Assembly (NCBI RefSeq): GCF_013297935.1 | Contig: NZ_JAAFIX010000002.1 | Span: 1 to 64,000 of the forward strand | DNA length: 64,000 bases | Reading direction: 5' to 3' | Source: Rhodoferax sp. | GTDB taxonomy: Bacteria > Pseudomonadota > Gammaproteobacteria > Burkholderiales > Burkholderiaceae_C | Shown: positions 1 through 64,000 of the stretch, piece after piece | How the letters are laid out: the number at the start of each line of letters is the position of its first letter | How positions within the stretch are numbered: position 1 is the stretch's first letter | Notes under the pieces: model-generated | What the model was told of the DNA's origin: nothing | Seen by the model: the letters and a program-made list of their open reading frames with translations, nothing else | Databases searched by the model: none | Made by a program: the position numbers and the translations under genes

Positions 1-2394
1 CACGCGTGGAGTTTCCAGCGGGTGCAGCAGGTTCCAGCGGTCAGCGTCCTGGCCGTCGCGGGTCAGTTCGTTGAAGCTTGGGCAGCTCCAAACGTCGGCG
101 CCAATGCCCCAGTCTTTTTCCAGCAGCTCTTGCGCCGCAATGCTTTCGCGCAGGATGGTGCCGGAGCCCAGCAACTGCACGCGGGGTGCCTTGGCAGTGA
201 GTGCAGGGCCCGCCTTGCACTGGTACATGCCCTTGATGATCTGCTCTTCCGTGCCGGGCTGCAGGCCGGGCATGGGGTAGTTTTCGTTCAACAGAGTCAG
301 GTAGTAGAAGACGTTGTCTTGCTTCTCGACCATGCGCTTCAAACCGTGGTGAAGGATCACGCCGACTTCGTGTGCGAAGGTCGGGTCGTAGCTCACGCAG
401 TTAGGAATGGTGCCCGCCATGATGTGGCTGTGGCCGTCTTCGTGCTGCAAGCCTTCGCCGTTCAGCGTGGTGCGGCCCGATGTACCGCCCAACAAGAAGC
501 CACGGGCTTGCATGTCGCCAGCCGCCCAGGCCAAGTCGCCAATGCGCTGGAAGCCGAACATCGAGTAGTACACGTAGAACGGCACCATGATGCGGTTGCT
601 GGTGGAGTAGCTCGTGGCCGCTGCAATCCAGCTGCTCATGCCGCCGGCTTCGTTAATGCCTTCTTGCAGGATCTGACCCTTGGTGTCTTCCTTGTAGTAC
701 ATGACCTGGTCTTTGTCGACCGGGGTGTACTGCTGGCCTGCGGGGTTGTAGATACCCACTTGGCGGAACAAGCCTTCCATACCGAAGGTACGGGCCTCGT
801 CCACCAGAATCGGCACCACGCGTGGGCCCAAAGCCTGGTCGCGCAGCAACTGGGTCAAGAAACGCACATAGGCCTGGGTGGTGGAGATTTCACGACCTTC
901 GGCGGTGGGCTCCATCACGGACTTGAACACTTCCAACGAGGGCACGGTAAAGCTCTCGTCCGCCTTGGTGCGGCGGTGCGGCAAGTAGCCGCCCAAGGCC
1001 TTGCGGCGCTCGTGCAGGTACTTCATTTCAGGGGTGTCGTCAGCCGGCTTGTAGAACGGAATGTCGGCCAACTGGCTGTCGGGCACCGGAATATTGAAGC
1101 GGTCGCGGAAGGCCTTGATGTCTTCGTCGGTGAGCTTTTTGGTCTGATGAACGTTGTTCTTACCTTCGCCGGCCTTGCCCATCCCGAAGCCCTTGACGGT
1201 CTTGATCAGCAACACGGTAGGCTCGCCCTTGTGGTTCACGGCCTTGTGGAAGGCGGCATACACCTTCTTGGAGTCGTGGCCGCCACGGCGCAGGTCAAAA
1301 ATCTCCTCGTCGCTCATCTTGGAGACCATCTCCAGTGTGCGCGGGTCTTTGCCGAAGAAGTGCTTGCGCACATAAGCGCCGTCGTTGGCCTTCATGGCCT
1401 GGTAGTCGCCGTCCAGCGTTTCCATCATGATCTTTTTGAGGGCGCCGTCCTTATCGCGGGCCAGCAGTGGGTCCCAACCGGAGCCCCACAGCAGCTTGAT
1501 CACGTTCCAGCCCGCACCGCGGAACTCGCCTTCGAGTTCTTGCACGATCTTGCCGTTGCCGCGCACCGGGCCGTCCAAGCGTTGCAGGTTGCAGTTGATG
1601 ACGAACACCAGGTTATCCAGCTTCTCACGCGCGGCCAAGCCGATCGCGCCCAAGCTTTCTACCTCGTCCATTTCGCCGTCGCCGCAGAACACCCACACCT
1701 TGCGGTTTTCGGTGTTGGCAATGCCACGGGCGTGCAGGTATTTCAGGAAACGCGCTTGATAGATCGCCATCAAGGGGCCCAAGCCCATGGACACCGTGGG
1801 GAACTGCCAGAACTCAGGCATCAACTTGGGGTGCGGGTAGCTGGACAAGCCCTTGCCGTCAACTTCCTGCCGGAAGTTGAGCAACTGCTCTTCGGTCAAG
1901 CGGCCTTCCAGGTAGGCGCGGGCGTACACACCAGGAGACACGTGGCCCTGGATGTAGAGGCAGTCGCCACCGTGGTTTTCAGATTCGGCGTGCCAAAAAT
2001 GGTTAAAGCCGGCACCAAACAGGCTGGCCAGCGAGGCAAAAGAACCGATGTGACCACCCAAGTCCCCACCATCTGCGGGGTTGTGGCGGTTGGCCTTCAC
2101 GACCATGGCCATGGCGTTCCAGCGCATGTAAGCGCGCAGGCGCTCTTCAATTTCCAGATTTCCGGGAGCGCGCTCTTCGTCTTGCGGCTCAATGGTGTTC
2201 ACATACCCGGTGGTGGCAGAGAAAGGCATGTCGATGCTCTTCTGGCGAGCGTGTTCGAGCAGCTGCTCCAGCAAAAAGTGCGCGCGTTCAGGGCCTTCGG
2301 CCTCAATGACCGCGCTGAGCGCGTCCATCCATTCGCGGGTTTCCTGGCTGTCCATATCGGACACGCCCAAGGGATTCTGGGGAACTGATGCCAT
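1..2394 (-). CDS. aceE: Pyruvate dehydrogenase E1 component, homodimeric type (3' end cut off by window)
   Basis: Thiamine-diphosphate-dependent E1 of the pyruvate dehydrogenase complex, which decarboxylates pyruvate and acetylates the lipoyl group of E2. The ORF track shows only a plus-strand shadow. The real reading is on minus, beginning MASVPQNPLGVSDMD and continuing through ADGGDLGGHIGSFAS, FCGDGEMDEVESLGA (ThDP-binding GDGE...) and INEAGGMSSWIAAATSYS. About 798 codons are visible against roughly 890-900 in the family, so about 100 C-terminal residues lie before base 1. The start is the ATG at 2394 with GGAGACATCG upstream. It is divergent from the histidine kinase gene. Identification is secure. 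Confidence 0.96.
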   Translation of the reverse strand, partial: MASVPQNPLGVSDMDSQETREWMDALSAVIEAEGPERAHFLLEQLLEHARQKSIDMPFSATTGYVNTIEPQDEERAPGNLEIEERLRAYMRWNAMAMVVKANRHNPADGGDLGGHIGSFASLASLFGAGFNHFWHAESENHGGDCLYIQGHVSPGVYARAYLEGRLTEEQLLNFRQEVDGKGLSSYPHPKLMPEFWQFPTVSMGLGPLMAIYQARFLKYLHARGIANTENRKVWVFCGDGEMDEVESLGAIGLAAREKLDNLVFVINCNLQRLDGPVRGNGKIVQELEGEFRGAGWNVIKLLWGSGWDPLLARDKDGALKKIMMETLDGDYQAMKANDGAYVRKHFFGKDPRTLEMVSKMSDEEIFDLRRGGHDSKKVYAAFHKAVNHKGEPTVLLIKTVKGFGMGKAGEGKNNVHQTKKLTDEDIKAFRDRFNIPVPDSQLADIPFYKPADDTPEMKYLHERRKALGGYLPHRRTKADESFTVPSLEVFKSVMEPTAEGREISTTQAYVRFLTQLLRDQALGPRVVPILVDEARTFGMEGLFRQVGIYNPAGQQYTPVDKDQVMYYKEDTKGQILQEGINEAGGMSSWIAAATSYSTSNRIMVPFYVYYSMFGFQRIGDLAWAAGDMQARGFLLGGTSGRTTLNGEGLQHEDGHSHIMAGTIPNCVSYDPTFAHEVGVILHHGLKRMVEKQDNVFYYLTLLNENYPMPGLQPGTEEQIIKGMYQCKAGPALTAKAPRVQLLGSGTILRESIAAQELLEKDWGIGADVWSCPSFNELTRDGQDADRWNLLHPLETPRV

Positions 2395-2560
2395 CGATGT
2401 CTCCTGTTACTTTGGCGTAATTTAGTGCGGTCCGCCTAGTTTCGCATATTTCTTTCTAGATTTCAAATCATGCCTACTCGTTTCATATATTGAAATTTCT
2501 ATGCTGCTTTGCAGCAGACTGTTACCTTTCTCCCGAGTGCCCCTCCCCTACACTCGGTGG
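2395..2560. promoter_or_regulatory. Divergent intergenic region, aceE / histidine kinase
   Basis: AT-rich 166-bp spacer between divergent starts, so promoters for both directions should lie here. Visible structure: a short inverted repeat TTTCAtatatTGAAA near 2480 and a compact hairpin TGCTGCtttGCAGCA near 2502-2516, close to the kinase start. Either could be an operator. No named regulator site is recognised. Confidence 0.4.
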
Positions 2561-5107
2561 ATGCCTTTTTACAAAGTGATTTCATTGCCGAAACCCTTGG
2601 CGATTCCTACCGTGGACGGAGCCAAACGCTGGTGGCACCGGCTGACGCCCCATCGCCAGGACCGGGTGGCCATGCTGGCCCCGCTGGCGGCGGTGTTGCT
2701 GTTTTTTGCAGCCATCGTGGCAGCGCTCGGATACCTGCGCCTGGAAGAAATGGACCGCGAGCAGGAGGCCGTGCAACGCGATGTCGAATACACCCAACAG
2801 CGCCTGCGCTTGCGCCTGCTGGAGCGGCAGGAGCAAATTGCCCGCATTGCCCGCGAGGTCAGCAACCGCGAACTCGACACCACCGAGTTCAAACTACGCG
2901 CCGCGAACCTGCTGGACCAATATCCCGAAGTGCAAGGCATGGCCTGGGTGGACGACAAAAAGCGCACCCGTGCCAGCCAAGGCATGGGCGCTAACTCCAT
3001 CGGCCCTTATCAATTGCCGGGCGACGTCCTTCTCAAAGAAGACCGCGATACCGGTTACACCCTCGCGCGCCAACTCAACCAGTTGCTTTACATCCAGCCG
3101 CCTCAAGCCAAAGACGAGGGCCCGCTGCTGCAGATGTTTGTGCCGCTGAATGCGAAAAATCGCTTCTCCGGTGTGCTCATCACGGAATATTCGATCGACG
3201 GCTTGTACCGCTATGGCGTGCCCTCCGAGGTGTCGGCCCGCTATGCCATCTCACTGCAGGATGCGGGAGGCCGTTTGTTGGCCGGCACCAGCATTCTGGG
3301 GCGCAAATTAGTGAGCCGGTTTCTGCCATGGGCCAGCCCGGGCAATGAGTACTCGATGCCGGTGTCCCCCGTGGGGTCGGGCCTGGTCATTCGGGCGCAG
3401 GCTTATCGCGCCTCGCTCGGGGTCATCGGCAGCGGGCTGTTCTGGTTAGTCAGTGCCTTGAGCGTGCTGACGGCTTGGATGTTGATTGCCAATTGGCGCC
3501 ACACCCGACGCCGCTTGCAAGCGCAGCAGGCGCTGATGTCCGAAACCAATTTCCGCCGCGCTATGGAAAACTCGATGCTCACCGGCATGCGGGCCATGGA
3601 CTTGCAGGGGCGTATCACCTATGTGAACGCCGCTTTTTGCCAGATGACCGGCTGGACCGAGTCCGATCTGGTCGGCCGCACCGCCCCCTTTCCCTACTGG
3701 CCAGATAGCGAACGTGAGCACGTGGCTGCACGCCTGGAAGAAGAGCTCACCGGCAATGCCACGCCAGGGGGCATACAGGTGCGGGTCAAGCGCAAAGACG
3801 GTAGTTTGTTTGACGCGCGGCTGTACGTCTCGCCCCTGATTGACGCAATGGGAACCCAGACCGGATGGGTTACCTCCATGACCGACATCACCGAGCCCAA
3901 CCGGGTGCGCGAACAGCTCACCGCATCGCACCAACGCTTCACCACCGTGCTGGAGGCGCTGGACGCCTCGATCTCTGTCGCCCCGCTGGGCAGCGATGAG
4001 CTGTTGTTTGCGAACAAGCTATACCGCCAGTGGTTTGGCGTTCAGGCCGGTGGGCATTTGCAGCTGGTGGCAGAGGCCGGCATGCCAAGCAGCCCGACCA
4101 ACGATGAATCAGACGACAGCGTGGATTCCTTTGCCGGCTTGCCCACTTCCACCCTGCCGGACAGCGACTCTGAAAGCGCCGAGATCTTCATTACTGCGCT
4201 GGGCAAGTGGCTGGAGGTGCGAACGCGCTACCTGAGCTGGGTAGACGGTCGCCTGGCCCAGATGGTGATTGCCACCGACATCACGACCCGGCGTCTGGCC
4301 GAGGAACAAGCCGCCACCCAAGCCGAGCGCGCCCAAAATGCCAGCCGACTCATCACCATGGGCGAGATGGCCTCCAGCGTGGCCCACGAGCTGAACCAGC
4401 CGCTGACCGCGATCAATAACTATTGCAACGGCATGGTGTCGCGCATCAAGGACAAGCAGATTTCCGAGCCTGACTTGCTCATCGCGCTGGAAAAAACAGC
4501 CAAGCAGGCCCAGCGCGCCGGTCAGATCATTCAGCGCATCCGCAGTTTTGTGAAACGCAGTGAACCCAACCGCACCCTGTCCGAAGTGCCGACCATGGTG
4601 GCTGAGGCCGTGGAGTTGGCGGAAATCGAACTGCGGCGCTTCAACGTCCGGCTGAACCACTACGTGGCAGCCCGTATGCCACTGGTCATGGTGGACCCGA
4701 TTCTGATTGAGCAGGTGCTGGTCAACCTGTTGCGCAATGCGGCGGAGTCTATTGACTCCGCTCGCCGGCCCACAGCCGACCGAATTGTCGAGCTGCGGGT
4801 CGGGCCCAAACGGATCGACGGCAAACCGGTCATGGAGTTTTCGGTGCAAGACACCGGCAAAGGTTTGTCCCCGGAAGTCATGGCCCGTTTGTATGAAGCC
4901 TTCTACTCCACGAAGGCCGACGGCATGGGAATCGGCCTGTCTTTGTGCCGCTCGATTGTCGAGTCCCACCTCGGCCGGATGATCGCGGAGAACATCTACA
5001 ATGGCGACGACGTTGCGGGCTGCCGGTTCTCTTTCTGGGTGCCCTTGAACGACACCGGCACACTGACCTTTTCAGAGCCGCCGCCTCTCCAACCCAACCT
5101 CGGATAA
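2561..5107 (+). CDS. Membrane PAS-domain sensor histidine kinase (FixL/DctS-like)
   Basis: Two-component sensor kinase. A transmembrane segment at about residues 36-58 and a second ending near ILIANWR bracket a periplasmic sensor region of about 250 residues. A PAS domain follows (FRRAMENSMLTG...ITYVNAAFCQMTGW), then a more divergent PAS-like region, and the kinase core: H-box SSVAHELNQPLTAINNY with His near residue 608, N-box LLRNAAESID, G-boxes DTGKGL and GMGIGLSLC. The track start (2501) adds 20 residues through a T-rich stretch; I prefer ATG 2561. Four bases separate it from the FixJ-like regulator, so the two are almost certainly a pair. The ligand is unknown. The neighbouring aceE could suggest a carbon-source signal, but that is only inference. 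Confidence 0.88.
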   Translation: MPFYKVISLPKPLAIPTVDGAKRWWHRLTPHRQDRVAMLAPLAAVLLFFAAIVAALGYLRLEEMDREQEAVQRDVEYTQQRLRLRLLERQEQIARIAREVSNRELDTTEFKLRAANLLDQYPEVQGMAWVDDKKRTRASQGMGANSIGPYQLPGDVLLKEDRDTGYTLARQLNQLLYIQPPQAKDEGPLLQMFVPLNAKNRFSGVLITEYSIDGLYRYGVPSEVSARYAISLQDAGGRLLAGTSILGRKLVSRFLPWASPGNEYSMPVSPVGSGLVIRAQAYRASLGVIGSGLFWLVSALSVLTAWMLIANWRHTRRRLQAQQALMSETNFRRAMENSMLTGMRAMDLQGRITYVNAAFCQMTGWTESDLVGRTAPFPYWPDSEREHVAARLEEELTGNATPGGIQVRVKRKDGSLFDARLYVSPLIDAMGTQTGWVTSMTDITEPNRVREQLTASHQRFTTVLEALDASISVAPLGSDELLFANKLYRQWFGVQAGGHLQLVAEAGMPSSPTNDESDDSVDSFAGLPTSTLPDSDSESAEIFITALGKWLEVRTRYLSWVDGRLAQMVIATDITTRRLAEEQAATQAERAQNASRLITMGEMASSVAHELNQPLTAINNYCNGMVSRIKDKQISEPDLLIALEKTAKQAQRAGQIIQRIRSFVKRSEPNRTLSEVPTMVAEAVELAEIELRRFNVRLNHYVAARMPLVMVDPILIEQVLVNLLRNAAESIDSARRPTADRIVELRVGPKRIDGKPVMEFSVQDTGKGLSPEVMARLYEAFYSTKADGMGIGLSLCRSIVESHLGRMIAENIYNGDDVAGCRFSFWVPLNDTGTLTFSEPPPLQPNLG

Positions 5108-5111
5108 CTGA

Positions 5112-5738
5112 ATGAGCTTGATCCCCAAAAAAGGAACGGTTTACGTAGTCGATGACGACGAAGCAGTGCGCGATTCGCTGCAATGGTTGCTGGAGGGCAA
5201 GGGTTACCGGGTACGGTGTTTTGATTCCGCAGAATCTTTTCTAAGCCGCTACGACGCGCGAGAAGTGGCCTGCCTGATCGTGGACATCCGCATGGGCGGC
5301 ATGACCGGCCTGGAGCTGCAAACCCGCTTGATCGAAGCCAAGTCGCCACTGCCCATCGTGTTCATCACCGGCCACGGCGACGTGCCCATGGCGGTGGACA
5401 GCATGAAAAAAGGCGCCATGGACTTTATCCAGAAGCCCTTCAAAGAAGACCAGTTGGTCAGCCTGGTGGAACGCATGCTGGACCATGCCAAAGACACCTT
5501 TGCCGACTACCAGTTGGCTGTCAACCGGGATGCCCTGTTGGCCAAACTCACCCTGCGTGAAAGCCAAGTGTTGGAGCGGATTGTGGCCGGGAGGCTCAAC
5601 AAGCAGATCGCGGATGATCTTGGCATCAGCATCAAAACGGTGGAGGCCCATCGAGCCAACATCATGGAAAAACTCAGTGCCAACACCGTGGCCGACCTGC
5701 TGAAGATCGCACTCGGCCAAAACGCCCCCAAGACCTGA
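5112..5738 (+). CDS. FixJ/NarL-family response regulator
   Basis: DNA-binding partner of the upstream kinase. N-terminal receiver: acidic pocket VVDDDEAVRDS, phospho-acceptor Asp near residue 58 in LIVDIRMGG, FITGHGD, and lysine in FIQKPF. The C-terminal LuxR/FixJ helix-turn-helix reads LTLRESQVLERIVAGRLNKQIADDLGISIKTVEAHRANIMEKL. At 208 aa it has the usual FixJ/DctR length. It follows the kinase by 4 bp and ends at a strong terminator, so the pair forms a short operon. Targets cannot be deduced here. Confidence 0.93.
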   Translation: MSLIPKKGTVYVVDDDEAVRDSLQWLLEGKGYRVRCFDSAESFLSRYDAREVACLIVDIRMGGMTGLELQTRLIEAKSPLPIVFITGHGDVPMAVDSMKKGAMDFIQKPFKEDQLVSLVERMLDHAKDTFADYQLAVNRDALLAKLTLRESQVLERIVAGRLNKQIADDLGISIKTVEAHRANIMEKLSANTVADLLKIALGQNAPKT

Positions 5739-5746
5739 CGCTACAT

Positions 5747-5793
5747 TTTTTATAGCTACCTGCGCCCGCTCTGCCTACGCTGCGGGCGTTTTT
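5747..5793 (+). terminator. Rho-independent terminator built from a TATAGC-type repeat
   Basis: Stem CGCCCGC (5763-5769) pairs with GCGGGCG (5782-5788) and is followed by five T. The left flank, ttttatagctacctgcgcccgct, matches the interspersed palindromic repeat described in the findings, so a repeat copy appears to serve as the terminator of the regulator operon. Confidence 0.8.
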
Positions 5794-5808
5794 ACTTGAA
5801 GATCAAGA

Positions 5809-6687
5809 ATGACAACCTCCTCCACCGCTCAGATCATCGATGGCAACGCCCTCGCAGCTCAACTCCGCTCAGACGTAGCCCGCCGCACAGAAGCGCTGAA
5901 AGCAAAAGGGCTCACACCCGGCCTGGCGGTGGTGTTGGTGGGGGACAACCCCGCGTCTCAGGTCTATGTGCGCAACAAGGTAAAGGCTTGCTCAGACGCA
6001 GGTTTGCACTCGGTGCTGGAGAAATACGAGGCCGACATGAGCGAGGCCGCATTGCTGGCACGGGTCGAGGCGCTGAACAACGACCCCAGCATCCACGGCA
6101 TTCTGGTGCAGCTGCCCTTGCCTGCGCACATTGACGCCAACAAGGTCATTGAGTCCATCGCCCCGGATAAAGATGTGGACGGCTTCCACATTGCCAGCGC
6201 CGGAGCACTCATGGTGGGCCAGCCGGGTTTTTGGCCCTGCACGCCTTATGGCTGCATGAAGATGCTGGAGAGCATTGGCTATGACCTGCGTGGCAAGCAT
6301 GCGGTGGTCATCGGCCGCTCTAACATTGTCGGCAAACCCATGGCCATGATGCTGCTGCAGAAAAATGCCACGATCACCATCTGCCACAGCGCCACGCCCG
6401 ACCTCAAGGCCATGACCCTGCAGGCCGATGTCGTGGTGGCCGCCGTGGGCAAACAAAATGTTTTGACGGCTGACATGGTGAAGCCGGGCGCGGTGGTCAT
6501 CGATGTGGGCATGAACCGCAACGCCGAAGGCAAACTCTGCGGCGATGTGGACTTTGCCGGGGTGAGCACCGTGGCCAGCCACATTACCCCGGTACCCGGC
6601 GGGGTGGGCCCGATGACCATCACCATGCTGCTGGTCAACACCATGGAGTCCGCCGAGCGGGATGCGGCTGCACGGGGGCTTGTTTAA
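5809..6687 (+). CDS. folD: Bifunctional methylenetetrahydrofolate dehydrogenase / methenyltetrahydrofolate cyclohydrolase
   Basis: Interconverts 5,10-methylene-, 5,10-methenyl- and 10-formyl-tetrahydrofolate in the cytoplasm, supplying one-carbon units for purines and fMet-tRNA. Family signatures are complete: [18 protein letters not shown] (substrate site with the Tyr/Lys pair), [15 protein letters not shown], the dinucleotide-binding [13 protein letters not shown], and the C-terminal [15 protein letters not shown]. At 292 aa it is of normal length. It stands alone between a terminator and the M3 peptidase gene. The pathway partner glyA is at 24.6 kb. Confidence 0.97.
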
Positions 6688-6737
6688 TCCGCCCTCGCCC
6701 GTATCTGACCCGTATTCACCTCACACACTCCGGCATC

Positions 6738-8795
6738 ATGAATTCACTGCTCCAAAATGCTCCCCTGCCCCTTTTTGACCGTATCGCGCCGGCGGAAGTC
6801 GGCCCTGCGGTGGATGCGCTGCTGGCACAAGCCGATGCAGCGTTGCAGCAGGTGACTGCAGACGACTTTCCTGCCGAGTGGAAAGGCATTGCGTCGGTAC
6901 TCGATGTCGCTACCGAGCGCCTGGGTTTGTCTTGGGGCGCGGTGAGCCACCTCAACAGCGTCGCTGATAGCCCTGAGCTGCGCGCAGCCTACAACGAGGC
7001 GCTGCCCAAAGTGACCGAGTTCTGGACGCGCTTGGGTGCAGACGAGCGCCTGTTTGCCAAGTACAAGGCCATTGACAAAGCCACCTTGAACCCGGAGCAA
7101 CTGCAGGCCCACAAAAACGCAGTGCGCAACTTTGTACTGGGTGGTGCGGACCTGCAAGGCGCAGCGCGCGAACGTTTTGCAGAAATCCAGGAAAAGCAAG
7201 CTGAACTGGGCCAGAAGTTCAGCGAAAACACTCTCGATGCGACCGACGCCTTCAGCTACTACGCCACACTGGCCGAGCTCGAAGGAGTTCCGGCCGATGT
7301 CGTGCAAGCTGCGCGAAGCGCTGCAGAGGCAGACGGTAAAGAGGGCTACAAACTCACCCTCAAAATGCCCTGCTACTTGCCGGTCATGCAATTCGCCACC
7401 AGCAGCGCTCTGCGCGGCATGCTGTACCGCGCTTACGCCACCCGGGCATCGCAGGAGGCCGCCGAGGAGTTCCGCAAATTCGACAACACCGAGGTGATTC
7501 AGGGCATCCTGGCCTTGCGCCAAGAAGAGGCTCAGCTGTTGGGCTACCCCGACTTCGCCAGCCTGTCTGTCGTCCCCAAGATGGCAGACTCGCCCGAGAC
7601 TGTGATCCGCTTTTTGCGTGACCTTGCCCGCAAAGCCCGACCATTCGCTGAGAAAGATGTAGCCGACCTCCGCACCTTTGCTGCCGAATCGCTCGGCCTG
7701 AAAGACCCTCAGCCTTGGGACTGGCCTTACATCTCCGAGAAACTCAAAGAAGCCCGATACGCTTTCAGCGAACAAGAGGTAAAGCAGTACTTCACGGCGC
7801 CTAAAGTGCTGGCGGGTCTGTTCAAAATCATTGAAACCTTGTTTGACGTCGAGATCAGCCCCGACACCGCGCCTGTCTGGAACCCGGGCGTGGCTTTTTA
7901 CCGTATGGAACGGGTTTCATCGCAAGGCCGGGCCTTGATTGGCCAGTTCTACCTCGACCCGACGGCTCGCAGCGGAAAGCGCGGCGGCGCATGGATGGAC
8001 GATGTGCGAACCCGCTGGTTGCGGCCGGACACGGGCGCCCTCCAGACGCCGGTCGCCCATTTGGTCTGCAATTTCGCCGATGGTGTCGAGATCAATGGCG
8101 TGAAGAAGCCGGCACTTTTGTCACACGACGATGTCACCACGCTTTTCCATGAGTTCGGCCATGGGCTGCACCATATGCTGACGCAGGTGAATGAGCGCGA
8201 CGTCTCAGGTATCAGCGGCGTCGAATGGGATGCTGTGGAGCTGCCCAGTCAGTTCATGGAGAATTTCTGCTGGGAATGGAGTGTGCTGCAGCACATGACA
8301 GCGCACGTGGAGTCCGAGGAACCCCTGCCACGCGCCCTGTTCGACAAAATGCTGGCCGCCAAAAACTTCCAGAGTGGCATGCAAACCCTGCGGCAGATCG
8401 AATTCGCGCTCTTCGACATGCTGCTGCACTCGCAGCACAATCCTGGCGACGACATCATGCCTCTGTTGCAGCAGGTGCGAAACGAGGTTGCGGTGTTGCA
8501 ATCTCCAGCCTGGAGCCGCTCTGCGCATACATTCAGTCACATCTTCGCGGGTGGTTACGCCGCCGGGTATTACAGTTACAAGTGGGCAGAGGTTTTGAGT
8601 GCGGATGCCTATGCAGCATTCGAAGAAACCGCCGCCGCTGACGGCACGGCCAACCGGGAAACCGGTGAACGGTACCGGAAGGCTATTTTGGAAGCCGGCG
8701 GAAGCCGCCCTGCCATGGAGTCCTTCAAGGAGTTCAGAGGCCGGGAGCCATCGATGGATGCATTGTTGCGCCACCAAGGAATGTCGCTACAGTAA
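6738..8795 (+). CDS. prlC: M3-family zinc metallopeptidase (oligopeptidase A / PrlC type)
   Basis: Cytoplasmic oligopeptidase that degrades short peptides, including cleaved signal peptides. The zinc site TLFHEFGHGLHHML (HExxH) sits near residues 470-480, followed by GVEWDAVELPSQFMENF carrying the third ligand Glu region, and the substrate loop GGYAAGYYSYKWAEVL. 685 aa matches the family. ATG at 6738. It lies 50 bp after folD, and co-transcription is possible. Confidence 0.93.
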   Translation: MNSLLQNAPLPLFDRIAPAEVGPAVDALLAQADAALQQVTADDFPAEWKGIASVLDVATERLGLSWGAVSHLNSVADSPELRAAYNEALPKVTEFWTRLGADERLFAKYKAIDKATLNPEQLQAHKNAVRNFVLGGADLQGAARERFAEIQEKQAELGQKFSENTLDATDAFSYYATLAELEGVPADVVQAARSAAEADGKEGYKLTLKMPCYLPVMQFATSSALRGMLYRAYATRASQEAAEEFRKFDNTEVIQGILALRQEEAQLLGYPDFASLSVVPKMADSPETVIRFLRDLARKARPFAEKDVADLRTFAAESLGLKDPQPWDWPYISEKLKEARYAFSEQEVKQYFTAPKVLAGLFKIIETLFDVEISPDTAPVWNPGVAFYRMERVSSQGRALIGQFYLDPTARSGKRGGAWMDDVRTRWLRPDTGALQTPVAHLVCNFADGVEINGVKKPALLSHDDVTTLFHEFGHGLHHMLTQVNERDVSGISGVEWDAVELPSQFMENFCWEWSVLQHMTAHVESEEPLPRALFDKMLAAKNFQSGMQTLRQIEFALFDMLLHSQHNPGDDIMPLLQQVRNEVAVLQSPAWSRSAHTFSHIFAGGYAAGYYSYKWAEVLSADAYAAFEETAAADGTANRETGERYRKAILEAGGSRPAMESFKEFRGREPSMDALLRHQGMSLQ

Positions 8796-8840
8796 ACCCC
8801 GCACCAGCCTTGTTAACGCCTTACTTTTTTGAAACCACTT

Positions 8841-9491
8841 ATGACACTGCAAACCCGTATTTCATTGGTATCCGGATTGCTGCTTGTCGCCCTCACAGGG
8901 CTGACCCATGCACAAGGCGTGTACAAAATTGTGGGGCCAGACGGCAAGGTAACTTTCTCCGACAAGCCCCCGACCGGAGCCCAGGCAGCGGGTAGCGCTA
9001 ACGTGCAATCCGGAGCTGTGGGCGCAGGCGTTGGCGGCGCGGATTTGCCGTTCGAACTACGGCAAGTGAGCAACCGTTTTCCGGTGACGCTATACACCTC
9101 TGCCCAATGTGCTCCGTGTGATTCGGGGCGCAGCCTGCTGAAGTCCAGAGGCGTACCCTTCAGTGAAAAAACGATATCGACCCAGGAAGACAATGAGGCC
9201 TTGCAACGTCTTTCAGGCGAGACATCACTCCCGTTTGCCACTATTGGCGGGCAAAAACTAAAGGGCTATTCGGATACAGAATGGACCCAGTACCTGGACG
9301 CGGCAGGCTACCCGAAAAGTCCTATGCTGCCCAAGACCTATCGTTATCCGGCGCCTTCTGCGCTGGTCGCCATCCAGAAGCCAGCAGCCCCCAAAGCTGC
9401 TGAGCCCGCCAAGCCTGCAGCGGTAGAGCCTGCAGCGAGACCAAGCCCTTCAGCACCATCACCGTCCAACCCTGCCGGCATCACCTTCTGA
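8841..9491 (+). CDS. Secreted DUF4124 + glutaredoxin-like domain protein
   Basis: Envelope protein with an N-terminal signal peptide (LVSGLLLVALTGLTHAQG), then a DUF4124-like segment (VYKIVGPDGKVTFSDKPPTG). A glutaredoxin/NrdH-like fold follows (PVTLYTSAQCAPCDSGRSLLKSRGVPF, CxPC active site; TSLPFATIGGQKLKGYS, the cis-Pro region). The tail is rich in Pro/Ala. A role in periplasmic thiol exchange is inferred from fold and location. The track start is a TTG four codons upstream; the ATG at 8841 is preferred. Confidence 0.82.
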   Translation: MTLQTRISLVSGLLLVALTGLTHAQGVYKIVGPDGKVTFSDKPPTGAQAAGSANVQSGAVGAGVGGADLPFELRQVSNRFPVTLYTSAQCAPCDSGRSLLKSRGVPFSEKTISTQEDNEALQRLSGETSLPFATIGGQKLKGYSDTEWTQYLDAAGYPKSPMLPKTYRYPAPSALVAIQKPAAPKAAEPAKPAAVEPAARPSPSAPSPSNPAGITF

Positions 9492-9604
9492 AAAGTCAGG
9501 CTCCGCCTGATTGAGAGCTAATCCTGCCGCGTGGGGCATGCGCTTCGAAGCTGACTGCTCGAGGCTGGAATCTGCAAGGATGGCCTTCAGGAACTGAAAA
9601 TAAA

Positions 9605-9631
9605 AAAAGCCCATGGATTCCATGGGCTTTT
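9605..9631. terminator. Bidirectional terminator between DUF4124 gene and tRNA-Ser
   Basis: Perfect 12-bp stem AAAAGCCCATGG / CCATGGGCTTTT with a 3-nt loop, flanked by A-runs on one side and T-runs on the other. It can stop plus-strand transcripts from 9491 and the minus-strand tRNA. Confidence 0.88.
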
Positions 9632-9639
9632 TCATTTTT

Positions 9640-9732
9640 TGGCGGAAACGGAGGGATTCGAACCCTCGATGAGGCTCTACACCCCATACTCCCTTAGCAG
9701 GGGAGCACCTTCGGCCACTCGGTCACGTTTCC
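9640..9732 (-). tRNA. tRNA-Ser(GCT)
   Basis: The minus strand starts GGAAACGTGACCGAGTGGCC and has the long serine-type variable arm. The anticodon loop CTGCTAA carries GCT, which reads AGC/AGU. The T-loop is GGTTCGAATCC and the 3' CCA is encoded (tgg at 9640-9642). The acceptor stem GGAAACG/CGTTTCC pairs fully. The next downstream element on minus is the 12-bp terminator. Confidence 0.95.
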
Positions 9733-9838
9733 TGACAGCAGGCATTATCGCATGAGTCTGGGGGCTTTTTCTCAAAGTCAGGCTGCTTCGCGATAAAAGC
9801 TTTTTCGATGACTCGTTTTCCATCGCAGTGAGCTGATG

Positions 9839-10807
9839 TCACTGTGGCGCGTTCGTCCACACCAAAGCCGAACCCATACGCTGGACATACCCTGACCCCA
9901 CTTTTAAATGAATGCGATGGCCGCGGGTCGTGCAAGCCTGGATTTGTCGCAACAATTCAGAGAGTTGTGCGGCCTGAGGGATTTCACCGAACTGAGACTT
10001 CAACCAGTATCGGATGAGGTTACCCTGACGCGCGGCAGAAAGCCGCTGCAAAGACCGGATCATGGGCTGGCTGGTATCGTTTTGCACCACAGACGCCCAG
10101 TCCTCGGTGGCCAATTCCTCCAGGAGCGCCTGCGCCTGCCCTGCATGTTGTGCGCTGCGGCCGAAGGTATCGCGAAACTGCGGAAACACGGCGTCCAGCG
10201 CCGGCATGACGCGGGCCCTGATGTGATTGCGCGTGTATCCGATGTCGGCGTTGGTGGGGTCCTCCACATAGGACTCACCACGCTCTGCCAACCATGTCCG
10301 CAGGGACTTGCCCGATACCTGAAGCAGTGGCCGATGAAAAGTCAGGCCTGCCCTTTGCCATTGGCGAGGCATGCCGCTCAATCCGGCCATGCCTGCCCCA
10401 CGGCTGAGGGCGAGCAACATAGTTTCTACTTGGTCATCCGCATGCTGGGCCAGTGCTATAGATTGAATAGCACCTTGCGCATAGGTTATGTGGCCTAGAG
10501 CATCAAATGCCTTATATCTGGCTATCCGGGCAGCATCTTCCGGACTTTGACCGGGAGCGGGTTGGGCATTGACCCGCTCGACATGCAGCGGGACATTCCA
10601 ACGGGCACAGGTGTCGCGACAATGTTGCTCAAACGCCGGTGCCGCAGCTTGCAAACCATGATTGACATGCACAGCCAGCACACCACCGGGCCATCGCTCG
10701 GCACATGCTAAAAGCAACGCCGTGGAGTCAGCACCTCCGCTATAGGCCACCCCCAAAGGCAAAGCGGGCTCGAAGGCCCGCATCGCTTGGTCTAGAGACT
10801 GTGTCAT
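9839..10807 (-). CDS. tilS: tRNA(Ile)-lysidine synthase
   Basis: N-type ATP pyrophosphatase that converts C34 of tRNA-Ile(CAU) to lysidine, so that the tRNA reads AUA. The PP-loop is YSGGADSTALLLA near residues 24-36; AQHADDQVETMLLALSRGAG and RPLL are family motifs. 322 aa, somewhat short in the C-terminal domain compared with E. coli, common in this group. Just before the conserved AQHADDQ is the segment ITYAQGAIQSIA, encoded by an in-frame copy of the TATAGC repeat. It lies 17 bp downstream of accA. Confidence 0.95.
   Translation of the reverse strand: MTQSLDQAMRAFEPALPLGVAYSGGADSTALLLACAERWPGGVLAVHVNHGLQAAAPAFEQHCRDTCARWNVPLHVERVNAQPAPGQSPEDAARIARYKAFDALGHITYAQGAIQSIALAQHADDQVETMLLALSRGAGMAGLSGMPRQWQRAGLTFHRPLLQVSGKSLRTWLAERGESYVEDPTNADIGYTRNHIRARVMPALDAVFPQFRDTFGRSAQHAGQAQALLEELATEDWASVVQNDTSQPMIRSLQRLSAARQGNLIRYWLKSQFGEIPQAAQLSELLRQIQACTTRGHRIHLKVGSGYVQRMGSALVWTNAPQ
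10453..10509 (-). repeat. TATAGC-type repeat inside tilS (in frame)
   Basis: Plus strand ctatagattgaatagcaccttgcgcataggttatgtggcctagagc. On minus it encodes ALGHITYAQGAIQSIALA. The core AATAGCACCTTGCGC is shared with the copies at 20858 and 39145. Confidence 0.65.
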
Positions 10808-10824
10808 CCAACACGGTCCGGCAT

Positions 10825-11802
10825 TTACTTCCCGTTGGCTTTGGTGTCGGTAAACCGACCATAGCTTTGCAAGCGCTCGTAGCGGCGATCCAGCAGCTCT
10901 TTGACTTTCAAGTCACTGATTTGGCGATACGCATCGGCCAAGGCCCGCTTCAAAAAGGCTGCCGCCTGTTTGGTATCGCGATGCGCTCCACCGACAGGCT
11001 CGTTCACGATTTTGTCGACCAATCCCAATGCTTTGAGTCGGTGGGCGGTAATACCCAACGCATCTGCAGCTTCCTGCGCCTTGTCCGAGGTTTTCCAGAG
11101 GATAGAAGCACAACCTTCAGGGCTGATCACCGAGTACACCGAGTACTGCAACATGATCACCTGGTCTGCCACCGAAATCGCCAAAGCGCCGCCGGAGCCG
11201 CCCTCTCCGATGATGGTGGTGATGATGGGCACCTCAAGCTGTGCCATCTCGAAAATGTTGCGCCCAATCGCCTCAGACTGACCACGCTCTTCCGCATCGA
11301 TGCCCGGGTAAGCACCGGGAGTGTCAACAAAGGTGAACACCGGCAGCTTGAATTTTTCGGCCAGCTTCATGAGGCGCAGCGCCTTGCGGTAGCCCTCGGG
11401 CTTGCTCATGCCGAAGTTACGCAGGCCCCGCTCTTTGGTATCCCGACCCTTTTGCTGCCCGACCACCATGCAAGGCGTGCCGTTGAACCGCGCCAAGCCA
11501 CCCACGATACTGAGATCGTCAGCAAAATGGCGGTCACCATGGAGCTCCACGAAGTGAGTGAAGATTTCGCCCACATAGTCCAAGGTGTAGGGGCGCTCGG
11601 CATGGCGAGCGATTTTGGTGATCTGCCAAGGGGTCAGATCACTGTAGATGTCTTTGGTGAGCTGCTGGCTTTTCTTGCTCAGCTGGTCGATTTCCGCAGA
11701 AATATCGACCGCAGATTCGTTTTGCACGTAGCGCAACTCTTCAATCTTGCCTTCGAGCTCCGCGATGGGCTGCTCAAAATCGAGGAAAGTTTTTTTAGCC
11801 AA
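10825..11802 (-). CDS. accA: Acetyl-CoA carboxylase carboxyltransferase subunit alpha
   Basis: Transfers CO2 from carboxybiotin to acetyl-CoA with AccD, the first step of fatty acid synthesis. The sequence runs [18 protein letters not shown], then [40 protein letters not shown] and [17 protein letters not shown], all canonical. The ORF track begins at 11844, but no homologue carries that tail. A TTG at 11802, preceded by AAGGAGA at 6-nt spacing, gives the expected [11 protein letters not shown] start (325 aa). It sits in the minus-strand group cysS-alkA-accA-tilS. Confidence 0.95.
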
Positions 11803-11847
11803 CGTTTTTCTCCTTCTTTCGGTGCAGACGCCCACGCGCCTCACCCG

Positions 11848-12501
11848 TTAGTACGCGACCGGTAGAGGGTCGAGAGATCGCCAAATATACCAAGTTGCAA
11901 CGCTGCAATAGGGTGCCCAAGCGGCAGCGACTTCGCGCGCATCGCTTCGGCTCACCACATCGCCCGAAAAATAGTTCTGACTGATACCGGTGATGAGACC
12001 TGGATCATCCAGAGGCAGCACGTTCGGGCGCATGAGATGAAAGATCATGAACATCTCCGCTGTCCAGCGACCGATCCCACGGATCGACACCAGTTCAGCG
12101 ATGATTTCTTCGTCTTCCATGCTGTCCCAGTCTTTGACATGCAAGGCCCCGTTGTCAAAGTGCAAAGCTAAGTCGACCAGATACTCGACCTTGCGGGCAC
12201 TCAAGCCTGCAGCACGCATGTCATCGACTTTGAGCTTCAAGACATTGGCGGGAGTCAGCTTTTTTGGCAACACCGCAAAACGATCCCAGACCGTTTGGGC
12301 GGCTTTCACCGAGATCTGTTGCCCGATGATGCTGCGCGCCAGCGTGACAAAAGCATCCCCCCGGGTTTGCAGGCATGCATCGCCGAATTGAGGAATCAGG
12401 CGCTTCATCACCCGATCCTTTTTCATCAGGTGTATACAGGCCTCTTCCCAGAAATACGGCGTGGTGGCTGTCTCGACAGGCGCTTTAGCAACGACGACCA
12501 T
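11848..12501 (-). CDS. DNA-3-methyladenine glycosylase, HhH-GPD superfamily (AlkA-like)
   Basis: Base-excision-repair glycosylase removing alkylated purines. Family signs: SIIGQQISVKAA, then the helix-hairpin-helix and catalytic region LVSIRGIGRWTAEMFMIFHLMRPNVLPLDD, in which the final Asp is the catalytic residue. 217 aa, the compact single-domain form. The track start at 12519 is extended; ATG 12501 overlaps the cysS stop (TGATG), indicating translational coupling to cysS. Confidence 0.9.
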   Translation of the reverse strand: MVVVAKAPVETATTPYFWEEACIHLMKKDRVMKRLIPQFGDACLQTRGDAFVTLARSIIGQQISVKAAQTVWDRFAVLPKKLTPANVLKLKVDDMRAAGLSARKVEYLVDLALHFDNGALHVKDWDSMEDEEIIAELVSIRGIGRWTAEMFMIFHLMRPNVLPLDDPGLITGISQNYFSGDVVSRSDAREVAAAWAPYCSVATWYIWRSLDPLPVAY

Positions 12502-13877
12502 CAAACTGCCGCTTCCCAAGTGGTGCCGGACGCGGAGTCCTTCAACACGATACCTTGCGCAAGAAGGTCCTTGCGAATGGCATCGGCACGTCCGAAGTCT
12601 TTGGCAGCTTTTGCCGCTGCGCGCTCAGCAATCAGGCCGGCAATCGTCGCCTCATCCAACCCTGCGCCGGATTGCAGATACGCATTGGCATCCGCCTGCA
12701 GCAAGCCAAGGCATCCGCCCAGCGCTTTGAGCAGTGATGCGTTCTGAATAGAGCGGCTGCGATTGACCTCTCCCGCCAGTTCAAAAAGCACCGCAATCGC
12801 CTCGGGGGTGCCAAAGTCCTCGTCCATAGCTTCTTTGAATCGGGCCGCAAATGGATTCGCCCAATCGATCTCCACATCCAACGGTGTCGCCACCGTAAGC
12901 GCTGTGTAGAGCCGCTTGAGTGCCTGACGGGCATCATCCAGATGGGCGTCGCTGTAATTCAGGGCGCTTCGGTAGTGCGCGCGCACGATAAAAAAGCGCA
13001 CGGTTTCGGCGTCGTATTGCTTGAGCACATCGCGGATCGTGAAAAAATTGCCGAGCGACTTGCTCATTTTTTCGTTGTCTACGCGCACAAAGCCGTTATG
13101 CATCCAGAAATGCGCCAGCGCCTGACCATGCGCACCTTCACTCTGAGCGATTTCGTTTTCGTGGTGGGGAAACTGAAGATCAGCGCCACCGCCATGAATG
13201 TCGAAGGTCGTCCCCAGCGTCGCACAACTCATGGCGGAGCATTCAATATGCCAACCGGGTCGACCAGCGCCAAACGGGCTGTCCCATTTCGCTTCCGGCG
13301 GTTCATCTGGCTTGGCAGACTTCCAGAGCACAAAGTCCAAGGGGTCTTCTTTTCCATCTTGGACTGCCACCCGTTCGCCTGCCCGAAGCTCGTCCAGCGA
13401 CTTGCCGGATAACTTTCCGTAGCCCTCGAACTTCCGCACGGAATAGTTCACGTCTCCATTTCCGGAGCGATAAGCCAAGCCCTTCCCCTCCAGCGCGCCG
13501 ATCAGGGCAAGCATTTGCGGCACATACTCGGTCGCACGGGGTTCAACCGTGGGAGCCTCGATCCGCAAGGCACCGATGTCTGCGTGCATAGCCGCAATCA
13601 TTTCATCAGTGAGTTGGCGGATGGTGATGCCCCGCTCCAAGGCACGCTTGATGATTTTGTCGTCGATGTCGGTGATGTTGCGCACATAGGTCACCTGCAG
13701 ACCGCTAGCCTTGAGCCAGCGCTGAACCACATCAAAAGCCATCATCATGCGTGCATGACCGATATGACACAGGTCATAAATCGTCATTCCGCAGACGTAC
13801 ATGCGCACATGACCGGGCTCAATAGGGGTAAAGGGCTGCAACGAGCGCGTGAGCGTGTTGAAAATGCGCAAACTCAT
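12501..13877 (-). CDS. cysS: Cysteinyl-tRNA synthetase
   Basis: Class I synthetase charging tRNA-Cys. It begins [35 protein letters not shown] contains the HIGH box and the first zinc cysteine. WHIECSAM and [10 protein letters not shown] contribute zinc ligands, and [16 protein letters not shown] is the KMSKS loop. 458 aa is normal. ATG 13877 is chosen over the track's upstream start. First gene of the minus-strand run; the 186-bp gap to the divergent TPR gene should hold both promoters. Confidence 0.97.
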
Positions 13878-14063
13878 GGGTATCAAAAACCTGAACACAA
13901 AAACAACGAGCCCACCACATCACCAAAGGACGAAAAGGGGGCTCGCAAACAATCAAAACGGGGGGATATCCTCGGGGTGGCACGCAAACCCCTCGGCTAC
14001 AATCCAACGCAGTATAAAGCCCCGCGCCGAGGGCTACACACAGAGCAAGTTTTCAAAGGCACT

Positions 14064-15212
14064 ATGAAGCAAGCCCACTCCCCGCTTTTCTCCGCAATCC
14101 GTTGGATCGCCTTGGCTGCCACCTTGTCGTTTGGCACTGCCTACGCCGACGACTATTCCGACGTTGCACAACTGGTTCGCAATGGAAAGCTTGCAGAAGC
14201 CATGACGAAAGTCGACCAATATCTGGTTGGCAAGCCCAAAGATCCTCAAATGCGCTTTTTGAAGGGCGTCATTCAGCGGGACTCCGGCAAGAGTTCTGAA
14301 GCAATTGCGACGTTCACACGACTGACCGAAGACTATCCGGAGCTTCCTGAGCCCTACAACAACCTCGCAGTGCTTTATGCCGGCCAGAGCCAGTACGACA
14401 AGGCCCGTACCGCCCTTGAAATGGCCATTCGCACCAACCCAAGTTACACCACCGCCCATGAAAACCTGGGGGATGTGTATGCCAAGTTGGCGAGCCAGGC
14501 CTACGGCAAAGCTCTGCAACTGGACTCCGGCAATGCAGCGGTCGGCCCCAAGTTGGCGCTGATTCGAGAGTTGTTTAACCCGGCGGCGGGCAAAGGGACT
14601 CGCCCTGCAGCGACACTGAGTACGCCCACCCCAAGCACAGCCGTTGCGCCGACCACTCCCGCGACAAACGCAACCGCAAAAGCGGCACCTTCATTGCCGG
14701 CAACTACTGCAACAAAAGCACCGCCGACGCTGGGCGCAGCAGCAACCAGCACTAAGCCGGCTGCATCTGCACAAACCCCGGCTACAACTCCGGCAGCCGC
14801 ACCGGAACCCGCACCTGCTGTAGCCGCTGCTCCTGCGCAAGCGCCCAAGACTGAGGCCGTAGCTGCGAACAGTAGCTCAAAAGATGTCGAGGCAGCCGTT
14901 CGCAACTGGGCCAAGGCCTGGGCCTCGCGTGACATGAAGGGCTACCTGGGTGCCTACAGTCGGGACTTTGCGACACCCGGTGGTGCCAAACGCTCGGAAT
15001 GGGAAGAAGAACGACGCCAGCGCATTACCAGCAAGTCCAAAATTAGCGTCAAGTTGGAAAACCTGAACGTGAGCGTGAATGGCAACAAAGCAACCGCCAA
15101 GTTCCGCCAAGACTACAAGGCCGATGAGCTAGCCGTATCCAGCAGAAAAGTCTTGGAGTTGGTCAAAACTGGCGACCGATGGGTAATCGTCCGGGAAACT
15201 GTCGCTAAGTAA
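14064..15212 (+). CDS. Periplasmic TPR protein with C-terminal NTF2-like (Cds6-type) domain
   Basis: Signal peptide (IALAATLSFGTAYADD), then about three tetratricopeptide repeats (residues 25-160), a long Ala/Pro/Thr linker (about 170-270), and a C-terminal NTF2/SnoaL-like domain (VEAAVRNWAKAWASRDMKGYLGAYSRDF). The track ORF at 13515 reads through the divergent promoter region; ATG 14064 starts the signal peptide. The next gene carries a related C-terminal domain attached to an L,D-transpeptidase, so the pair probably acts together on the cell wall. The specific role is not known to me. Confidence 0.85.
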   Translation: MKQAHSPLFSAIRWIALAATLSFGTAYADDYSDVAQLVRNGKLAEAMTKVDQYLVGKPKDPQMRFLKGVIQRDSGKSSEAIATFTRLTEDYPELPEPYNNLAVLYAGQSQYDKARTALEMAIRTNPSYTTAHENLGDVYAKLASQAYGKALQLDSGNAAVGPKLALIRELFNPAAGKGTRPAATLSTPTPSTAVAPTTPATNATAKAAPSLPATTATKAPPTLGAAATSTKPAASAQTPATTPAAAPEPAPAVAAAPAQAPKTEAVAANSSSKDVEAAVRNWAKAWASRDMKGYLGAYSRDFATPGGAKRSEWEEERRQRITSKSKISVKLENLNVSVNGNKATAKFRQDYKADELAVSSRKVLELVKTGDRWVIVRETVAK

Positions 15213-15219
15213 TACGCAC

Positions 15220-16530
15220 TTGCACAGTCAGAACGTGTTCAACAGCGCACAGAAGGCACTACTCAGAAGTGCCCTAAGAACTTTGCTCTCAGCGCCCCGG
15301 CATCTCTTCGTGGCCTGTGGTCTTTTGCTGGCGCAAGGGGACGTGTTTTCAAAAACCCAAGAGCCGGTCCGCATCCTTAAGGCTCAGTCCAATAAGGCGC
15401 CGCAGCCCAACACCCTCGAAGCTGGAGGCGTTGCCGAAGCGCGCTTGATAGAGATCTACACGCTCATAGGCCGCGGGGATGGTCGAGCAGCGTTCGAAAA
15501 AGCTGAACAACTGGTCTCCGACTTGCCGAATTTCCAATTGGCACAGTTGGTCTATGGCGACTTGCTAGTAGCGCGCACGCGCCCTGTGAGCACGCTAGGC
15601 GATGTGCCACCTGCCATGGCTAAGGAAGCTAGCGCTCCACTCAAGGATCTCAGAGAGGAATCTTTGCGACGCGTGAAGGCCCTGAGAGAGCGCCCCCAAA
15701 AGGGCACCATACCTTCGCAGTTTCTACAGCTATCCCCTACGACCCGGCACGCGATAGCGGTGGATGCATCGCGCTCCCGCCTATATCTCTTTGAAAACAC
15801 CCCCAGTGGCCTAGAGCTCGTGGCGGACTACTATATTTCTGTGGGCAAGGCCGGCATTTCAAAGAATGTGGAAGGTGACCAACGCACCCCTTTGGGCGTG
15901 TACTACATCACCAGCAACTTAGACCCTAAGTCACTCAAAGACTTTTATGGTTCAGGCGCCCTCCCCATCAGCTACCCCAACGTTTTGGATTCCAAGCGTG
16001 GAAAAACAGGCAGTGGAATCTGGCTGCATGGAACCCCTCCGGCTCAATTCTCCAGAGCTCCGTTGGCGACCGATGGCTGTGTGGTGCTCGCCAACCCGGA
16101 CTTAGAGCACATTATCCGGACGGTAGCGATACGAGCTACGCCAGTAGTTATTGCGCAGCAACTGCAATGGGTTTCGGCAAACACCGTGAAAAACACGGCC
16201 AAGGGCTTTGAGAGCGCCCTGCTGGCTTGGCGCAATGCAAAAACGGCAGGAAATGCTCAGCAGGTTTTAGACTTTTACACATCAGACTTCAATAGCAATG
16301 GCAAGTCTTTGTCGCAGTGGACGCCGGTTCTCCGCGGTGAGCTCGAAAAGACCAAGGGCAGAACGATTCAACTCAAAGATGTGTCATTCCTCCAATGGAT
16401 CGATCACAACGAGACGATGGTCGCCACCTTCGGTGAAGTGGCAGAGGGATCGCGCATCGGGTGGACCAAGCGTCAATACTGGACGCATGTGAACGGTCAA
16501 TGGAAGATTTTTTATGAAGGGCTACTGTGA
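15220..16530 (+). CDS. L,D-transpeptidase (YkuD domain) with C-terminal NTF2-like domain
   Basis: Predicted periplasmic peptidoglycan cross-linking or hydrolysing enzyme. The YkuD catalytic domain spans about residues 185-310: [27 protein letters not shown], and the active site [21 protein letters not shown], with His and the nucleophile Cys (the usual Ser before GC is Asp). The C-terminus resembles the NTF2-like domain of the upstream TPR protein. A hydrophobic stretch near residues 27-40 ([12 protein letters not shown]) serves as signal. The start is uncertain: the frame offers TTG 15220 and GTG 15235 and no ATG. 7 bp after the TPR gene; overlaps ppiA by one base. Confidence 0.86.
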
Positions 16531-17111
16531 TGTTGCTTGATTCACTGCGAGGTCTAAAGACCCTGGCTATATGGGCCTCCATGGTGGTGGCGGTGCCTGC
16601 CGGTGCGCAAGCCGTTGCACCCAAGGTTCAGTTCCAGACCACACAAGGAAACTTCACTGTGGAGGTGTACCCGGACAAAGCTCCGAAAACGGTTGAAAAC
16701 TTTCTGCAGTACGTGAAAGACAAACATTACAACGGCACCGTATTCCATCGGGTGATCCCAAGCTTCATGATCCAAGGCGGCGGCTTCACCCCTTCGATGC
16801 AGCAAAAGCCTACGCGTAGCCCCATTCCTCTGGAGGCGAGAAACGGCCTCAAAAACGGCAGGGGTACGATTGCCATGGCACGCACAGCGGATCCGCAGAG
16901 TGCCACGGCTCAGTTCTTCGTCAATGTGGTGGACAATCAGAATCTTGACGCGCCTCGCCCTGATGGGCACGGCTATGCCGTCTTCGGCAAAGTCACCCAG
17001 GGAATGGACGTCATCGACAAGATCCGTGGTGTCCCCACCACCAACGCTGGCATGTACCAAGACGTGCCGCAAACCCCTGTTGTTATTAACTCGGCCACTT
17101 TGGTCCCATAA
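16530..17111 (+). CDS. ppiA: Periplasmic cyclophilin-type peptidyl-prolyl isomerase
   Basis: Catalyses cis-trans isomerisation of prolyl bonds in the envelope. A signal peptide ([17 protein letters not shown]) precedes the cyclophilin fold: [15 protein letters not shown], the GTIAMART region and [11 protein letters not shown]. 193 aa matches PpiA. ATG 16530 overlaps the stop of the upstream transpeptidase (TGATG). The cytosolic paralogue ppiB follows after 3 bp, a tandem cyclophilin pair with different compartments. Confidence 0.94.
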
Positions 17112-17114
17112 ATC

Positions 17115-17621
17115 ATGAGCAATCCTCAAGTCGAACTCCACATCACTGGCTACGGTGTCATCACCATTGAGCTTGATCAGGAAAAAGCACCTAAATCCAG
17201 CGCCAACTTCTTGGCCTATGTGAACAAAGGGCACTACAACAACACGATTTTTCATCGTGTTATTCCGGGTTTCATGATCCAAGGCGGAGGCATGGAGCCT
17301 GGCATGGCACAAAAATCTACGGATGCCCCCATCGAAAATGAAGCCAACAACGGTCTGAAAAATGGCGTTTACACCTTGGCCATGGCGCGCACTGGTGACC
17401 CACACTCCGCGACAGCTCAGTTCTTCATCAACGTTGCAGACAACGGTTTTCTGAACCACACCGCACCTAGCATGCAAGGTTGGGGTTACGCAGTGTTCGG
17501 CAAAGTGGTTGCCGGCACAGACGTGGTAGATAAGATCAAGGCTGTGAAAACCGGTAAAAAAGGCTTTCATGACGACGTGCCGAAAGAAGACGTCGTGATC
17601 GAGAAGGCTGTAGCGCTGTAA
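17115..17621 (+). CDS. ppiB: Cytosolic cyclophilin-type peptidyl-prolyl isomerase
   Basis: 168-aa single-domain cyclophilin without signal peptide: [62 protein letters not shown]. Length and motifs fit PpiB. It lies 3 bp after ppiA and 14 bp before lpxH in one operon. Confidence 0.96.
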
Positions 17622-17635
17622 CCAGGCATCTGCCA

Positions 17636-18424
17636 GTGGAAGTCATTGCGCAGGGCCACTGGCGGCGGGTGGATTTCATTTCTGACCTTCACCTGCACCC
17701 CGGCGAGCCCGACACCCACACAGCGTGGGCTCGCTATATGCAAAAAACAAATACCGATGCGCTGTTCATCCTTGGCGACTTGTTTGAAGTCTGGGTGGGC
17801 GATGACCTACTGGACAACCCTTTAGGTTTTGAGTCTGAATGCGTGCGCATCATCCGGGAAACCGCAATGCGCCTGCCGGTGTATTACATGGTGGGCAATC
17901 GCGACTTCTTGATGGGTATGCGGTTTGCAGATGAAAGCCACTCCATTCCGCTCGCTGACCCTGCAACCCTCGACTTTTTCGGTAATCGCATAGTACTTAG
18001 CCACGGTGATGCGTGGTGTCTCGACGACGTGGCATATCAGTCGTTCAGAACGACCGTGCGCTCCCAGGAATGGCAGTCCGCTTTCTTAGCCAAGCCTCTG
18101 CCCGAGCGTCTCGACATTGCACGACACATACGCTCACAAAGTGAGGCAAAGAAACCACTGGGTAGCTACGCGGATGTCGACATCGCAAGCGCTGAAGCTG
18201 CACTCTCAGCCGCTAAAGCCCGCACGCTCATTCATGGCCACACGCATCTACCTGCAACTCATGGCCTCCCCTCCGGTGCAGAGCGATGGGTGCTCAGCGA
18301 CTGGCATATCAAGCCCCCGCATACGCCGAGACTTGAAGTGCTGAGGCTGCAGAATCAGGCGGCAAAGGGGGATTTCTCCCTTTCACGACTTCACCCGGAG
18401 CTCTGCGATACCGGCTTGAATTAA
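17636..18424 (+). CDS. lpxH: UDP-2,3-diacylglucosamine diphosphatase
   Basis: Metallophosphoesterase of lipid A synthesis that hydrolyses UDP-2,3-diacylglucosamine to lipid X. Metal-binding motifs in order: FISDLHLHPGEP, LGDLFEVWVGDD, YMVGNRDFLMG, LSHGDAWC and LIHGHTHLPA. 262 aa. The start is GTG 17636. Last gene of the run that begins with the TPR protein; it meets the convergent HD-GYP gene with a 4-bp overlap. Confidence 0.94.
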   Translation: MEVIAQGHWRRVDFISDLHLHPGEPDTHTAWARYMQKTNTDALFILGDLFEVWVGDDLLDNPLGFESECVRIIRETAMRLPVYYMVGNRDFLMGMRFADESHSIPLADPATLDFFGNRIVLSHGDAWCLDDVAYQSFRTTVRSQEWQSAFLAKPLPERLDIARHIRSQSEAKKPLGSYADVDIASAEAALSAAKARTLIHGHTHLPATHGLPSGAERWVLSDWHIKPPHTPRLEVLRLQNQAAKGDFSLSRLHPELCDTGLN

Positions 18425-20034
18425 GCCAATCCTCCAACCTCGTCGATTTGCCAAGGGTCGAGAAACTGCTCGGCATAGCGCAAATAGACTTGTTCAGAGA
18501 CAAACACATCGAACAAGTCGGGGTCGATATGCCCGCTGCTGCGAAGTTTGGACATGATTTCCATGGCCTGTGAGAGCTTCATGCCGGGCTTGTAAGGCCG
18601 GTCTTTAGCAGTCAAAGCCTCAAAAATGTCAGCGATGCCCATGATCCGCGCCTGAACTGACATCTGATCCCTCGTCAGCCCTTTGGGATACCCCTTGCCA
18701 TCCATCCGCTCATGGTGACCGCCTGCAAACTCCGGAACATTTTTGAGATGCTTTGGCCAAGGCAGTTGCTCCAGCATCTTGATGGTTGCAACGATGTGGT
18801 AGTTGATGATGTCCCGCTCGGCTCCTGTCAGGGTGCCCCCACGGATTGACAAATTCTCCATCTCGTCGGCCGTCAGGAAATCCGTTTCAACACCATCTGC
18901 ATTCCGCCAAGAGTTAGTGGTTCCGATATCACGCACTCGGCGGACCGCCTCATCACTCAGAAACTCAGCACCGCGATTCGTGTTGCGCAAAAACTCCCTA
19001 TCCTCATCCCAGGTGACCATATCGGAGCGGGCGCGTGCCATGACCGCCGCCTCCCCGGCTGGGTCCACCACAGGGCGCAACGCGAGTTGGGATCGCAAGG
19101 CTTCAAGCTCACGATCGCGCTTCAAAACCTCAAAGCGAGTGTCCACTAGCGCCATCCGATCGAACAAGGTTTGCAACTTGGTAGCCTTGTCTACAACGTG
19201 AACTGGCGTGGTCACTTTGCCGCAGTCATGCAGCAGACCGGCAATTTTCAGCTCATAGTGATCTCGCTCCGACATTGCGAAGGACGCCAGTGGCCCGGTC
19301 GACGCTGCACTTGCTGCTGCAGCCAACATCATGGTCAGCGCAGGGACCCGCGCACAATGTCCTCCCGTGTAGTGGGACTTCTCGTCAATGGCCACGTTGA
19401 TCAGGCTGATAAAGGACTCAAACAAGGCCTCCAGTTGGGACATGAGTCCGCGGTTGGTAATGGCAATCGCCGCTTGCGAGGCCAATGACTCCGCCAAACT
19501 TTGGTCAGAGCTACTGAAGCTGCGCACGAGGCCGCTCACTGGGTCGGTGGCATTGATCAATTGCAAGACACCGATGACATCGCCCTCGTGGTCTTTCATG
19601 GGTACGGTCAAAAATGACTGGGAACGATAGCCCGTGCGGGCATCGAATTGCCGGGTGCCTGAAAAATCGAATGCCTCTGCCGTGTAGGCATCGGCAATAT
19701 TCACGGTTTGATTGTGGAGCGCCGAATATGCGGCAACCAAAGAGTCATTGGGCTGCCCTTGCGCGTCCTTGAGGGGTAAGTCAGGAAAATCAATCGACTT
19801 CCCTGAGACTCCGCCCATGGCAATTCCGAGGGAGGCGGTGCGTATGATTTCAAAACGCAGCGCGGAGCCGTCGTCCGTCACCCTGTAGAGGGTGCCGGCA
19901 TCAGCATGGGTAATGCTTTTTGCCGCGAGAAGAATGCTGTCCAGCAGTCGGGCAATGTCCCGCTCACGGGACAAGGCAGTGCCTATGTCGTTAAGCTGCT
20001 CCAAACGGCGCAGCAAGTCATCCACAGAGTCCAC
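18421..20034 (-). CDS. GAF + HD-GYP domain cyclic-di-GMP phosphodiesterase
   Basis: N-terminal GAF domain (about residues 10-190; HADAGTLYRVTDDG, FLTVPMKDHEGDVIGVLQLIN), then HD-GYP: HYTGGHCARVPAL, LLHDCGKVTTPVHV with the HD metal pair, and the signature HHERMDGKGYPKGL near the C-terminus. HD-GYP proteins linearise c-di-GMP, and all signature residues are present, so it should be active. The start is ambiguous: TTG 20088 (track) or GTG 20034, which follows a G-rich ribosome site and gives the usual MDSVDDLLRRLEQL start. I use GTG. Confidence 0.9.
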   Translation of the reverse strand: MDSVDDLLRRLEQLNDIGTALSRERDIARLLDSILLAAKSITHADAGTLYRVTDDGSALRFEIIRTASLGIAMGGVSGKSIDFPDLPLKDAQGQPNDSLVAAYSALHNQTVNIADAYTAEAFDFSGTRQFDARTGYRSQSFLTVPMKDHEGDVIGVLQLINATDPVSGLVRSFSSSDQSLAESLASQAAIAITNRGLMSQLEALFESFISLINVAIDEKSHYTGGHCARVPALTMMLAAAASAASTGPLASFAMSERDHYELKIAGLLHDCGKVTTPVHVVDKATKLQTLFDRMALVDTRFEVLKRDRELEALRSQLALRPVVDPAGEAAVMARARSDMVTWDEDREFLRNTNRGAEFLSDEAVRRVRDIGTTNSWRNADGVETDFLTADEMENLSIRGGTLTGAERDIINYHIVATIKMLEQLPWPKHLKNVPEFAGGHHERMDGKGYPKGLTRDQMSVQARIMGIADIFEALTAKDRPYKPGMKLSQAMEIMSKLRSSGHIDPDLFDVFVSEQVYLRYAEQFLDPWQIDEVGGLA

Positions 20035-20114
20035 AAAGCCCCCCCAGATTGAGCGCCCCTCATTAAGGCAAGCCGATTGTTTCAACAACCGGCCTGTTTG
20101 TCCAACCCGCTTTT

Positions 20115-22826
20115 CTAGCGCTTGAGCAATGCCTTGAGTACGTTCTGCAAACGTCGCGCCTGACCTGCCTCGTAGGCGGCGGCCAACACCTGCGCCGTGT
20201 CCTCGGCCCAGGTCTGCGCGGGGGCGGGGTCATTGCGTCGAGTCAAGAGTTGCAACTGCATGGCGCGCCGCGCATTGAGATGCTCAACGGGTGTCGGCAA
20301 CTCGGCTGCCATTTCCAAGCGCAAAAGATGTTGCGCAGCAACATCAGGCTGCACGGCTACGGAGGCACTCACCACCTTCACCCAAGCGCTTCGTGCTTGG
20401 CAGGCAGTGCGCCCGCCGAGCTCTTGGGCCGTGGGCAGCAGCGCTGCGTCCCGCTTCTCCCAAGCGGAGAGCAGCTGAACCAGCGCCTCTCCATGGGCCT
20501 GTGCAGCCAGCTTTTTAAGTGCTTGCTGCGCATTTTCAAGCGCTTCGCGCTGAGCACGGAAGGCAGTGTCGCCCAGTCGCGGCGCATTGAAAGCGGGGGC
20601 GCGATCACCCGACCCAGCTCGCTCATCCCGACGGGGGCCACGATCACCAAACCCTGGCTTGCCGCCATCGCGTCCACCGCGGCCGGCATCCTTGCGGTCG
20701 CCGAATTTGGAAGCTCGCGGATCCACCGGAGTTTCTTTTTTCATCCCCGGACGGTCATCGCCACGAACCGCAACCACAGGCTTTGGCTGGGCCTTTGGCA
20801 CCACCACAGGAGCCGACTCCGCCGGAGCAGCCTCTTCGCCGGAGGTCGACTCAGATGCTACAGTTTCTATAGCACCTTGCGCAGCATCCACCTGGGCTAG
20901 AGGCACATTTTCTTGTTGAACCAGCCCTTGGGCGGCCTGCTCACCGGCACCCGCCGCAGCGACTTCGGCCTGAGCTTGGGCTTGTCCGTTCAATGCCGCG
21001 TCCAGCGCTGTCATGGCCGCACGAATGGCTTGCGCATCGCCAGAGGCGTTGGCAGCTTCCAGGGCTTTGGCAGCTTCCAGCACGGTTCGGTCACGCGCAC
21101 CCAGTGCGGCTTCCGCCTTCTCGCGCTCGGCACTCTTACGATTGAATGCGTCATCAATAGGCTTGCGGAACGCGTCCCAGAGCTTCTGCTCCTGACGGCG
21201 ATCCACAGGAATCGCATGCGCCTGCGCTTGCCAACGTTGCTGCAGGGCTTTCACAGCATCAATCCGCAGCATGGGCATGGCGCCCAGCTGCTTGGCTTCT
21301 TCAATCATGGCGTGGCGAGCTGCCAAGCTCGCCGCCTGGATAGCCTCTAAGGGCGCAGCGGCTTCAGCAAACACAGTTTTCCAAATGGGTTGGAGCTCGG
21401 CAAACATCTTTTCACCCACATGCCCCGCCTCGCGCCAGCGATCGGAGAACTGGTGCAGGATCCGGTTGAATCCTTTCCAGTCATCATCCAATGCGGTGCG
21501 ATTGGCAGCGGCCCAAGCCTTGAGTTCTTCAATCAGGGCCAATCGCTGGGCCCGGTGTTCAGCCGACTCGGCTTTGACCTTTTCCAGCCACCCTTCAACG
21601 ACCTTGTAAGCCTCGTTGCAGGCTTCGTCAAAACGCTTCCACAGGGCATGGTTTGGCACACCGCCCTGATCCGTTTGCTTCCACTGGTCGCGTAGGCTGC
21701 GCAAGGTTTCTTGCATTTTCCGCCCGCCGATCGCCTGACCTTCAGGACGCTGAAGCAGACCTTCCGCCTTGACGACCAACTCTTCACGAATCTGGTCCGC
21801 GCGCCAGCGCTGCCAGCCTTCCAACTCACCCGCTGCGGACAACGCCGCATGGGCCTGGTTTTCCAGCTTGCCATCAATCAACTTACCGAATTCTTTGAGT
21901 GCATTGCGCAAGCCTGCAGCAGCGCCCGCGCTGGCTTTACCGTGCCCCTCGCCAACTTCTTGCTCTACCGTGGCCAATGCAGCCTTCACAGCTGCCTGTG
22001 CGCGGCTACGCAACTCAGGGTCCACCTTGGGTTTAGAGGCCTTAGGCGCCACCTCGGCGGGCACGCCGCGCAAACCACGAATTTCGTCTGCCCACACAGG
22101 AACAGGCGGCAAAGGAGCCGCGGGGTCTTCGGCAGCGGCTGTAGCCAGGGCCAATGCACCTTGAAACGCATCCCAAACGACAAGCAACTGCCCCTTGGAG
22201 GCGTCCAGCAGCACCGGGAACTTGGCGTCCACACTCACCCAATTGGAGCTAGATACCAGTGCATCCGCCTGGTTTTGCCAGTGCTGCACATCGGTGCGCA
22301 AGGCTTCAACAGCGGCTTGGGCGTCAGCCAATGTTTTGGTCGACAAAACTTCAATCCGCTGGGCGAGCAGCACGGCAGCTTCGCGCTGCACTTGAACTTG
22401 GTGCTGCAGATCTTCGATGCCCTTAACGCGCTCAGAAAGCTTTCCCTTGAGGGTTAACAACGGCTCTTTGCTGAGCGGAGCACCTGCTTTGGCCGCATCA
22501 CGCTGCCAAGCCAGAGCATCGGCGATATTGAGCTTCGCTGTGTCAATCAAGGCCTGTGCCTTGGCTGCCCACTCTGCCCCCAGCGCCTCTTGCCCCTTGG
22601 CGCGCCGAGCCTCATCCAGCTTTTCGCGAACCAACTTGGCAGCACCTTTGTCTTTGACGCTGAGCTCTTTAAATACATCCGCTAGCTGCTCGTGGGTCGG
22701 CTGGGAGAGTAACCAGTCGCGAACGCGGGACGCACGCTCTCCCGCTGTGGCAGCGGTAAAAGCACCGCCTGTCAGGCGGTCCAGGGTAGCGATATCATTG
22801 TTTTTGGAAGATTGGTTCGACGTCAC
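20115..22826 (-). CDS. DUF349 domain protein
   Basis: Large (903 aa) Ala/Gln/Glu-rich protein with several DUF349 three-helix units in the middle (motifs of the type LRDQWKQTDQGG...LWKRFDEACNEAYK and FSDRWREAGHVG). A disordered charged stretch follows (about 640-730, with GDRKDAGRGGRDGG), then a C-terminal helical region. The family has no settled function. The sequence NVPLAQVDAAQGAIETVA in the low-complexity part is encoded by an in-frame copy of the TATAGC repeat. A predicted structured RNA with its own terminator lies about 190 bp upstream. Confidence 0.85.
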   Translation of the reverse strand: MTSNQSSKNNDIATLDRLTGGAFTAATAGERASRVRDWLLSQPTHEQLADVFKELSVKDKGAAKLVREKLDEARRAKGQEALGAEWAAKAQALIDTAKLNIADALAWQRDAAKAGAPLSKEPLLTLKGKLSERVKGIEDLQHQVQVQREAAVLLAQRIEVLSTKTLADAQAAVEALRTDVQHWQNQADALVSSSNWVSVDAKFPVLLDASKGQLLVVWDAFQGALALATAAAEDPAAPLPPVPVWADEIRGLRGVPAEVAPKASKPKVDPELRSRAQAAVKAALATVEQEVGEGHGKASAGAAAGLRNALKEFGKLIDGKLENQAHAALSAAGELEGWQRWRADQIREELVVKAEGLLQRPEGQAIGGRKMQETLRSLRDQWKQTDQGGVPNHALWKRFDEACNEAYKVVEGWLEKVKAESAEHRAQRLALIEELKAWAAANRTALDDDWKGFNRILHQFSDRWREAGHVGEKMFAELQPIWKTVFAEAAAPLEAIQAASLAARHAMIEEAKQLGAMPMLRIDAVKALQQRWQAQAHAIPVDRRQEQKLWDAFRKPIDDAFNRKSAEREKAEAALGARDRTVLEAAKALEAANASGDAQAIRAAMTALDAALNGQAQAQAEVAAAGAGEQAAQGLVQQENVPLAQVDAAQGAIETVASESTSGEEAAPAESAPVVVPKAQPKPVVAVRGDDRPGMKKETPVDPRASKFGDRKDAGRGGRDGGKPGFGDRGPRRDERAGSGDRAPAFNAPRLGDTAFRAQREALENAQQALKKLAAQAHGEALVQLLSAWEKRDAALLPTAQELGGRTACQARSAWVKVVSASVAVQPDVAAQHLLRLEMAAELPTPVEHLNARRAMQLQLLTRRNDPAPAQTWAEDTAQVLAAAYEAGQARRLQNVLKALLKR
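20858..20906 (-). repeat. TATAGC-type repeat inside the DUF349 gene (in frame)
   Basis: Plus strand ctacagtttctatagcaccttgcgcagcatccacctgggctagaggc. On minus it encodes PLAQVDAAQGAIETVA, the same peptide pattern as the copies in tilS and the FAD oxidoreductase gene. Confidence 0.7.
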
Positions 22827-23018
22827 AGCGAGCTCGGAAAATAGTAGGGTGTTAAATATGCAACCGCGTATTTTCGCCGTGTTTTCAACAGAAACCAGAT
22901 TGTTTTTGCCCTCTTAGGCCGAAATGAGGAATTCATGCCGGGGGGCGAGCACGCGGACGCTGTGCGCAAGGCTTGTGTCTTCGCGAAGACAACTGTTCCG
23001 CTGCAACCCAGCTGCACC

Positions 23019-23227
23019 AAAAAAATGAAGGCCCGGTGAAGGTTCGTTAGCACCTTCGCCGGGCCCGACGACGGGCTGCTCGCCCGAGTCGCCTCCTATG
23101 CCCGCAGGTGAGTGAGATGTCACCCTAGAGGCCAAGGGCAACAGATTGCCCTGAGACATGCCGGGATCGCTTTATCACGCTTACTTGCGGACTGGCTACT
23201 GCCGACTAAATGCCTGTAAGAACAGGC
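23019..23227 (-). ncRNA. Candidate ~205-nt structured RNA (stand-alone sRNA or DUF349 leader)
   Basis: On minus, a promoter TTGTAA-N17-TAATAT (23262-23234) would start an RNA near 23227. The transcript contains hairpin TGCCTGTtcttACAGGCA, GGGCAA/TTGCCC, a two-part stem GCCTCTA...TAGGAGGC enclosing GGTGA/TCACC, a GC stem around GGGCGAGCAGCCC, and finally the 13-bp perfect stem GCCCGGCGAAGGT/ACCTTCACCGGGC followed by T7, a textbook terminator. No Rfam family is recognised; I looked for 6S, RNase P, tmRNA and 4.5S signatures without success. Confidence 0.5.
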
Positions 23228-23233
23228 ACACTC

Positions 23234-23262
23234 ATATTAGGAAGCGTAGTGGAGTATTACAA
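23234..23262 (-). promoter_or_regulatory. Sigma-70-type promoter for the candidate structured RNA
   Basis: On the minus strand: -35 TTGTAA (23262-23257), 17-bp spacer, -10 TAATAT (23239-23234). It is positioned to start transcription just before the first hairpin of the RNA. Confidence 0.5.
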
Positions 23263-23332
23263 GGAGTTTTTTCGGCTCGATGCGCTTGCCGAGCACCCCA
23301 GAGTGGGATTCGCTCGGCATGAGCAGACCCTA

Positions 23333-23357
23333 AAAAAGCAGCGGAAACTTGCTTTTT
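23333..23357 (+). terminator. Hairpin terminator-like element
   Basis: AAAAAGCA (23333-23340) pairs with TGCTTTTT (23350-23357) around a 9-nt loop; a T-run is part of the stem. It sits in the 690-bp gap between divergent DUF349 and transglycosylase genes. No gene on plus ends nearby, so what it would terminate is unclear. Confidence 0.4.
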
Positions 23358-23608
23358 AGAACATGTCAAGTATATAGAATCGATTTCATATGGTTGACTC
23401 GACATATAAAGCCCCCCTAGAATCCGCCCCATCCAATCCCGCCTAGGGATTACCCGCCCCGCTGCCGAACCCGGCATATTCAAATCGCTGCACATGTCGA
23501 ATCGACGACGCAGGATATTGACAGCGTACCAACCCAAACGAGGGGACCTGCCGACCACGTCACAAGCGACGGGACAAGCAGGCCACCCCCGCCTAAGAAG
23601 GAAGAGCT

Positions 23609-24427
23609 ATGACAGCGACCACCCGTATCACCAAAGGCCTTCGCACTGTAGCGAACGATATCGCCCAAGGTTTCTTTGAAATTACCCACAACGGCTTTGC
23701 CCTGTTGGGACTGGCTGTGATGTTTGCCACCATCACACTGATGACACACCCCGAGATCCGCACAGAGGGCGAAGTTCGCTTGATGGGCTGGCTTCAGGAT
23801 CGCCACATCCAAACAACAGGCCTCGAAGTAGAGGCTGCCGCCGTGGAACGCGCCACTGCGACTAATCCGCAAGATCTGCCCAAACAGCAGGCTGCGGTTG
23901 CGTACTGGCTGAGCAAGAAATACAACATTGCGCCTGAACCGCTCAGTGCATTGGTTTCAGAGGCCTACGAAACAGGCCAACGCTCCAAAATAGACCCGAC
24001 ACTCATCTTGGCCGTAATGGCTGTGGAGTCAGGCTTCAACCCCTTCGCGCAGAGTCATGTAGGGGCACAAGGTCTGATGCAAGTGATGACCAAGGTCCAT
24101 AGCGACAAATATGAGGGCTTCGGCGGCCGCATGGCTGCGTTCGACCCGGTGTCCAATCTGCGGGTGGGCGCAAAGGTACTCAAGGAGTGCATTGCGCGCG
24201 CAGGCTCCATCGAAGGTGGACTCAAATACTATGTGGGCGCAGCCAACATGGAAGCAGATGGTGGTTACACGGCCAAGGTGTTGGCTGAACATTCCCGTCT
24301 GCAGAGCGTAGCTGCCGGCAAGCCTGTTCCAGTGATGGCCCCCATACCCGTCAAAGCAACTCCAGTGCCCTCCCCTGAGGCTGCTCCGCCCGTGGAGAAT
24401 GTGGCGAGTCTGATTCATTCTTCCTGA
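23609..24427 (+). CDS. Lytic transglycosylase (SLT domain)
   Basis: Peptidoglycan-cleaving enzyme of the Slt/MltE type. One N-terminal membrane segment (FALLGLAVMFATITLM), then the SLT fold: PTLILAVMAVESGFNPFAQS with the catalytic Glu in AVESGF, GAQGLMQVM, and LRVGAKVLKECI...GGLKYYVGA. 272 aa with a short Pro-rich tail. The start is preceded by GGAAGAGCT. Monocistronic; the following gap holds the glyA riboswitch. Confidence 0.91.
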   Translation: MTATTRITKGLRTVANDIAQGFFEITHNGFALLGLAVMFATITLMTHPEIRTEGEVRLMGWLQDRHIQTTGLEVEAAAVERATATNPQDLPKQQAAVAYWLSKKYNIAPEPLSALVSEAYETGQRSKIDPTLILAVMAVESGFNPFAQSHVGAQGLMQVMTKVHSDKYEGFGGRMAAFDPVSNLRVGAKVLKECIARAGSIEGGLKYYVGAANMEADGGYTAKVLAEHSRLQSVAAGKPVPVMAPIPVKATPVPSPEAAPPVENVASLIHSS

Positions 24428-24465
24428 TGACCCGCCGAGCTGCACCCGGCTCGGTTAAACTCTCA

Positions 24466-24590
24466 CCCGCACGCGACTGGCGATAGGCGCTGACTTCCTC
24501 AGGAAGCCGGTTGCTGACGTGGGACACCACTGGGAAGCGTGCCGCATGACCTGCACGGTTTGTGCGATCAGCCGTTCGCCTGGGCAGCCC
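24466..24590 (+). promoter_or_regulatory. ZTP/ZMP riboswitch (pfl motif) controlling glyA
   Basis: The conserved halves of the pfl RNA are present: CGCGACTGGCG at 24473, GTGGGACACCACTGGGAAGCG in the middle, and GCCGTTCGCCTGGGCAG at 24571. ZTP riboswitches sense the folate-stress alarmone ZTP/ZMP and turn on one-carbon and purine genes; glyA is a known target class. The RNA ends about 45 nt before the glyA ATG, and no clear T-tailed terminator hairpin is seen between them, so control of translation initiation is more likely than attenuation. Confidence 0.88.
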
Positions 24591-24636
24591 TGTTGTCACC
24601 ATTGACCCACAGGCCCGATCTCCTCAAAGGACTGCC

Positions 24637-25881
24637 ATGTACGACCGCAACATTCTTGTTGAACAAGCCGACCCCGAACTCTGGACCGCCATCCTGGCCG
24701 AAAACGCGCGCCAAGAGCACCACATCGAGCTGATTGCCAGCGAAAACTACGCCTCGCCTGCCGTCATGGCCGCCCAAGGCAGCCAGCTGACCAACAAATA
24801 CGCCGAAGGTTACCCCGGCCGTCGCTACTACGGTGGCTGCGAGCATGTGGATGTGGCCGAGCAACTGGCCATCGACCGCATCAAACAAATTTTTGGCGCT
24901 GAAGCCGCTAACGTACAGCCCCATTGCGGTGCGTCGGCCAACGAAGCAGTGTTCCTGGCTTTCCTGAAGCCTGGCGACACCATCATGGGCATGAGCTTGG
25001 CTGAGGGCGGTCACTTGACCCACGGGATGCCCCTGAACATGAGCGGTAAATGGTTCAACGTAGTGTCTTACGGATTGGATGCCAATGAAGCAATCGATTA
25101 CGAAGCCATGGAGCGCAAGGCCCACGAAACGAAGCCTAAGCTGATCATTGCCGGCGCATCCGCCTACTCCCTAGCCATTGACTTCGCCCGTTTCGCCAAA
25201 GTGGCAAAAGACATTGGCGCCATCTTCATGGTCGACATGGCCCACTACGCAGGCCTGATTGCGGCAGGCGTGTACCCCAACCCTGTGCCCCACGCAGACG
25301 TGGTGACCTCCACCACTCACAAGAGCCTGCGCGGGCCTCGCGGCGGCATCATCTTGATGAAGGCTGAGCACGAGAAGGCTATCAACAGCGCCATCTTCCC
25401 CGGACTGCAAGGCGGCCCTTTGATGCACGTGATTGCTGCCAAGGCAGTGGCGTTTAAAGAAGCCCTCACCCCAGAGTTCAAGACCTACCAAGCGCAAGTG
25501 GTGCGCAACGCCAAGATCGTGGCTGAAACCCTGACAGCACGCGGCCTGCGTATCGTCAGCGGCGGTACCGAGAGCCACGTGATGCTGGTGGACCTGCGGT
25601 CCAAGGGCATTACCGGCAAAGAAGCTGAAGCAGTCCTGGGCGCAGCCCACATGACGATCAACAAGAACGCTATCCCCAACGACCCTGAAAAGCCTATGGT
25701 GACCAGCGGCATCCGGGTGGGCACCCCAGCTATGACCACACGCGGATTCAAAGACGAAGAGGCGCGCGCCACGGCAAACCTGATTGCCGACGTGCTGGAC
25801 AACCCGCGCGACGAAGCCAACATTGCTGCCGTTCGCGCCAAGGTCCATGCCCTGACCTCACGCTTCCCGGTTTACAAGTAA
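24637..25881 (+). CDS. glyA: Serine hydroxymethyltransferase
   Basis: PLP enzyme converting serine and tetrahydrofolate to glycine and 5,10-methylene-THF. It begins [48 protein letters not shown], the PLP lysine in [16 protein letters not shown], and [15 protein letters not shown] are diagnostic. 414 aa. The track start at 24562 would translate across the riboswitch; ATG 24637 is correct. nrdR follows after 16 bp and is probably co-transcribed. Confidence 0.97.
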
Positions 25882-25897
25882 GCAAGGTCGACACACG

Positions 25898-26347
25898 ATG
25901 AAGTGCCCCTTCTGCAGTCATTCTGAAACCCAAGTAGTGGAAACACGGATTTCTGAAGATGGGGACTTCATCCGCCGCAGGCGCCAGTGCGGCGCTTGCG
26001 ACAAACGGTTTACCACCTACGAGCGCCCGGACGTCAACTTTCCAGCCATCGTAAAAAAAGACGGACGTCGCATCGAGTTCGAGCGCGCCAAGCTGCTAGC
26101 CTCCATGAACCTGGCCCTGCGCAAAAGGCCGGTGAGCACTGAGCAGATCGACAGCGCCATTGAGCGCATCGAAGAAAAACTATTGAACCTGGGCCTGCGC
26201 GAAGTCCAGAGCACCCGCATCGGAGAGCTCGTCATGCGCGAACTCAAAAAACTGGACAAGGTTGCCTACGTGCGCTTTGCCAGCGTGTACCGCAGCTTTG
26301 AAGACATTGATGAATTCAAAACTTTGGTGGATGAGGTAAGCCGGTAA
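25898..26347 (+). CDS. nrdR: Transcriptional repressor of ribonucleotide reductase genes
   Basis: Zinc-ribbon plus ATP-cone repressor of nrd genes. [17 protein letters not shown] and [13 protein letters not shown] provide the CxxC...CxxC ribbon; the ATP-cone follows ([29 protein letters not shown]). 149 aa is the standard length. Downstream of glyA, an arrangement common in Burkholderiales. Confidence 0.97.
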
Positions 26348-26521
26348 ACCGATTCGCCCACACAGCCCGCAAGTTTCCGCCTTAAAAGCATGGGGCTGTG
26401 TCCACGAGACCACCCACAGCCCAAGGCTACCGCTCAGCCAACAGGTCTGCCCGCTAAGCGGACAGGCCCTTTTCAGAGGGCCGCCAGTTCACGACACTAG
26501 TGGCATTGCTTAATCGGAATC

Positions 26522-27112
26522 ATGAAAAACCGACAACTACCCAACACGCTACGGGGTGTTACCTTAATAGAACTTGTCGTAAGCTTGGCTATTTTGGTGA
26601 TTCTACTCAACATAGCAATACCGAGTTTTCGCTCCGCGATTGCCAGCTCGGCGTTAAAAAGCGCAACTAATGACCTAGTTACGTCAATAGCCCAAACGCG
26701 CTCCACAGCTATCAGAGTGGGCAGACGCGCAACGATGTGTAGGAGCGAAAATGCCACTCAATGTGCGGTCGCAGGGGATTGGCAAGTCGGATGGATCATA
26801 TTTTCAGACCTCACAAGGGCAGGAGCAACTGCGAACATTGACACAGGGGACACAATTAACTTTGTGTATCCCGCGGTGGCTTCCGATATCAAAATCATGG
26901 GCGCTGCTGGATTTACACAATATATTTCCTTTTCACCCGATGGCCAAGGAAAAACAAATACAGGCGCTAGTTTGCTCGGCAAAATCAGGGTCTGCAGCAC
27001 GTCAAGCGCACTCACGGATGCAACGCGAGCCCGAGATCTAGTCGTTAATTTTTCGGGGCGCGTTGTCCTCGAAACCCCTTCCGTTGCGAGTAATTGCCCA
27101 GCACCCTCTTGA
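26522..27112 (+). CDS. fimT: GspH/FimT-family minor pseudopilin
   Basis: Type IV pilus minor pilin. Prepilin leader and cleavage motif NTLRGVTLIELVVSLAILVILLNIAIPSFR, with the cut after G, Glu at +5, and a hydrophobic helix. The globular part has Cys pairs near the end. 196 aa. First gene of the cluster fimT-pilV-pilW-pilX-pilY1-pilE, whose AT content and codon use differ from flanking genes. A 175-bp gap after nrdR contains hairpins but no clear T-tailed terminator. Confidence 0.9.
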   Translation: MKNRQLPNTLRGVTLIELVVSLAILVILLNIAIPSFRSAIASSALKSATNDLVTSIAQTRSTAIRVGRRATMCRSENATQCAVAGDWQVGWIIFSDLTRAGATANIDTGDTINFVYPAVASDIKIMGAAGFTQYISFSPDGQGKTNTGASLLGKIRVCSTSSALTDATRARDLVVNFSGRVVLETPSVASNCPAPS

Positions 27113-27120
27113 CTGTGAAT

Positions 27121-27621
27121 ATGCGCTCACTCAACAAATTTAAAAACTCAAAACCTCGACAAACTGGGGCTACGCTAATTGAAATACTTATTGCCGTATT
27201 AATATTAAGTTTGGGTACGCTAGGAATGGCGGCTATGCAAGCACGTGCACTCAAAGGTAACGTTAGCAGTTTTCAAAGGAGTCAGGCCGTAGTACTGGCT
27301 ACCTATATGATGGATGCGATGAGAGTAGATAAAAATAGTGCGAAGGCACTAAACTACAACACAGGAACGCTTACAGGTACAGGCACGATAAATGGATCAA
27401 TCTGTACCCCAGCTTCGATCACAGGAACTACATTAGCGGATGTTAATAAGAAGCACTGGCTAGAGACAACTAAAGCGGCGATTGGAACATCCACCGACAC
27501 AACTACTTGCGGAGCAGTGTACTGCGACGCAAATGGCAGCTGCAGAGTGCAAGTGATTTGGGATGATAGTTTATCAGGGGGTCTGGGTGTGCAGAAGCTC
27601 GAAATCCAGACACTTATTTAA
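27121..27621 (+). CDS. pilV: Type IV pilus modification/minor pilin PilV
   Basis: Prepilin N-terminus RQTGATLIEILIAVLILSLGTLGMAAMQARAL matches PilV, including the downstream GMAAMQ segment. 166 aa. The track start (27094) overlaps fimT; ATG 27121 is the better start. It ends one base before the pilW ATG. Confidence 0.92.
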   Translation: MRSLNKFKNSKPRQTGATLIEILIAVLILSLGTLGMAAMQARALKGNVSSFQRSQAVVLATYMMDAMRVDKNSAKALNYNTGTLTGTGTINGSICTPASITGTTLADVNKKHWLETTKAAIGTSTDTTTCGAVYCDANGSCRVQVIWDDSLSGGLGVQKLEIQTLI

Positions 27622-27622
27622 T

Positions 27623-28708
27623 ATGCATTTCAAACCGACGTACAAGCGCTCAATCTCAACTCAGCGTGGATTTACGCTTGTTGAGCTTATGGTCTCTTTG
27701 ATCTTAGGCCTAATTCTAATCTCAGGGGTTCTTAGTGTTTTTATTTCAAACCGAGATAACTACAAGGTATCTGAAAATATTGCAAGAATTCAAGAGAACT
27801 CTAGAACCGCTTACGACCTCATTTCCAGGGACATACGAGAAGCAGGGGAAACACCTTGTGGGTCTAAATTGATGGCGAACCTAATTCGCTCCGGTGGCAC
27901 TATACCCTGGTGGGCAGATTGGAATTCCGGGACTATTCGAGGGTTCGCTGGAGGAACTGATACCACTGGCATTGTGGGGTTTGGCACCACTACCAATGCC
28001 CGAGTAAATGGAACAGAGGCACTGCTGATCATGCAAGCATCTGACAACGAAACCAACATTACCTCACACGATACCGGCACCTATGACATGGTGCTGAATT
28101 CCGTTACAGGGTTAAATGAAGACGATATTGTGGTGGCCTGTGATTTGCAGAGTGCAGCGATATTTCAAATCGATAGTCCTACTCAGAGCTCAAAGTCAAT
28201 TAACTATGATCCATTTTTTTCTACACTTAATTGCGGCAACGGGCTAGCATACCCAACCACTACAGCTTGCGCTAGTACTACCCTGAAGAGCTTTGACACG
28301 ACCAGTGCACAAGTTGCAAAGTTAAAGACGTCATTTTGGTATATTGGTGTAGGTAGTAATGGAAAGAACTCATTATACCGAACACGTATCAGCAAGAAAA
28401 ATGGACAGGTAAGCTTCGATAAAGACGAAGTTGTGTCCAACGTAGGCACGTTAATTATTAGATACCTGACTAAAGATATTTCAACTGACACACTAAATAC
28501 TAGTTGGGTAGCCGCCGATGATGCCATTTTTTCTATAGCCAATGGCGAATGGAGTGAAAACAACACAAATCAAGTAGTTGCAGTCCGGCTGTCTATTGCC
28601 CTGCTAAGCGAAGACGCAATATCAAGCACCAACACGAATATTGTTAAGACGCTAACCTATGTTATCAGCCTCCGAAATAGAGACACTCTCTTCCAAGTAA
28701 CACCATGA
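27623..28708 (+). CDS. pilW: Type IV pilus assembly protein PilW
   Basis: Minor pilin/priming-complex protein: STQRGFTLVELMVSLILGLILISGVLSVFISNRDNYKVSENIARIQENSR is the standard PilW N-terminus. 361 aa. The ATG at 27623 replaces the extended track start that lies inside pilV. Its stop overlaps the pilX start by 4 bp (ATGA). Confidence 0.93.
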   Translation: MHFKPTYKRSISTQRGFTLVELMVSLILGLILISGVLSVFISNRDNYKVSENIARIQENSRTAYDLISRDIREAGETPCGSKLMANLIRSGGTIPWWADWNSGTIRGFAGGTDTTGIVGFGTTTNARVNGTEALLIMQASDNETNITSHDTGTYDMVLNSVTGLNEDDIVVACDLQSAAIFQIDSPTQSSKSINYDPFFSTLNCGNGLAYPTTTACASTTLKSFDTTSAQVAKLKTSFWYIGVGSNGKNSLYRTRISKKNGQVSFDKDEVVSNVGTLIIRYLTKDISTDTLNTSWVAADDAIFSIANGEWSENNTNQVVAVRLSIALLSEDAISSTNTNIVKTLTYVISLRNRDTLFQVTP

Positions 28709-29244
28709 AAACATTCAGACACATGGAAAGAACTCCGGCTACAGATCAACTTGGCGTCGCGCTGATTATAAGCCTTATTATTTTGGTGATTATGACCCTT
28801 TTAGGAATGTCTGCTATTCGGTTAATAACCTCCGAGGAGCGCATGGCAACGAACTCCTATGACCGCAATCTGGCATTCCAAGCGACTGAAGCGACATTGA
28901 AAGAGGTTGAATCGTTGATCGAGACGGAAGTGCCAACACCTGCGGCAGGATCCGGGTGTGCAAAGGTGGGAAGCGTTATGGTATGTGGCCTCGCAGCGGC
29001 AGGAAGTACTTCACGCTGGCTTGATGATACTTTTACCAGCTGGGAATCCGCCACTACAGTCGGATCAGGGACACTTGCAATCACACCCAAGTACTTCGTT
29101 GAGTATCTAGGTAACACATTTGCTTGCAGGCCAGGAGATTCCAGCGACCCCATTAACTGCAAGCGCTACAGAGTTACCGCTCAAACGCAGGGATCTGATG
29201 GACGCGCATCTGTAACTTTGCAATCCATCTACGCCACCGAATAA
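28705..29244 (+). CDS. pilX: Type IV pilus assembly protein PilX
   Basis: Begins with a short basic leader and the hydrophobic helix LGVALIISLIILVIMTLLGMSAIRLITSEERMATNSYDRNLAFQATEAT, the typical PilX pattern. 179 aa. Translationally coupled to pilW (ATGA). 27 bp before pilY1. Confidence 0.92.
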   Translation: MKTFRHMERTPATDQLGVALIISLIILVIMTLLGMSAIRLITSEERMATNSYDRNLAFQATEATLKEVESLIETEVPTPAAGSGCAKVGSVMVCGLAAAGSTSRWLDDTFTSWESATTVGSGTLAITPKYFVEYLGNTFACRPGDSSDPINCKRYRVTAQTQGSDGRASVTLQSIYATE

Positions 29245-29271
29245 TCCTGGCTTGAACCGAAGGAGTTTTAT

Positions 29272-32200
29272 ATGAAAAAATCATTTTTTTTCCAAGCAAT
29301 AAATATACTTGCCTCAGGCCTCGTATTTTTTTCTCATTCTGGAGCCGGCGCAGTCACCATTCCGAACACGCCATTACTCACCCAGGTTACAGCAAAACCT
29401 ATGGTTATGCTGATCGCAGGCAAAGATCACAAGCTATTTTATGAGTCCTATAACGACACAGCGGATATAGATGGAGATGGCGCTATTGATATTCGCTTCA
29501 AGCCAAGCATCACCTACTATGGCCTATTTGATTCTGGTTTGTGCTACACCCACAACATAAAATCAGATAGCACAGGGCTATTCACCCCCTCCGTAAAATC
29601 AACTAGTGGAAAATGCTCAAGCAAGTGGTCCGGTAATTGGCTCAACTACCAAACTACCGCTCGTATAGATGCGCTACGAAAAGTACTATATGGGGGCTAT
29701 CGTGAGACCGATACCAAGACTACAACCATTCTACGGAGATCCTATATACCCCAAGATGCTCACTCATGGGCCAAAGAGTACACCAGCGTTTCCGTAGATG
29801 GGTACGATATCAGCGACTATACCCCCCTAGCTCTGCCAGCTAATGGAAAGCGCCACCTCTTTGGAAATTTAACTCAAAATGCTGGTAAGAGCTGCAAAAC
29901 ACTTGAGGATTGCAGCAACTTGCCTCCGCACTTATCGGTCGTAACGAATACGGCAAAGCGAGTTTGGGAATGGGCATCAAAAGAGCGCCCTGTGCTAGAC
30001 AATTCACATGGTGGCACTCGTACCGACTATACGATTCGCGTAGAGGTGTGCACCACCTCATTTCACGATGGATGCAAGCAATATGGAAGTATCTACAAGC
30101 CAACTGGCTTGCTGCATGACTATGGCGAAAATGATGCTATGTTGTTTGGCCTTCTTACAGGGAGTTATGACTTAAATCTGTCCGGGGGCTTATTGCGCAA
30201 GGTAGTCTCTAAATTTTCGAGCGAAATTGATACAAATACGGGAATATTTGCATCATCAGCCCCCATTGTTGACACGTTCAACAAGCTGCGAATTCGAGAC
30301 TTCAACAACAATAGAACAGATAATGCTTATGCCGGAGGATGGCAATCTGACTCCACAATGACAGAGACTACTTTCCCCGACTGGGGAAATCCGATTGCCG
30401 AAATGATGTACGAGGGCATGCGCTATTTCGTAGGTAAAAAGGGGGCCACCCCTGCTTATGAAAGCAAAACTAGCACGATTGATACCGCTATGGGACTCAG
30501 CCGAGCAACTTGGGATGACCCATATTCGTCAGACAGTTCCGCAAATGCGCCTTGGTGTGCAAAGGCTAATTTTTTGACTATTTCTGACATCAACCCTTCT
30601 TACGATTCAGATCAACTGCCTGGAAGTTACTTTAAAACAAAAGATAATAAGTATTTTACTGGCGATGTGTCCGGGCTAAATGTCTCCACTGAATCTGAGA
30701 CTATTACGAATAATGAAACATCCGTGACAGGAATGCATTTCATTGGGGAGTCCAATGGGGTTTCTGACTCTGCACCGTCTGCCAAGAATATTGTTTCTTT
30801 AAAAAGCATTCGTGGTCTTGCCCCAGAGGAACCAACAAAACAAGGTAGCTATTATTCTGCCGCTATTGCAAGCTTTGCGAAAAGAAACGACTTGCGATCA
30901 GACAAAACTGGCACCCAATCCATTGACACCTTTAGCGTTGCCCTTGCTTCACCACTACCGCGCATCGAAATACCAGCTGGGACAGATAAGAGCTTCACCC
31001 TAGTACCTTTTGCCAAGTCGATGTCGAATAGTGGAACAAAGGGTAAATTTCAACCGACAAACCAGATCGTTGATTTTTATGTAATGAGTATTGCAAACTC
31101 TGGCACAGCAGATAAAAATAACAGCGTGAATGGCGGTCGCTATTATGCAAAGTTTCAGATTAATTTTGAAGATGTGGAGCAAGGCGCAGACCATGACATG
31201 GATGCAATTGCGGAGTACGAGATTTTCTTAAACGCAAACAACACGTTAACCGTGAACGTCAAACCAACTTATCAAGCAGGTGGTGCATATCAGAATATGG
31301 GGTATATCCTCTCAGGATCAACCAAAGACGGTGTTTATCTGGTGGTACAAGACGAAACAAAAGATATAGGCTACTTTTTAAATGTACCCAAAGATAAGGA
31401 CCCAGGCTTTTGCGACGCATCTCCTCAAGATGCGACATGCAAACAATTGCCAACCATCGGCAGCACCGGTGATACTCGCACGTTCACTGCGAGCAGCAAC
31501 CCAGCTGCAACCCTCTTAAAAGACCCCTTATGGTATGCAGCAAAATGGGGTGGATTCAATGATAAAAATGGAAACAACAAACCAGATTTAATCACCGAAT
31601 GGGATTCGGATGGAGACGGAAAGCCAGACACCTACTTTCTAGTCCAAAATCCACTGGAGTTAAAGGAGACAATTAAAAAAGCTTTTGACTCTATTTTCAA
31701 AGCCAACTCCAGCGCGAGCAACGTCATTGCCAACAGCTCTAGCCTGAGCACGAGTGCACGCGTCTTCCAAGCAAGATTTGATGCCAATTATTGGTCTGGG
31801 GATTTACTTGCTTTCCCAATATCTTCCTCTGGCGTTAGTGCCAATACGGAATGGGAAGCCTCCACCAAAATACCTGAGGCCACCTTGCGCAATATATTTG
31901 TGCGTGCTGCAGCGCCCAACACATATGGCACCGGCAACGCAGAGATATTTAAATGGGTGAGCGGCACAAGCACCTTGAATACCAACTTAGGAACAGACCG
32001 CACATTGATTGACTATTTCCGTGGCGTGCGCACGAGCGAAGTTAAGAACGGCGGCACACTTCGCGACCGTACAACTCATGTACTGGGAGACATTATTCAT
32101 TCATCGCCCATTTACTCAAAAGATACTAACACTATTTTTGTGGGCGCAAATGATGGTATGCTGCACGCTTTTAATGCTCAGGATGGCACTGAACACTTTG

Positions 32201-33576
32201 CGCACATACCGCAAAGCTCGCTGGTTAAACTGAAGGCACTTAGTACCACTGCATATAGTCACGACTACTACGTGGATGGTGAAATAGAACTTACATCACG
32301 CGGCGCGGATACCGGATCCAGGAACTATCTTTTTGCAACTCTTGGCAGAGGTGGAAAGGGTTTGTTTGCTTTGGATGTTACGAGTACTACCAGCTTTGAC
32401 AGAACCAAGCACTTATGGGAATACACGCCTGCAGCAAGTACTACCGCTAGTGCAGACAATGATCTCGGCTTTCTTCTTGGTCGACCTTCATTCGTAAAGC
32501 TGAACAATGGTAAGTCTGCAGTTATTCTTGGTAACGGGTATAACAGTACGAATGGTGTTGCCGTTCTCTATATTTTCATACTCAATACAGACGGAAGCAT
32601 CAGTTCCATAAAAAAAATCTCTACTCTTGCCGCTAGTGATAATGGCTTGAGCACTCCCGGTACAGTGGACACTACAGGCGACGGCGTTGTTGACTTCATC
32701 TATGCCGGCGATCTGAAGGGTAATGTTTGGAAGTTCGACGTCAGTTCTTCCGACGACACACGCTGGGGACTGGCAAATAGTGGCTCACCATTTTTTGTCG
32801 CGATGAACTCGTCCGGGCAACGGCAGCCCATTACCTCCCGGATAACTTCTGCTGTGAATGATATTGCTGCTGATTCAAACTTCGGCAAGCGCTTTGTCTT
32901 TTTTGCTACGGGGTCTTACTTTGCCTCAACCGATCCTGCGGATACCAACACACAGTCGTGGTACGGCTTAATTGACCAAGGATCTGTGATTGGCGACCGA
33001 AGTAACCTCAAAGAACGCACGGTGAGCTCTGCGAGTACTTTTGGCGGTTATTCTGTGCGTGTTTTCTCGGCCGCTACCGCTGGTGATACCAAGAACAAAG
33101 ATGGCTGGTTTATAGATATGACGTCCTCGGTTGGGGAGCGATTCATTACCGAGTCTGTGGTCTATAAACTTGCGTTACCCACATTAGTAGCCAGTTCGCT
33201 CATTCCTATCACGAACGATGCCTGCGTAGCAGGGGGCAAAGGATATCTTAATTTTATTTCTCCCTACACAGGCGGAGCCCTCACCATCGGCATCGTGGAC
33301 GTGGATCGAAATGGGAGTTTTACCAATGATAAAGTAGGGACCACTTTCATTGGTTCGGTTGACTTAGGCATTGGTATCGTGAGTCAAGGAACAAAGATTG
33401 GAAATCAAATTGCTGTAGGCGGCTCTAGTGGCAGCGATGGCGCTAGTGGGTCTGGCGGTTCTGGCGGTTCTGGCGGTTCTGGCGGTTCCAAAAAACGAGT
33501 GGATAGCCTAACCCTGAACTCAGGCGTTACTCCGGTGAGGGGACGTATCTCTTGGCGCGAAATCATCAAGGACTGA
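29272..33576 (+). CDS. pilY1: PilY1/PilC pilus tip adhesin and retraction regulator
   Basis: Signal peptide ([19 protein letters not shown]), then a long N-terminal region with [23 protein letters not shown], and a C-terminal seven-bladed beta-propeller beginning [14 protein letters not shown]...[16 protein letters not shown]. Two EF-like calcium loops are visible: [11 protein letters not shown] and [11 protein letters not shown]. No von Willebrand A domain is evident in the first 300 residues. A Gly-Gly-Ser tandem tract (about residues 1384-1408) separates the propeller from a short C-terminal tail. 1434 aa. Strong SD (AAGGAG) before ATG 29272. Confidence 0.94.
33439..33489 (+). repeat. Tandem 9-bp repeat in pilY1 (TCTGGCGGT)n
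   Basis: Four near-identical copies of tctggcggt encode Gly-Ser-Gly-Gly units in the linker of PilY1. The perfect nucleotide identity of neighbouring units suggests recent slippage and possible copy-number variation between strains. Confidence 0.8.
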
Positions 33577-33581
33577 TGCAC

Positions 33582-33989
33582 ATGAAAAAGCACAAAGGAT
33601 TTACCCTGATAGAGCTCATGATAGTGATAGCCATTATTGGAATACTCTCCACCATTGCATTTCCGAGTTATCAACAACACGTTATCAAAACTCGCAGGTC
33701 TCTGGCGAAGGGGTGCCTAGTGGAGTTGGGGCAATTCATGGACCGCTCCTACACCACTTCTATGAGTTATGCGGGCGTTGCGATACCAAGCACAACGTGT
33801 ACTCAGGACCTAGCATCAGACTACACGTTTGCGTTCGCTTTGAATCAACCTACCGCGAGTACCTACACTATTACTGCGACCCCGACAGGGGTGCAGACTT
33901 CAGATAGTGCATGCGGAACCTTGGGACTCACGCAGGCTGGTGTACGCTCCGTCTCGGGATCCGGTTCTGCAACTGTTTGCTGGAAGTGA
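33582..33989 (+). CDS. pilE: Type IV pilin PilE-like minor pilin
   Basis: Prepilin motif [38 protein letters not shown] with cleavage after G. Two Cys near the C-terminus ([10 protein letters not shown]...ATVCWK) form the probable D-region disulphide. 135 aa. The ATG at 33582 follows the pilY1 stop by 5 bp. Last gene of the pilus cluster; ribD follows at once. Confidence 0.92.
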
Positions 33990-33993
33990 TGCG

Positions 33994-35145
33994 TTGAGCA
34001 GTTCAAGCACACCGGAGGCTCTAAGGCAGTTAGGTTGTGCGATCACGCTGGCCAAATTGGGTCTGCAAATTACCAACCCGAACCCCAGCATTGGCTGCCT
34101 CTTTGCTGATGATTCAGGTGACATTGTCGGCCAAGGCCACACCCAACGCGCCGGCGGCCCGCACGCCGAAGTTATGGCCTTACGGGATGCTGCTGAAAAA
34201 GGTCACTCCGTCGTCGGCGCCACGGCCTATGTCACCTTGGAGCCCTGCTCTCACCACGGTCGCACCGGGCCGTGTTGCGACGCGCTGATCCAAGCGGGTA
34301 TTAAAAAAGTCGTGGCTACCAACCTGGACCCTAACCCACTGGTGGCGGGTAATGGCTTTGCCAAGCTGCGCGCTGCAGGTGTGGAGGTGGAGGTGCTGCC
34401 GCCTGACCACCCACTGGCGATTCAATCGCGCGAACTCAACATCGGGTTCTTTAGCCGCATGATCCGCAAGACTCCGTGGGTGCGCATGAAAGTGGCGGCC
34501 TCGTTGGATGGAACCACCGCACTCGACAACGGTGCCAGCCAGTGGATTACCGGGCCCGAGGCACGCGCGGATGGTCATGCTTGGCGCGCGCGGTCGTGCG
34601 CCATTCTCACCGGCATTGGCACCGTGCTGGCCGACCGGCCCCGCTTAGATGTGCGCCTGGTTGACACACCGCGGCAACCCCACCTGGTGGTGGTAGACAG
34701 CAAGCTGGAAACCCCGCTAGATGCTCCTTTTTTCGTAGCAGGTCGCGCAGTATTTATATACGCCGCAGCCCGAAACGACACTAAACAAGCTGCCCTGGAG
34801 GCACTGGGTGCTACCGTGATTTTGATGCCTGCGCGCAACGCAGCAGGCCAGCCCACCGGCAAAGTAGACCTGCGCGCCATGTTGGCGGACCTCGGCCGCC
34901 GCGAGATCAATGAGCTGCATGTGGAGGCTGGCTTCAAGCTCAATGGTTCGCTGGTGCGCGAGGGTCTGGTAGATGAGTTTGTGGTGTACCTCGCCCCCAA
35001 GCTATTGGGTCAGGGCGCGGGCATGTTTCACATCGGCCCCTTTACCGAGCTTCGCCAAGGAACCGCGTTGGACTTCAAATCCACCGAGATGGTGGGCCCG
35101 GACCTGCGCGTGGTCGCTCGCGTGCTGGGGCGCGACCAGTTCTAG
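33994..35145 (+). CDS. ribD: Bifunctional riboflavin biosynthesis deaminase/reductase
   Basis: Deaminates the pyrimidine produced by GTP cyclohydrolase II and reduces its ribosyl side chain. The zinc deaminase half has GGPHAEVMALRDA and LEPCSHHGRTGPCCDALI; the reductase half begins MKVAASLDGTTALDNGASQWITG. The start is uncertain: no ATG fits, and the track start lies inside pilE. TTG 33994, with GGAAG about 8 nt upstream, gives 383 aa, a normal length. Only 4 bp after pilE. Confidence 0.93.
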   Translation: MSSSSTPEALRQLGCAITLAKLGLQITNPNPSIGCLFADDSGDIVGQGHTQRAGGPHAEVMALRDAAEKGHSVVGATAYVTLEPCSHHGRTGPCCDALIQAGIKKVVATNLDPNPLVAGNGFAKLRAAGVEVEVLPPDHPLAIQSRELNIGFFSRMIRKTPWVRMKVAASLDGTTALDNGASQWITGPEARADGHAWRARSCAILTGIGTVLADRPRLDVRLVDTPRQPHLVVVDSKLETPLDAPFFVAGRAVFIYAAARNDTKQAALEALGATVILMPARNAAGQPTGKVDLRAMLADLGRREINELHVEAGFKLNGSLVREGLVDEFVVYLAPKLLGQGAGMFHIGPFTELRQGTALDFKSTEMVGPDLRVVARVLGRDQF

Positions 35146-35199
35146 GGTTTTGCGGGGGAGGCTCGTTCTGCCCTGCCCTTTCCCTGCGAAAATGCGCCC

Positions 35200-35826
35200 A
35201 TGTTTACAGGCATCATCACCGGCGTTGGCCGCATTTCCGCCGCCCAGGCTCTGGGCGAAACCACAACCCACGGCAAGCGCCTGACCATCGAGGCGCCGGT
35301 CGGCTATTTAGATGATGTGGGCTTGGGCGACAGCATTGCGCTCAATGGTGCCTGCATGACGGTCACCACCTTCAACGTGGCCACACAGCAATTCACCATC
35401 GACATTTCGGCGGAGTCCCTGGATAAGACTGCCGGGCTGGATGCCTTGGGCCCCATCAATCTTGAAAAGGCCTTGCGCGCCCATGACCGCTTGGGCGGGC
35501 ACTTGGTGTCCGGCCATGTGGATGGCATGGGGTTAGTGAGCCACTTTGCCCAAGTGGGCGAGAGCTGGGAGCTGAGGATTGTGGCGCCCAAAAGTCTGGG
35601 CAAATATCTGGCCTACAAAGGCTCTATCACCGTGAACGGTGTGAGTTTGACCGTGAACCGGATTGCCGACATTGCAGAAGGCTGCGAAGTAAGCATCAAC
35701 CTGATTCCCCACACCGTGGACAACACGGCCTTGCACACCTTGGTAGCCGGAAAAAAGGTCAACCTGGAGATTGACCTGATCGCGCGCTATGTGGAGCGCA
35801 TGATGACCGCTCCCGCGGCCACCTGA
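35200..35826 (+). CDS. ribE: Riboflavin synthase, alpha chain
   Basis: Dismutates 6,7-dimethyl-8-ribityllumazine to riboflavin. Two lumazine-binding repeats, starting [12 protein letters not shown] and again at [17 protein letters not shown], with NGACMTVT and NGVSLTVN in equivalent positions. 208 aa. It follows ribD by 54 bp and converges on rpiA. No FMN riboswitch is visible upstream. Confidence 0.96.
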
Positions 35827-35836
35827 CACCGCTGAA

Positions 35837-36523
35837 TCAGAACTCCAGCGTTTTGACACCGCTGGCAGTGCCCAACAAGCACACTTGGGCACGCTGGTAG
35901 GCGAACACACCCACGGTAACCACACCGGGCCACTGACTCACTTCGGCCTCAAAGGCCAGCGGGTCGGTAATTTGCAGGCCGGTCACATCCACAATCCATT
36001 GGCCGTTGTCGGTCACCAGCGGCTTGCCGTCCTTCTGGCGCACCTTGCCAACGCCGCCCTTGGCGGCAAACTGGGCGATCACGCGCTGCGTTGCCATGGG
36101 AATGACCTCGACCGGCAGCGGGAACTTGCCCAGCGTTTGCACCAGCTTGGACTCATCCGCAATGCACACAAACTTGGCGCTTTGGGCGGCCACAATCTTC
36201 TCGCGGGTCAGCGCGGCACCGCCGCCTTTGACCATATTGCCGGCGCCGTCAATCTCATCTGCACCGTCGATGTAGACCGAGAGCTTGTCGACTTCGTTGC
36301 TGTCAAACACCGTAATACCCAGCGCCTGCAAGCGCTCGGTGCTGGCCACCGAGCTGGACACCGCGCCTTTGATCTGGTCTTTCATGGTGGCCAGTGCGTC
36401 AATGAACTTGTTGACGGTAGAGCCGGTGCCCACGCCCACAATCTCGCCGGGCACCACATATTGCAGGGCGGCCTGGCCGACCAGGGTTTTGAGTTCGTCT
36501 TGGCTGAGGGTGGGTGTGGTCAT
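35837..36523 (-). CDS. rpiA: Ribose-5-phosphate isomerase A
   Basis: Interconverts ribose-5-phosphate and ribulose-5-phosphate. Motifs: [45 protein letters not shown] and [11 protein letters not shown]. 228 aa from ATG 36523 ([12 protein letters not shown]). The track ORF extends upstream into pyrD territory and is not supported. Divergent from pyrD with a 45-bp spacer. Confidence 0.96.
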
Positions 36524-36568
36524 GGGGGACAATCCGAGGGTTTGAAATCTGAAAGCAGGAATTATCCG

Positions 36569-37648
36569 ATGTCTCTGGTGCCCTACGCCCTCGCCCGCCG
36601 CGTTTTGTTCAATCTGGACCCTGAAGTCGCCCACGACATCACCATGGCCGGCCTGGCTGCCAGCCAAGGCAACCCGCTCAAACTGGCCTACTGCAACAGC
36701 CGGGTGGACGACCCGGTCACCATCGCAGGCCTGAAGTTTCCCAACCGCGTAGGCATGGCCGCCGGCCTGGACAAAAACGCCCGCTGCATTGACGGCTTGG
36801 GTGCCATGGGATTTGGCTTTGTGGAGGTCGGCACCGTCACCCCCTTGGCCCAGCCCGGCAACCCTAAACCGCGCATGTTTCGCCTGCCCGACGCCAACGC
36901 CCTGATTAACCGCCTCGGGTTCAACAACCACGGGCTGGATGCCTTTCTTGCCAATGTGCAGCGCTCCGCTCTGCGCCAGAGCAAAAACCCGTCACTGCTG
37001 CTGGGCCTGAACATCGGCAAAAACGCGGCGACCCCCATCGAAAAAGCCACCGACGATTACCTGATCTGCCTGGACGGCGTGTACCCGCATGCGGACTACA
37101 TCACCGTCAACATCTCCAGCCCGAACACCAAAAACCTGCGTAGCCTGCAAAGCGATGAGGCGCTGGACGCCTTGCTGGGCGCCATTGCCGAGCGCCGTGA
37201 ACAGCTGGCGCAGAAACATGGCCAGCGCAAACCCATCTTTTTAAAAATTGCCCCTGATCTCGAAGCCGACCAGGTCGCCGTGATTGCCGCCACCCTGCAG
37301 CGCTACGGCACCGACAGTGCCGGCAAAGTGAACAACGCCTGGGGCGTGATCGGAACCAACACCACCTTGTCGCGCGAAGCCGTGAAGGGCATGCCCCACT
37401 GCGACGAGGCGGGCGGGCTATCGGGCGCGCCGGTGCTGGCCAAAAGCAATGCCGTCATTGGCCAGCTGCGCGCGGCGCTGGGGAAAGACTTTCCCATCAT
37501 CGGCGTGGGCGGCATCATGAGTGCGGCCGATGCGGTGAGCAAAATCCAAGCGGGTGCGGATGCGGTGCAGATCTACACCGGCCTGATTTATGCAGGGCCC
37601 CAGCTGGTCAAAGATGCAGCCACCGCCATCAAAAACATGAAGAATTAA
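36569..37648 (+). CDS. pyrD: Dihydroorotate dehydrogenase (quinone), class 2
   Basis: FMN- and quinone-dependent oxidation of dihydroorotate to orotate at the inner membrane. It starts [23 protein letters not shown] (membrane-associating N-terminal helices). [48 protein letters not shown] and [25 protein letters not shown] are class 2 motifs. 359 aa. The long track ORF (35885 start) is a read-through of the rpiA antisense strand; the true ATG is 36569. Confidence 0.96.
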
Positions 37649-37697
37649 GCTCTAGCCCCCGCAGAATATGCGGGGAGCGCTATCTTTTATATAGCGG
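37649..37697. repeat. TATAGC-type palindromic repeat acting as terminator between pyrD and DUF4394 gene
   Basis: Minus-strand reading gctatataaaagatagcgctccccgc...gggggctagagc matches the interspersed repeat. CCCCGCAgaataTGCGGGG forms a 7-bp stem between two convergent genes, so it probably terminates both. Confidence 0.65.
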
Positions 37698-37698
37698 C

Positions 37699-38568
37699 TT
37701 ACGGCTCTATCGCCAGACCCAAGACCTTGGCACCATCGCCAATGGTGCCCAGGAAAGTGCCTTTGCCGGTTTGCAAATCGAGGCTGTACAAGCGGGTGGT
37801 CGCATGCGATTTCAGCCGCACTGCCGCGTAGGCCGCGCCGCTCACGTCGGCAATGTCCATGCTGGCGTCCGTCATGTCCGCCACGCCGATCGCCCCCACG
37901 CTGAACAACTGGCCGGTGTTGAACGACACCACCGGCTGCACGCCTTCGGCAGAACCCATGGTCACCAAGTAGCCGCCGTTGCGGTCGATGGCGAAGTTGG
38001 TGGTGAGTTTGTCGTCTTTCTTGTTGTAGGTGTAGGCCGCAGCCACAACCTCCGGCTTTACCCCCACGCGGCGGTCACCCGTGGCGTAAAAAGGCGCTGG
38101 ATCGGTAGCGGCGAGCGCGCCGGTGTCCGGGTGCAATCGAACGTTTTGGCCACTGCTGCTCATGACCCGGATACGGTCCGCAACCGGGTTGAAATCCACC
38201 CCCAAAGCGTCGCCCAAGAGCGAAACCGCAGGGCTGGCCCCCACCGGTTTGAGTACTCCGGTGCCGGTATCCACGGTGTAGAGCCGGCCGGACTTGGCCA
38301 AAGCAAACAGCACCCCTTTGGCAATGCGGTAGTCAATACCCACCAGAGTGTCCCCGGCAGCCAATCCACTGAGCTGCACGCGGGTGAGCACTTTGGTGGG
38401 CTGGCCCGCATTGAGCGTTAGCAGCTCCAGTTTGTCGGTCACCACCTGCAAGGTTTCTTTGCGCGCTGTGCCGGGAGCATCTTGCCCTGTGGCACAACCG
38501 GCCAACATGGCGATGGCGGCGGTCACACCGCTGAGGGCCAGAAGGCGGCGGGATTGAGAGTGGTTCAT
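37699..38568 (-). CDS. DUF4394 domain lipoprotein
   Basis: Predicted outer-membrane or periplasmic lipoprotein: signal and lipobox LLALSGVTAAIAMLAGCATG. The body is a beta-propeller-like DUF4394 domain with repeated VGIDYRIAKGVLFALAKSGRLYTVDTGTG and VDFNPVADRIRVMSSSGQNVRLHPDTGALAATD segments. Function of the family is unknown. 289 aa from ATG 38568. 19 bp after the FAD oxidoreductase gene on the same strand. Confidence 0.9.
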   Translation of the reverse strand: MNHSQSRRLLALSGVTAAIAMLAGCATGQDAPGTARKETLQVVTDKLELLTLNAGQPTKVLTRVQLSGLAAGDTLVGIDYRIAKGVLFALAKSGRLYTVDTGTGVLKPVGASPAVSLLGDALGVDFNPVADRIRVMSSSGQNVRLHPDTGALAATDPAPFYATGDRRVGVKPEVVAAAYTYNKKDDKLTTNFAIDRNGGYLVTMGSAEGVQPVVSFNTGQLFSVGAIGVADMTDASMDIADVSGAAYAAVRLKSHATTRLYSLDLQTGKGTFLGTIGDGAKVLGLAIEP

Positions 38569-38587
38569 CAGACTTTTCCTTTCAAGA

Positions 38588-39694
38588 TCACAAGTTTTCT
38601 TCGGCCAACAGAGCCACATGGTCAGCGATAGCGAGGGCACTGGTCAAGCCGGGCGACTCGATACCGAACAAGTTAATCCATCCGCGCACACCGTGCTCAG
38701 CTGCGGTTTGAATCACAAAGTCGGCCGCCGGTTCCGTGGGGCCGGATATTTTGGGTCGCATACCGGCATAGGCCGGCTGCAGCGCTCCGTCCGGCAGAGC
38801 CGGCCAATAGCGGCGAATAGCGTCATAAAACGCGTCACCGCGCGCAGGGTCAACGGCCAGGTCAGCCGCGTGCGCGACCCACTCCACGTCGGGACCGAAT
38901 CGGGCCCGCCCTCCTAGATCGAGGGTGAGGTGCACGCCCAGTCCGGCAGCCTCAGGCATCGGGTACACGAGGTGGCTGAAAGGGCTGCGCCCGGCCAAGG
39001 TGAAATAGCTGCCCTTGGCGTAGCGAGCGACCGGAATGGCCTCTGCGCGCATGCCAGCGCACTTGCGCGCCACATCGCATGCGTGCAAACCAGCCGCGTT
39101 GACCACCGTTTTGGCGTGGAGTTGCGTGCCATCATTTGCTACTAAATATATAGCGCCTTGCGCATATTCTGCTTGGGCTAATGGCGAATTTAGTGCCAAA
39201 ACACCGCCTCGGGCCTCCATGTCCCCCAAGAGCGAAACCATTAAGGCGTGGCTATCCAAAATGCCTGTGCTGGGAGACCACAGCGCCCCCACGCAGCGCA
39301 GTTCGGGCTCCATGGCAGCCACCTGCTCCGCACTCAACAAGGTCAGGTCATGCACACCATTGGCGTTGGCCTGCTCGCGCAAGTGCAGCAAAGAGGCCAT
39401 TTGCTCGATGCGTGTTGCCACGATCAGCTTGCCGCAACGCGTGAAGGGCAAGTGCCGCTCTTCGAGATAGGCATACAACTGCTGTTTACCTTGAACGCAC
39501 AGCTTGGCTTTCAAGGAGTTCGGAGGGTAGTAAATCCCCGCGTGAATCACCTCGCTGTTGCGGGCACTGGTTTCGGTTCCAAACGCTTCGCAGGCTTCCA
39601 GCACCAGCACATCGCGCCCGGCAAGCGCCAGTCGCCGGGCGACTGCCAGCCCGACCACACCCGCACCCACCACCACGCAATCGACACGCTCCAT
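38588..39694 (-). CDS. FAD-dependent oxidoreductase of the DAO / L-2-hydroxyglutarate oxidase type
   Basis: N-terminal Rossmann FAD fingerprint [23 protein letters not shown], then [29 protein letters not shown], which is characteristic of LhgO-like members, and the C-terminal [17 protein letters not shown]. 368 aa. It most likely oxidises a 2-hydroxy acid, but substrate specificity is inference. An in-frame TATAGC repeat copy encodes [19 protein letters not shown] in the middle. Confidence 0.88.
39139..39190 (-). repeat. TATAGC-type repeat inside the FAD oxidoreductase gene (in frame)
   Basis: Plus strand ctactaaatatatagcgccttgcgcatattctgcttgggctaatggc. On minus it encodes [16 protein letters not shown]. 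Lower GC than the host gene. Confidence 0.7.
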
Positions 39695-39698
39695 CGCT

Positions 39699-40145
39699 TT
39701 AAGGGCTCACAGGTGTATTGGCCCGCGCCAGGTAGGCACTGGACTCCGGGGCGTCCATACCAAAGGTCAGTGCCACCGTCCCTTCGCCGTTCTGACCGAA
39801 GGCATAGCCTTTCACTTCATTGACCATGACAAACTGCATGCCGAACACTGCACCATCGCTGCAGCGCATGTCCATGGCGCCGGCATTCATGCGAGTGAAC
39901 CGCAAGGCGCCAGCACAGCGTGCGGGGTTTCCAGTGCCAGAAAAGTTCAAGTCGCCGGTGCGATCAGGGCGCAGCCTTACCGAGCCCTCCAGCCGTTGAC
40001 CGGACACCTGCATTTGCCCCTGCAAGGTCGAGGAGGCCAGCGTCCAGCCCACGTTTTCTACCGCCGCGCACCCTGAGAGCAACAACGCTGCGCCCAACAG
40101 CTTTACCGGGGTCCACATCGCGCTGTGTATAAAGACTGGATTCAT
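39699..40145 (-). CDS. Small predicted lipoprotein, unknown function
   Basis: 148 aa with N-terminal hydrophobic segment and lipobox ([14 protein letters not shown]). The rest is a predicted beta-rich domain ([28 protein letters not shown]) with a Cys pair (ARCAG and MRCSDG). I do not recognise a family. Four bp upstream of the FAD oxidoreductase start, so probably the first gene of that minus-strand operon. Confidence 0.75.
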
Positions 40146-40287
40146 TCAACATTCCCCGGAGCTGGCGCATAAAGGGCCGATGTACTATCTTAGCGACGCG
40201 GGTCACACGTTTGCAGGAGATTAGCAGCCGACTGACAGCGCATTTCCTCTACTGCAACACGGAGGCCTTGCCTCAGGAGCGATACGT

Positions 40288-41334
40288 TTGAGCCATGACA
40301 ACCCCTTCTCCGCCGCTGCAGCCACGGCACTGGCACCATCCATCGCCCGACGTGGGTGGTTCAAGGCCTTCACCGGGCTTTTGGCCCTGGCAGCGGCGCT
40401 GGTAGCACTGTATTTCGCGGGTCCGCGCAACGAGTTCGGCCCCGCATCAGCCACTCCCCGGGCGCAGGCTCCGCAAGACTTGGCAGCACTGGACGCATGG
40501 CTCGCAGCCCAAGAGGCCCAAGTTCCCGACATCCGGCCCGGCAATGCTAAAGGCATCGTGTGGGCCCAGGCTCCCGGGCAGCGCACCCCGTGGGCGGTCG
40601 TGTACCTGCATGGCTTTTCAGCAAGCCGCCTAGAGACAGCCCCACTCACCGATCAAGTGGCCCGGGCCTTGGGTGCCAATGTGTACTACGCCCGACTCAC
40701 CGGACACGGCCAGAACAGCGCCGCCATGGGGGACGCCCGGGTACAAGACTGGCTGGCAGACGCCCAAGAGGCGCTTTCTATCGGGCGGCAATTGGGAGAG
40801 AAAGTGCTCGTAATCAGCTGCTCCACAGGTGCCACATTAGCCACTTGGCTGGAGACCAATGGCGCGGCCACAGGGGTGGCTGGGCATGTTTTTGTGTCGC
40901 CGAATTTCGGCCCTAAAGATGAACGGGCAGACCTGATCAACGGGCCCTGGGGGCACCGCATTGCGTATGCCATATTGGGCGATGAGCGTCGCTGGACGCC
41001 GGATAGCGAGGCTGAGAAGCAGGCCTGGACATCCAGCTACCCTACCCGCAGCTTGTTTCCCATGATGGCGCTGGTGAAGGCAACCCGGGAGAGTGCGCTA
41101 GAGCGGTTCGCGGTTCCGGTCATGGTTTTGTACAGCCCCAAGGACCAGACGGTGGAGCCCCGCTTGACGAAGGACGCCGTGTCGCGCTTCAGCTCCACCA
41201 ACAAGCAACTCGTGCAAGTGGACTACAGTGAATCAAAGGGGCAGCATGTGCTCGCGGGCGCCATCAAGGCCCCCACGGCTACAGCGCCCATGGCCCAAAG
41301 TATTGTGAACTGGACTCGAACCCTCGGACCATGA
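40288..41334 (+). CDS. Membrane-anchored alpha/beta hydrolase
   Basis: One N-terminal membrane anchor (FTGLLALAAALVALYFAG), then an alpha/beta-hydrolase fold: VVYLHGFSASRLETAPL (oxyanion HG motif), RLTGHGQNS, and the nucleophile elbow VISCSTGATLA, where the usual GxSxG is SCSTG. VLYSPKDQTVEP (acid region) and SKGQHVLAG (His) complete a plausible triad. The start is TTG 40288 with CAGGAG 8-9 nt upstream. Substrate unknown. The stop overlaps the next gene start by 4 bp (ATGA). Confidence 0.83.
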   Translation: MSHDNPFSAAAATALAPSIARRGWFKAFTGLLALAAALVALYFAGPRNEFGPASATPRAQAPQDLAALDAWLAAQEAQVPDIRPGNAKGIVWAQAPGQRTPWAVVYLHGFSASRLETAPLTDQVARALGANVYYARLTGHGQNSAAMGDARVQDWLADAQEALSIGRQLGEKVLVISCSTGATLATWLETNGAATGVAGHVFVSPNFGPKDERADLINGPWGHRIAYAILGDERRWTPDSEAEKQAWTSSYPTRSLFPMMALVKATRESALERFAVPVMVLYSPKDQTVEPRLTKDAVSRFSSTNKQLVQVDYSESKGQHVLAGAIKAPTATAPMAQSIVNWTRTLGP

Positions 41335-42011
41335 CGACCTCAAGCACCACCGACACCCCTCAAGATAGCCAAGATGTTTTGCGCCTTCCCTTGCGCAAGC
41401 TGGGCCTGCGCTCCGGCATGGCACTACAAACGCGGCGCCTGGTAGAAGGGACCAGCAAAACAGAGGCCCAGTTCTTCGGGGCCATTGAGGGCAAGGGCGT
41501 CATGGTGGGACCTGCCAGCTCGGAGGCCGTGCAAACCGGCCTCAGTACCGGCGAGGTCTGCGTCGTGCGGGGCTTCACCGGACAGTATGAGTTTTCATTT
41601 GTGAGCCGGGTGCTTCAGACCTTTGAAGCGCCTTTTGCCTATGCCTTGCTAGCCTACCCAGCCCAAGTGGATGCCAAACAGGTGCGCCAGTCCATGCGGA
41701 CCAAGGTCGCCTGGCCGGCGGAGCTCGGCACGGCGCAAGGGAGTAACTACGAAGTGGTCGCCCTGGCAGATCTGAGCCCTCAAGGTGCCATGGTCCGGGC
41801 CGACAAGCCTCTGGGAAATGTGGGGGACGCTGTCACCCTGCGTTTGCGAGCCGAGACAGAGGCGGCACTCGTGCAATTGGAGCTCGAAGCCAAGTTATGC
41901 CATCACAGCTGCCCGCCGGGGGGCAACCAATATGTCGCCGGCATGTCTTTTCAAAGAATTGCGGCCGATGACCTGGTGAAACTGCACTACCTGGTGAGTT
42001 TGGCGTCGTAA
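41331..42011 (+). CDS. PilZ / YcgR-like c-di-GMP receptor protein
   Basis: 226-aa cytoplasmic protein with a YcgR-type N-terminal barrel (residues 20-115) and a PilZ-like C-terminal domain starting RQSMRTKVAWPAEL...ALADLSPQGAMVRAD. The canonical RxxxR and D/NxSxxG motifs appear as RQSMR and DLSPQG. Such proteins bind c-di-GMP and modulate motility or surface functions. Coupled by ATGA overlap to the hydrolase. The terminator downstream is shared with H-NS. Confidence 0.82.
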   Translation: MTTSSTTDTPQDSQDVLRLPLRKLGLRSGMALQTRRLVEGTSKTEAQFFGAIEGKGVMVGPASSEAVQTGLSTGEVCVVRGFTGQYEFSFVSRVLQTFEAPFAYALLAYPAQVDAKQVRQSMRTKVAWPAELGTAQGSNYEVVALADLSPQGAMVRADKPLGNVGDAVTLRLRAETEAALVQLELEAKLCHHSCPPGGNQYVAGMSFQRIAADDLVKLHYLVSLAS

Positions 42012-42043
42012 TACTTATTTAACGGCTGGGCAATGGAAATAAA

Positions 42044-42066
42044 AAAGCCCACAAAGAGTGGGCTTT
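42044..42066. terminator. Terminator between PilZ gene and H-NS gene
   Basis: AAAGCCCACaaagaGTGGGCTTT: 9-bp stem, 5-nt loop. On minus it is followed by TTTTTT, so it is a strong terminator for the H-NS gene and a weaker one for the PilZ gene. Confidence 0.85.
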
Positions 42067-42085
42067 GATTCGTGCAGGACAGGCG

Positions 42086-42385
42086 TCATGCAATAAGGTA
42101 ATCTGCCTTATTCTTGCCCGCAAGCCACTTAGGTGCAAGGCCACGCCCGCTCCATGTGTTGCCAGTAACCGGGTCGCGGTATTTGGCTGCAACCTTGTTA
42201 GTTACTTTTTCGGCGGTCTTTACACGGCGTGCAACACCGCCAAATACATCTTCAACGGTCAGCCCATGCTCTTGCACAAGTGCTTTAACTTGTGCAATGG
42301 CTGCAGCAAGCTCAGTGTGGCGCAGTTGAGTGATCTGATTTTCAAGCGCTTCTTTTTGCGCAATAAGGTCTTTGAGGGTAGTCAC
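42086..42385 (-). CDS. H-NS family nucleoid protein
   Basis: 99-aa H-NS-like protein: N-terminal coiled-coil (LIAQKEALENQITQLRHTELAAAIAQVKALVQEH) for oligomerisation and C-terminal DNA-binding domain with KYRDPVTGNTWSGRGLAPKWL. Typical of Burkholderiales H-NS/BpH3 proteins, which silence AT-rich DNA. It sits 0.5 kb from the left end of the predicted island; whether it is core or accessory cannot be decided, but it lies outside the tRNA boundary. Confidence 0.93.
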   Translation of the reverse strand: MTTLKDLIAQKEALENQITQLRHTELAAAIAQVKALVQEHGLTVEDVFGGVARRVKTAEKVTNKVAAKYRDPVTGNTWSGRGLAPKWLAGKNKADYLIA

Positions 42386-42844
42386 AGTTTGTGGGTCCAG
42401 TATTTAGTACAACTGAATTATAGTTTCTCTGCTTAAAAAAATCACCCCAAGTTTGTAAGCAACGTATTTATTCGAGCCTATGCGTCGTTAGTATCGCCAA
42501 ATACTCTACCCATTACTCATAAGCAGGTCGCACCGAAGAAAATCACCTATCCCGCTATGTAATGCCATAGAGGTTTACACCACTCAGTAAACAAATATGA
42601 AGTGTTCGCCCGCCATGCGGTAGCGCCACCGTCAACATTTCTCCCATGCCACTTTCAAGGCTGGTTGCTGGTGCTGTGGCAGCAATGCCATACCGCATGG
42701 TGTAAGTCACTGTGCCGTAAAAATTTTAGTAATCGCAATCGCCTAGTGCTGGCTTTTGGACCTTGTGCGTCAAGCGCGACAAATTTGCGTCAAAAAGTCT
42801 TCTCAAGACACACACAAACATTGCATTTGTGGACAAGCCAAAGA
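42386..42844. other. Gene-free AT-rich stretch upstream of H-NS gene
   Basis: 459 bp before the tRNA-Val terminator. It should hold the H-NS promoter. No convincing ORF (42602..42937 runs into the tRNA fragment) and no RNA gene is recognised. Confidence 0.5.
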
Positions 42845-42879
42845 AAAAGCCTTCTAAATCAACGATTTAGAAGGCTTTT
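42845..42879 (-). terminator. Terminator of the (former) tRNA-Val gene
   Basis: 16-bp perfect stem AAAAGCCTTCTAAATC / GATTTAGAAGGCTTTT with AAC loop and T-rich tail on minus. It starts a few bases after the CCA end of the tRNA-Val fragment, so it is the tRNA's native terminator. Confidence 0.88.
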
Positions 42880-42882
42880 AAT

Positions 42883-42932
42883 TGGTGGGCGATGCAAGTT
42901 TCGAACTTGCGACCCCTGCAGTGTGAATGCAG
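42883..42932 (-). mobile_element. tRNA-Val(CAC) 3' fragment: probable attachment site (att) of an integrated element
   Basis: Minus strand CTGCATTCACACTGCAG is the anticodon arm with CAC. It is followed by GGGGTC, the T-arm GCAAGTTCGAAACTTGC, and ATCGCCCACCA, the 3' acceptor strand with CCA. The D-arm and 5' acceptor strand are missing: upstream sequence changes abruptly to a C-rich region. A 3' tRNA fragment of about 50 nt followed by the native terminator is the classic scar left at the distal end when a tyrosine integrase uses a tRNA 3' end as attB. Confidence 0.8.
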
Positions 42933-42939
42933 TTTAGCC

Positions 42940-43033
42940 CAAACCCACCTCAACTCCCCAGAGGGGGAACCTCCACCCACACCCCCTCCAAACCACCCCA
43001 ATCCCACCCAAATTACACTGGGAATTACACCGG
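42940..43033 (-). repeat. G-rich strand tract and 12-bp tandem repeat next to att
   Basis: On minus, a run of at least five G-tracts (GGTGGGATTGGGGTGG, GGAGGGGGTGTGGGTGG) could form a quadruplex. Adjacent on plus, AATTACACTGG and AATTACACCGG repeat at 12-bp spacing (43011 and 43023). Position next to the att scar suggests a terminal element structure such as accessory binding sites, but this is inference. Confidence 0.5.
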
Positions 43034-43062
43034 ACCATCGCGCATTTGCACTGGAAGATCGA

Positions 43063-43362
43063 GTGACCGTCGCGCATGCGCTGCACTGCGTCTTTGTCCC
43101 GGGAAACACCCCGGACCGGGAAACGATCAAGGTCCTTGACTGGATTTTTCGGCGCTATGGCATGAAAAAAATGTCCCAGGCGACCCGGAAAATACCGGCC
43201 GGTATTTGGCGCGCGATGTACTCAATTTTTGGTAATGACCTGCGAAAAAGCAGCGACAGGCGGCTGCATGCGCTACTTGATCGCTTTGATGCGGAAAATT
43301 CCGCAAATTCAGCAGCTGCCGCAATCACGGCTGTACTGTCCGACGAACCGAAAACGTCTTAA
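43063..43362 (+). CDS. Small protein of unknown function, first gene of island
   Basis: The open frame extends from 42892 through the tRNA fragment to 43362, but the first 57 codons translate att and C-rich DNA and are not credible. GTG 43063 gives 99 aa (VTVAHALHCVFVPGNTPDRETIKVLDWIFRRYG...KIPAGIWRAMYSIFGNDL), a compact basic helical protein. No family recognised. Followed within 5 bp by the next gene, so likely an operon of three small genes. Confidence 0.5.
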   Translation: MTVAHALHCVFVPGNTPDRETIKVLDWIFRRYGMKKMSQATRKIPAGIWRAMYSIFGNDLRKSSDRRLHALLDRFDAENSANSAAAAITAVLSDEPKTS

Positions 43363-43366
43363 AACC

Positions 43367-43810
43367 ATGCACTTTCACGAGTACGACTTATGGGCCCGCC
43401 TGGTCCAGGCCAACGCCGCCTGGAAGCGGCTTCCGGGCTTCACGGCTGATGAAAAAAGTGAGCTTGAATATTGGCTCAGCACGCTTTATGGTCACATTTG
43501 CGTGTACCACGGCGACCCACTCCGACGCGGTCACCCAAAACACACATATGTCGAAGACGCGCTTCAAGAGCCCGTCTCTGCACTCAAGCCCACCATTCTC
43601 GACATCGGACTTGGATACATCGACGCCGTTTTAATCGGACCCGTTGATCTCGTAATCGAAATTCTCGCCGCTGACCCGAGGCTCATGGCTGCAGCACGAA
43701 GTCGAGCATTTTGCGGTTCCGTGGGGGATGCGTGGATTGGCCACGTCGGCCAGGTCGTATCCCTTGTAGATGCGCACTCTGCGCGGCGGGCGATGGAGGG
43801 CGTGCTGTGA
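43367..43810 (+). CDS. Hypothetical protein (147 aa)
   Basis: Begins MHFHEYDLWARLVQANAAWKRLPGFTADEKSELEYWLSTLYG. The C-terminal part LIGPVDLVIEILAADPRLMAAARSRAFCGSVGDAWIGHVG is hydrophobic but not clearly transmembrane. ATG 43367 is chosen because the upstream part of the track ORF overlaps the previous gene. Its TGA overlaps the GTG of the next gene. Function unknown. Confidence 0.6.
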   Translation: MHFHEYDLWARLVQANAAWKRLPGFTADEKSELEYWLSTLYGHICVYHGDPLRRGHPKHTYVEDALQEPVSALKPTILDIGLGYIDAVLIGPVDLVIEILAADPRLMAAARSRAFCGSVGDAWIGHVGQVVSLVDAHSARRAMEGVL

Positions 43811-44049
43811 CCACCGACCACATCCCCTTATCCCTGGCGCATCGCTGCGTGCGCCGCGTTCTGGAATTCCGCGACATCGACGAATGGGCGGAACTGTGTC
43901 TGGATGCGGTTCTTCGGGAGGGCGCAGGCCCAATGATCGAAGCCGCCAGGCTGTACATGCCGCTTGGGCACCACCCAGAAGTCCGCACAGTGATGCGACG
44001 CGCCGCGGACAGCCGAATTGAGTGCCTAAAGCTCTTGCGCAGAATTTAG
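43807..44049 (+). CDS. Hypothetical protein (80 aa)
   Basis: GTG 43807 overlaps the stop of the previous gene (GTGA), indicating coupling. VTTDHIPLSLAHRCVRRVLEFRDIDEWAELCLDAVLREGAG is helical; the end is rich in Arg and Cys (RRAADSRIECLKLLRRI). No family recognised. The track start (43711) lies inside the upstream gene in another frame. Confidence 0.55.
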   Translation: MTTDHIPLSLAHRCVRRVLEFRDIDEWAELCLDAVLREGAGPMIEAARLYMPLGHHPEVRTVMRRAADSRIECLKLLRRI

Positions 44050-44207
44050 AGTCCAAACTCCAATTTCACTTGAAAAACATCGAAGACGTGCTTTGAATTC
44101 GCGTCTTCGCATTTCGCTCGCCTTCAGGATACAGGTGTCAAGTATTTTGAAAAAATGTTGAAAAAATACAACCCAAAAGTTTTTAGATGACATACATTTC
44201 ATTCATC

Positions 44208-44223
44208 GGCATCAGCTGATACC
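44208..44223. promoter_or_regulatory. Palindrome upstream of acidic-protein gene
   Basis: GGcATCAGCTGATaCC: perfect 10-bp palindrome ATCAGCTGAT with matching GG/CC outer bases, about 45 bp before ATG 44267. Further upstream (about 44140) two TTGAAAAAAT copies occur in tandem. Candidate operator; the regulator is unknown. Confidence 0.35.
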
Positions 44224-44266
44224 AATGCAAAACACTTGAATCATCCACATACACCGGAGAACTGAA

Positions 44267-45124
44267 ATGACCACCACAAACACCGCAACCATCAAGTCCT
44301 TGACCGAAGCCCTGCAAAACGCCTTTGAGCTGCAAGGCAGTGACTGGAATGGAGCCGAGGAAAAGAGCATCGACTTCTCGTCCGCAGACAGCATTGAGAA
44401 CCTTGGCGATGCAAGTGCTTTTCAGCAGTGGAAAGACGGCTTGAAGAATGCGAAGTCCGCCCTGGCCAAGGCCATCCCGCACATCGTCAGCGCAGCAGAA
44501 AAATCCGGGAATGATGGATACATTTTTTTCAATATCCCAAAGCACGAATCCGATGATGAGACTGCTGCACAGGATGTCAGTGATGCACTGATGGCTCTGA
44601 TCCGCGCCTGTGACCAGTCAGACGCGGAATTGGCCGAAGAAATCTGCCAGTTCATCGACGAGATCGAGCAAAGTGCTGCCGGCGGCCACACCATCGCCAG
44701 CGGCTGGAATCATGGAACTAAGCCCGAAGACATTGAGCTGGCCGACGTGGTCAACGCACTTGATCTGGGGCTGGAAGCCTGCAGCGACGAATCGAACAGC
44801 CGTACTGATCTGCAGCACGAAAAAGCAGCCTTTTACCTGGGAATCTTTCGTACCAAGTCCAGCATTGCCGAGCTGGTGGCCGAGAATTTTGCGGCAGACA
44901 TGAAGGAGTCTTTGCCCAAAACCGAGGCATACCGGTACTTCTCTGAGGTCACCGCCCTGAGCGCAGTCGAAGGCCAGATGCTGCTGGAAAAGAATGCCAA
45001 TTCGATTTTCGAGGACTACGAAAACGGCCGCACCGTGTACATCTTTGACGATGAATCATGCGCATCAGTTAAAGATGGCGTGATCTCGGAGATGTCCAAA
45101 GAAGACGCTGAAGCTTACGTTTGA
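44267..45124 (+). CDS. Strongly acidic protein of unknown function (285 aa)
   Basis: Soluble, mostly helical, with a large excess of Asp/Glu over Lys/Arg throughout (for example NIPKHESDDETAAQDVSDAL, SDAELAEEICQFIDEIEQS, and the end SEMSKEDAEAYV). No signal peptide or membrane segment. Start ATG 44267 follows a 217-bp leader with a palindrome. I do not recognise a family. Acidity of this degree in an island protein raises the possibility of a DNA mimic, but no motif supports a specific claim. Confidence 0.7.
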   Translation: MTTTNTATIKSLTEALQNAFELQGSDWNGAEEKSIDFSSADSIENLGDASAFQQWKDGLKNAKSALAKAIPHIVSAAEKSGNDGYIFFNIPKHESDDETAAQDVSDALMALIRACDQSDAELAEEICQFIDEIEQSAAGGHTIASGWNHGTKPEDIELADVVNALDLGLEACSDESNSRTDLQHEKAAFYLGIFRTKSSIAELVAENFAADMKESLPKTEAYRYFSEVTALSAVEGQMLLEKNANSIFEDYENGRTVYIFDDESCASVKDGVISEMSKEDAEAYV

Positions 45125-45245
45125 GTCTTCCATGTATAAGCACATACAAGGAAATACCACAACATAGTGCAAAACCCTTCGGGACTCATAGAAAGAGCGC
45201 CACGACAACAAGGAGCACCGAGAATTTCTGGCGGAGCACGAGACC

Positions 45246-45476
45246 ATGGTGCAAGTAAAGCGTGGGCGCTTCCTGCCGCTCAATGGCCACCCCCGCTTCG
45301 CCCGCGCTTGGTTGCATGACTTCGGGATCCGCAACCCAGACATCCTTTGTGACCACCTTAACGCCCTGGCCAACTCCGCGGTGGAGGGCCATCAAAAGAC
45401 CATAGCACTGCGACATGACGAAGTTTTTCGCAAGCTTTTTGACCTCACGCAAGAGAGAGACGGAGATCACACATGA
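45246..45476 (+). CDS. Hypothetical protein (76 aa)
   Basis: MVQVKRGRFLPLNGHPRFARAWLHDFGIRNPDILCDHLNALANSAVEGHQ. The frame is open upstream to 45192 and encodes plausible charged sequence (KERHDNKEHREFLAEHET), so the protein may be a 5'-truncated relic. Overlaps the next short ORF by ATGA. Confidence 0.45.
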   Translation: MVQVKRGRFLPLNGHPRFARAWLHDFGIRNPDILCDHLNALANSAVEGHQKTIALRHDEVFRKLFDLTQERDGDHT

Positions 45477-45626
45477 ACTCGAGTATTGAATCCCCCTGGC
45501 AAGAATTTAAAGTGGTGCGCATGACTCGTCACATGCTGCAGAGGTCCGCCCCCCCGGAACATCAAGCCCAGCTCGACCGCCGTTGAACACACCAAGCGCT
45601 TGATCCAAGCCCTGGGGGCCAAATGA
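45473..45626 (+). pseudogene. Short coding remnant with possible frameshift at a C7 run
   Basis: ATG 45473 (coupled by ATGA) reads MNSSIESPWQEFKVVRMTRHMLQRSAPPEH and stops at 45586. After the run of seven C near 45548 another frame continues sensibly to 45626 (NIKPSSTAVEHTKRLIQALGAK). A one-base change in the homopolymer would join the two into a small protein of about 50 aa. Confidence 0.35.
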
Positions 45627-45944
45627 AGAAGTCCAGCTCGGATAAGACCTGGTCGGTTTTCCGGACATCACCATACTGTTGTCGCCGACCGAAATTTGAC
45701 AGCGTCAAGATTCCATTGGCGCCAACAACATGTCGTCAGCGACCCCGGAAGCTTCCTCAATAGGGACACCGCATGTCTGACCCACTCAGGCACCACCCAT
45801 TTTCAGTTGCTCAAAGAACAGAGCAGGGAAGCAAACTTCTGGAGTGAAGCGTTTCTGAGGATTGGTGTGCCCAGCTGACCATGGAATCGCGGTGGCAGGT
45901 CCAGACAAAAAAATTCGTGGCATGTCAGTCAGTTTTATTTATAA
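45627..45944. other. Gene-poor gap
   Basis: About 320 bp with only very short ORFs and no recognisable motif. It lies between the plus-strand remnants and a convergent minus-strand gene. Confidence 0.4.
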
Positions 45945-46970
45945 CTACCAGACAACTTTGTCCCCGACGGCATACAGCCGGCAAACCGACTTGGATTTTT
46001 CTTGGCAAAAATTAATTGCCCTTTGTACATGATTGCCTGCCTCGTTGGTACCTGATGCCCACCCAAATCCGCCACCACTTGCGGATTCACTGATTGCAAA
46101 TGCGCGTCCATGACTCACAGGCCGTTCAAGAAACTTTTGGTAATGACTTAAAAGCACTTCGGGATTAGCGTGAGACGGAATCGCTTTCGTGTCATTGATG
46201 TCGGCAAAGCCTGTGGGCTTTGGATCTCCGAAACCTTTTGGGATGTCTATCTGAACACGCTCTTGGCTGGTAACAAAACCCATGGACAAAGCTGTCACGC
46301 CCACATAGGTCTTGCATCCCTTTTCAGGGCTTCTGTCTTCGCAGAACCTGACATCACCTTCAGCCGGAATTTCCAGTCCGCCGTTCCATCCCCCTTTTGT
46401 AAGTCCCTCAACCATGACTTCCTTAAAGGAACCAATATTTGGGATGTTCCGTTGATAGACCGCTAACTGCGTATCCGGAAACCGTGTCTCTAACTTTTGT
46501 GTCCTGTAGTCCACAGGAACTTGTATATCGATAAAGCTTTTTTGTACTGGGAGTTCCTGGGCGAACTGACGTTGCACACCACCTGAAAAGTATCTACTGC
46601 AAAAAAGATCGCAGCGCCCCATAACTACGGTGTCGATCTTCAGCGTGCGCATACGTTCACTGATGTATATCTCGCCCCCTGCTACTTCTGGTCGAAGGCT
46701 CGTGGTGTGAAAGAACACGACTCTCTCAACTTTGAGAGTTGGGTCATTCGTGTATTTTTTCCATGGTGCCTCCATCAAAGGATTCGGTAGTGCGTTGCGT
46801 AAATCTGACGCCCATTCTTGCAAAGGGCCGGACACGAAGATCGTCGTACCAACGCGAGTGAAATATGGATTAACGGCCGGTGGTGGGGCGTCGTTCATCT
46901 GAGCAAAAACGTTACCGACGATGAAGATCGCCGTGAAAGTTGCCACGTTCTTTAAGGCTTGAATTTTCAT
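45945..46970 (-). CDS. Exported protein with DUF4189-like C-terminus, unknown function
   Basis: Signal peptide KIQALKNVATFTAIFIVGNVFAQ after ATG 46970 (the track start at 47141 adds about 58 unsupported residues). The central part is predicted beta-rich with paired cysteines (GRCDLFCSRY, RFCEDRSPEKGCKTY). The last 55 residues, GRAFAISESASGGGFGWASG...AINFCQEKSKSVCRLYAVGDKVVW, resemble the DUF4189-type module (AxAI...GWASG...A...C...C). 341 aa. Probably periplasmic. Same strand as the two genes that follow at 47132 and 47571. Confidence 0.65.
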   Translation of the reverse strand: MKIQALKNVATFTAIFIVGNVFAQMNDAPPPAVNPYFTRVGTTIFVSGPLQEWASDLRNALPNPLMEAPWKKYTNDPTLKVERVVFFHTTSLRPEVAGGEIYISERMRTLKIDTVVMGRCDLFCSRYFSGGVQRQFAQELPVQKSFIDIQVPVDYRTQKLETRFPDTQLAVYQRNIPNIGSFKEVMVEGLTKGGWNGGLEIPAEGDVRFCEDRSPEKGCKTYVGVTALSMGFVTSQERVQIDIPKGFGDPKPTGFADINDTKAIPSHANPEVLLSHYQKFLERPVSHGRAFAISESASGGGFGWASGTNEAGNHVQRAINFCQEKSKSVCRLYAVGDKVVW

Positions 46971-47131
46971 ATTGTTACTCCCTAGAAGAAAGTAATTCTC
47001 TACCATTCGGCAGATCCCGAAGATTGGAAACACATGATTTCTGGATTTGCGGAGCACCCCACCAGCTCCACGCATCAAAGGTCTAGATTCGTTCAGAAAT
47101 TGAACTTGAGGAGCTTCTTTCACACGGGTCA

Positions 47132-47494
47132 TTACTGACATGATTCAGTCAATAGACTCGTGGGGAGAGATGTGGCTCCCACCTCCCAGACGTCGTGGTA
47201 CATGTGGGCGCGAGCTGCACCTTGAACCTTACCCACTTGGCTCTTGAAGTTGCTGTAGTCCAAGTCGTTCACCATCGTGGCCATTGCCAACGCCACTTCG
47301 GCCTTGGGGGCTACCGCGCGGAAGCGGTAGTCATTGGATTTGCTCTCAGTGATCTCGCCCATACCGGGCAGGAACTTGTCACGTAAAGCCTCTAAGTCCG
47401 AACGAACTCGTGCACGTACTGTCAACGTGTTGCTGCCAACATCGCTGGATTTCTGCACCACACTAAAGAAACCTACTGGGGTGATGAGCCACAT
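47132..47494 (-). CDS. Conserved small protein of unknown function (120 aa)
   Basis: MWLITPVGFFSVVQKSSDVGSNTLTVRARVRSDLEALRDKF...ITESKSNDYRFRAVAPKAEVALAMATMVNDLDYSNFKSQVG. It has the look of a conserved accessory-genome family, but I cannot name a function. A good ribosome site (AAGGAGAGGTAGCG-ATG) supports the start. 76 bp downstream of the HD hydrolase gene on the same strand, so probably co-transcribed with it. Confidence 0.7.
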   Translation of the reverse strand: MWLITPVGFFSVVQKSSDVGSNTLTVRARVRSDLEALRDKFLPGMGEITESKSNDYRFRAVAPKAEVALAMATMVNDLDYSNFKSQVGKVQGAARAHMYHDVWEVGATSLPTSLLTESCQ

Positions 47495-47570
47495 CGCTAC
47501 CTCTCCTTATGATTTGAAGACCGTTTGACTGCGGTCTGTAGATCCGTTTGTCTTTGGATTGCCGGCGTAT

Positions 47571-48149
47571 CTATCGTGGGGTCTGCCTCAGACCCGCAGC
47601 TTCAGAAAATTCCAGATGACGGGCGTAGACACCGTCGAATACAGCCTCCAGGCGCGCATGCGTCCCCCGAAGCTGTTGGACAACCTGTGCAGCCCAGTTG
47701 AAATACTCTTTCTTGCGCTCTGGTGACCAATCCGCAGGCGGCGAGGCCAAGATGTCTCTCAGATTGCAGATCTTGTCGGCCAGCTTGACCAACTTGGCAC
47801 ATCCACTAATGTGAGCCGCATGCTCTACCTGCAGGCGTTTGCGTTCTGCTTTGGGCAGTGCTTTGTCATCCGTGACTTCCATCACCACAGAAGCAATCTC
47901 GGGTCCAAACTGACGAATCAGCTCTTCCTGGGTGGTGTCGGTGTCTTCGATGGTGTCGTGCAGCAAGGCCGCACAGATGACCACTGGGTCTTGAACACAT
48001 CCCTCATTACTCAGCACATTGGCCAGCGCCAATGGATGGTTGATGTAGGGTGAAGACGAGGCGTCTTTGCGACGCTGGTTCTTGTGTTTGGTAGCCGCAA
48101 AGGCAGCTGCCGCCATGGCCAAGCCTAACGGATGTCTGGTGTTTGTCAT
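47571..48149 (-). CDS. HD-domain (p)ppGpp hydrolase-like protein (MESH1/SpoT-N type)
   Basis: 192 aa, a single HD domain like small alarmone hydrolases: AAAFAATKHKNQRRKDASSSPYINHPLALANVL (H of HD set 1), VVICAALLHDTIEDTDTTQEEL (HD and the ED motif), and LVKLADKICNLRDI (late Asp). All metal ligands seen in SpoT/MESH1 are present. Predicted to remove the 3' pyrophosphate of (p)ppGpp-like nucleotides. Strong SD (AAGGAGG) before ATG 48149. Divergent from a WYL regulator with 139 bp between. Confidence 0.85.
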   Translation of the reverse strand: MTNTRHPLGLAMAAAAFAATKHKNQRRKDASSSPYINHPLALANVLSNEGCVQDPVVICAALLHDTIEDTDTTQEELIRQFGPEIASVVMEVTDDKALPKAERKRLQVEHAAHISGCAKLVKLADKICNLRDILASPPADWSPERKKEYFNWAAQVVQQLRGTHARLEAVFDGVYARHLEFSEAAGLRQTPR

Positions 48150-48189
48150 ATTCTTTCCTCCTTGAAATCAATATTACATTATCATCATT

Positions 48190-48223
48190 TTGATCGCAAC
48201 ACAATTATTTAATTGATTGCAAC
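48190..48223. promoter_or_regulatory. Direct-repeat operator candidate between HD gene and WYL regulator
   Basis: TTGATCGCAAC (48190-48200) and TTGATTGCAAC (48213-48223): two 11-bp copies with one mismatch, 23 bp apart, that is about two helical turns on the same face. It lies in the AT-rich spacer where promoters for both divergent genes must be, so it is a natural target for the adjacent WYL protein. Confidence 0.55.
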
Positions 48224-48288
48224 ATCTGCAAAGAAGGCTAGAAAGGCGGCACAATCGTTATCCAAGTCAGAAAGTACCTTTTTTCACC

Positions 48289-49218
48289 ATGTCACACCCC
48301 AAGCTATCGGACTTCAGTCACGCCCAGCGCGACCGCTTGGCGTTCATCGAACTGCGCTTGTGGTTCGTGGGTGAGTTCCAGCGTCAGGATTTGGTGAGCC
48401 GCTTTGGCATCCAGTCCGCCGCAGCTACCCGAGACATGGCGCTGTACAAAGAGCTGGCCCCCGACAACATTGACTACGACACACGCAGCAAACGCTATGT
48501 ATTGGCTCCGGGCTTTGTGCCGGTGTTCGATTACCCAGCAGCCCGTGTACTGACCTGGTTGACCCAAGGGTTCGGAGATGGAGAACCTGCCCCATTGAGG
48601 TCATGGGTGGCGTGTGAAACACCCTCTGGGATTACCCAACCTTCGTTGGCTACTTTGGCTGCAGTTACCCGAGCCATCCATCACAAGGTCGCACTGCGGA
48701 TTGCTTACTACTCAGTGAGTAGTGGCAGAAGCATCCGGGAGATCGTGCCCTTTGCCCTCATCGACACAGGACTGCGTTGGCATGTTCGAGCCTTCGACCG
48801 TAAGTCCCAGGAGTTTCGAGACTTTGTGATCACGCGTATCGAGACTCCTGAGTTCCTGGTATCAGACATCGTGCAAGACCACGAGCGTTCAGAGCAGGAC
48901 ATTCAATGGACTCGGATTGTGGAGCTGGAACTGGTACCTCACCCGGATCGTCCATATCCAGAGATCACGCTTATGGATTATGGAATGACGAACGGAGTTC
49001 TGAAGTTGCGTACCCGTGCAGCGACGGCTGGCTACATGCTTCGCAAGTGGAGTGTGGATTGCTCAGCAGACCACCGATTGGACGGCCCGGAATACCGGCT
49101 TTGGTTGAAGGACCATCTCACCTTGTATGGGGTGGGGAATGCGATGTTGGCGCCTGGGTATTCCAACGCGGGATCAATACAAGCAGGCATAGCGAAGGCT
49201 GCTGGCTTGCAGCCTTGA
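48289..49218 (+). CDS. WYL-domain transcriptional regulator (BrxR/CapW-like)
   Basis: N-terminal winged helix (SHAQRDRLAFIELRLWFVGEFQRQDLVSRFGIQSAAATRDMALYKEL), a WYL domain in the middle (AIHHKVALRIAYYSVSSGRSIREIVPFALIDTGLRWHVRAFDR) and a C-terminal WCX-type dimerisation region. 309 aa from ATG 48289. This architecture is that of the BrxR/CapW repressors that guard BREX, CBASS and other defence loci. The WYL pocket implies a ligand, possibly nucleic acid or nucleotide. Divergent from the HD hydrolase. Confidence 0.85.
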   Translation: MSHPKLSDFSHAQRDRLAFIELRLWFVGEFQRQDLVSRFGIQSAAATRDMALYKELAPDNIDYDTRSKRYVLAPGFVPVFDYPAARVLTWLTQGFGDGEPAPLRSWVACETPSGITQPSLATLAAVTRAIHHKVALRIAYYSVSSGRSIREIVPFALIDTGLRWHVRAFDRKSQEFRDFVITRIETPEFLVSDIVQDHERSEQDIQWTRIVELELVPHPDRPYPEITLMDYGMTNGVLKLRTRAATAGYMLRKWSVDCSADHRLDGPEYRLWLKDHLTLYGVGNAMLAPGYSNAGSIQAGIAKAAGLQP

Positions 49219-49414
49219 ATAAAGATCGGATAGTGGAAAAACGCAGAATGAAGACGAGTTATGCGAGCCATCATGCCAACGACTAAACAGAGGTAGCCGT
49301 AGCCACAATCTCCGCGCTCAGCACTTTTGCCACGTTTGGCCATTTTTTCTCGCAGTTTTTGCGGGCTATCAAGCTAGGCCTGCTTGAAACATTTAGTGAA
49401 CAAAAGAAACGACG

Positions 49415-49993
49415 ATGTCAGACAGACAATTTTCACCTATCCCCGGTACAGTGTTATCAGCGGAGCAGCAACAAAAATTAAGGCTCGAACTCGCGAGTAG
49501 CGGAAAATTCTCCGAATTCATAGACATGGCTCAACCGCTCGAACATGCTTTATTCTCCTCGGCAAGTTCCCTGTACGAGTTCTTTCACGCCAACGGTTAC
49601 ATGATATTGCGAACCGATTGGGAGCAGACGCATGTACCCAATGTGCCTCGTAGCTACTTAGGTTGGGTGTATGCGTTCTATACCATTGAAGACTTCCCAC
49701 TTTATATCGGCGAAACTGGACGAACCTTTGCTGCTCGTTTTGACGAGCATGAAAAAGATGGCCAACCGTGGTGGCCCGATTGGCACGCAGTGAAAGTGCT
49801 GCCTTGTCCCACTCAGTCCATAAGGAAAATATTTGAGTCCCTCATCGGTCTCGCCGGCGGCTACGCAGCTAACAAGATGCAGCCTGTAGGTGTTGACAAT
49901 CTTCTAGATGAGGTTGTTTATTCTTTGTTACTGCTAGGAAACAAAGAGAAATGCCCTCCGATTTTTCCTACTATTTCTCCACCGCTGATTTAA
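49415..49993 (+). CDS. GIY-YIG-like nuclease domain protein
   Basis: 192 aa. An N-terminal helical region (1-85) precedes a GIY-YIG-type core: GWVYAFYTIEDFPLYIGETGRTFAARFDEH supplies the first strand (VYA in place of GIY), YIG, and the catalytic Arg. KIFESLIGLAGGYAANKMQP supplies the catalytic Glu and late Asn. The order and spacing fit the family, though the first motif is degenerate. Monocistronic; 196 bp after the WYL gene. Could act in restriction or mobile-element biology. Confidence 0.65.
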   Translation: MSDRQFSPIPGTVLSAEQQQKLRLELASSGKFSEFIDMAQPLEHALFSSASSLYEFFHANGYMILRTDWEQTHVPNVPRSYLGWVYAFYTIEDFPLYIGETGRTFAARFDEHEKDGQPWWPDWHAVKVLPCPTQSIRKIFESLIGLAGGYAANKMQPVGVDNLLDEVVYSLLLLGNKEKCPPIFPTISPPLI

Positions 49994-50690
49994 AGTGAAT
50001 GCCACAGCCCTGCTCAGTGCTGAAGTTTGCTCCAGCCATTCGTTGGGCTGCAAAAGCTGCAACTAGGCTGGCCATCGACCTGCACTGCCATTAAATAGCG
50101 GGGTGAATCTTACTGACAGGTATGGGGCGAGGATAGGTCCCAAAAGCGGTCATGCGCTATGGGCAGCAACTTGCCTAACGCTGCGCCTGCACTCCCCTTG
50201 TACTTTGGAATACTGTAAGTACCGAGATTCAAGATTTAACCCGGTCCAAGTTTTTCGCGGTATCCCCCGTTATCAAACTTGGACACGTTAAGTTACCCAT
50301 AGGATCCGTGGTCAAGGCTGTGAATAAGTCACACAACGAGTACGAAAAACCACGCCCAGCCTAGCATCCCAGACGGTGCTCATTTTTTGGGCATACAGCA
50401 TGCCAATGCCCTGTGCTACCAAAACAGGGCGGACGTCGATCACCGCGACGCCCCCTCCCACTCTCCTGAGCACTGATTGTTTGGTTACGCTGGAATTCAG
50501 AGTTCTAACTGAAGGCTAGAAAAAAAGCGGACTCCTAATCGACCGCCTGCGCCTCCAAAAGGCCTAATTTGGGACGAGTCCACCAGACCCGCTCAAAATT
50601 TTTCGGAAGCCAAAAATACAGTTTCCCGACGCCGCCAAACCACCCCACAAACCCGTCCAAATGCACCTAGGACGCGAAAACGTGAAGGGG
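49994..50690. other. Gene-free stretch with one inverted repeat
   Basis: About 700 bp without a credible ORF. An inverted repeat TCCAAGTTT...AAACTTGGA spans 50245-50283. From 50691 the sequence becomes a copy of the region at 54778. Confidence 0.4.
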
Positions 50691-51146
50691 TTCACGGCAC
50701 CAGGAAGGTGGCCCCAAAAAATGGCTGAGTTTAGAGCTGGTCTGGCAGAACAGCTCAAAATCCAATGCGCCTTTTCTGTGATGCCGCGGTCGGGATTTCG
50801 GGCCAATCGGACACCCTGATCCGCTTCCTGCCGTCTGCCACTGCGGTGGCGATGGCGCACTCCATACGCACCCGCGCTTCTCGTGGGCTCAGCCCTTCGG
50901 CAAGGTAGACCACTTCTTCGGACACCGTCTTTGGCAGGCCAAGCCCGATCTCCCGGGCAAGGGCCGCGTAGATGCTGCGCACGACGTCGCGGTGCTGGTC
51001 GGTGTCAGGGGCTGGGATGTGAAAAACTGTCATGTGTGACAGCAGGGGCTCAGGAATTTTTGTGGCGTCATTGGCTGTCAGAAAGAACCGGACGCGGCTG
51101 ACATCCATCAGCGCATCTGGAACGGACTGATCTTGGAATCTCGAGG
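50691..51146. repeat. Duplicated segment, copy 1 (partner at 54778-55233)
   Basis: 456 bp matching 54778-55233 without any net length difference, beginning TTCACGGCACC (TTCACGGTACC in copy 2) and ending GAATCTCGAGG at the left end of the IS. It includes the non-coding lead ccaaaaaatggctgagtttagagctggtct and the 3' part of the AAA+ ATPase gene. Scattered substitutions show it is not a very recent copy. Confidence 0.85.
50755..51146 (-). pseudogene. Truncated AAA+ ATPase (C-terminal ~130 residues), cut by IS
   Basis: From SRFQDQSVPDALMDV to the C-terminus TAASQKRRIGF it parallels residues 296-424 of the intact ATPase at 54842-56116, with differences such as LSHMTVFHIPAPDTDQHRDVV for LSRLTVFHIPAPDQEQLRGVA. 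The Walker A and B half is missing; the first about 26 codons of the track ORF belong to the IS. No longer functional as an ATPase. Confidence 0.85.
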
Positions 51147-51209
51147 TGAAGCCCCCTTGAAAACCTGAGCCAGTTGGGAGTAGAGAGTTCCAACCAATGG
51201 AGTCTCTAC

Positions 51210-51476
51210 GTGAAGAAATCAAAGTTCAGCGAAAGCCAAATCGTCGGCATCTTGAAAGAGGTCGAAATGGGAGCCCGGGTCGGTGAGACGTGCAGGAAGC
51301 CCGGAGTCAGCGAGCCCACCTATTACAAGTGGAAAAGCCAATACTCAAGCATGACGATGCCGCACCTGTCACAACTGCGTGAACTGCAGGACGAGAATGC
51401 CCGTCTCAAACGCATGTACGCAGATCTGGCCTTGATGCACAACGCATTGAAGGATGTTGTTGACCGAAAGCTCTGA
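51210..51476 (+). CDS. IS3-family transposase OrfA
   Basis: 88 aa from GTG 51210: KKSKFSESQIVGILKEVEMGARVGETCRKPGVSEPTYYKWKSQYSSM (helix-turn-helix) followed by a leucine zipper LRELQDENARLKRMYADLALMHNALKDVVDRKL. Provides DNA binding to the terminal repeats. Intact. Confidence 0.9.
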   Translation: MKKSKFSESQIVGILKEVEMGARVGETCRKPGVSEPTYYKWKSQYSSMTMPHLSQLRELQDENARLKRMYADLALMHNALKDVVDRKL

Positions 51477-52269
51477 CCCCGCAGCGTCGCGAAACGGTTG
51501 TGCAATCGTTGATAGCCGACCATGGCATGAGCCAGCGCCAAGCCTGCATTGCCAGTGGCGTTGCCCGCTCGACACTGCGCTATCTGCCTGTGCCACGCGA
51601 CGACTCCGGGGTAATCGCCTTCATTCAAAACCACATGGCACTGAACCCACGCCATGGATTTGACCTACTCTATGACAGCGCGCGTCACCAAAAGCGGCCA
51701 TGGGGCAAGACAGTGCTGTGGCGTGTGTATTGCCAACTGCGGCTGAACCGCCCCGGCGCGGCAAGAAACGGCTCCCTGACCGAATCAAGCAGCCATTGCA
51801 GGCAGCGAGCCAACCTAACCAGGGCTGGAGCTGCGACTTCATGTCCGACGCGCTGTGGTCAGGACGACGATTCAGGACGTTCAACGTCATCGATGAATAC
51901 AACCGGGAGGGTCTGCGTATTGAAATCGACACAAGCTTGCCAGCAGCGAGAGTGATACGTGCATTGAGTGAATTGGTCGAAGTACGTGGAGCGCCGCTGT
52001 CCATTCGCCTAGACGCCGGCCCCGAGTTCATTGCCCACGCGTTGGCCGAATGGGCCAAGACCAAGGGCATTGCACTGAACCACATCCAACCAGGAAAACC
52101 GACCCAGAATGCCTACGTCGAAAGATTCAACAAGACCTATCGAACCGAGGTGCTGGACTGCTACGTCTTCGATTCACTGCACGAAGTCAGGCAGATGACC
52201 GCGGACTGGCTGCATCGATACAACCACCACCGACCACACGAATCGCTGGGCCGTATTCCGCCGGTCTAG
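51473..52269 (+). pseudogene. IS3-family transposase OrfB, frameshifted
   Basis: The frame starting LTPQRRETVVQSLIADHGMSQRQAC breaks near 51760: LRLNRP is followed in the other frame by RRGKKRLPDRIKQPLQAA. One C is missing from the run in cgccccggcgcgg. The second half retains the rve integrase core: WSCDFMSDAL (first Asp), FNVIDEYNREGL, IRLDAGPEF (second Asp region), and KPTQNAYVERFNKTYRTEV (catalytic Glu). The copy is therefore probably immobile unless complemented. Confidence 0.85.
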
Positions 52270-52484
52270 TACCGTGTGAAACAATTCTCAAACCTCTACT
52301 TCTAATTGGTTCAGGAATTCGAGGGGGCTTCAAGCAGCGATCGGGCCGCCAGACGCACTTTCGCTACTTAGCCTCCCTCCCCAGAAATCTTGTTTTGTGG
52401 GGCAATCATAGAGGCGAAAAGCGACGGTGAAGAAATTTACCGCCCAGACAATTGGCATGACAGACATGGCGAAACAACCCCAAC

Positions 52485-53885
52485 TCAGTTCACTTCTAAC
52501 AGGGCAGAGTGCAAGTCCGCTTTGAGAGGACCGCTGACTGAAAGCTTCAACGCATAACCAGTCGTATCGAAGATCGCGTTTTGAATAAGACTCAAATCCA
52601 GCTCTGGAGTGTTGGCCGTGAAACCGTCATGCTGCAACAGGAGAATGTTTTCTGAAAAAACATTGTGAGCCGCCTCCAAAGCGACTGATTCAACGCCCTG
52701 GAGGAGATGTGCCAGCCTATGCCGCGCCTTCTTGCCGGCAGTACGCATGACCAAACCGCAAGCATTGCGCAGACCGCCCCGGAACGGCCGATGCGTTTTG
52801 AGAATAACTGAGCTCGCCTTGGCGACATCCCCAGCCAACGCTTTGAAAAAATGGTGTTGATACAGGGCTCTCGCGGCTTCGACTCCACCAAGCATCTCTG
52901 GAATTGCGGCGTCCGGATCTTCCGATAGCCCCGCACCATAAACCAACGCAAGCAGCGCCTTTTTTACCTGCCGAGGTGTGAGACCCAAATTGACCGCCAA
53001 ATCCGCGCGAATGGTGGCCTTGTTATTCAAATACTCTTCAATCACTGCGCATTGAAGCCCAGCTTTGGCTGCCATTTGCATGAGTATTGCGTAATGACAA
53101 TTTTCGATGTCATAGTCCCACATTCCGTGCAGTGCGGAGTACCGCACCTGTCGATTGACGGCCTGTAAATTGATGCCCTGCGCGTACATACGTCCGCTAT
53201 TTGATTGCTGGTACTTGTGAATTACGCAGCCAGGCGCTACTGAGTTGTTCGCGTGATGCAAGACAGTGCGAATTGCGTCGAGGACAAAGCCCGCATTTTT
53301 TTTGTCCACCGGCCAGTGTGAACTTTCGTCAGCGTGGGTTTTGGCAAGTTCAGCTTGGATTTCCAATTCAAACTGGCTCAACTGCTTCACGTTAACGGGC
53401 ACTTCCGAAAGAACCAGGTTCGCGTTCCACCCGCACCTTGTTGCTTCTTTGCCGTGGTCAGTAGTCCGTTTTGCCATCAACCCATTTCTGGGTGACTTGT
53501 GTCGAACTTCGCCATTGCCGGATAGCAATTTAGTGGGACTCTCTGGAGTGTTCGCAAAAAAATCTTTTCGCAAAACCTCAACATTCGCGGTCAGTTTGAA
53601 AGGTTTGGTTCGACCCTCGATCTTTGACCAATCGTCAACAACCTCAAAAATGCGCAGCTTTGCGTTGAGTCGATTGAATTTATCTCGACCGAAATTTCTT
53701 TCCAGTTCAACGTAAGAAAATGAAGCCCAATCACTAAAGTGCGAATGCTGTCGGTATCTTGATGCCGACTGGAGAATCATGCTGGCAAGTTGTGTTTGGG
53801 TGCTCAACTCAAGCGCGGAATATCCAAACAAGTTCGCTGCGAGGTGATTTCTAAAGGCGTCTGAAATATAAGCATCTCTAATCAT
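52485..53885 (-). CDS. Polymerase-like protein with family A DNA polymerase / T7 RNA polymerase palm motifs
   Basis: 466 aa from ATG 53885 (MIRDAYISDAF). The N-terminal about 110 residues look like a winged-helix, replication-initiator-like region (YVELERNFGRDKFNRLN). The C-terminal half carries three motifs in the correct order and spacing: A, WDYDIENCHYAIL (about 256-268); B, RQVKKALLALVYGAG with K-x7-YG (about 305-319); C, ILLLQHDGFTA (about 414-424). LLQGVESVALEAA before C matches the QGxxA helix of polymerase A. This is the catalytic signature of single-subunit polymerases. It probably replicates or primes the mobile element. No exonuclease domain is seen. Confidence 0.65.
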   Translation of the reverse strand: MIRDAYISDAFRNHLAANLFGYSALELSTQTQLASMILQSASRYRQHSHFSDWASFSYVELERNFGRDKFNRLNAKLRIFEVVDDWSKIEGRTKPFKLTANVEVLRKDFFANTPESPTKLLSGNGEVRHKSPRNGLMAKRTTDHGKEATRCGWNANLVLSEVPVNVKQLSQFELEIQAELAKTHADESSHWPVDKKNAGFVLDAIRTVLHHANNSVAPGCVIHKYQQSNSGRMYAQGINLQAVNRQVRYSALHGMWDYDIENCHYAILMQMAAKAGLQCAVIEEYLNNKATIRADLAVNLGLTPRQVKKALLALVYGAGLSEDPDAAIPEMLGGVEAARALYQHHFFKALAGDVAKASSVILKTHRPFRGGLRNACGLVMRTAGKKARHRLAHLLQGVESVALEAAHNVFSENILLLQHDGFTANTPELDLSLIQNAIFDTTGYALKLSVSGPLKADLHSALLEVN

Positions 53886-54300
53886 GTGAAATCGACCGTG
53901 TTTTGCAGCAGCGACCAACGGACCGTGTCCCGGAAGTACAAATTTTTTCGTTGACTTGAATGGATGTCTTGATGGTATTTCAGTGTCTTTGCTTTTGTGT
54001 GCAAATTGGCATGCATCCAGCCAGTTTGGTTTGAGCTGATTTTTCCGACAAAAAAGAACGTGGAAGAGATTTCCGTGCGCCGCAATTGATTCAGATCCGA
54101 CTAACAGTGGCCTTCAATGCACAAAACACCACAAATGCACAGGAACAGGAACATCAACGGAGACACACAGACAACGCACAACACACAACACACTGCTTTA
54201 ACTCACAAGGACTGCTCGGAGAAGTGCATTAAAAGCACCGCGACAGTAGAAATGAGTTGGTAACGAAGGGGTTTAATTTTTTTCGGAAACTGCCACGCAT
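53886..54300 (-). other. Upstream region of polymerase gene, A/C-skewed; possible origin
   Basis: 415 bp with no credible ORF. Positions 54117-54200 on plus are almost purely A/C-rich (acaaaacaccacaaatgcac, acacacagacaacgcacaac) with very few T or G. Strand-asymmetric tracts next to a replication gene are typical of origins, but no iterons are identified. Confidence 0.35.
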
Positions 54301-54495
54301 TGCATCTTGGTTGGGCTGAGTCGTCACAGATTCAGGCCAATCACCTGAGGTCCAGCGCTTCCTGCTCGGCGATAAATCCTGCATCGCGCACAGATCGACC
54401 AAGATCGGACCACCCCGCAGCGCAAGCGAAATGGTGGGCTGCTGCCGGTTTCAAAGACACTTTGTTAAGGTTGTCGATGAAACAGGAGATTGCAA

Positions 54496-54708
54496 ATGGC
54501 AACGGGAAGGCAATTCAGCCGGGAGTTCAAGGTTGAAGCTGTAAAGCTTGTAACTGAACGCGGGGTTGGCGTGAGCCAAGCCGCACGGGATTTGGATCTG
54601 GGGGAAACGGTTCTACGCCGTTGGATGCGAGAGCTGACGCAAGACCCGCAGCAGGCATTTCCTGGCAAGGGTGTCATGAAGCCCGAACAAGCCGAGATTG
54701 GTACGTAA
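54496..54708 (+). pseudogene. Truncated IS3-family OrfA remnant
   Basis: MATGRQFSREFKVEAVKLVTERGVGVSQAARDLDLGETVLRRWMRELTQDPQQAFPGKG is the N-terminal HTH part of an IS3-type OrfA, different from the one at 51210. After GVMKPEQAEI the expected leucine zipper and the whole OrfB are absent. The following GTGTCCACGGAACCGGCAGCAG (about 54750) may be the right end of the same element. Internal deletion derivative. Confidence 0.8.
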
Positions 54709-54777
54709 GTCCGATACAGTTTGAGGAAGCTTTAAGAGCTTAGGTCGGTGTCCACGGAACCGGCAGCAGCCCAGGGA

Positions 54778-55233
54778 TTCACGGTACCGGGAAGGTGGAC
54801 CCAAAAAATGGCTGAGTTTAGAGCTGGTCTGACAGAACTGCTCAAAATCCGATGCGCCTTTTCTGCGATGCCGCGGTGGGGATTTCGGGCCAGTCGGACA
54901 CCCGGATTCGCTTCCTACCGTCGGCTACTGCGGTCGCGATGGCGCACTCCATGCGCACCCTGGCTTCGCGTGGGCTCAGCCCTTCGGCCAGGTCAATAAC
55001 CTCTTCGGGGACTGTCTTTGGCAGGCCAAGGCCGATCTCCTTTGCCAGGCTGGCGTAGATGCTGCGCGCGACTCCGCGGAGCTGTTCTTGGTCCGGGGCT
55101 GGGATGTGAAAAACGGTGAGCCGCGACAGCAAGGGCTCAGGGATTTTTGTGGCGTCATTGGCAGTCAGAAAGAACCGGACGCGGCTGACGTCCATCACCA
55201 CATCGGGCACAGACTGGTCTTGGAATCGCGAGG
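54778..55233. repeat. Duplicated segment, copy 2 (partner at 50691-51146)
   Basis: The copy that remains attached to an intact ATPase gene; see copy 1. The two lie in the same orientation about 4.1 kb apart and enclose the IS and the polymerase gene. Confidence 0.85.
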
Positions 55234-56116
55234 CGGTATCCGACTCCAGGATGCCATACAGCGCGGCAAGGGGGCTGTAAGCGGCCGCGGGATTAGTTTT
55301 GTCGATTTCATCCAGCAGTACCAAAGGGTTTGCAATCGGCCTTTCGTGGCCGCTACCCCATGCCAAGAAGTCAAAAAGCTTTCCGGGGCTGGAATTGGCC
55401 CAAAAAGTGGATGAGCCACCCAATGCACTGCCGTTCGTTTCCGCGCTGAAATCGATGAAAAGCGGCGCCCCGCCTCCCATCACCTTGGCCACGGCATGCG
55501 CGAAAAATGTCTTGCCGATTCCTGGATCGCCGACCAGCAGAACCGGGCTCATGCGATGGCGGCCGCCGGCATGAATGATGCCCAGGTGCGGGGAAATCAC
55601 GGTATCGATAACCTGCGCAAAATTCGGAAAATCTTTCCGCAGCGCGTCGGCTTTTTGCCGCCAGCCGGCCGGTGGAAGAGCCATCTCCCGGTGCGCGCCA
55701 GACTTCGAAAGCCTGTCCATGGCGCCCCTGATTCGGCGGGACGTTTCATCATCGCGGCCGGTGCCTGTGCCAGTGTGGCGCCTTTCCAAGTCAAAAACCT
55801 TGTATGACGGGCGACCCTCAGGGGCTGGGTCTTGGAGGTGCTTTTTGCTCGGCCTCAGAACCCAGTGCGTTAGCCGGCCGATGGCCTGGATCGCCGCCAC
55901 CAGGACGCCATCAAAATCGTCCGAATGAGAAAAACCGACGTCACCATCAATCGAAAATCGCACCTCAAGCCAGTCGAATTTTTTTCCGATCAGCAGTCCT
56001 GCAAGCGCGTAGCGGTAAGCAAGTAAGGCCTCATTTTCTTCCCGCGACACGCAGGCGTTGCTGTTAACAGTCACCCACTCCGGCAGTTCCGGTGGCTCGA
56101 CATATCCTTTTTCCAT
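54842..56116 (-). CDS. AAA+ ATPase (Lon/MoxR-like core)
   Basis: 424 aa. An N-terminal about 140 residues of unknown fold (contains LEVRFSIDGDVGFSHSDDFDG) precedes an AAA+ module: Walker A LLVGDPGIGKTFFAHAVA (about 196-203), Walker B PLVLLDEIDKT (about 265-272), sensor 1 FFLTANDATKIPEPLLSRL with the Arg finger region, and a lid ending LSPREARVRMECAIATAV. The core resembles the ATPase of Lon, but there is no protease domain. Same strand as, and just downstream of, the relaxase gene, which suggests a role in transfer or maintenance of the element. Confidence 0.82.
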   Translation of the reverse strand: MEKGYVEPPELPEWVTVNSNACVSREENEALLAYRYALAGLLIGKKFDWLEVRFSIDGDVGFSHSDDFDGVLVAAIQAIGRLTHWVLRPSKKHLQDPAPEGRPSYKVFDLERRHTGTGTGRDDETSRRIRGAMDRLSKSGAHREMALPPAGWRQKADALRKDFPNFAQVIDTVISPHLGIIHAGGRHRMSPVLLVGDPGIGKTFFAHAVAKVMGGGAPLFIDFSAETNGSALGGSSTFWANSSPGKLFDFLAWGSGHERPIANPLVLLDEIDKTNPAAAYSPLAALYGILESDTASRFQDQSVPDVVMDVSRVRFFLTANDATKIPEPLLSRLTVFHIPAPDQEQLRGVARSIYASLAKEIGLGLPKTVPEEVIDLAEGLSPREARVRMECAIATAVADGRKRIRVSDWPEIPTAASQKRRIGF

Positions 56117-56256
56117 GAAAATCCCTTTTCCAAGGCGCGCGGCTCCGCTTGGAACCGCTCAAAGCGCTTGTAAAAAGGTCGCCTGATGGCGTGAAAAGAG
56201 GAAAGCTCCATGGTATCAGCGCGAAAGGCAATTGGGGGCTGGCCTGCCAGACCAGC

Positions 56257-57249
56257 TTAGAAAACCGATGGTGCTTGGTAGCCGTTTTGAGCAATTGCCC
56301 GCTCCACGGCGATCTGGTCCTGCACCGCCATGCGCAGGTCCCGCGCTGCCTTCTCGCGTACCTGCAGCTTGGCCAAGGCCTTTTTCAGCATCTCCGTGTG
56401 CTGCAGCACCTCGGCCTCGGCAGCAGCTGCCCTGGCCTCCCTTGCGCGCAGCTTGTCCAGCGCAAGCTGAATCTGCTCCGCCTGTGCCACGATCTCCGAC
56501 CGCTTCCTGGACTGCTCCAGTTCCGCGGCCTCGATTTGCTCCTGACGCTCACGCAGTGCCACCGACCGCGCCTGGCGCTTGCGGGGGCTGGGGCTTTTCT
56601 CATGGCCAAAAGGCGTGCCCGCCCACCGGGCGTACCAAGACTGCATTAAGGCGCAGCCGCTTTTGTACGCGGCAGCCATCTCCCGGCGCGTGGCGGCTGG
56701 CTTTTCATCCAGCAGGTCCAGCACACTCCCGTGCCCGGCGTGCAAGTCCTTGACGCTCTTGCCTCCCCTGTCCACCCAAATGTGAAGATGAAAAAAGGCC
56801 TCATCCACATGGGCGACCACCGAAATCAGGTCTTTGCGAAATCGATGCTTGCAAAGCCTTATCACCCGATTCACCCATCGATCGCGTGCAGGCGATGGCG
56901 CCATGGTCGGCTCGGGCCAACTCGCGACCCCGATCAGCAAAATCGGCGTCGTGTTTTTCTGCAATCGCGAGTGCGTTTTCCCACGTCGGGTGTAAACCTC
57001 ATATTGCTTTTTTGCGGCATCGACAATGAATTTTTCACGATCCCGAAGTTTCTCGGGTTCGAGTCCGTAAATTCTCACTGTGGGCTGCGGGTTGTCGATG
57101 TGACCGTCATGCCCAGCTTCGCGGATCATTTCGCCCACCGTCCATCGCAACGTCGGCGTCTGAGGAGCGTCACCGCGGGCGTGAATCGGTATCGTGGATG
57201 CCACTTGGGCAAAAGCTTTTTCAGACCAAAAGGGTGCGCGTGTGCTCAT
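56257..57249 (-). CDS. MobV/Pre-like relaxase
   Basis: 330 aa. ISVVAHVDEAFFHLHIWVD (about 143-160) matches the HxDExxxHxH metal and catalytic motif of Mob_Pre relaxases; the N-terminal RAPFWSEKAFAQVASTIPIHARG and a preceding Arg/Lys-rich region fit. The C-terminal about 120 residues form a long charged coiled-coil (RQEQIEAAELEQSRKRSEIVAQAEQIQLALDKLRAREARAAAAEAE). It would nick at an oriT and allow mobilisation by a helper conjugation system. No type IV secretion genes are visible in the window. ATG 57249, followed downstream by the AAA+ ATPase. Confidence 0.72.
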   Translation of the reverse strand: MSTRAPFWSEKAFAQVASTIPIHARGDAPQTPTLRWTVGEMIREAGHDGHIDNPQPTVRIYGLEPEKLRDREKFIVDAAKKQYEVYTRRGKTHSRLQKNTTPILLIGVASWPEPTMAPSPARDRWVNRVIRLCKHRFRKDLISVVAHVDEAFFHLHIWVDRGGKSVKDLHAGHGSVLDLLDEKPAATRREMAAAYKSGCALMQSWYARWAGTPFGHEKSPSPRKRQARSVALRERQEQIEAAELEQSRKRSEIVAQAEQIQLALDKLRAREARAAAAEAEVLQHTEMLKKALAKLQVREKAARDLRMAVQDQIAVERAIAQNGYQAPSVF

Positions 57250-57283
57250 TTTCTCGATACCGTGTTGGATACATGCCGCTATC

Positions 57284-57304
57284 TCCTCTAAGCCGATTAG
57301 AGGA
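57284..57304. promoter_or_regulatory. Inverted repeat upstream of relaxase gene (candidate oriT or operator)
   Basis: TCCTCTAAgccgaTTAGAGGA: 8-bp perfect arms with a 5-nt loop, about 35 bp before the relaxase start. MobV origins of transfer usually consist of a short inverted repeat just upstream of mob, so this is the best local candidate; the nic site cannot be read. Confidence 0.4.
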
Positions 57305-57438
57305 AGTGACGCCCCCCGGTCTCGGTAGCACTTGGGTTTGGATTCCGGGGTTGCTCACCGAACTGTGCAACCGGGGCATGCAGGGCAACTTCAACGCCTG
57401 CGACGTCGGTCTCAAGGGGTACCTCAATGCGATGCCGG

Positions 57439-58224
57439 TCAGTGCAACATCTTGGCTCTTCGAAATACATGCTCCAAGTGCTTCGCGAGCGATGCCATGA
57501 ATTGCTCGTCATGTGTTGGCACACGGCCGACGGAAAAATCAAAGCAACCGGAGTGCTTAACTGCGCGGGCAATATGAACTGGCTTGGCATCTTTTAGTAC
57601 AGCAAATGACTGAAGGACGCTTCCCTCGCCTTTTACGACTATGAGCCTGGAGGCCTCAGAAAACATAAAGTCTTTGCGGCAGTTGCCCGCAATATCAAAC
57701 AGCTTTTCGCGACTTACCGAGTCATCGAAAAACACTGTCGCAGCAAGTTCGAGGTCCATATCGAATGTGCGGTAACTTGCTAATGGACCAATTGCCTCGG
57801 CAATCATGTCCATCAAGTGGAGAACCCGTTCGTAGGAGTCACGCTTGCCAGCTGAGAATTTCAGTGTCTGGCGAAAAGTCTTTGCTTGGTTTGCGATCCT
57901 AGATACGATCAATGCGGTGGCTGAGCATTGAGGGGCTGTCTGGCGCACATCAAAATCGCGATCTGTGATGAGCATTGCATAAGCACTTTCGACCCTGGTG
58001 ATGTCAAATACGCACTTGTTGGATTGGTCAATGTAAACCACACCAGTTCGTACCAAAGAGTCAAAAAGCACTTTTCCAACATCCGAAATTTTCCTGCGCA
58101 TTCGGCTTGAGGTAGATGCTGGAAATGGCAGAGTACATGCGTTGAAGCTAACTTGATCAATCGGTGGATGATCTGCATGCATGACATCAAAGAAGTTTCC
58201 GTTAGTGGTTTTCTTGGGTTCCAT
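57439..58224 (-). CDS. Hypothetical protein (261 aa)
   Basis: MEPKKTTNGNFFDVMHADHPPIDQVSFNACTLPFPASTSSRMRRKISDVGKVLFDSLVRTGVVYIDQSNKCVFDITRVESAYAMLIT. Mixed alpha/beta, soluble, no clear motif. A His/Cys-containing C-terminus (HSGCFDFSVGRVPTHDEQF) has no known pattern. ATG 58224. It has a long upstream region with a perfect 13-bp inverted repeat (58322-58358), which suggests tight regulation. Family not recognised. Confidence 0.6.
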   Translation of the reverse strand: MEPKKTTNGNFFDVMHADHPPIDQVSFNACTLPFPASTSSRMRRKISDVGKVLFDSLVRTGVVYIDQSNKCVFDITRVESAYAMLITDRDFDVRQTAPQCSATALIVSRIANQAKTFRQTLKFSAGKRDSYERVLHLMDMIAEAIGPLASYRTFDMDLELAATVFFDDSVSREKLFDIAGNCRKDFMFSEASRLIVVKGEGSVLQSFAVLKDAKPVHIARAVKHSGCFDFSVGRVPTHDEQFMASLAKHLEHVFRRAKMLH

Positions 58225-58321
58225 ATAGGCCTTGAGCTGTTGATTTCAATCGAGCAAGTGACGTTCACTAGCTTGTTTTCATTTTCACAACCTCAATGCT
58301 TTTTGGGTGGGCAAACCAGAC

Positions 58322-58358
58322 GAATTGGCCATTTCACTTTTGACAAAATGGCCAATTC
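58322..58358. promoter_or_regulatory. Perfect 13-bp inverted repeat, operator candidate
   Basis: GAATTGGCCATTT / AAATGGCCAATTC separated by 11 bp; inside it is a TTGACA hexamer (58340-58345) that could be a -35 box with GGTTAT 17 bp on. About 100 bp upstream of the minus-strand gene at 58224. A dimeric repressor site overlapping a promoter is the simplest reading. Confidence 0.5.
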
Positions 58359-58374
58359 GAGGGGTTATCGATGA

Positions 58375-58711
58375 CAAGCGATGTTGATCTGTTTAGTTGA
58401 GTTACCAATGATGGAAATTGAACATACCTTGAAATGCAGATGACTCAATTATTGTGTGCTCGCAGCAACGACGTACACCGAATCATGATCCCAAATCAAG
58501 CCTCGCTATATGTCTGAAGACTGACTGTTTTGGTGCAAGCCCACTATCCGTGAACTCGGAACCAAAACTCACTCATCGTCATTGTTCGTTGTCACATCAG
58601 GTGTTTACCTGAGCATTCTTAAAGTGCGCTTCAGTACCCTTCAGTAAACAATGATTGATGGAACCAGAAGTGAATTGGTAACGAAGAGCTGGGAGGTATC
58701 CCAGCTCCCAA
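58375..58711. other. Gene-free stretch with small repeats
   Basis: No credible ORF. It holds TCAGGTgtttACCTGA (58597-58612, perfect 6-bp arms), a TTCAGTA direct repeat near 58630-58646, and GAAGTGAATTGGTAACGAAG (58668-58687), which resembles GAAATGAGTTGGTAACGAAG at 54250. Confidence 0.4.
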
Positions 58712-59050
58712 TCAATTCCTACTGGTTAAATGCCAACCTTCACCGTGAGGACACTCATACACCCGTAGCCGGGTGCCACGCTCCTGCTCCAAGATTTGAG
58801 CACGGCGCACTGCAGCATGTTCTGATTCGTACGCTTGTTTGGAACATTCTGATGAGTAGAAACTCGGCGTATAGCGCTCTGCTGGGCTCAAATGCCAAGC
58901 ACTGCAACGACTGCAGCGGTAGGGAACCATTCGATTGCCGTGGGCTGCAAGGACATGCGCCGCCCCCGCCTCAGCAGCAGATCGGTCAGGATAGGCGCGG
59001 CGAGGCTTGCCGCGGGAATTGACGCAGATCGAAGAATGAATATTGAACAT
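58712..59050 (-). CDS. Small protein with two zinc-ribbon-like half motifs (112 aa)
   Basis: Internal duplication: PYRCSRCSAWHLSPAER and RVYECPHGEGWHLTSRN share the pattern YxC-x2-(C/H)-x2-WHL(S/T)S. The first is a CxxC knuckle followed by WHL. An Arg/Ala-rich N-terminus (RAYPDRSAAEAGAAHVLAAHGNRM) precedes them. Probably nucleic-acid or protein binding; function unknown. ATG 59050, separated from the next upstream gene by only 4 bp, so likely co-transcribed with the large FGE-like gene. Confidence 0.65.
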   Translation of the reverse strand: MFNIHSSICVNSRGKPRRAYPDRSAAEAGAAHVLAAHGNRMVPYRCSRCSAWHLSPAERYTPSFYSSECSKQAYESEHAAVRRAQILEQERGTRLRVYECPHGEGWHLTSRN

Positions 59051-59054
59051 GGAG

Positions 59055-60854
59055 TCATACCTCCAAGTCCATTACCACGCGAAAGCTGACCTTCGCGTTC
59101 TTGTAGGCTCCCCACGAGGTAGACCCGATTTGTCCTTCCCAAAATCGTCCACTGATCCACTCCCATTCCTGACACCACTCGTAGGCGTCCCAAGCATCAA
59201 TGAATGTCAGTCCTTGGTACTGTGCCCATGGCAGCGGATTCTTCCAAGTAGCACGAGGCGGAAAGTCATCAATCCATCGCTTACGCGACTTAGAAGTTAC
59301 TCCACTCTGCGGCGGTAGCTCTGGCACGTCTACACTTGGTTCAATGAAACGTGGCTCAGACCAGATCACCGCAGATGGCACTTCACGGCCTTCCTCTTCA
59401 CGTTGATCTGTTGCAAGTGGACGGGGTGGATATTCCTCCCAGGGAAAGCCCCTTTTCGCCAATGAATCGTAATGATGCGAATAGGCTGATCGAAGCGACC
59501 TAAGCTCCCCTCGGGTCGGAAGCCTCAGCGCGACACCAAGCTGACGCTCAAACCAAGCACAGAAAGCTTGTGAATCGACCCATGTAGCCCCAGCCGGCGA
59601 GTCATCTGGCTCACCATCATTCGCCCGCTCCCATGGCTCTTGGTTATCGGATCGGCGCTCAGCGTACCCGGTCTCAATAAGCATCCTGCGAAACGAGCCG
59701 ACAGTGATGAGCTCGCTCATGGCAACTTTACGCCCCTCAACCAGTGTGACTCTAAAACCCGGGGGAATGTCTCCAGACCACCGCACCCGCTCCAGAACAG
59801 GCAGCGTTCCCTGCTCGCGCAGCCAAGCACCTCGAACATCTACTGAACTGTTCAGTTGACGGGCCTGAATGTTTCCACCACGGTCGTAGAAGGCCTGTTC
59901 AGCCTCGTGTGCCTCGTGCTCCTCCCAAACTCCTTGGCGGAAATGTATCCGCCTATGAAGGTCGTTTTGGGTCATCAACCGCGAAGGTAAATCCTCAATC
60001 GCGAGATGATACGAATGCCCAAGGGAACTCGGTTGAGGTGGCTCTTTCTCGCGGTAATTGCGCCAAAGAATATCCCAGCCGCCATCATGGCCGCGAAGAA
60101 TCATCAAGCGGTCGCTGTAACGAAGAATATCGACCCATCCCTCCGGTTGAGGATCGAAAACAGCGCGAAAAGCAACCACTGCTGCCGTCGTACTTGCATA
60201 GTGCGTCTTACGCTCCTCTGGGTCGAAACCAGGCGCCCAGTAGGTCTTGTCAACGATATGACGCACAGGACCATCAATGAGCTTGTCGTCGAGAAACCCC
60301 CACTGCCCCATCAATTGATGTCTCTGCGTAAAGAGGTTCTCTGCACGCTGGCGCGCGCTTTCCGCACCGACAGTGAGCGAAGCGATTGCGGCTGCAGGCG
60401 TGTCATAGCCATTACCCTGATCCCAAGCTGCCCAGTTCACGCCATAACCGAGGAATACGCGTTGAGGCGCCGGAAGTTGAGCTTCGAAAAGGCGATCCGC
60501 CAGATCTCTCGGACTTGGCCCTGTACCTCCACTGAAATACAGATCTGTACAGCCACCGTTGTCAACCGGAAATACTTGGACTCGGTGGGTGCATCGGTTC
60601 CGCTTCAGGAAATCTTGAAAATCTGGCCACCCTTTCGATAGAAATGAGCCAAAGTCACCTTTAAAACCCAAGCAATTCACTATCGCGTTGAGAGTCAGTC
60701 GGTGCTGAATAGGCTCTTTTTCTGGATGTAGTACACGGCGCTTGGCACCTGCTTTGATCTCGTCGGGGGAGATGCCAGACAACGGAATGGCGTGTCCATC
60801 TCGCAGCAGCAGGTAACCAGGTCTGGGGGAGGCTTTGTTGAGGCCAATAGACAT
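59055..60854 (-). CDS. Large protein with C-terminal formylglycine-generating-enzyme-like (SUMF1) domain
   Basis: 599 aa from ATG 60854 (GGAGAAGAAT-ATG). The N-terminal about 370 residues do not match a family I know (motifs RVQVFPVDNGGCTDLYFSGGTG and RVFLGYGVNWAAWDQGNGYDTPAAA). The C-terminal about 200 residues have SUMF1/FGE-type order: MSELITVGSFRRML, ATWVDSQAFCAWFERQLGVALRLPTRGELRSLRSA, FPWEEYPP, DAYEWCQEWEWISGRFWEG and the ending KVSFRVVMDLEV (FR.V). The catalytic Cys pair of true FGE is not evident, so it may be a binding C-type-lectin-like version. Coupled to the downstream 112-aa gene. Confidence 0.65.
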   Translation of the reverse strand: MSIGLNKASPRPGYLLLRDGHAIPLSGISPDEIKAGAKRRVLHPEKEPIQHRLTLNAIVNCLGFKGDFGSFLSKGWPDFQDFLKRNRCTHRVQVFPVDNGGCTDLYFSGGTGPSPRDLADRLFEAQLPAPQRVFLGYGVNWAAWDQGNGYDTPAAAIASLTVGAESARQRAENLFTQRHQLMGQWGFLDDKLIDGPVRHIVDKTYWAPGFDPEERKTHYASTTAAVVAFRAVFDPQPEGWVDILRYSDRLMILRGHDGGWDILWRNYREKEPPQPSSLGHSYHLAIEDLPSRLMTQNDLHRRIHFRQGVWEEHEAHEAEQAFYDRGGNIQARQLNSSVDVRGAWLREQGTLPVLERVRWSGDIPPGFRVTLVEGRKVAMSELITVGSFRRMLIETGYAERRSDNQEPWERANDGEPDDSPAGATWVDSQAFCAWFERQLGVALRLPTRGELRSLRSAYSHHYDSLAKRGFPWEEYPPRPLATDQREEEGREVPSAVIWSEPRFIEPSVDVPELPPQSGVTSKSRKRWIDDFPPRATWKNPLPWAQYQGLTFIDAWDAYEWCQEWEWISGRFWEGQIGSTSWGAYKNAKVSFRVVMDLEV

Positions 60855-60866
60855 ATTCTTCTCCAA

Positions 60867-61475
60867 TGGCTATCCTTTACCTTCCCCAAAGCCGCCAGAG
60901 GGAAGAGAGATAGCACTGAATAAGACACATGTCAAAATCACGCCGATGCGGCGTAAATGAAAAGTCCATTTTGAGTGGACACATTGACGTAGCGAGAGAA
61001 CTTGCTATCGGCGCTGGCGGCACCGACGATCCTGCTGGGCGTCTCAAAGCCCGATAAAATTCTAACCCAACATTGAACTTGGTTTCAAGCTCGCACAATC
61101 ACTTTATGTGACGCTTGAGCGATTGACATGCACCCTCTCAGCCACAAGAGCCTGCGTTTAATGAACTTCGTCAACCAACCGGTTAGTGGCGAATTTGAAG
61201 AAAAGAGGCTCAAATCATTTGTTTCCTTGGTCAGGCTGAGCCGGGCCTTTACACCCTTGCGCCTTGCCTCAACGTTGATTTCAGTGAAGTCATATTCCAG
61301 AAACGGCAAGCGAATTCCACGATGTTTTCATTAAAAGACTCGAAGCACCGAGCTGACCAGCGTCAGCTTTACGCCCCTCTTCACGTTGATCCGAACTTTA
61401 TTGGCTTCAAATGAAACTCTGAGGCAATGAGTCAATTGAAAATGAAGTGTGAAACTGGAATGATTGAAGGCTGAT
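60867..61475. other. Gene-poor gap before the methyltransferase
   Basis: About 600 bp. Two overlapping small ORFs (61085..61309 minus, 74 aa; 61128..61334 plus, 68 aa) are open, but neither has a recognisable motif or clear ribosome site. The last 140 bp should hold the methyltransferase promoter. Confidence 0.4.
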
Positions 61476-62582
61476 ATGACAGTAAAGATAAATTCAAAGT
61501 TGGCCATCACTCCGTCTATTGAAGGGGTCGACCTTTTTTGCGGTGCGGGTGGACTTTCTTGCGGACTGGCAGCGCAAGGTATAAAGGTGGTCGCAGGTAT
61601 CGATGTGGACCCAGCTTGTGAGTTCCCCTACGAAGCGAACCACAAGGGCGCCAAATTCTTATTGCGTGATGTCACAACAATCAGCGGCAAAGAACTAAAC
61701 GATCTTTGGTCCCCGGGCGCTCTACGTTTGTTAGCAGGCTGCGCTCCATGTCAGCCTTTTTCAAGCTACGCAAACACGGCAACCGTCGACCAGGCTAAGT
61801 GGCGGCTGCTTGAAGAATTCGCCCGACTTGTTGATGAAAGTCAGCCAGATCTGGTCACCATGGAGAACGTGCCTCGGTTGCAAAGAGAGCAGCCATTTCA
61901 AGATTTTTTGAAGGCATTGGAGCGCGGCGGATACCAAGTGGCCTATGCTGTCCTAAATGCCGCTGACTTTGGTGCGCCGCAAAAACGAAAGCGCTTGGTA
62001 TTGGTGGCATCGCGCCTTGGCCCAGTCTCAGTTCCAGAACCGACACACAAAGGGACAAAAAACTGGGTGACTGTGCGCCAAGCCATCGGACACCTTAACA
62101 AGCTCAACGATGGCCAGACCTGCAAAACCGATCCTTTGCACACAGCTTCAAGCCTTTCGGAGCTAAATCGTGCACGGATAAAAGCCAGTAAGCCTGGCGG
62201 CACTTGGCGAGACTGGCCTCCTGAACTTGTGGCAGCTTGTCATAAGCGCGAAAGCGGCAAGCACTCCGCCGGCGTTTACGGACGTATGGAATGGGACAAA
62301 CCAGCGCCAACGATGACGACATTGTGCAACGGCTTCGGCAACGGACGCTTTGGACATCCAGAGCAACATCGCGGCATCTCGCTGCGTGAGGCTGCAATCT
62401 TCCAGTCTTTTCCAGAGACTTATCAATTCACTCCAAAAGGTGAAAGCGTAGTCATCAAAACTGTTGGTCGTTTGATTGGAAATGCAGTTCCGCCAAAGCT
62501 TGGGGAAGCTGTGGCTAAGGCACTCTATGCATCACTGCCTGCTTCGGCCGCCACTTCATTGGCCGGGACAAGAGCCAAGTAG
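61476..62582 (+). CDS. DNA (cytosine-5-)-methyltransferase
   Basis: C5 methyltransferase with ordered motifs: I VDLFCGAGGLSCGLAAQG (SAM binding), IV LLAGCAPCQPFSSYA with the catalytic Cys near residue 92, VI DLVTMENVPRLQ, VIII QKRKRLVLVASR, and X at the C-terminus KTVGRLIGNAVPPKLGEAVAKAL. The stretch between VIII and IX (target recognition) is short. 368 aa from ATG 61476; the track TTG 12 bp upstream is less likely. Its 3' end overlaps the convergent HEPN gene by 58 bp. Recognition sequence unknown. Confidence 0.93.
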   Translation: MTVKINSKLAITPSIEGVDLFCGAGGLSCGLAAQGIKVVAGIDVDPACEFPYEANHKGAKFLLRDVTTISGKELNDLWSPGALRLLAGCAPCQPFSSYANTATVDQAKWRLLEEFARLVDESQPDLVTMENVPRLQREQPFQDFLKALERGGYQVAYAVLNAADFGAPQKRKRLVLVASRLGPVSVPEPTHKGTKNWVTVRQAIGHLNKLNDGQTCKTDPLHTASSLSELNRARIKASKPGGTWRDWPPELVAACHKRESGKHSAGVYGRMEWDKPAPTMTTLCNGFGNGRFGHPEQHRGISLREAAIFQSFPETYQFTPKGESVVIKTVGRLIGNAVPPKLGEAVAKALYASLPASAATSLAGTRAK

Positions 62583-63286
62583 CGCCGGTTTTGAAGGTAG
62601 TTGTCGACCTCCATTGAAATTTTTCGCAAGGTCTCAAACACTGCGATAGAGTCAGCCTCCAGAGCAGGAACCGCGAGATCTCGACCTAAATCAGTGAAGC
62701 TCTTTTCGCCATGAGCCAACTCATTTCGATTGTTCTTCACTTTTTGAAGGGCTTGGTCTGTCAAATGGGCTGGTGGACGGTCATCGGGGGTTGGAGATAC
62801 CACTCCAAATTTCTTCAACTGCTCGTAAATAACAAGGCTATCAACGCTGCCTGAAATTCCGTCAACGCGCTTGTCCTTGCCTGAAGTTCGACTTTTCCAG
62901 TCATCCATCCAATACCTGAATAGGCTTGTATGAAGGGGCGCAGCGGACGAAAGCACTTTAGCTTTAGCGTCTTTTTTAACAGTTCGCAACACCAACCGAA
63001 GCAACTGCGCGTTCAGATCGTCCGCACTGGAGCAGTTGGCACCAATAACATCGTGCATTTCATCCAGAAGTTGAATCAACGTCGCCTCCATTGCGCTGTA
63101 AAGCAAAAGCAACAGATTTGCCTTAAGCGTGTGCGTGAGCTCCAAACCCAACGGGAACTGCACTTCACCATCTCTCGCGCTTAAGACCGCACGCCGCTCG
63201 ACCGCGACTTTCAGAAACGCTACGTATGCACTTGCCTCATGCGCTCTCTGCCTAAGGAGGTCATCCGTAAGGGGCACATGGCTCAT
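62525..63286 (-). CDS. MAE_28990/MAE_18760-like HEPN nuclease
   Basis: 253 aa helical protein. LTHTLKANLLLLLYSAMEATLIQLLDEMHDVI in the first helices and KVKNNRNELAHGEKSF carry the HEPN signature RxxxxH (R187-N-E-L-A-H192), the active-site motif of HEPN RNases. The overall layout matches the MAE_28990-type family that accompanies DUF262 proteins. ATG 63286 overlaps the DUF262 stop by 4 bp (ATGA), so the two are translationally coupled. Convergent and overlapping with the methyltransferase gene. Confidence 0.82.
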   Translation of the reverse strand: MSHVPLTDDLLRQRAHEASAYVAFLKVAVERRAVLSARDGEVQFPLGLELTHTLKANLLLLLYSAMEATLIQLLDEMHDVIGANCSSADDLNAQLLRLVLRTVKKDAKAKVLSSAAPLHTSLFRYWMDDWKSRTSGKDKRVDGISGSVDSLVIYEQLKKFGVVSPTPDDRPPAHLTDQALQKVKNNRNELAHGEKSFTDLGRDLAVPALEADSIAVFETLRKISMEVDNYLQNRRYLALVPANEVAAEAGSDA

Positions 63287-64000
63287 GAAAAGAGCCCAGG
63301 TTGTACTTCGCCCCCCTCATCCTCAGGAGTGTCCGGTGGTGAGTCAGCGTTGGCACTGTTTTCGACCACAGCGGTATCTTTATCCTCCACAAACGTCTTA
63401 CCCAATAAATTGTCACGCACATAGTGAATGCGATTTATCAACTTTGGTCGGGAGTTGCTTGCGTCAGAGCGGGTGTGTTTGATGAATTCCTTGCTGTCAA
63501 GCCACAAGTCCAAGTTCCCTGGGACAAGGTCGGGCTTTTCCCTTAGCGCAAGTGAAAGACCAACGGCGATGACTTCAAAGCGGATACGTGGAACAGTTGT
63601 GTAGCCCACTCGCTTGAATCCGTTGGGGAAATATTCAGACACAAGGTTTAGCATTTGGACAAATTCGCCAAGCATTGCAGCCTTGTCCACCTCATGAAAA
63701 CTCTGGTTCTTACTACGCAGATAATCTGTGAGGAAGTCATCGACACTTTTCTGGAAAGCTTGGTAATTGTTGAGGTAGGCGAAATACCGCAAAACGAACT
63801 CTTCGTATTCCTTTCGTTTTGCATTTCGTTCATTCAGTGGAACAAGTTTTTTGAAATCTTCATTGGCGGCACACTCTGTGATAAACGTCATAAAAGGTCC
63901 GTCAACTACGCCTCGCCGAACTTCCATAGTCGTAAGCCTTGTCCCGCCAGAGTTCAATCGATCAAACATTTCTCGACGTGCATCTTCATCGGCTTTTTCA
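63283..64000 (-). CDS. DUF262 (GmrS-like) protein, N-terminal part beyond window
   Basis: The reading frame runs off the right edge (EKADEDARREMFDRLNSGGTRLTTMEVRRG...), so the ATG at 63969 in the track is internal. FDRLNSGGTRLTTMEVRRGVVDGPF is the C-terminal hallmark of the DUF262 domain, which has a ParB/Srx-like nucleotide-binding fold and forms the GmrS half of GmrSD restriction enzymes. After it come about 200 residues of helices and an acidic tail (DTPEDEGGEVQPGLFS); no HNH/DUF1524 domain follows. It likely pairs with the coupled HEPN protein instead. Confidence 0.85.
   Translation of the reverse strand, partial: EKADEDARREMFDRLNSGGTRLTTMEVRRGVVDGPFMTFITECAANEDFKKLVPLNERNAKRKEYEEFVLRYFAYLNNYQAFQKSVDDFLTDYLRSKNQSFHEVDKAAMLGEFVQMLNLVSEYFPNGFKRVGYTTVPRIRFEVIAVGLSLALREKPDLVPGNLDLWLDSKEFIKHTRSDASNSRPKLINRIHYVRDNLLGKTFVEDKDTAVVENSANADSPPDTPEDEGGEVQPGLFS

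Follow-up and report, generated by a model that had tools for sequence, protein, structure and literature searches.

TV-Pols are family A DNA polymerases of transposons, phages and virophages, described by Iyer, Abhiman and Aravind, with a minimal family A core, no nuclease domains and a mobile-element lifestyle as defining traits (Iyer et al., 2008; PMC2579912). One subset is linked to D5-like helicases, while another carries an extra N-terminal domain and is found beside resolvases, integrases or transposases (PMC2579912). A relative from SCCmec, CcPol, makes DNA primers de novo together with an SSB partner and alone only extends primers (PMC7581432; PMC10061031); it keeps E710 and F762, the Pol I residues that reject ribonucleotides. 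Pol-SSB pairs have been reported from Bacillota, in the gene order polymerase, SSB, helicase, and second-strand synthesis of DNA that enters in single-stranded form has been suggested as the task of such PolA-SSB primases (Rice, 2023; PMC10061031).

In the current study, we analyzed a 64,000-nucleotide stretch of DNA from Rhodoferax sp. (the window) and found that the product of one of its genes (Table 1) belongs to the TV-Pol family A polymerases, in the subset that has an extra N-terminal domain and resides on plasmids and integrative elements. An earlier note on this DNA had proposed a compact palm polymerase of mobile elements, and the fold, the profile comparisons and the neighbours of relatives all bear this out, as does the lack of an exonuclease domain, for which no Pfam nuclease match was found. 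Describing the gene as part of an unusual module was overstated, because TV-Pols with similar resolvase and integrase neighbours have been known since 2008 (PMC2579912) and CcPol is a proven primase-polymerase (PMC7581432); the window gene is thus not of a new kind. Family, fold class, conserved catalytic residues and the linkage of relatives to plasmids and to an SSB-like gene were each computed directly.

Table 1. Features of the polymerase gene and its neighbours in the window (residue numbers refer to the polymerase).
Feature	Residues	Position	Strand	Basis or remark
TV-Pol family A polymerase gene	1-466	52485..53885	minus	Intact ORF, 466 aa (466 codons + stop)
Polymerase start		ATG at 53885	minus	Alternative in-frame TTG at 53918
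N-terminal domain	1-145	53451..53885	minus	Winged-helix-like topology H-H-E-H-H-E-E; AF2 models
Two-helix thumb	166-185 + 195-212	53250..53390	minus	Directly before hairpin; AF2 secondary structure
Beta-hairpin GRLY..NLQ	219-241	53163..53231	minus	R232 invariant; aligns with TGRLSS..NLQN of PolA
Palm motif A	256-264	53094..53120	minus	Catalytic D259; H264 at Pol I E710 position; alignment, profile comparison
Fingers	280-317	52935..53048	minus	Invariant R293, K308-x7-Y316-G317; L312 at Pol I F762 position; alignment, AF2
Palm helix LAHLLQGVES	387-409	52659..52727	minus	Conserved H393 + E399; alignment, AF2
Palm motif C LLLQHDG	414-424	52614..52646	minus	Catalytic D420; alignment, AF2
Lon-type AAA+ ATPase, 424 aa		54842..56116	minus	Pfam AAA 8e-13; upstream of polymerase
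MobV-like relaxase, 330 aa		56257..57249	minus	40% identity over 81 aa to pH8NP1 relaxase

The polymerase gene is single-copy within its own genome, and the plus strand opposite it is stop-rich. Its ATG start agrees with the aligned starts in several homologues, and a consensus scan revealed no clear promoter. Searches of the protein against Pfam, NCBIfam, PHROGs and PDB sequences returned no family match, profiles of the polymerase family likewise found nothing in the PDB, and the Pfam model PF00476 did not match at E 10, so that the likeness to Pol I appears at the profile-profile and fold level only. At that level it is clear. Compared by hhalign with 31 bacterial PolA domains, the family profile scored 65.6 (E 4e-8), against at most 26 for 100 column-permuted profiles, and single PolA sequences scored 41-59. 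The resulting alignment pairs GRLY/NLQ with TGRLSS/NLQN of PolA, D259 with the DYSQIE Asp, and K308-x7-YG with the corresponding K-x7-YG. An even higher score was obtained with MAP_030 of the cyanophage Ma-LMM01 (73.4, E 1.3e-9; maximum of 60 column-permuted profiles, 25). This protein is probably the published Ma-LMM01 TV-Pol, since it is the sole ORF of that phage with a noteworthy match, transposases adjoin it, and the text of the paper agrees. A scan for TV-Pols with the Ma-LMM01 protein as query returned only near-identical copies. The ordinary 'DNA polymerase' of the same phage, MAP_178, was considered as a protein that might be confused with the family member and set aside, scoring 113 with PolA and 26, the control level, with the window family. 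A 'Clp N-terminal domain' annotation carried by one relative was also discarded, as the match occurred in 1/24 members.

Conservation was counted in an alignment of 24 sequences, the window polymerase and 23 homologues. The earlier note had read motifs A, B and C in the expected order, and these family A palm motifs are indeed conserved in that order across the alignment, with Y225, G231, R232, Q241, D259, K308, G317, E399 and H419-D420-G421 as the palm-defining positions that are kept. Arg 232 of the GRLY hairpin and D259 of motif A are present in all 24 sequences, K308 of K-x7-Y-G in 23/24 and Q241 of NLQ in 22/24, while E399 (LLQGxE) and D420 (HDG) occur in 22/22 each. Two details of the earlier reading needed correction. 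The string D-Y-D-I-E-N is present as motif A, and its catalytic Asp is the third letter, D259, because relatives have either D or E as the first; in the helix that precedes motif C the letters are QGVES instead of QGxxA, with E399 as the conserved residue. The fingers comprise three helices in which the Arg at position -4 of K308 is not conserved, an invariant R293 lying one helix earlier; MAP_030 likewise has no Arg at -4 of its fingers Lys.

In an AlphaFold model of the polymerase (pLDDT 89, pTM 0.87), helix pair, hairpin, palm and fingers follow one another as expected, and the hairpin region has short strands at 220-222, 225-227 and 233-235. The presence of a palm fold was confirmed by a fold search, in which every one of the 50 top PDB matches is a family A DNA polymerase, natural or engineered; Klenow, Pol theta, Taq and T7 DNA polymerase lead the list (E 4e-8 to 1e-5). 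Their TM-scores on the query, 0.36-0.47, are modest, as expected for a reduced and divergent version of family A. In a viral fold library, the Zamilon virophage replication protein and the Qinghai Lake virophage helicase/primase/polymerase ranked 13 and 14. The winged-helix-like region suggested for the N-terminus is seen as a topology in the model, but Foldseek gave the domain no significant fold match, the best being MarR proteins at E about 0.2.

Taken beside the published TV-Pols, the window family shares the two palm Asp residues, the hairpin Arg, the helix pair of the thumb, the fingers, the absence of nuclease domains and, with one subset, the extra N-terminal domain; resolvase, integrase or transposase neighbours recur among its relatives too. 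It differs in that the Arg of the fingers RxxxK is not conserved, that no D5-type helicase is seen beside its genes, and that its N-terminal domain is winged-helix-like, whereas an all-helical one was predicted for TV-Pols (PMC2579912). With Pol I (PF00476) it has in common the palm, fingers and thumb plan and the GRL..NLQ, D705, K758, Y766 and HD positions. Unlike Pol I, it has no exonuclease domain and does not keep R754, E710 or F762. The position of E710 is occupied by His in 23/24 sequences of the window family and that of F762 by Leu or Ile in 20/24, in contrast to Glu and Phe in 31/31 PolA sequences, and in this respect the family also departs from CcPol, in which both residues are kept. 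Given the priming by CcPol and the replacement of these residues here, a primase-polymerase that perhaps accepts ribonucleotides is plausible.

A first scan of genome contigs with a single sequence as query returned zero relatives, but they were found with the alignment as query, which reached 20 further homologue loci. Homologues are carried by two Polaromonas plasmids (46% and 33% identity to the window protein), distant ones by two phage types, and others by a few genomes of the same phylum. Matches occurred in 12/401 sampled genomes of the same family and in 0/4 other genomes of the same genus, a patchy distribution that is expected for a mobile gene. In a tree, the window protein groups with those of pH8NP1 and the Rhodoferax plasmid (support 94/94); deeper branching is unreliable because of long branches. 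Circular replicons of 7-12 kb carry five of the homologues; pH8NP1 and pW9NP1 were deposited as circular plasmids, and the other three replicons have exact terminal repeats (91 bp in the Rhodoferax replicon L081, 55 bp in L011, 127 bp in L012). The last two, catalogued as viral in IMG/VR, resemble circular plasmids, with ParA or a serine recombinase adjoining the polymerase. Large Vibrio (L009:2945-4801) and Desulfovibrio (L010:3146-5449) phages encode distant relatives of the polymerase embedded in longer proteins, and that of the Vibrio phage adjoins an RNase HI gene.

Among the neighbours of the homologues are serine recombinases (11 loci), ParA (7), RepA (4) and tyrosine integrases (3), a set with RepA_C and phage integrases that accords with the TV-Pol paper. 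MobV relaxases occur at pH8NP1, the Rhodoferax plasmid and the window; for the pH8NP1 relaxase, the match to the NCBIfam MobV model (1.9e-8) falls short of the curated cut-off. Neither the 25 commonest neighbour Pfam families nor the scanned window neighbours included a D5-type helicase. The replicase role proposed earlier is therefore doubtful, as the plasmids of relatives carry their own RepA, which argues against the polymerase as sole replicase, and no such helicase turned up beside the gene. For both Polaromonas plasmids, cloned REP regions, which may or may not have included the polymerase gene, replicate (PMC6015842). Identity between pH8NP1 (L007) and the Rhodoferax plasmid is 48% for the polymerases but 71-89% for RepA, ParA, serine recombinase, MobV and SSB, which hints at fast polymerase evolution or gene swapping.

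Directly upstream of the polymerase and on the same strand, pH8NP1, L014, L018, L081 and pW9NP1 (in the last across the start of the record) carry a gene for an SSB-like protein of ~125 aa. Four of the five proteins match phrog_378, 'single strand DNA binding protein' (E 3.2e-5 at best, over almost the full length, and 0.0057 at worst), and three of the five match Pfam DUF669, below its cut-off. The protein had no PDB sequence match and no relatives on viral contigs, and among 72,556 plasmids its gene was found only on the two that carry the polymerase. Judged by sequence, then, the plasmid loci hold a putative Pol-SSB pair of the kind described by Rice (2023), here in Pseudomonadota; the literature searched contained no description of one from this phylum, although one may have been published elsewhere. 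As with CcPol-MP and the PolA-SSB primases, a family A polymerase of mobile elements is accompanied in plasmid relatives by a small, putative SSB, with serine recombinases nearby. In contrast to the CcPol type, with its SSB gene downstream, the SSB-like gene here lies upstream, no helicase is seen and no exonuclease relic was identified. The pairing is restricted to one part of the polymerase family, and the window copy has no adjoining SSB gene: neither such a gene nor a relic of one was found near the window polymerase or in its genome.

The window differs from these plasmids in what surrounds the gene. Over most of 42000-64000 the GC content drops from ~0.61 to 0.47-0.56, beside a tRNA-Val at 42883-42959, which places the polymerase in a likely genomic island running to the window end. 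The AAA+ ATPase and the MobV-like relaxase, both named earlier as neighbours, were recovered (Table 1), but insertion of a pH8NP1-like plasmid does not by itself account for the block, because the likeness of the relaxases extends over only 81 aa and is far below that of the polymerases. As far as its sequence tells, the AAA+ neighbour is a Lon-type ATPase and not a recognised helicase. In Thauera sp. 28 (L017), the polymerase is immediately followed by a homologue of this ATPase (34% identity), and on the strength of these two loci polymerase and ATPase may be linked. A truncated second copy of the ATPase gene, 87% identical over 300 nt, is present on the other side of the polymerase at 50755-51222. 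By eye, this copy is cut at an IS3-type insertion (51174-52269), and an IS3 orfA-like frame is seen at 54490-54708, so that IS3-type frames flank the polymerase. Also by eye, 61464-63969 holds C5-cytosine methyltransferase-like, HEPN-like and DUF262-like genes, possibly a restriction or defence cluster, and the C-terminal part of a 603-aa protein at 59055-60866, which has no Pfam or NCBIfam match, resembles a formylglycine-generating-enzyme fold.

From these observations we infer an enzymatically active polymerase capable of de novo priming, and consider it probable that this TV-Pol primes and copies the complementary plasmid strand as a primase-polymerase, the window copy being a partly stripped relic. 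Nucleotidyl transfer would use two metals bound by D259 and D420, with the single-stranded template held by the thumb helices, the R232 hairpin and the helix-turn-helix fingers. Recruitment to single-stranded plasmid DNA might be the task of the winged-helix-like domain at the N-terminus, together with the adjacent SSB in plasmid relatives; there the polymerase would start and extend the complementary strand, either following MobV-type transfer or in the course of RepA-dependent replication. By analogy with the PolA-SSB primases, second-strand synthesis of incoming single-stranded DNA would be the most fitting use, and it suits a mobilizable plasmid. The window copy would be an intact chromosomal relic, which RepA, ParA, serine recombinase and SSB genes do not adjoin. 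A more specific version, which we put forward tentatively and regard as possible though somewhat unlikely, is that the plasmid lineage has a two-part primase of TV-Pol and a DUF669-type SSB that uses its replaced ribose gate to lay down RNA or mixed primers and renders single-stranded DNA double-stranded after MobV transfer.

The enzyme could instead be a primer-dependent DNA polymerase, a replicase or gap-filler of the element that is unable to prime alone. Its fold and profile are closest to those of family A DNA polymerases, and CcPol is limited to primer extension when its partner is missing (PMC10061031), the window copy being similarly partnerless. The argument from TV-Pol context favours priming, however, and the Pol I ribose-gate residues are replaced. 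Plasmids could, moreover, leave elongation to the host replicase. We therefore consider a purely primer-dependent enzyme unlikely. A rather improbable view, confined to the window gene, is that it is a silent remnant without present function, whatever the family does elsewhere. The missing plasmid genes beside it, the IS3-type frames seen by eye on both sides, the truncated ATPase copy nearby and the failure of the consensus scan to reveal a clear promoter are in keeping with decay, but the frame is intact over 466 aa and all family-invariant residues are kept. The gene product might also be an accessory protein for defence or counter-defence, its palm polymerase serving immunity and not replication. 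This would accord with the divergence of the polymerase relative to the plasmid backbone (48% vs. 71-89%), with the methyltransferase-like genes seen by eye in the island, and with a defence role being left open for PolA-SSB primases (Rice, 2023; PMC10061031). Against this, the genes linked to the relatives belong to plasmid replication and partition or encode a recombinase or SSB, no one defence module recurs among them, and such a role seems distinctly improbable. Transcription of the element by a T7-like single-subunit RNA polymerase, a kinship suggested in the earlier note, seems very improbable: the K-x7-Y-G spacing and HD motif do resemble T7 RNAP, the Glu of Pol I E710 is kept in neither and the His in its place in the window family makes ribonucleotide use conceivable, but the profile score of 19, obtained with one RNAP sequence, lies within the permuted range (up to 26) while single PolA sequences reach 41-59, no RNAP is among the 50 best PDB folds, and no promoter-recognition domain was identified.

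In the literature searched, CcPol-MP of SCCmec is the only TV-Pol branch that has been tested biochemically. The window branch is compact, carries no helicase or exonuclease relic, resides on well-defined plasmids of 7-12 kb, and differs from CcPol at two residues that help decide between DNA and RNA building blocks. Worthwhile in their own right are the pairing of polymerase and SSB on plasmids of Pseudomonadota, the changed ribose gate, and a polymerase that has diverged fast compared with its plasmid backbone. The branch would offer a clean test of whether TV-Pols proper are primases, of which sugar they use, and of whether the pairing with an SSB has arisen more than once.

Follow-up and report, generated by a model that had tools for sequence, protein, structure and literature searches.

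The window (the whole stretch of DNA analysed, 64,000 nucleotides) covers the first 64 kb of a contig 475 kb long. Three overlapping genes lie at its end, the last of them cut by the window boundary; the next 20 kb of the contig were also read, yielding the whole DUF262 gene. The features are as follows.

61476–62582, plus strand: m5C methyltransferase (MTase) gene, 368 aa, ATG at 61476 and stop at 62582, with an upstream TTG at 61464 as a possible start.
62525–63286, minus strand: HEPN gene of the MAE_28990/MAE_18760 family, a predicted effector nuclease, 253 aa, ATG at 63286, its stop ending at 62525.
63283–64000, minus strand: the part within the window of the DUF262 gene (GmrSD_N, ParB/Srx-like NTPase), cut by the window end.
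63283–64578 of the contig (5283–6578 of record L002), minus strand: the whole DUF262 gene, 431 aa from the first ATG.
62525–62582, between opposite strands: convergent 3' overlap of the MTase and HEPN genes, 58 bp.
63283–63286, minus strand: ATGA start-stop overlap, formed by the HEPN ATG and the DUF262 TGA.

The three open reading frames, the ATGA overlap, and the 58-bp convergent overlap, all described in an earlier sequence-only reading, proved exact to the base when re-derived from the sequence. The ATGA overlap, taken at the level of sequence, implies translational coupling of DUF262 and HEPN, and the spacing between these two genes is equally tight, mostly −3 to +7 bp, in nearly all relatives. 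A length of about 398 aa is likelier for DUF262, as its homologues begin near residue 34 in the alignment.

The HEPN protein matches PF18737 (HEPN_MAE_28990) with 44.2 bits against a cut-off of 26.8, and the same profile is matched by 41 of the 41 aligned family members. The RxxxxH motif claimed in the sequence-only reading is borne out as RNELAH at residues 187–192, with Arg187 and His192 both present and, together with Gly193, Tyr63, and Glu67, invariant in 54 representative homologues. The AlphaFold model is confident (pLDDT 92.7); a Foldseek search of the PDB with it returned no significant match and gave no structural support for the assignment, which therefore rests on the profiles and the motif. 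In PADLOC, neither the window HEPN nor the HEPN proteins of four relatives match any model. The gene is rare, being present in 1 of 399 genomes of the order (no copy besides that in the window) and in 4 of 399 genomes of the phylum.

Full-length DUF262 matches PF03235 (GmrSD_N, E = 4.3e-27), and the motifs PxYQR and DGxQR, which make up the NTP motif, are invariant in 53 homologues, as is FxRxN. A structure model of the 84% identical DUF262 protein from Xylophilus resembles ParB, BrxU, and SspE in its NTPase part, and the remainder of that model is all-helical. Profile scans detected neither DUF1524 nor any other known nuclease domain in the full-length DUF262 protein, and no DUF1524 in HEPN or in the neighboring genes scanned. 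Among PADLOC models the best match of DUF262 is NsnA (4.7e-56), with PD-T4-2_A at 7.8e-36. A likeness of the DUF262 N-terminus (residues 37–76) to polyubiquitin, at 4e-8, was set aside as a repeat-summing artefact or chance, single ubiquitin domains giving about 0.1 or worse. The HEPN protein is the only recognized nuclease candidate of the module; a 2013 survey describes the family as RNases (PMC3710099), and the most likely substrate would be RNA.

The MTase matches PF00145 (E = 1e-57 by profile search) and TIGR00675 (dcm) at 147 bits, with a cut-off of 100.65, and carries the catalytic motifs PCQ, ENV, and QxRxR, the conservation of which was scored in 45 homologues. It is the sole m5C (PF00145) gene in its genome. 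In PADLOC it scores 1.4e-93 against the generic type II model MTase_II and 2.3e-85 against DrmMII. The target-recognition region is conserved across most of the family, but no characterized relative with that region was within reach from which to read the methylation site; the only leads are a Z1-type restriction-modification (R-M) neighbor of a related MTase in Rhizobium gallicum, and BceSIV (GCWGC). Pairs of loci with near-identical DUF262 but differing MTase recognition regions were sought, and none was clear; the reverse case occurs in L105 and L110, where the MTases are 91% identical and the DUF262 proteins only 42%.

Relatives of the same MTase clade, about 41–54% identical, lie on other plasmids beside paraMORC-type GHKL ATPases (PF13589), a Z1 protein, vsr, or DISARM genes (the last in Microvirga and Deinococcus), and DUF262-HEPN is the neighbor in 10 of the 28 plasmid records with an MTase match at E < 1e-60. 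This range of neighbors suggests that the clade may represent a general self-marking enzyme to which various effector units are attached. In six records, spanning Campylobacter plasmids to haloarchaea (L152, L153, L154, L158, L159, and L160), MTases of this clade are paired with paraMORC-type GHKL ATPase genes or with other genes annotated as 'ATP-binding protein'.

Relatives of the locus were sampled by similarity to the window DUF262 from genomes of the class, plasmids, phages, and viral contigs, and were grouped into 57 clusters at 80% DUF262 identity, so that the figures describe that subfamily. Rarity of the trio elsewhere had been named beforehand as an outcome that would speak against the restriction-like reading; HEPN lies directly downstream of DUF262 in all 57 clusters, and an m5C MTase adjoins the pair in 47 of them. 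Of 114 genomes sampled from the class, only 29 have any m5C MTase at all, and against this background rate a chance grouping is excluded: the trio forms a single conserved, mobile module. Among the DUF262 genes of the class sample, 3 of 9 with a HEPN-like neighbor have an m5C MTase within 1.5 kb, versus 0 of 21 others. Three gene orders are represented, with DUF262 directly before HEPN in each: the convergent order of the window, in which DUF262 and HEPN face the MTase (35 representatives), MTase followed by DUF262 and HEPN (6), and DUF262 and HEPN followed by MTase (5). Pairwise identities of DUF262 and HEPN correlate closely (r = 0.96) and those of the MTase more loosely (r = 0.72), in correlations that still contain shared ancestry; such values are as expected for a two-protein effector unit with a separable marking enzyme.

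The module resides mostly on plasmids, prophages, and islands, and its carriers include a P2-like coliphage, Moraxella prophages, Klebsiella prophage plasmids, and a Ti plasmid. The same convergent cassette occurs in Xylophilus ampelinus (81–84% identity, with vsr upstream), in a Methyloversatilis MAG, where it is split over two contigs, and on the Polaromonas plasmid pPNAP06, whose MTase is absent from the PLSDB gene table. DISARM genes were not found in these three stretches, the one exception being an unrelated methylase of pPNAP06 that gives a weak match of the DrmMI type. In coliphage P2_4B2 (L059, 1994–3041) the MTase is split into two frames by a single-base difference at a homopolymer while DUF262 and HEPN are open; in the 99% identical L071 all three genes are intact. 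A sequencing error, phase variation, or a true loss could explain the broken frame.

Ten clusters have no MTase beside the pair: four are cut by the record end and six have room on both sides (L005, L021, L058, L070, L130, and L133). These six, and a genome with no m5C MTase at all (G785), indicate that the DUF262-HEPN pair can exist without the methyl mark. In the DUF262 tree the MTase-less members fall into few groups (L057 and L058; L005, L021, L130, and L133; and L055, which is cut by a contig end), and most of these lie outside the large convergent clade containing the window, some deep branches being weakly supported. Five such pairs (L005, L021, L058, L130, and L133) are found on IncF plasmids of E. 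coli and Salmonella and elsewhere, sometimes beside NERD or TIR genes; they are possible type IV-like relatives.

Upstream of the trio, on the same strand, lie a 273-aa gene with no assigned function and two further features:

65448–67213 of contig C12 (L002, 7448–9213): UmuC/UmuD-like pair, between the DISARM genes and the trio.
67566–83303 of contig C12 (L002, 9566–20000, and L162, 1–5303): class 1 DISARM set, with DrmC, DrmB, DrmA, and DrmMI recognized by profile.

A 1046-aa ORF at the place expected for DrmD is named by position and length only. Between DrmMI and DrmA a PDC-S39 gene (DUF7380 and DUF4209) is inserted, the C-terminus of which also has an RNELAHG motif. Beyond DISARM are an integrase-like ORF and then ORFs that are housekeeping-like by sequence. 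The integrase-like ORF, the DISARM set, and transposase-like ORFs at 51–52 kb of the window together place the trio in a mobile region rich in defence genes. An S24 peptidase gene also precedes DUF262-HEPN on pPNAP06, and with the UmuC/UmuD-like pair of the present locus this makes SOS control conceivable. On the other side, the MTase gene is adjoined by a 603-aa ORF (window 59055–60866, minus strand) that has no Pfam, NCBIfam, or PADLOC match, and whose C-terminal part, by eye, recalls formylglycine-generating-enzyme-like domains. Near-identical AAA-ATPase C-termini at 50755–51222 and 54842–56116 of the window (minus strand), of which one is complete and the other a fragment adjoining an IS3-like transposase, look like a local duplication or an insertion scar.

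We consider it on balance probable that the trio is a mobile immunity module resembling restriction-modification, with methylation as the self mark, DUF262 as sensor and gate, and HEPN as the effector. The m5C MTase would mark a short DNA site on the host genome. DUF262, an NTPase of predicted ParB/Srx fold, and the co-translated HEPN would form one unit, presumably as a complex; DUF262 would inspect DNA, and the methylated state would hold it back. When unmarked phage or plasmid DNA enters, NTP-dependent switching of DUF262 would release the HEPN nuclease, which most likely would cut RNA and so stop growth or phage production, with protection as the expected result. The grouping of DUF262 with HEPN into one effector unit is drawn from their adjacency, coupling, and co-divergence. 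Self-marking by m5C is indicated by the MTase itself and, where present, by vsr, a repair enzyme that accompanies m5C methylation. The protective role that the sequence-only reading had given to the MTase fits the vsr genes beside it in six clusters (Xylophilus, R. tumorigenes, Azospirillum, Sinorhizobium, and two others), and the paraMORC and DISARM genes adjoining its clade relatives. The accompanying suggestion that DUF262 is a modification-dependent sensor of the GmrSD kind is not supported as worded, as such a protein would attack the cell's own m5C, and the DUF1524 nuclease that defines GmrSD is absent. Since the cell carries m5C, modified cytosine cannot be a simple trigger for DUF262, which must either be inhibited by methylation or respond to another signal. 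Tentatively, the trio may further exemplify a class of restriction-modification in which DNA methylation is the self mark and a ribonuclease punishes unmarked DNA through NTP hydrolysis by DUF262, with different effector units (DUF262-HEPN, paraMORC) built on a shared MTase clade.

The division of labor between DUF262 and HEPN could be different. Anantharaman et al. (2013), in the part of their survey dealing with HEPN genes linked to R-M systems, read such genes as back-up suicide weapons (PMC3710099). In the model put forward there for such operons, DUF262, with its ParB-like fold, would itself cleave unmethylated DNA, and HEPN would be a suicide RNase held in reserve for failure of restriction, as PrrC is with a type I system. 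A PADLOC type II restriction enzyme model (PDLC03418) does match the DUF262 family weakly (3e-7 for the window, 8.7e-14 for L022). However, the DUF262 protein has no DUF1524 or other recognized nuclease domain and is modeled like NTPase switches, and the constant adjacency, translational coupling, and correlation with HEPN favor one enzyme over a main and a back-up weapon. We regard a two-weapon arrangement as unlikely.

Addiction-module behavior is known from type II R-M systems, and the mostly plasmid, prophage, and island locations of the module would suit a selfish element, with DUF262-HEPN as the toxin and the MTase as the antitoxin acting through DNA methylation, so that loss of the element kills the cell and phage defence is secondary. 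The stability of MTase-less lineages, and the occurrence of the module among defence genes (DISARM, TIR, NERD), make this improbable as the primary role, although addiction and defence are not mutually exclusive. Least probable of all is that DUF262 senses hypermodified phage cytosine, with HEPN as its effector and the MTase merely guarding against other host nucleases or regulating the locus: GmrSD and BrxU, both DUF262 proteins, act on modified cytosine, PD-T4-2 (DUF262 and HEPN) protects against T4 (PMC10952713, PMC9519451) and might sense it likewise, and MTase-less lineages exist, but retention of the MTase in most clusters and in three gene orders is unexpected for a bystander.

The association of the genes is not new, the trio having been predicted computationally in 2013 (Table 1 of PMC3710099). 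No experimental study of the HEPN/DUF262/MTase trio was found in the open-licence literature, and the window locus is a new member of the predicted kind, apparently without a bench test as far as found. Added here are the census, the gene orders, the link to vsr, the exchangeable MTase clade, and the MTase-less lineages. If the self-marking module is as proposed, DNA methylation state would be converted into RNA cleavage, linking classical restriction to abortive immunity. Plasmids and prophages carry the family widely, yet its HEPN component has no PADLOC model, so that these loci can go unnoticed or be broken up into orphan genes. Units that have an MTase and units that lack one form a natural series in which it can be tested how a DUF262 sensor is tuned to unmodified or to modified DNA.

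Several known systems share components with the trio. The class 1 DISARM set, located 3 kb upstream in the same orientation, has its own DrmMI, while class 2 DISARM uses an m5C enzyme, DrmMII; assignment of the window MTase as DrmMII of the neighboring set was rejected, since in Xylophilus and Polaromonas (L007 and L009) the trio is present but DISARM is not, and since the generic type II model fits better. The MTase has the feature of type II R-M, a site-specific DNA methyltransferase (PF00145/TIGR00675, with catalytic motifs), but in place of a cognate endonuclease of known nuclease fold its partners are DUF262 and HEPN, in which no DNase domain was found. GmrSD and BrxU (type IV, modification-dependent) have in common with the window protein the N-terminal NTPase part of DUF262. 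In contrast to these systems, the window locus lacks a DUF1524 HNH nuclease, fused or adjacent, has a separate HEPN partner, and carries its own m5C MTase, an enzyme that would endanger its own host if the system responded to modified cytosine. The window DUF262 is NsnA-like, as in Menshen (NsnABC), but HEPN and MTase take the place of NsnB and NsnC, neither of which was matched in the flanking genes scanned with PADLOC, and membership was rejected. PD-T4-2 (Vassallo et al., 2022) has the same two-gene core of DUF262 and HEPN, with demonstrated phage protection. It has no MTase, and the window DUF262 fits NsnA better than PD-T4-2_A; membership was rejected, as component B is absent by PADLOC from the window HEPN and from those of the four relatives. 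The paraMORC-linked type II R-M loci share MTases of the same clade, a neighboring predicted effector gene, and sometimes vsr; their effector is a GHKL ATPase, whereas that of the window is DUF262-HEPN. Closest are the operons of the MAE_28990 HEPN family, listed in Table 1 of Anantharaman et al. (2013) as 'in operon with a ParB nuclease and DNA methylase genes' (PMC3710099). The listing is a single line, and the portion of the article's text available gives no gene order, census, or experiment for the set. Common to that listing and the window are the HEPN family with an intact RxxxxH motif, a partner of the ParB superfamily (DUF262), and a DNA methylase nearby; in the window trio the MTase is convergent rather than co-directional, vsr is sometimes linked in its relatives, and the MTase relatives are shared with other defence loci.
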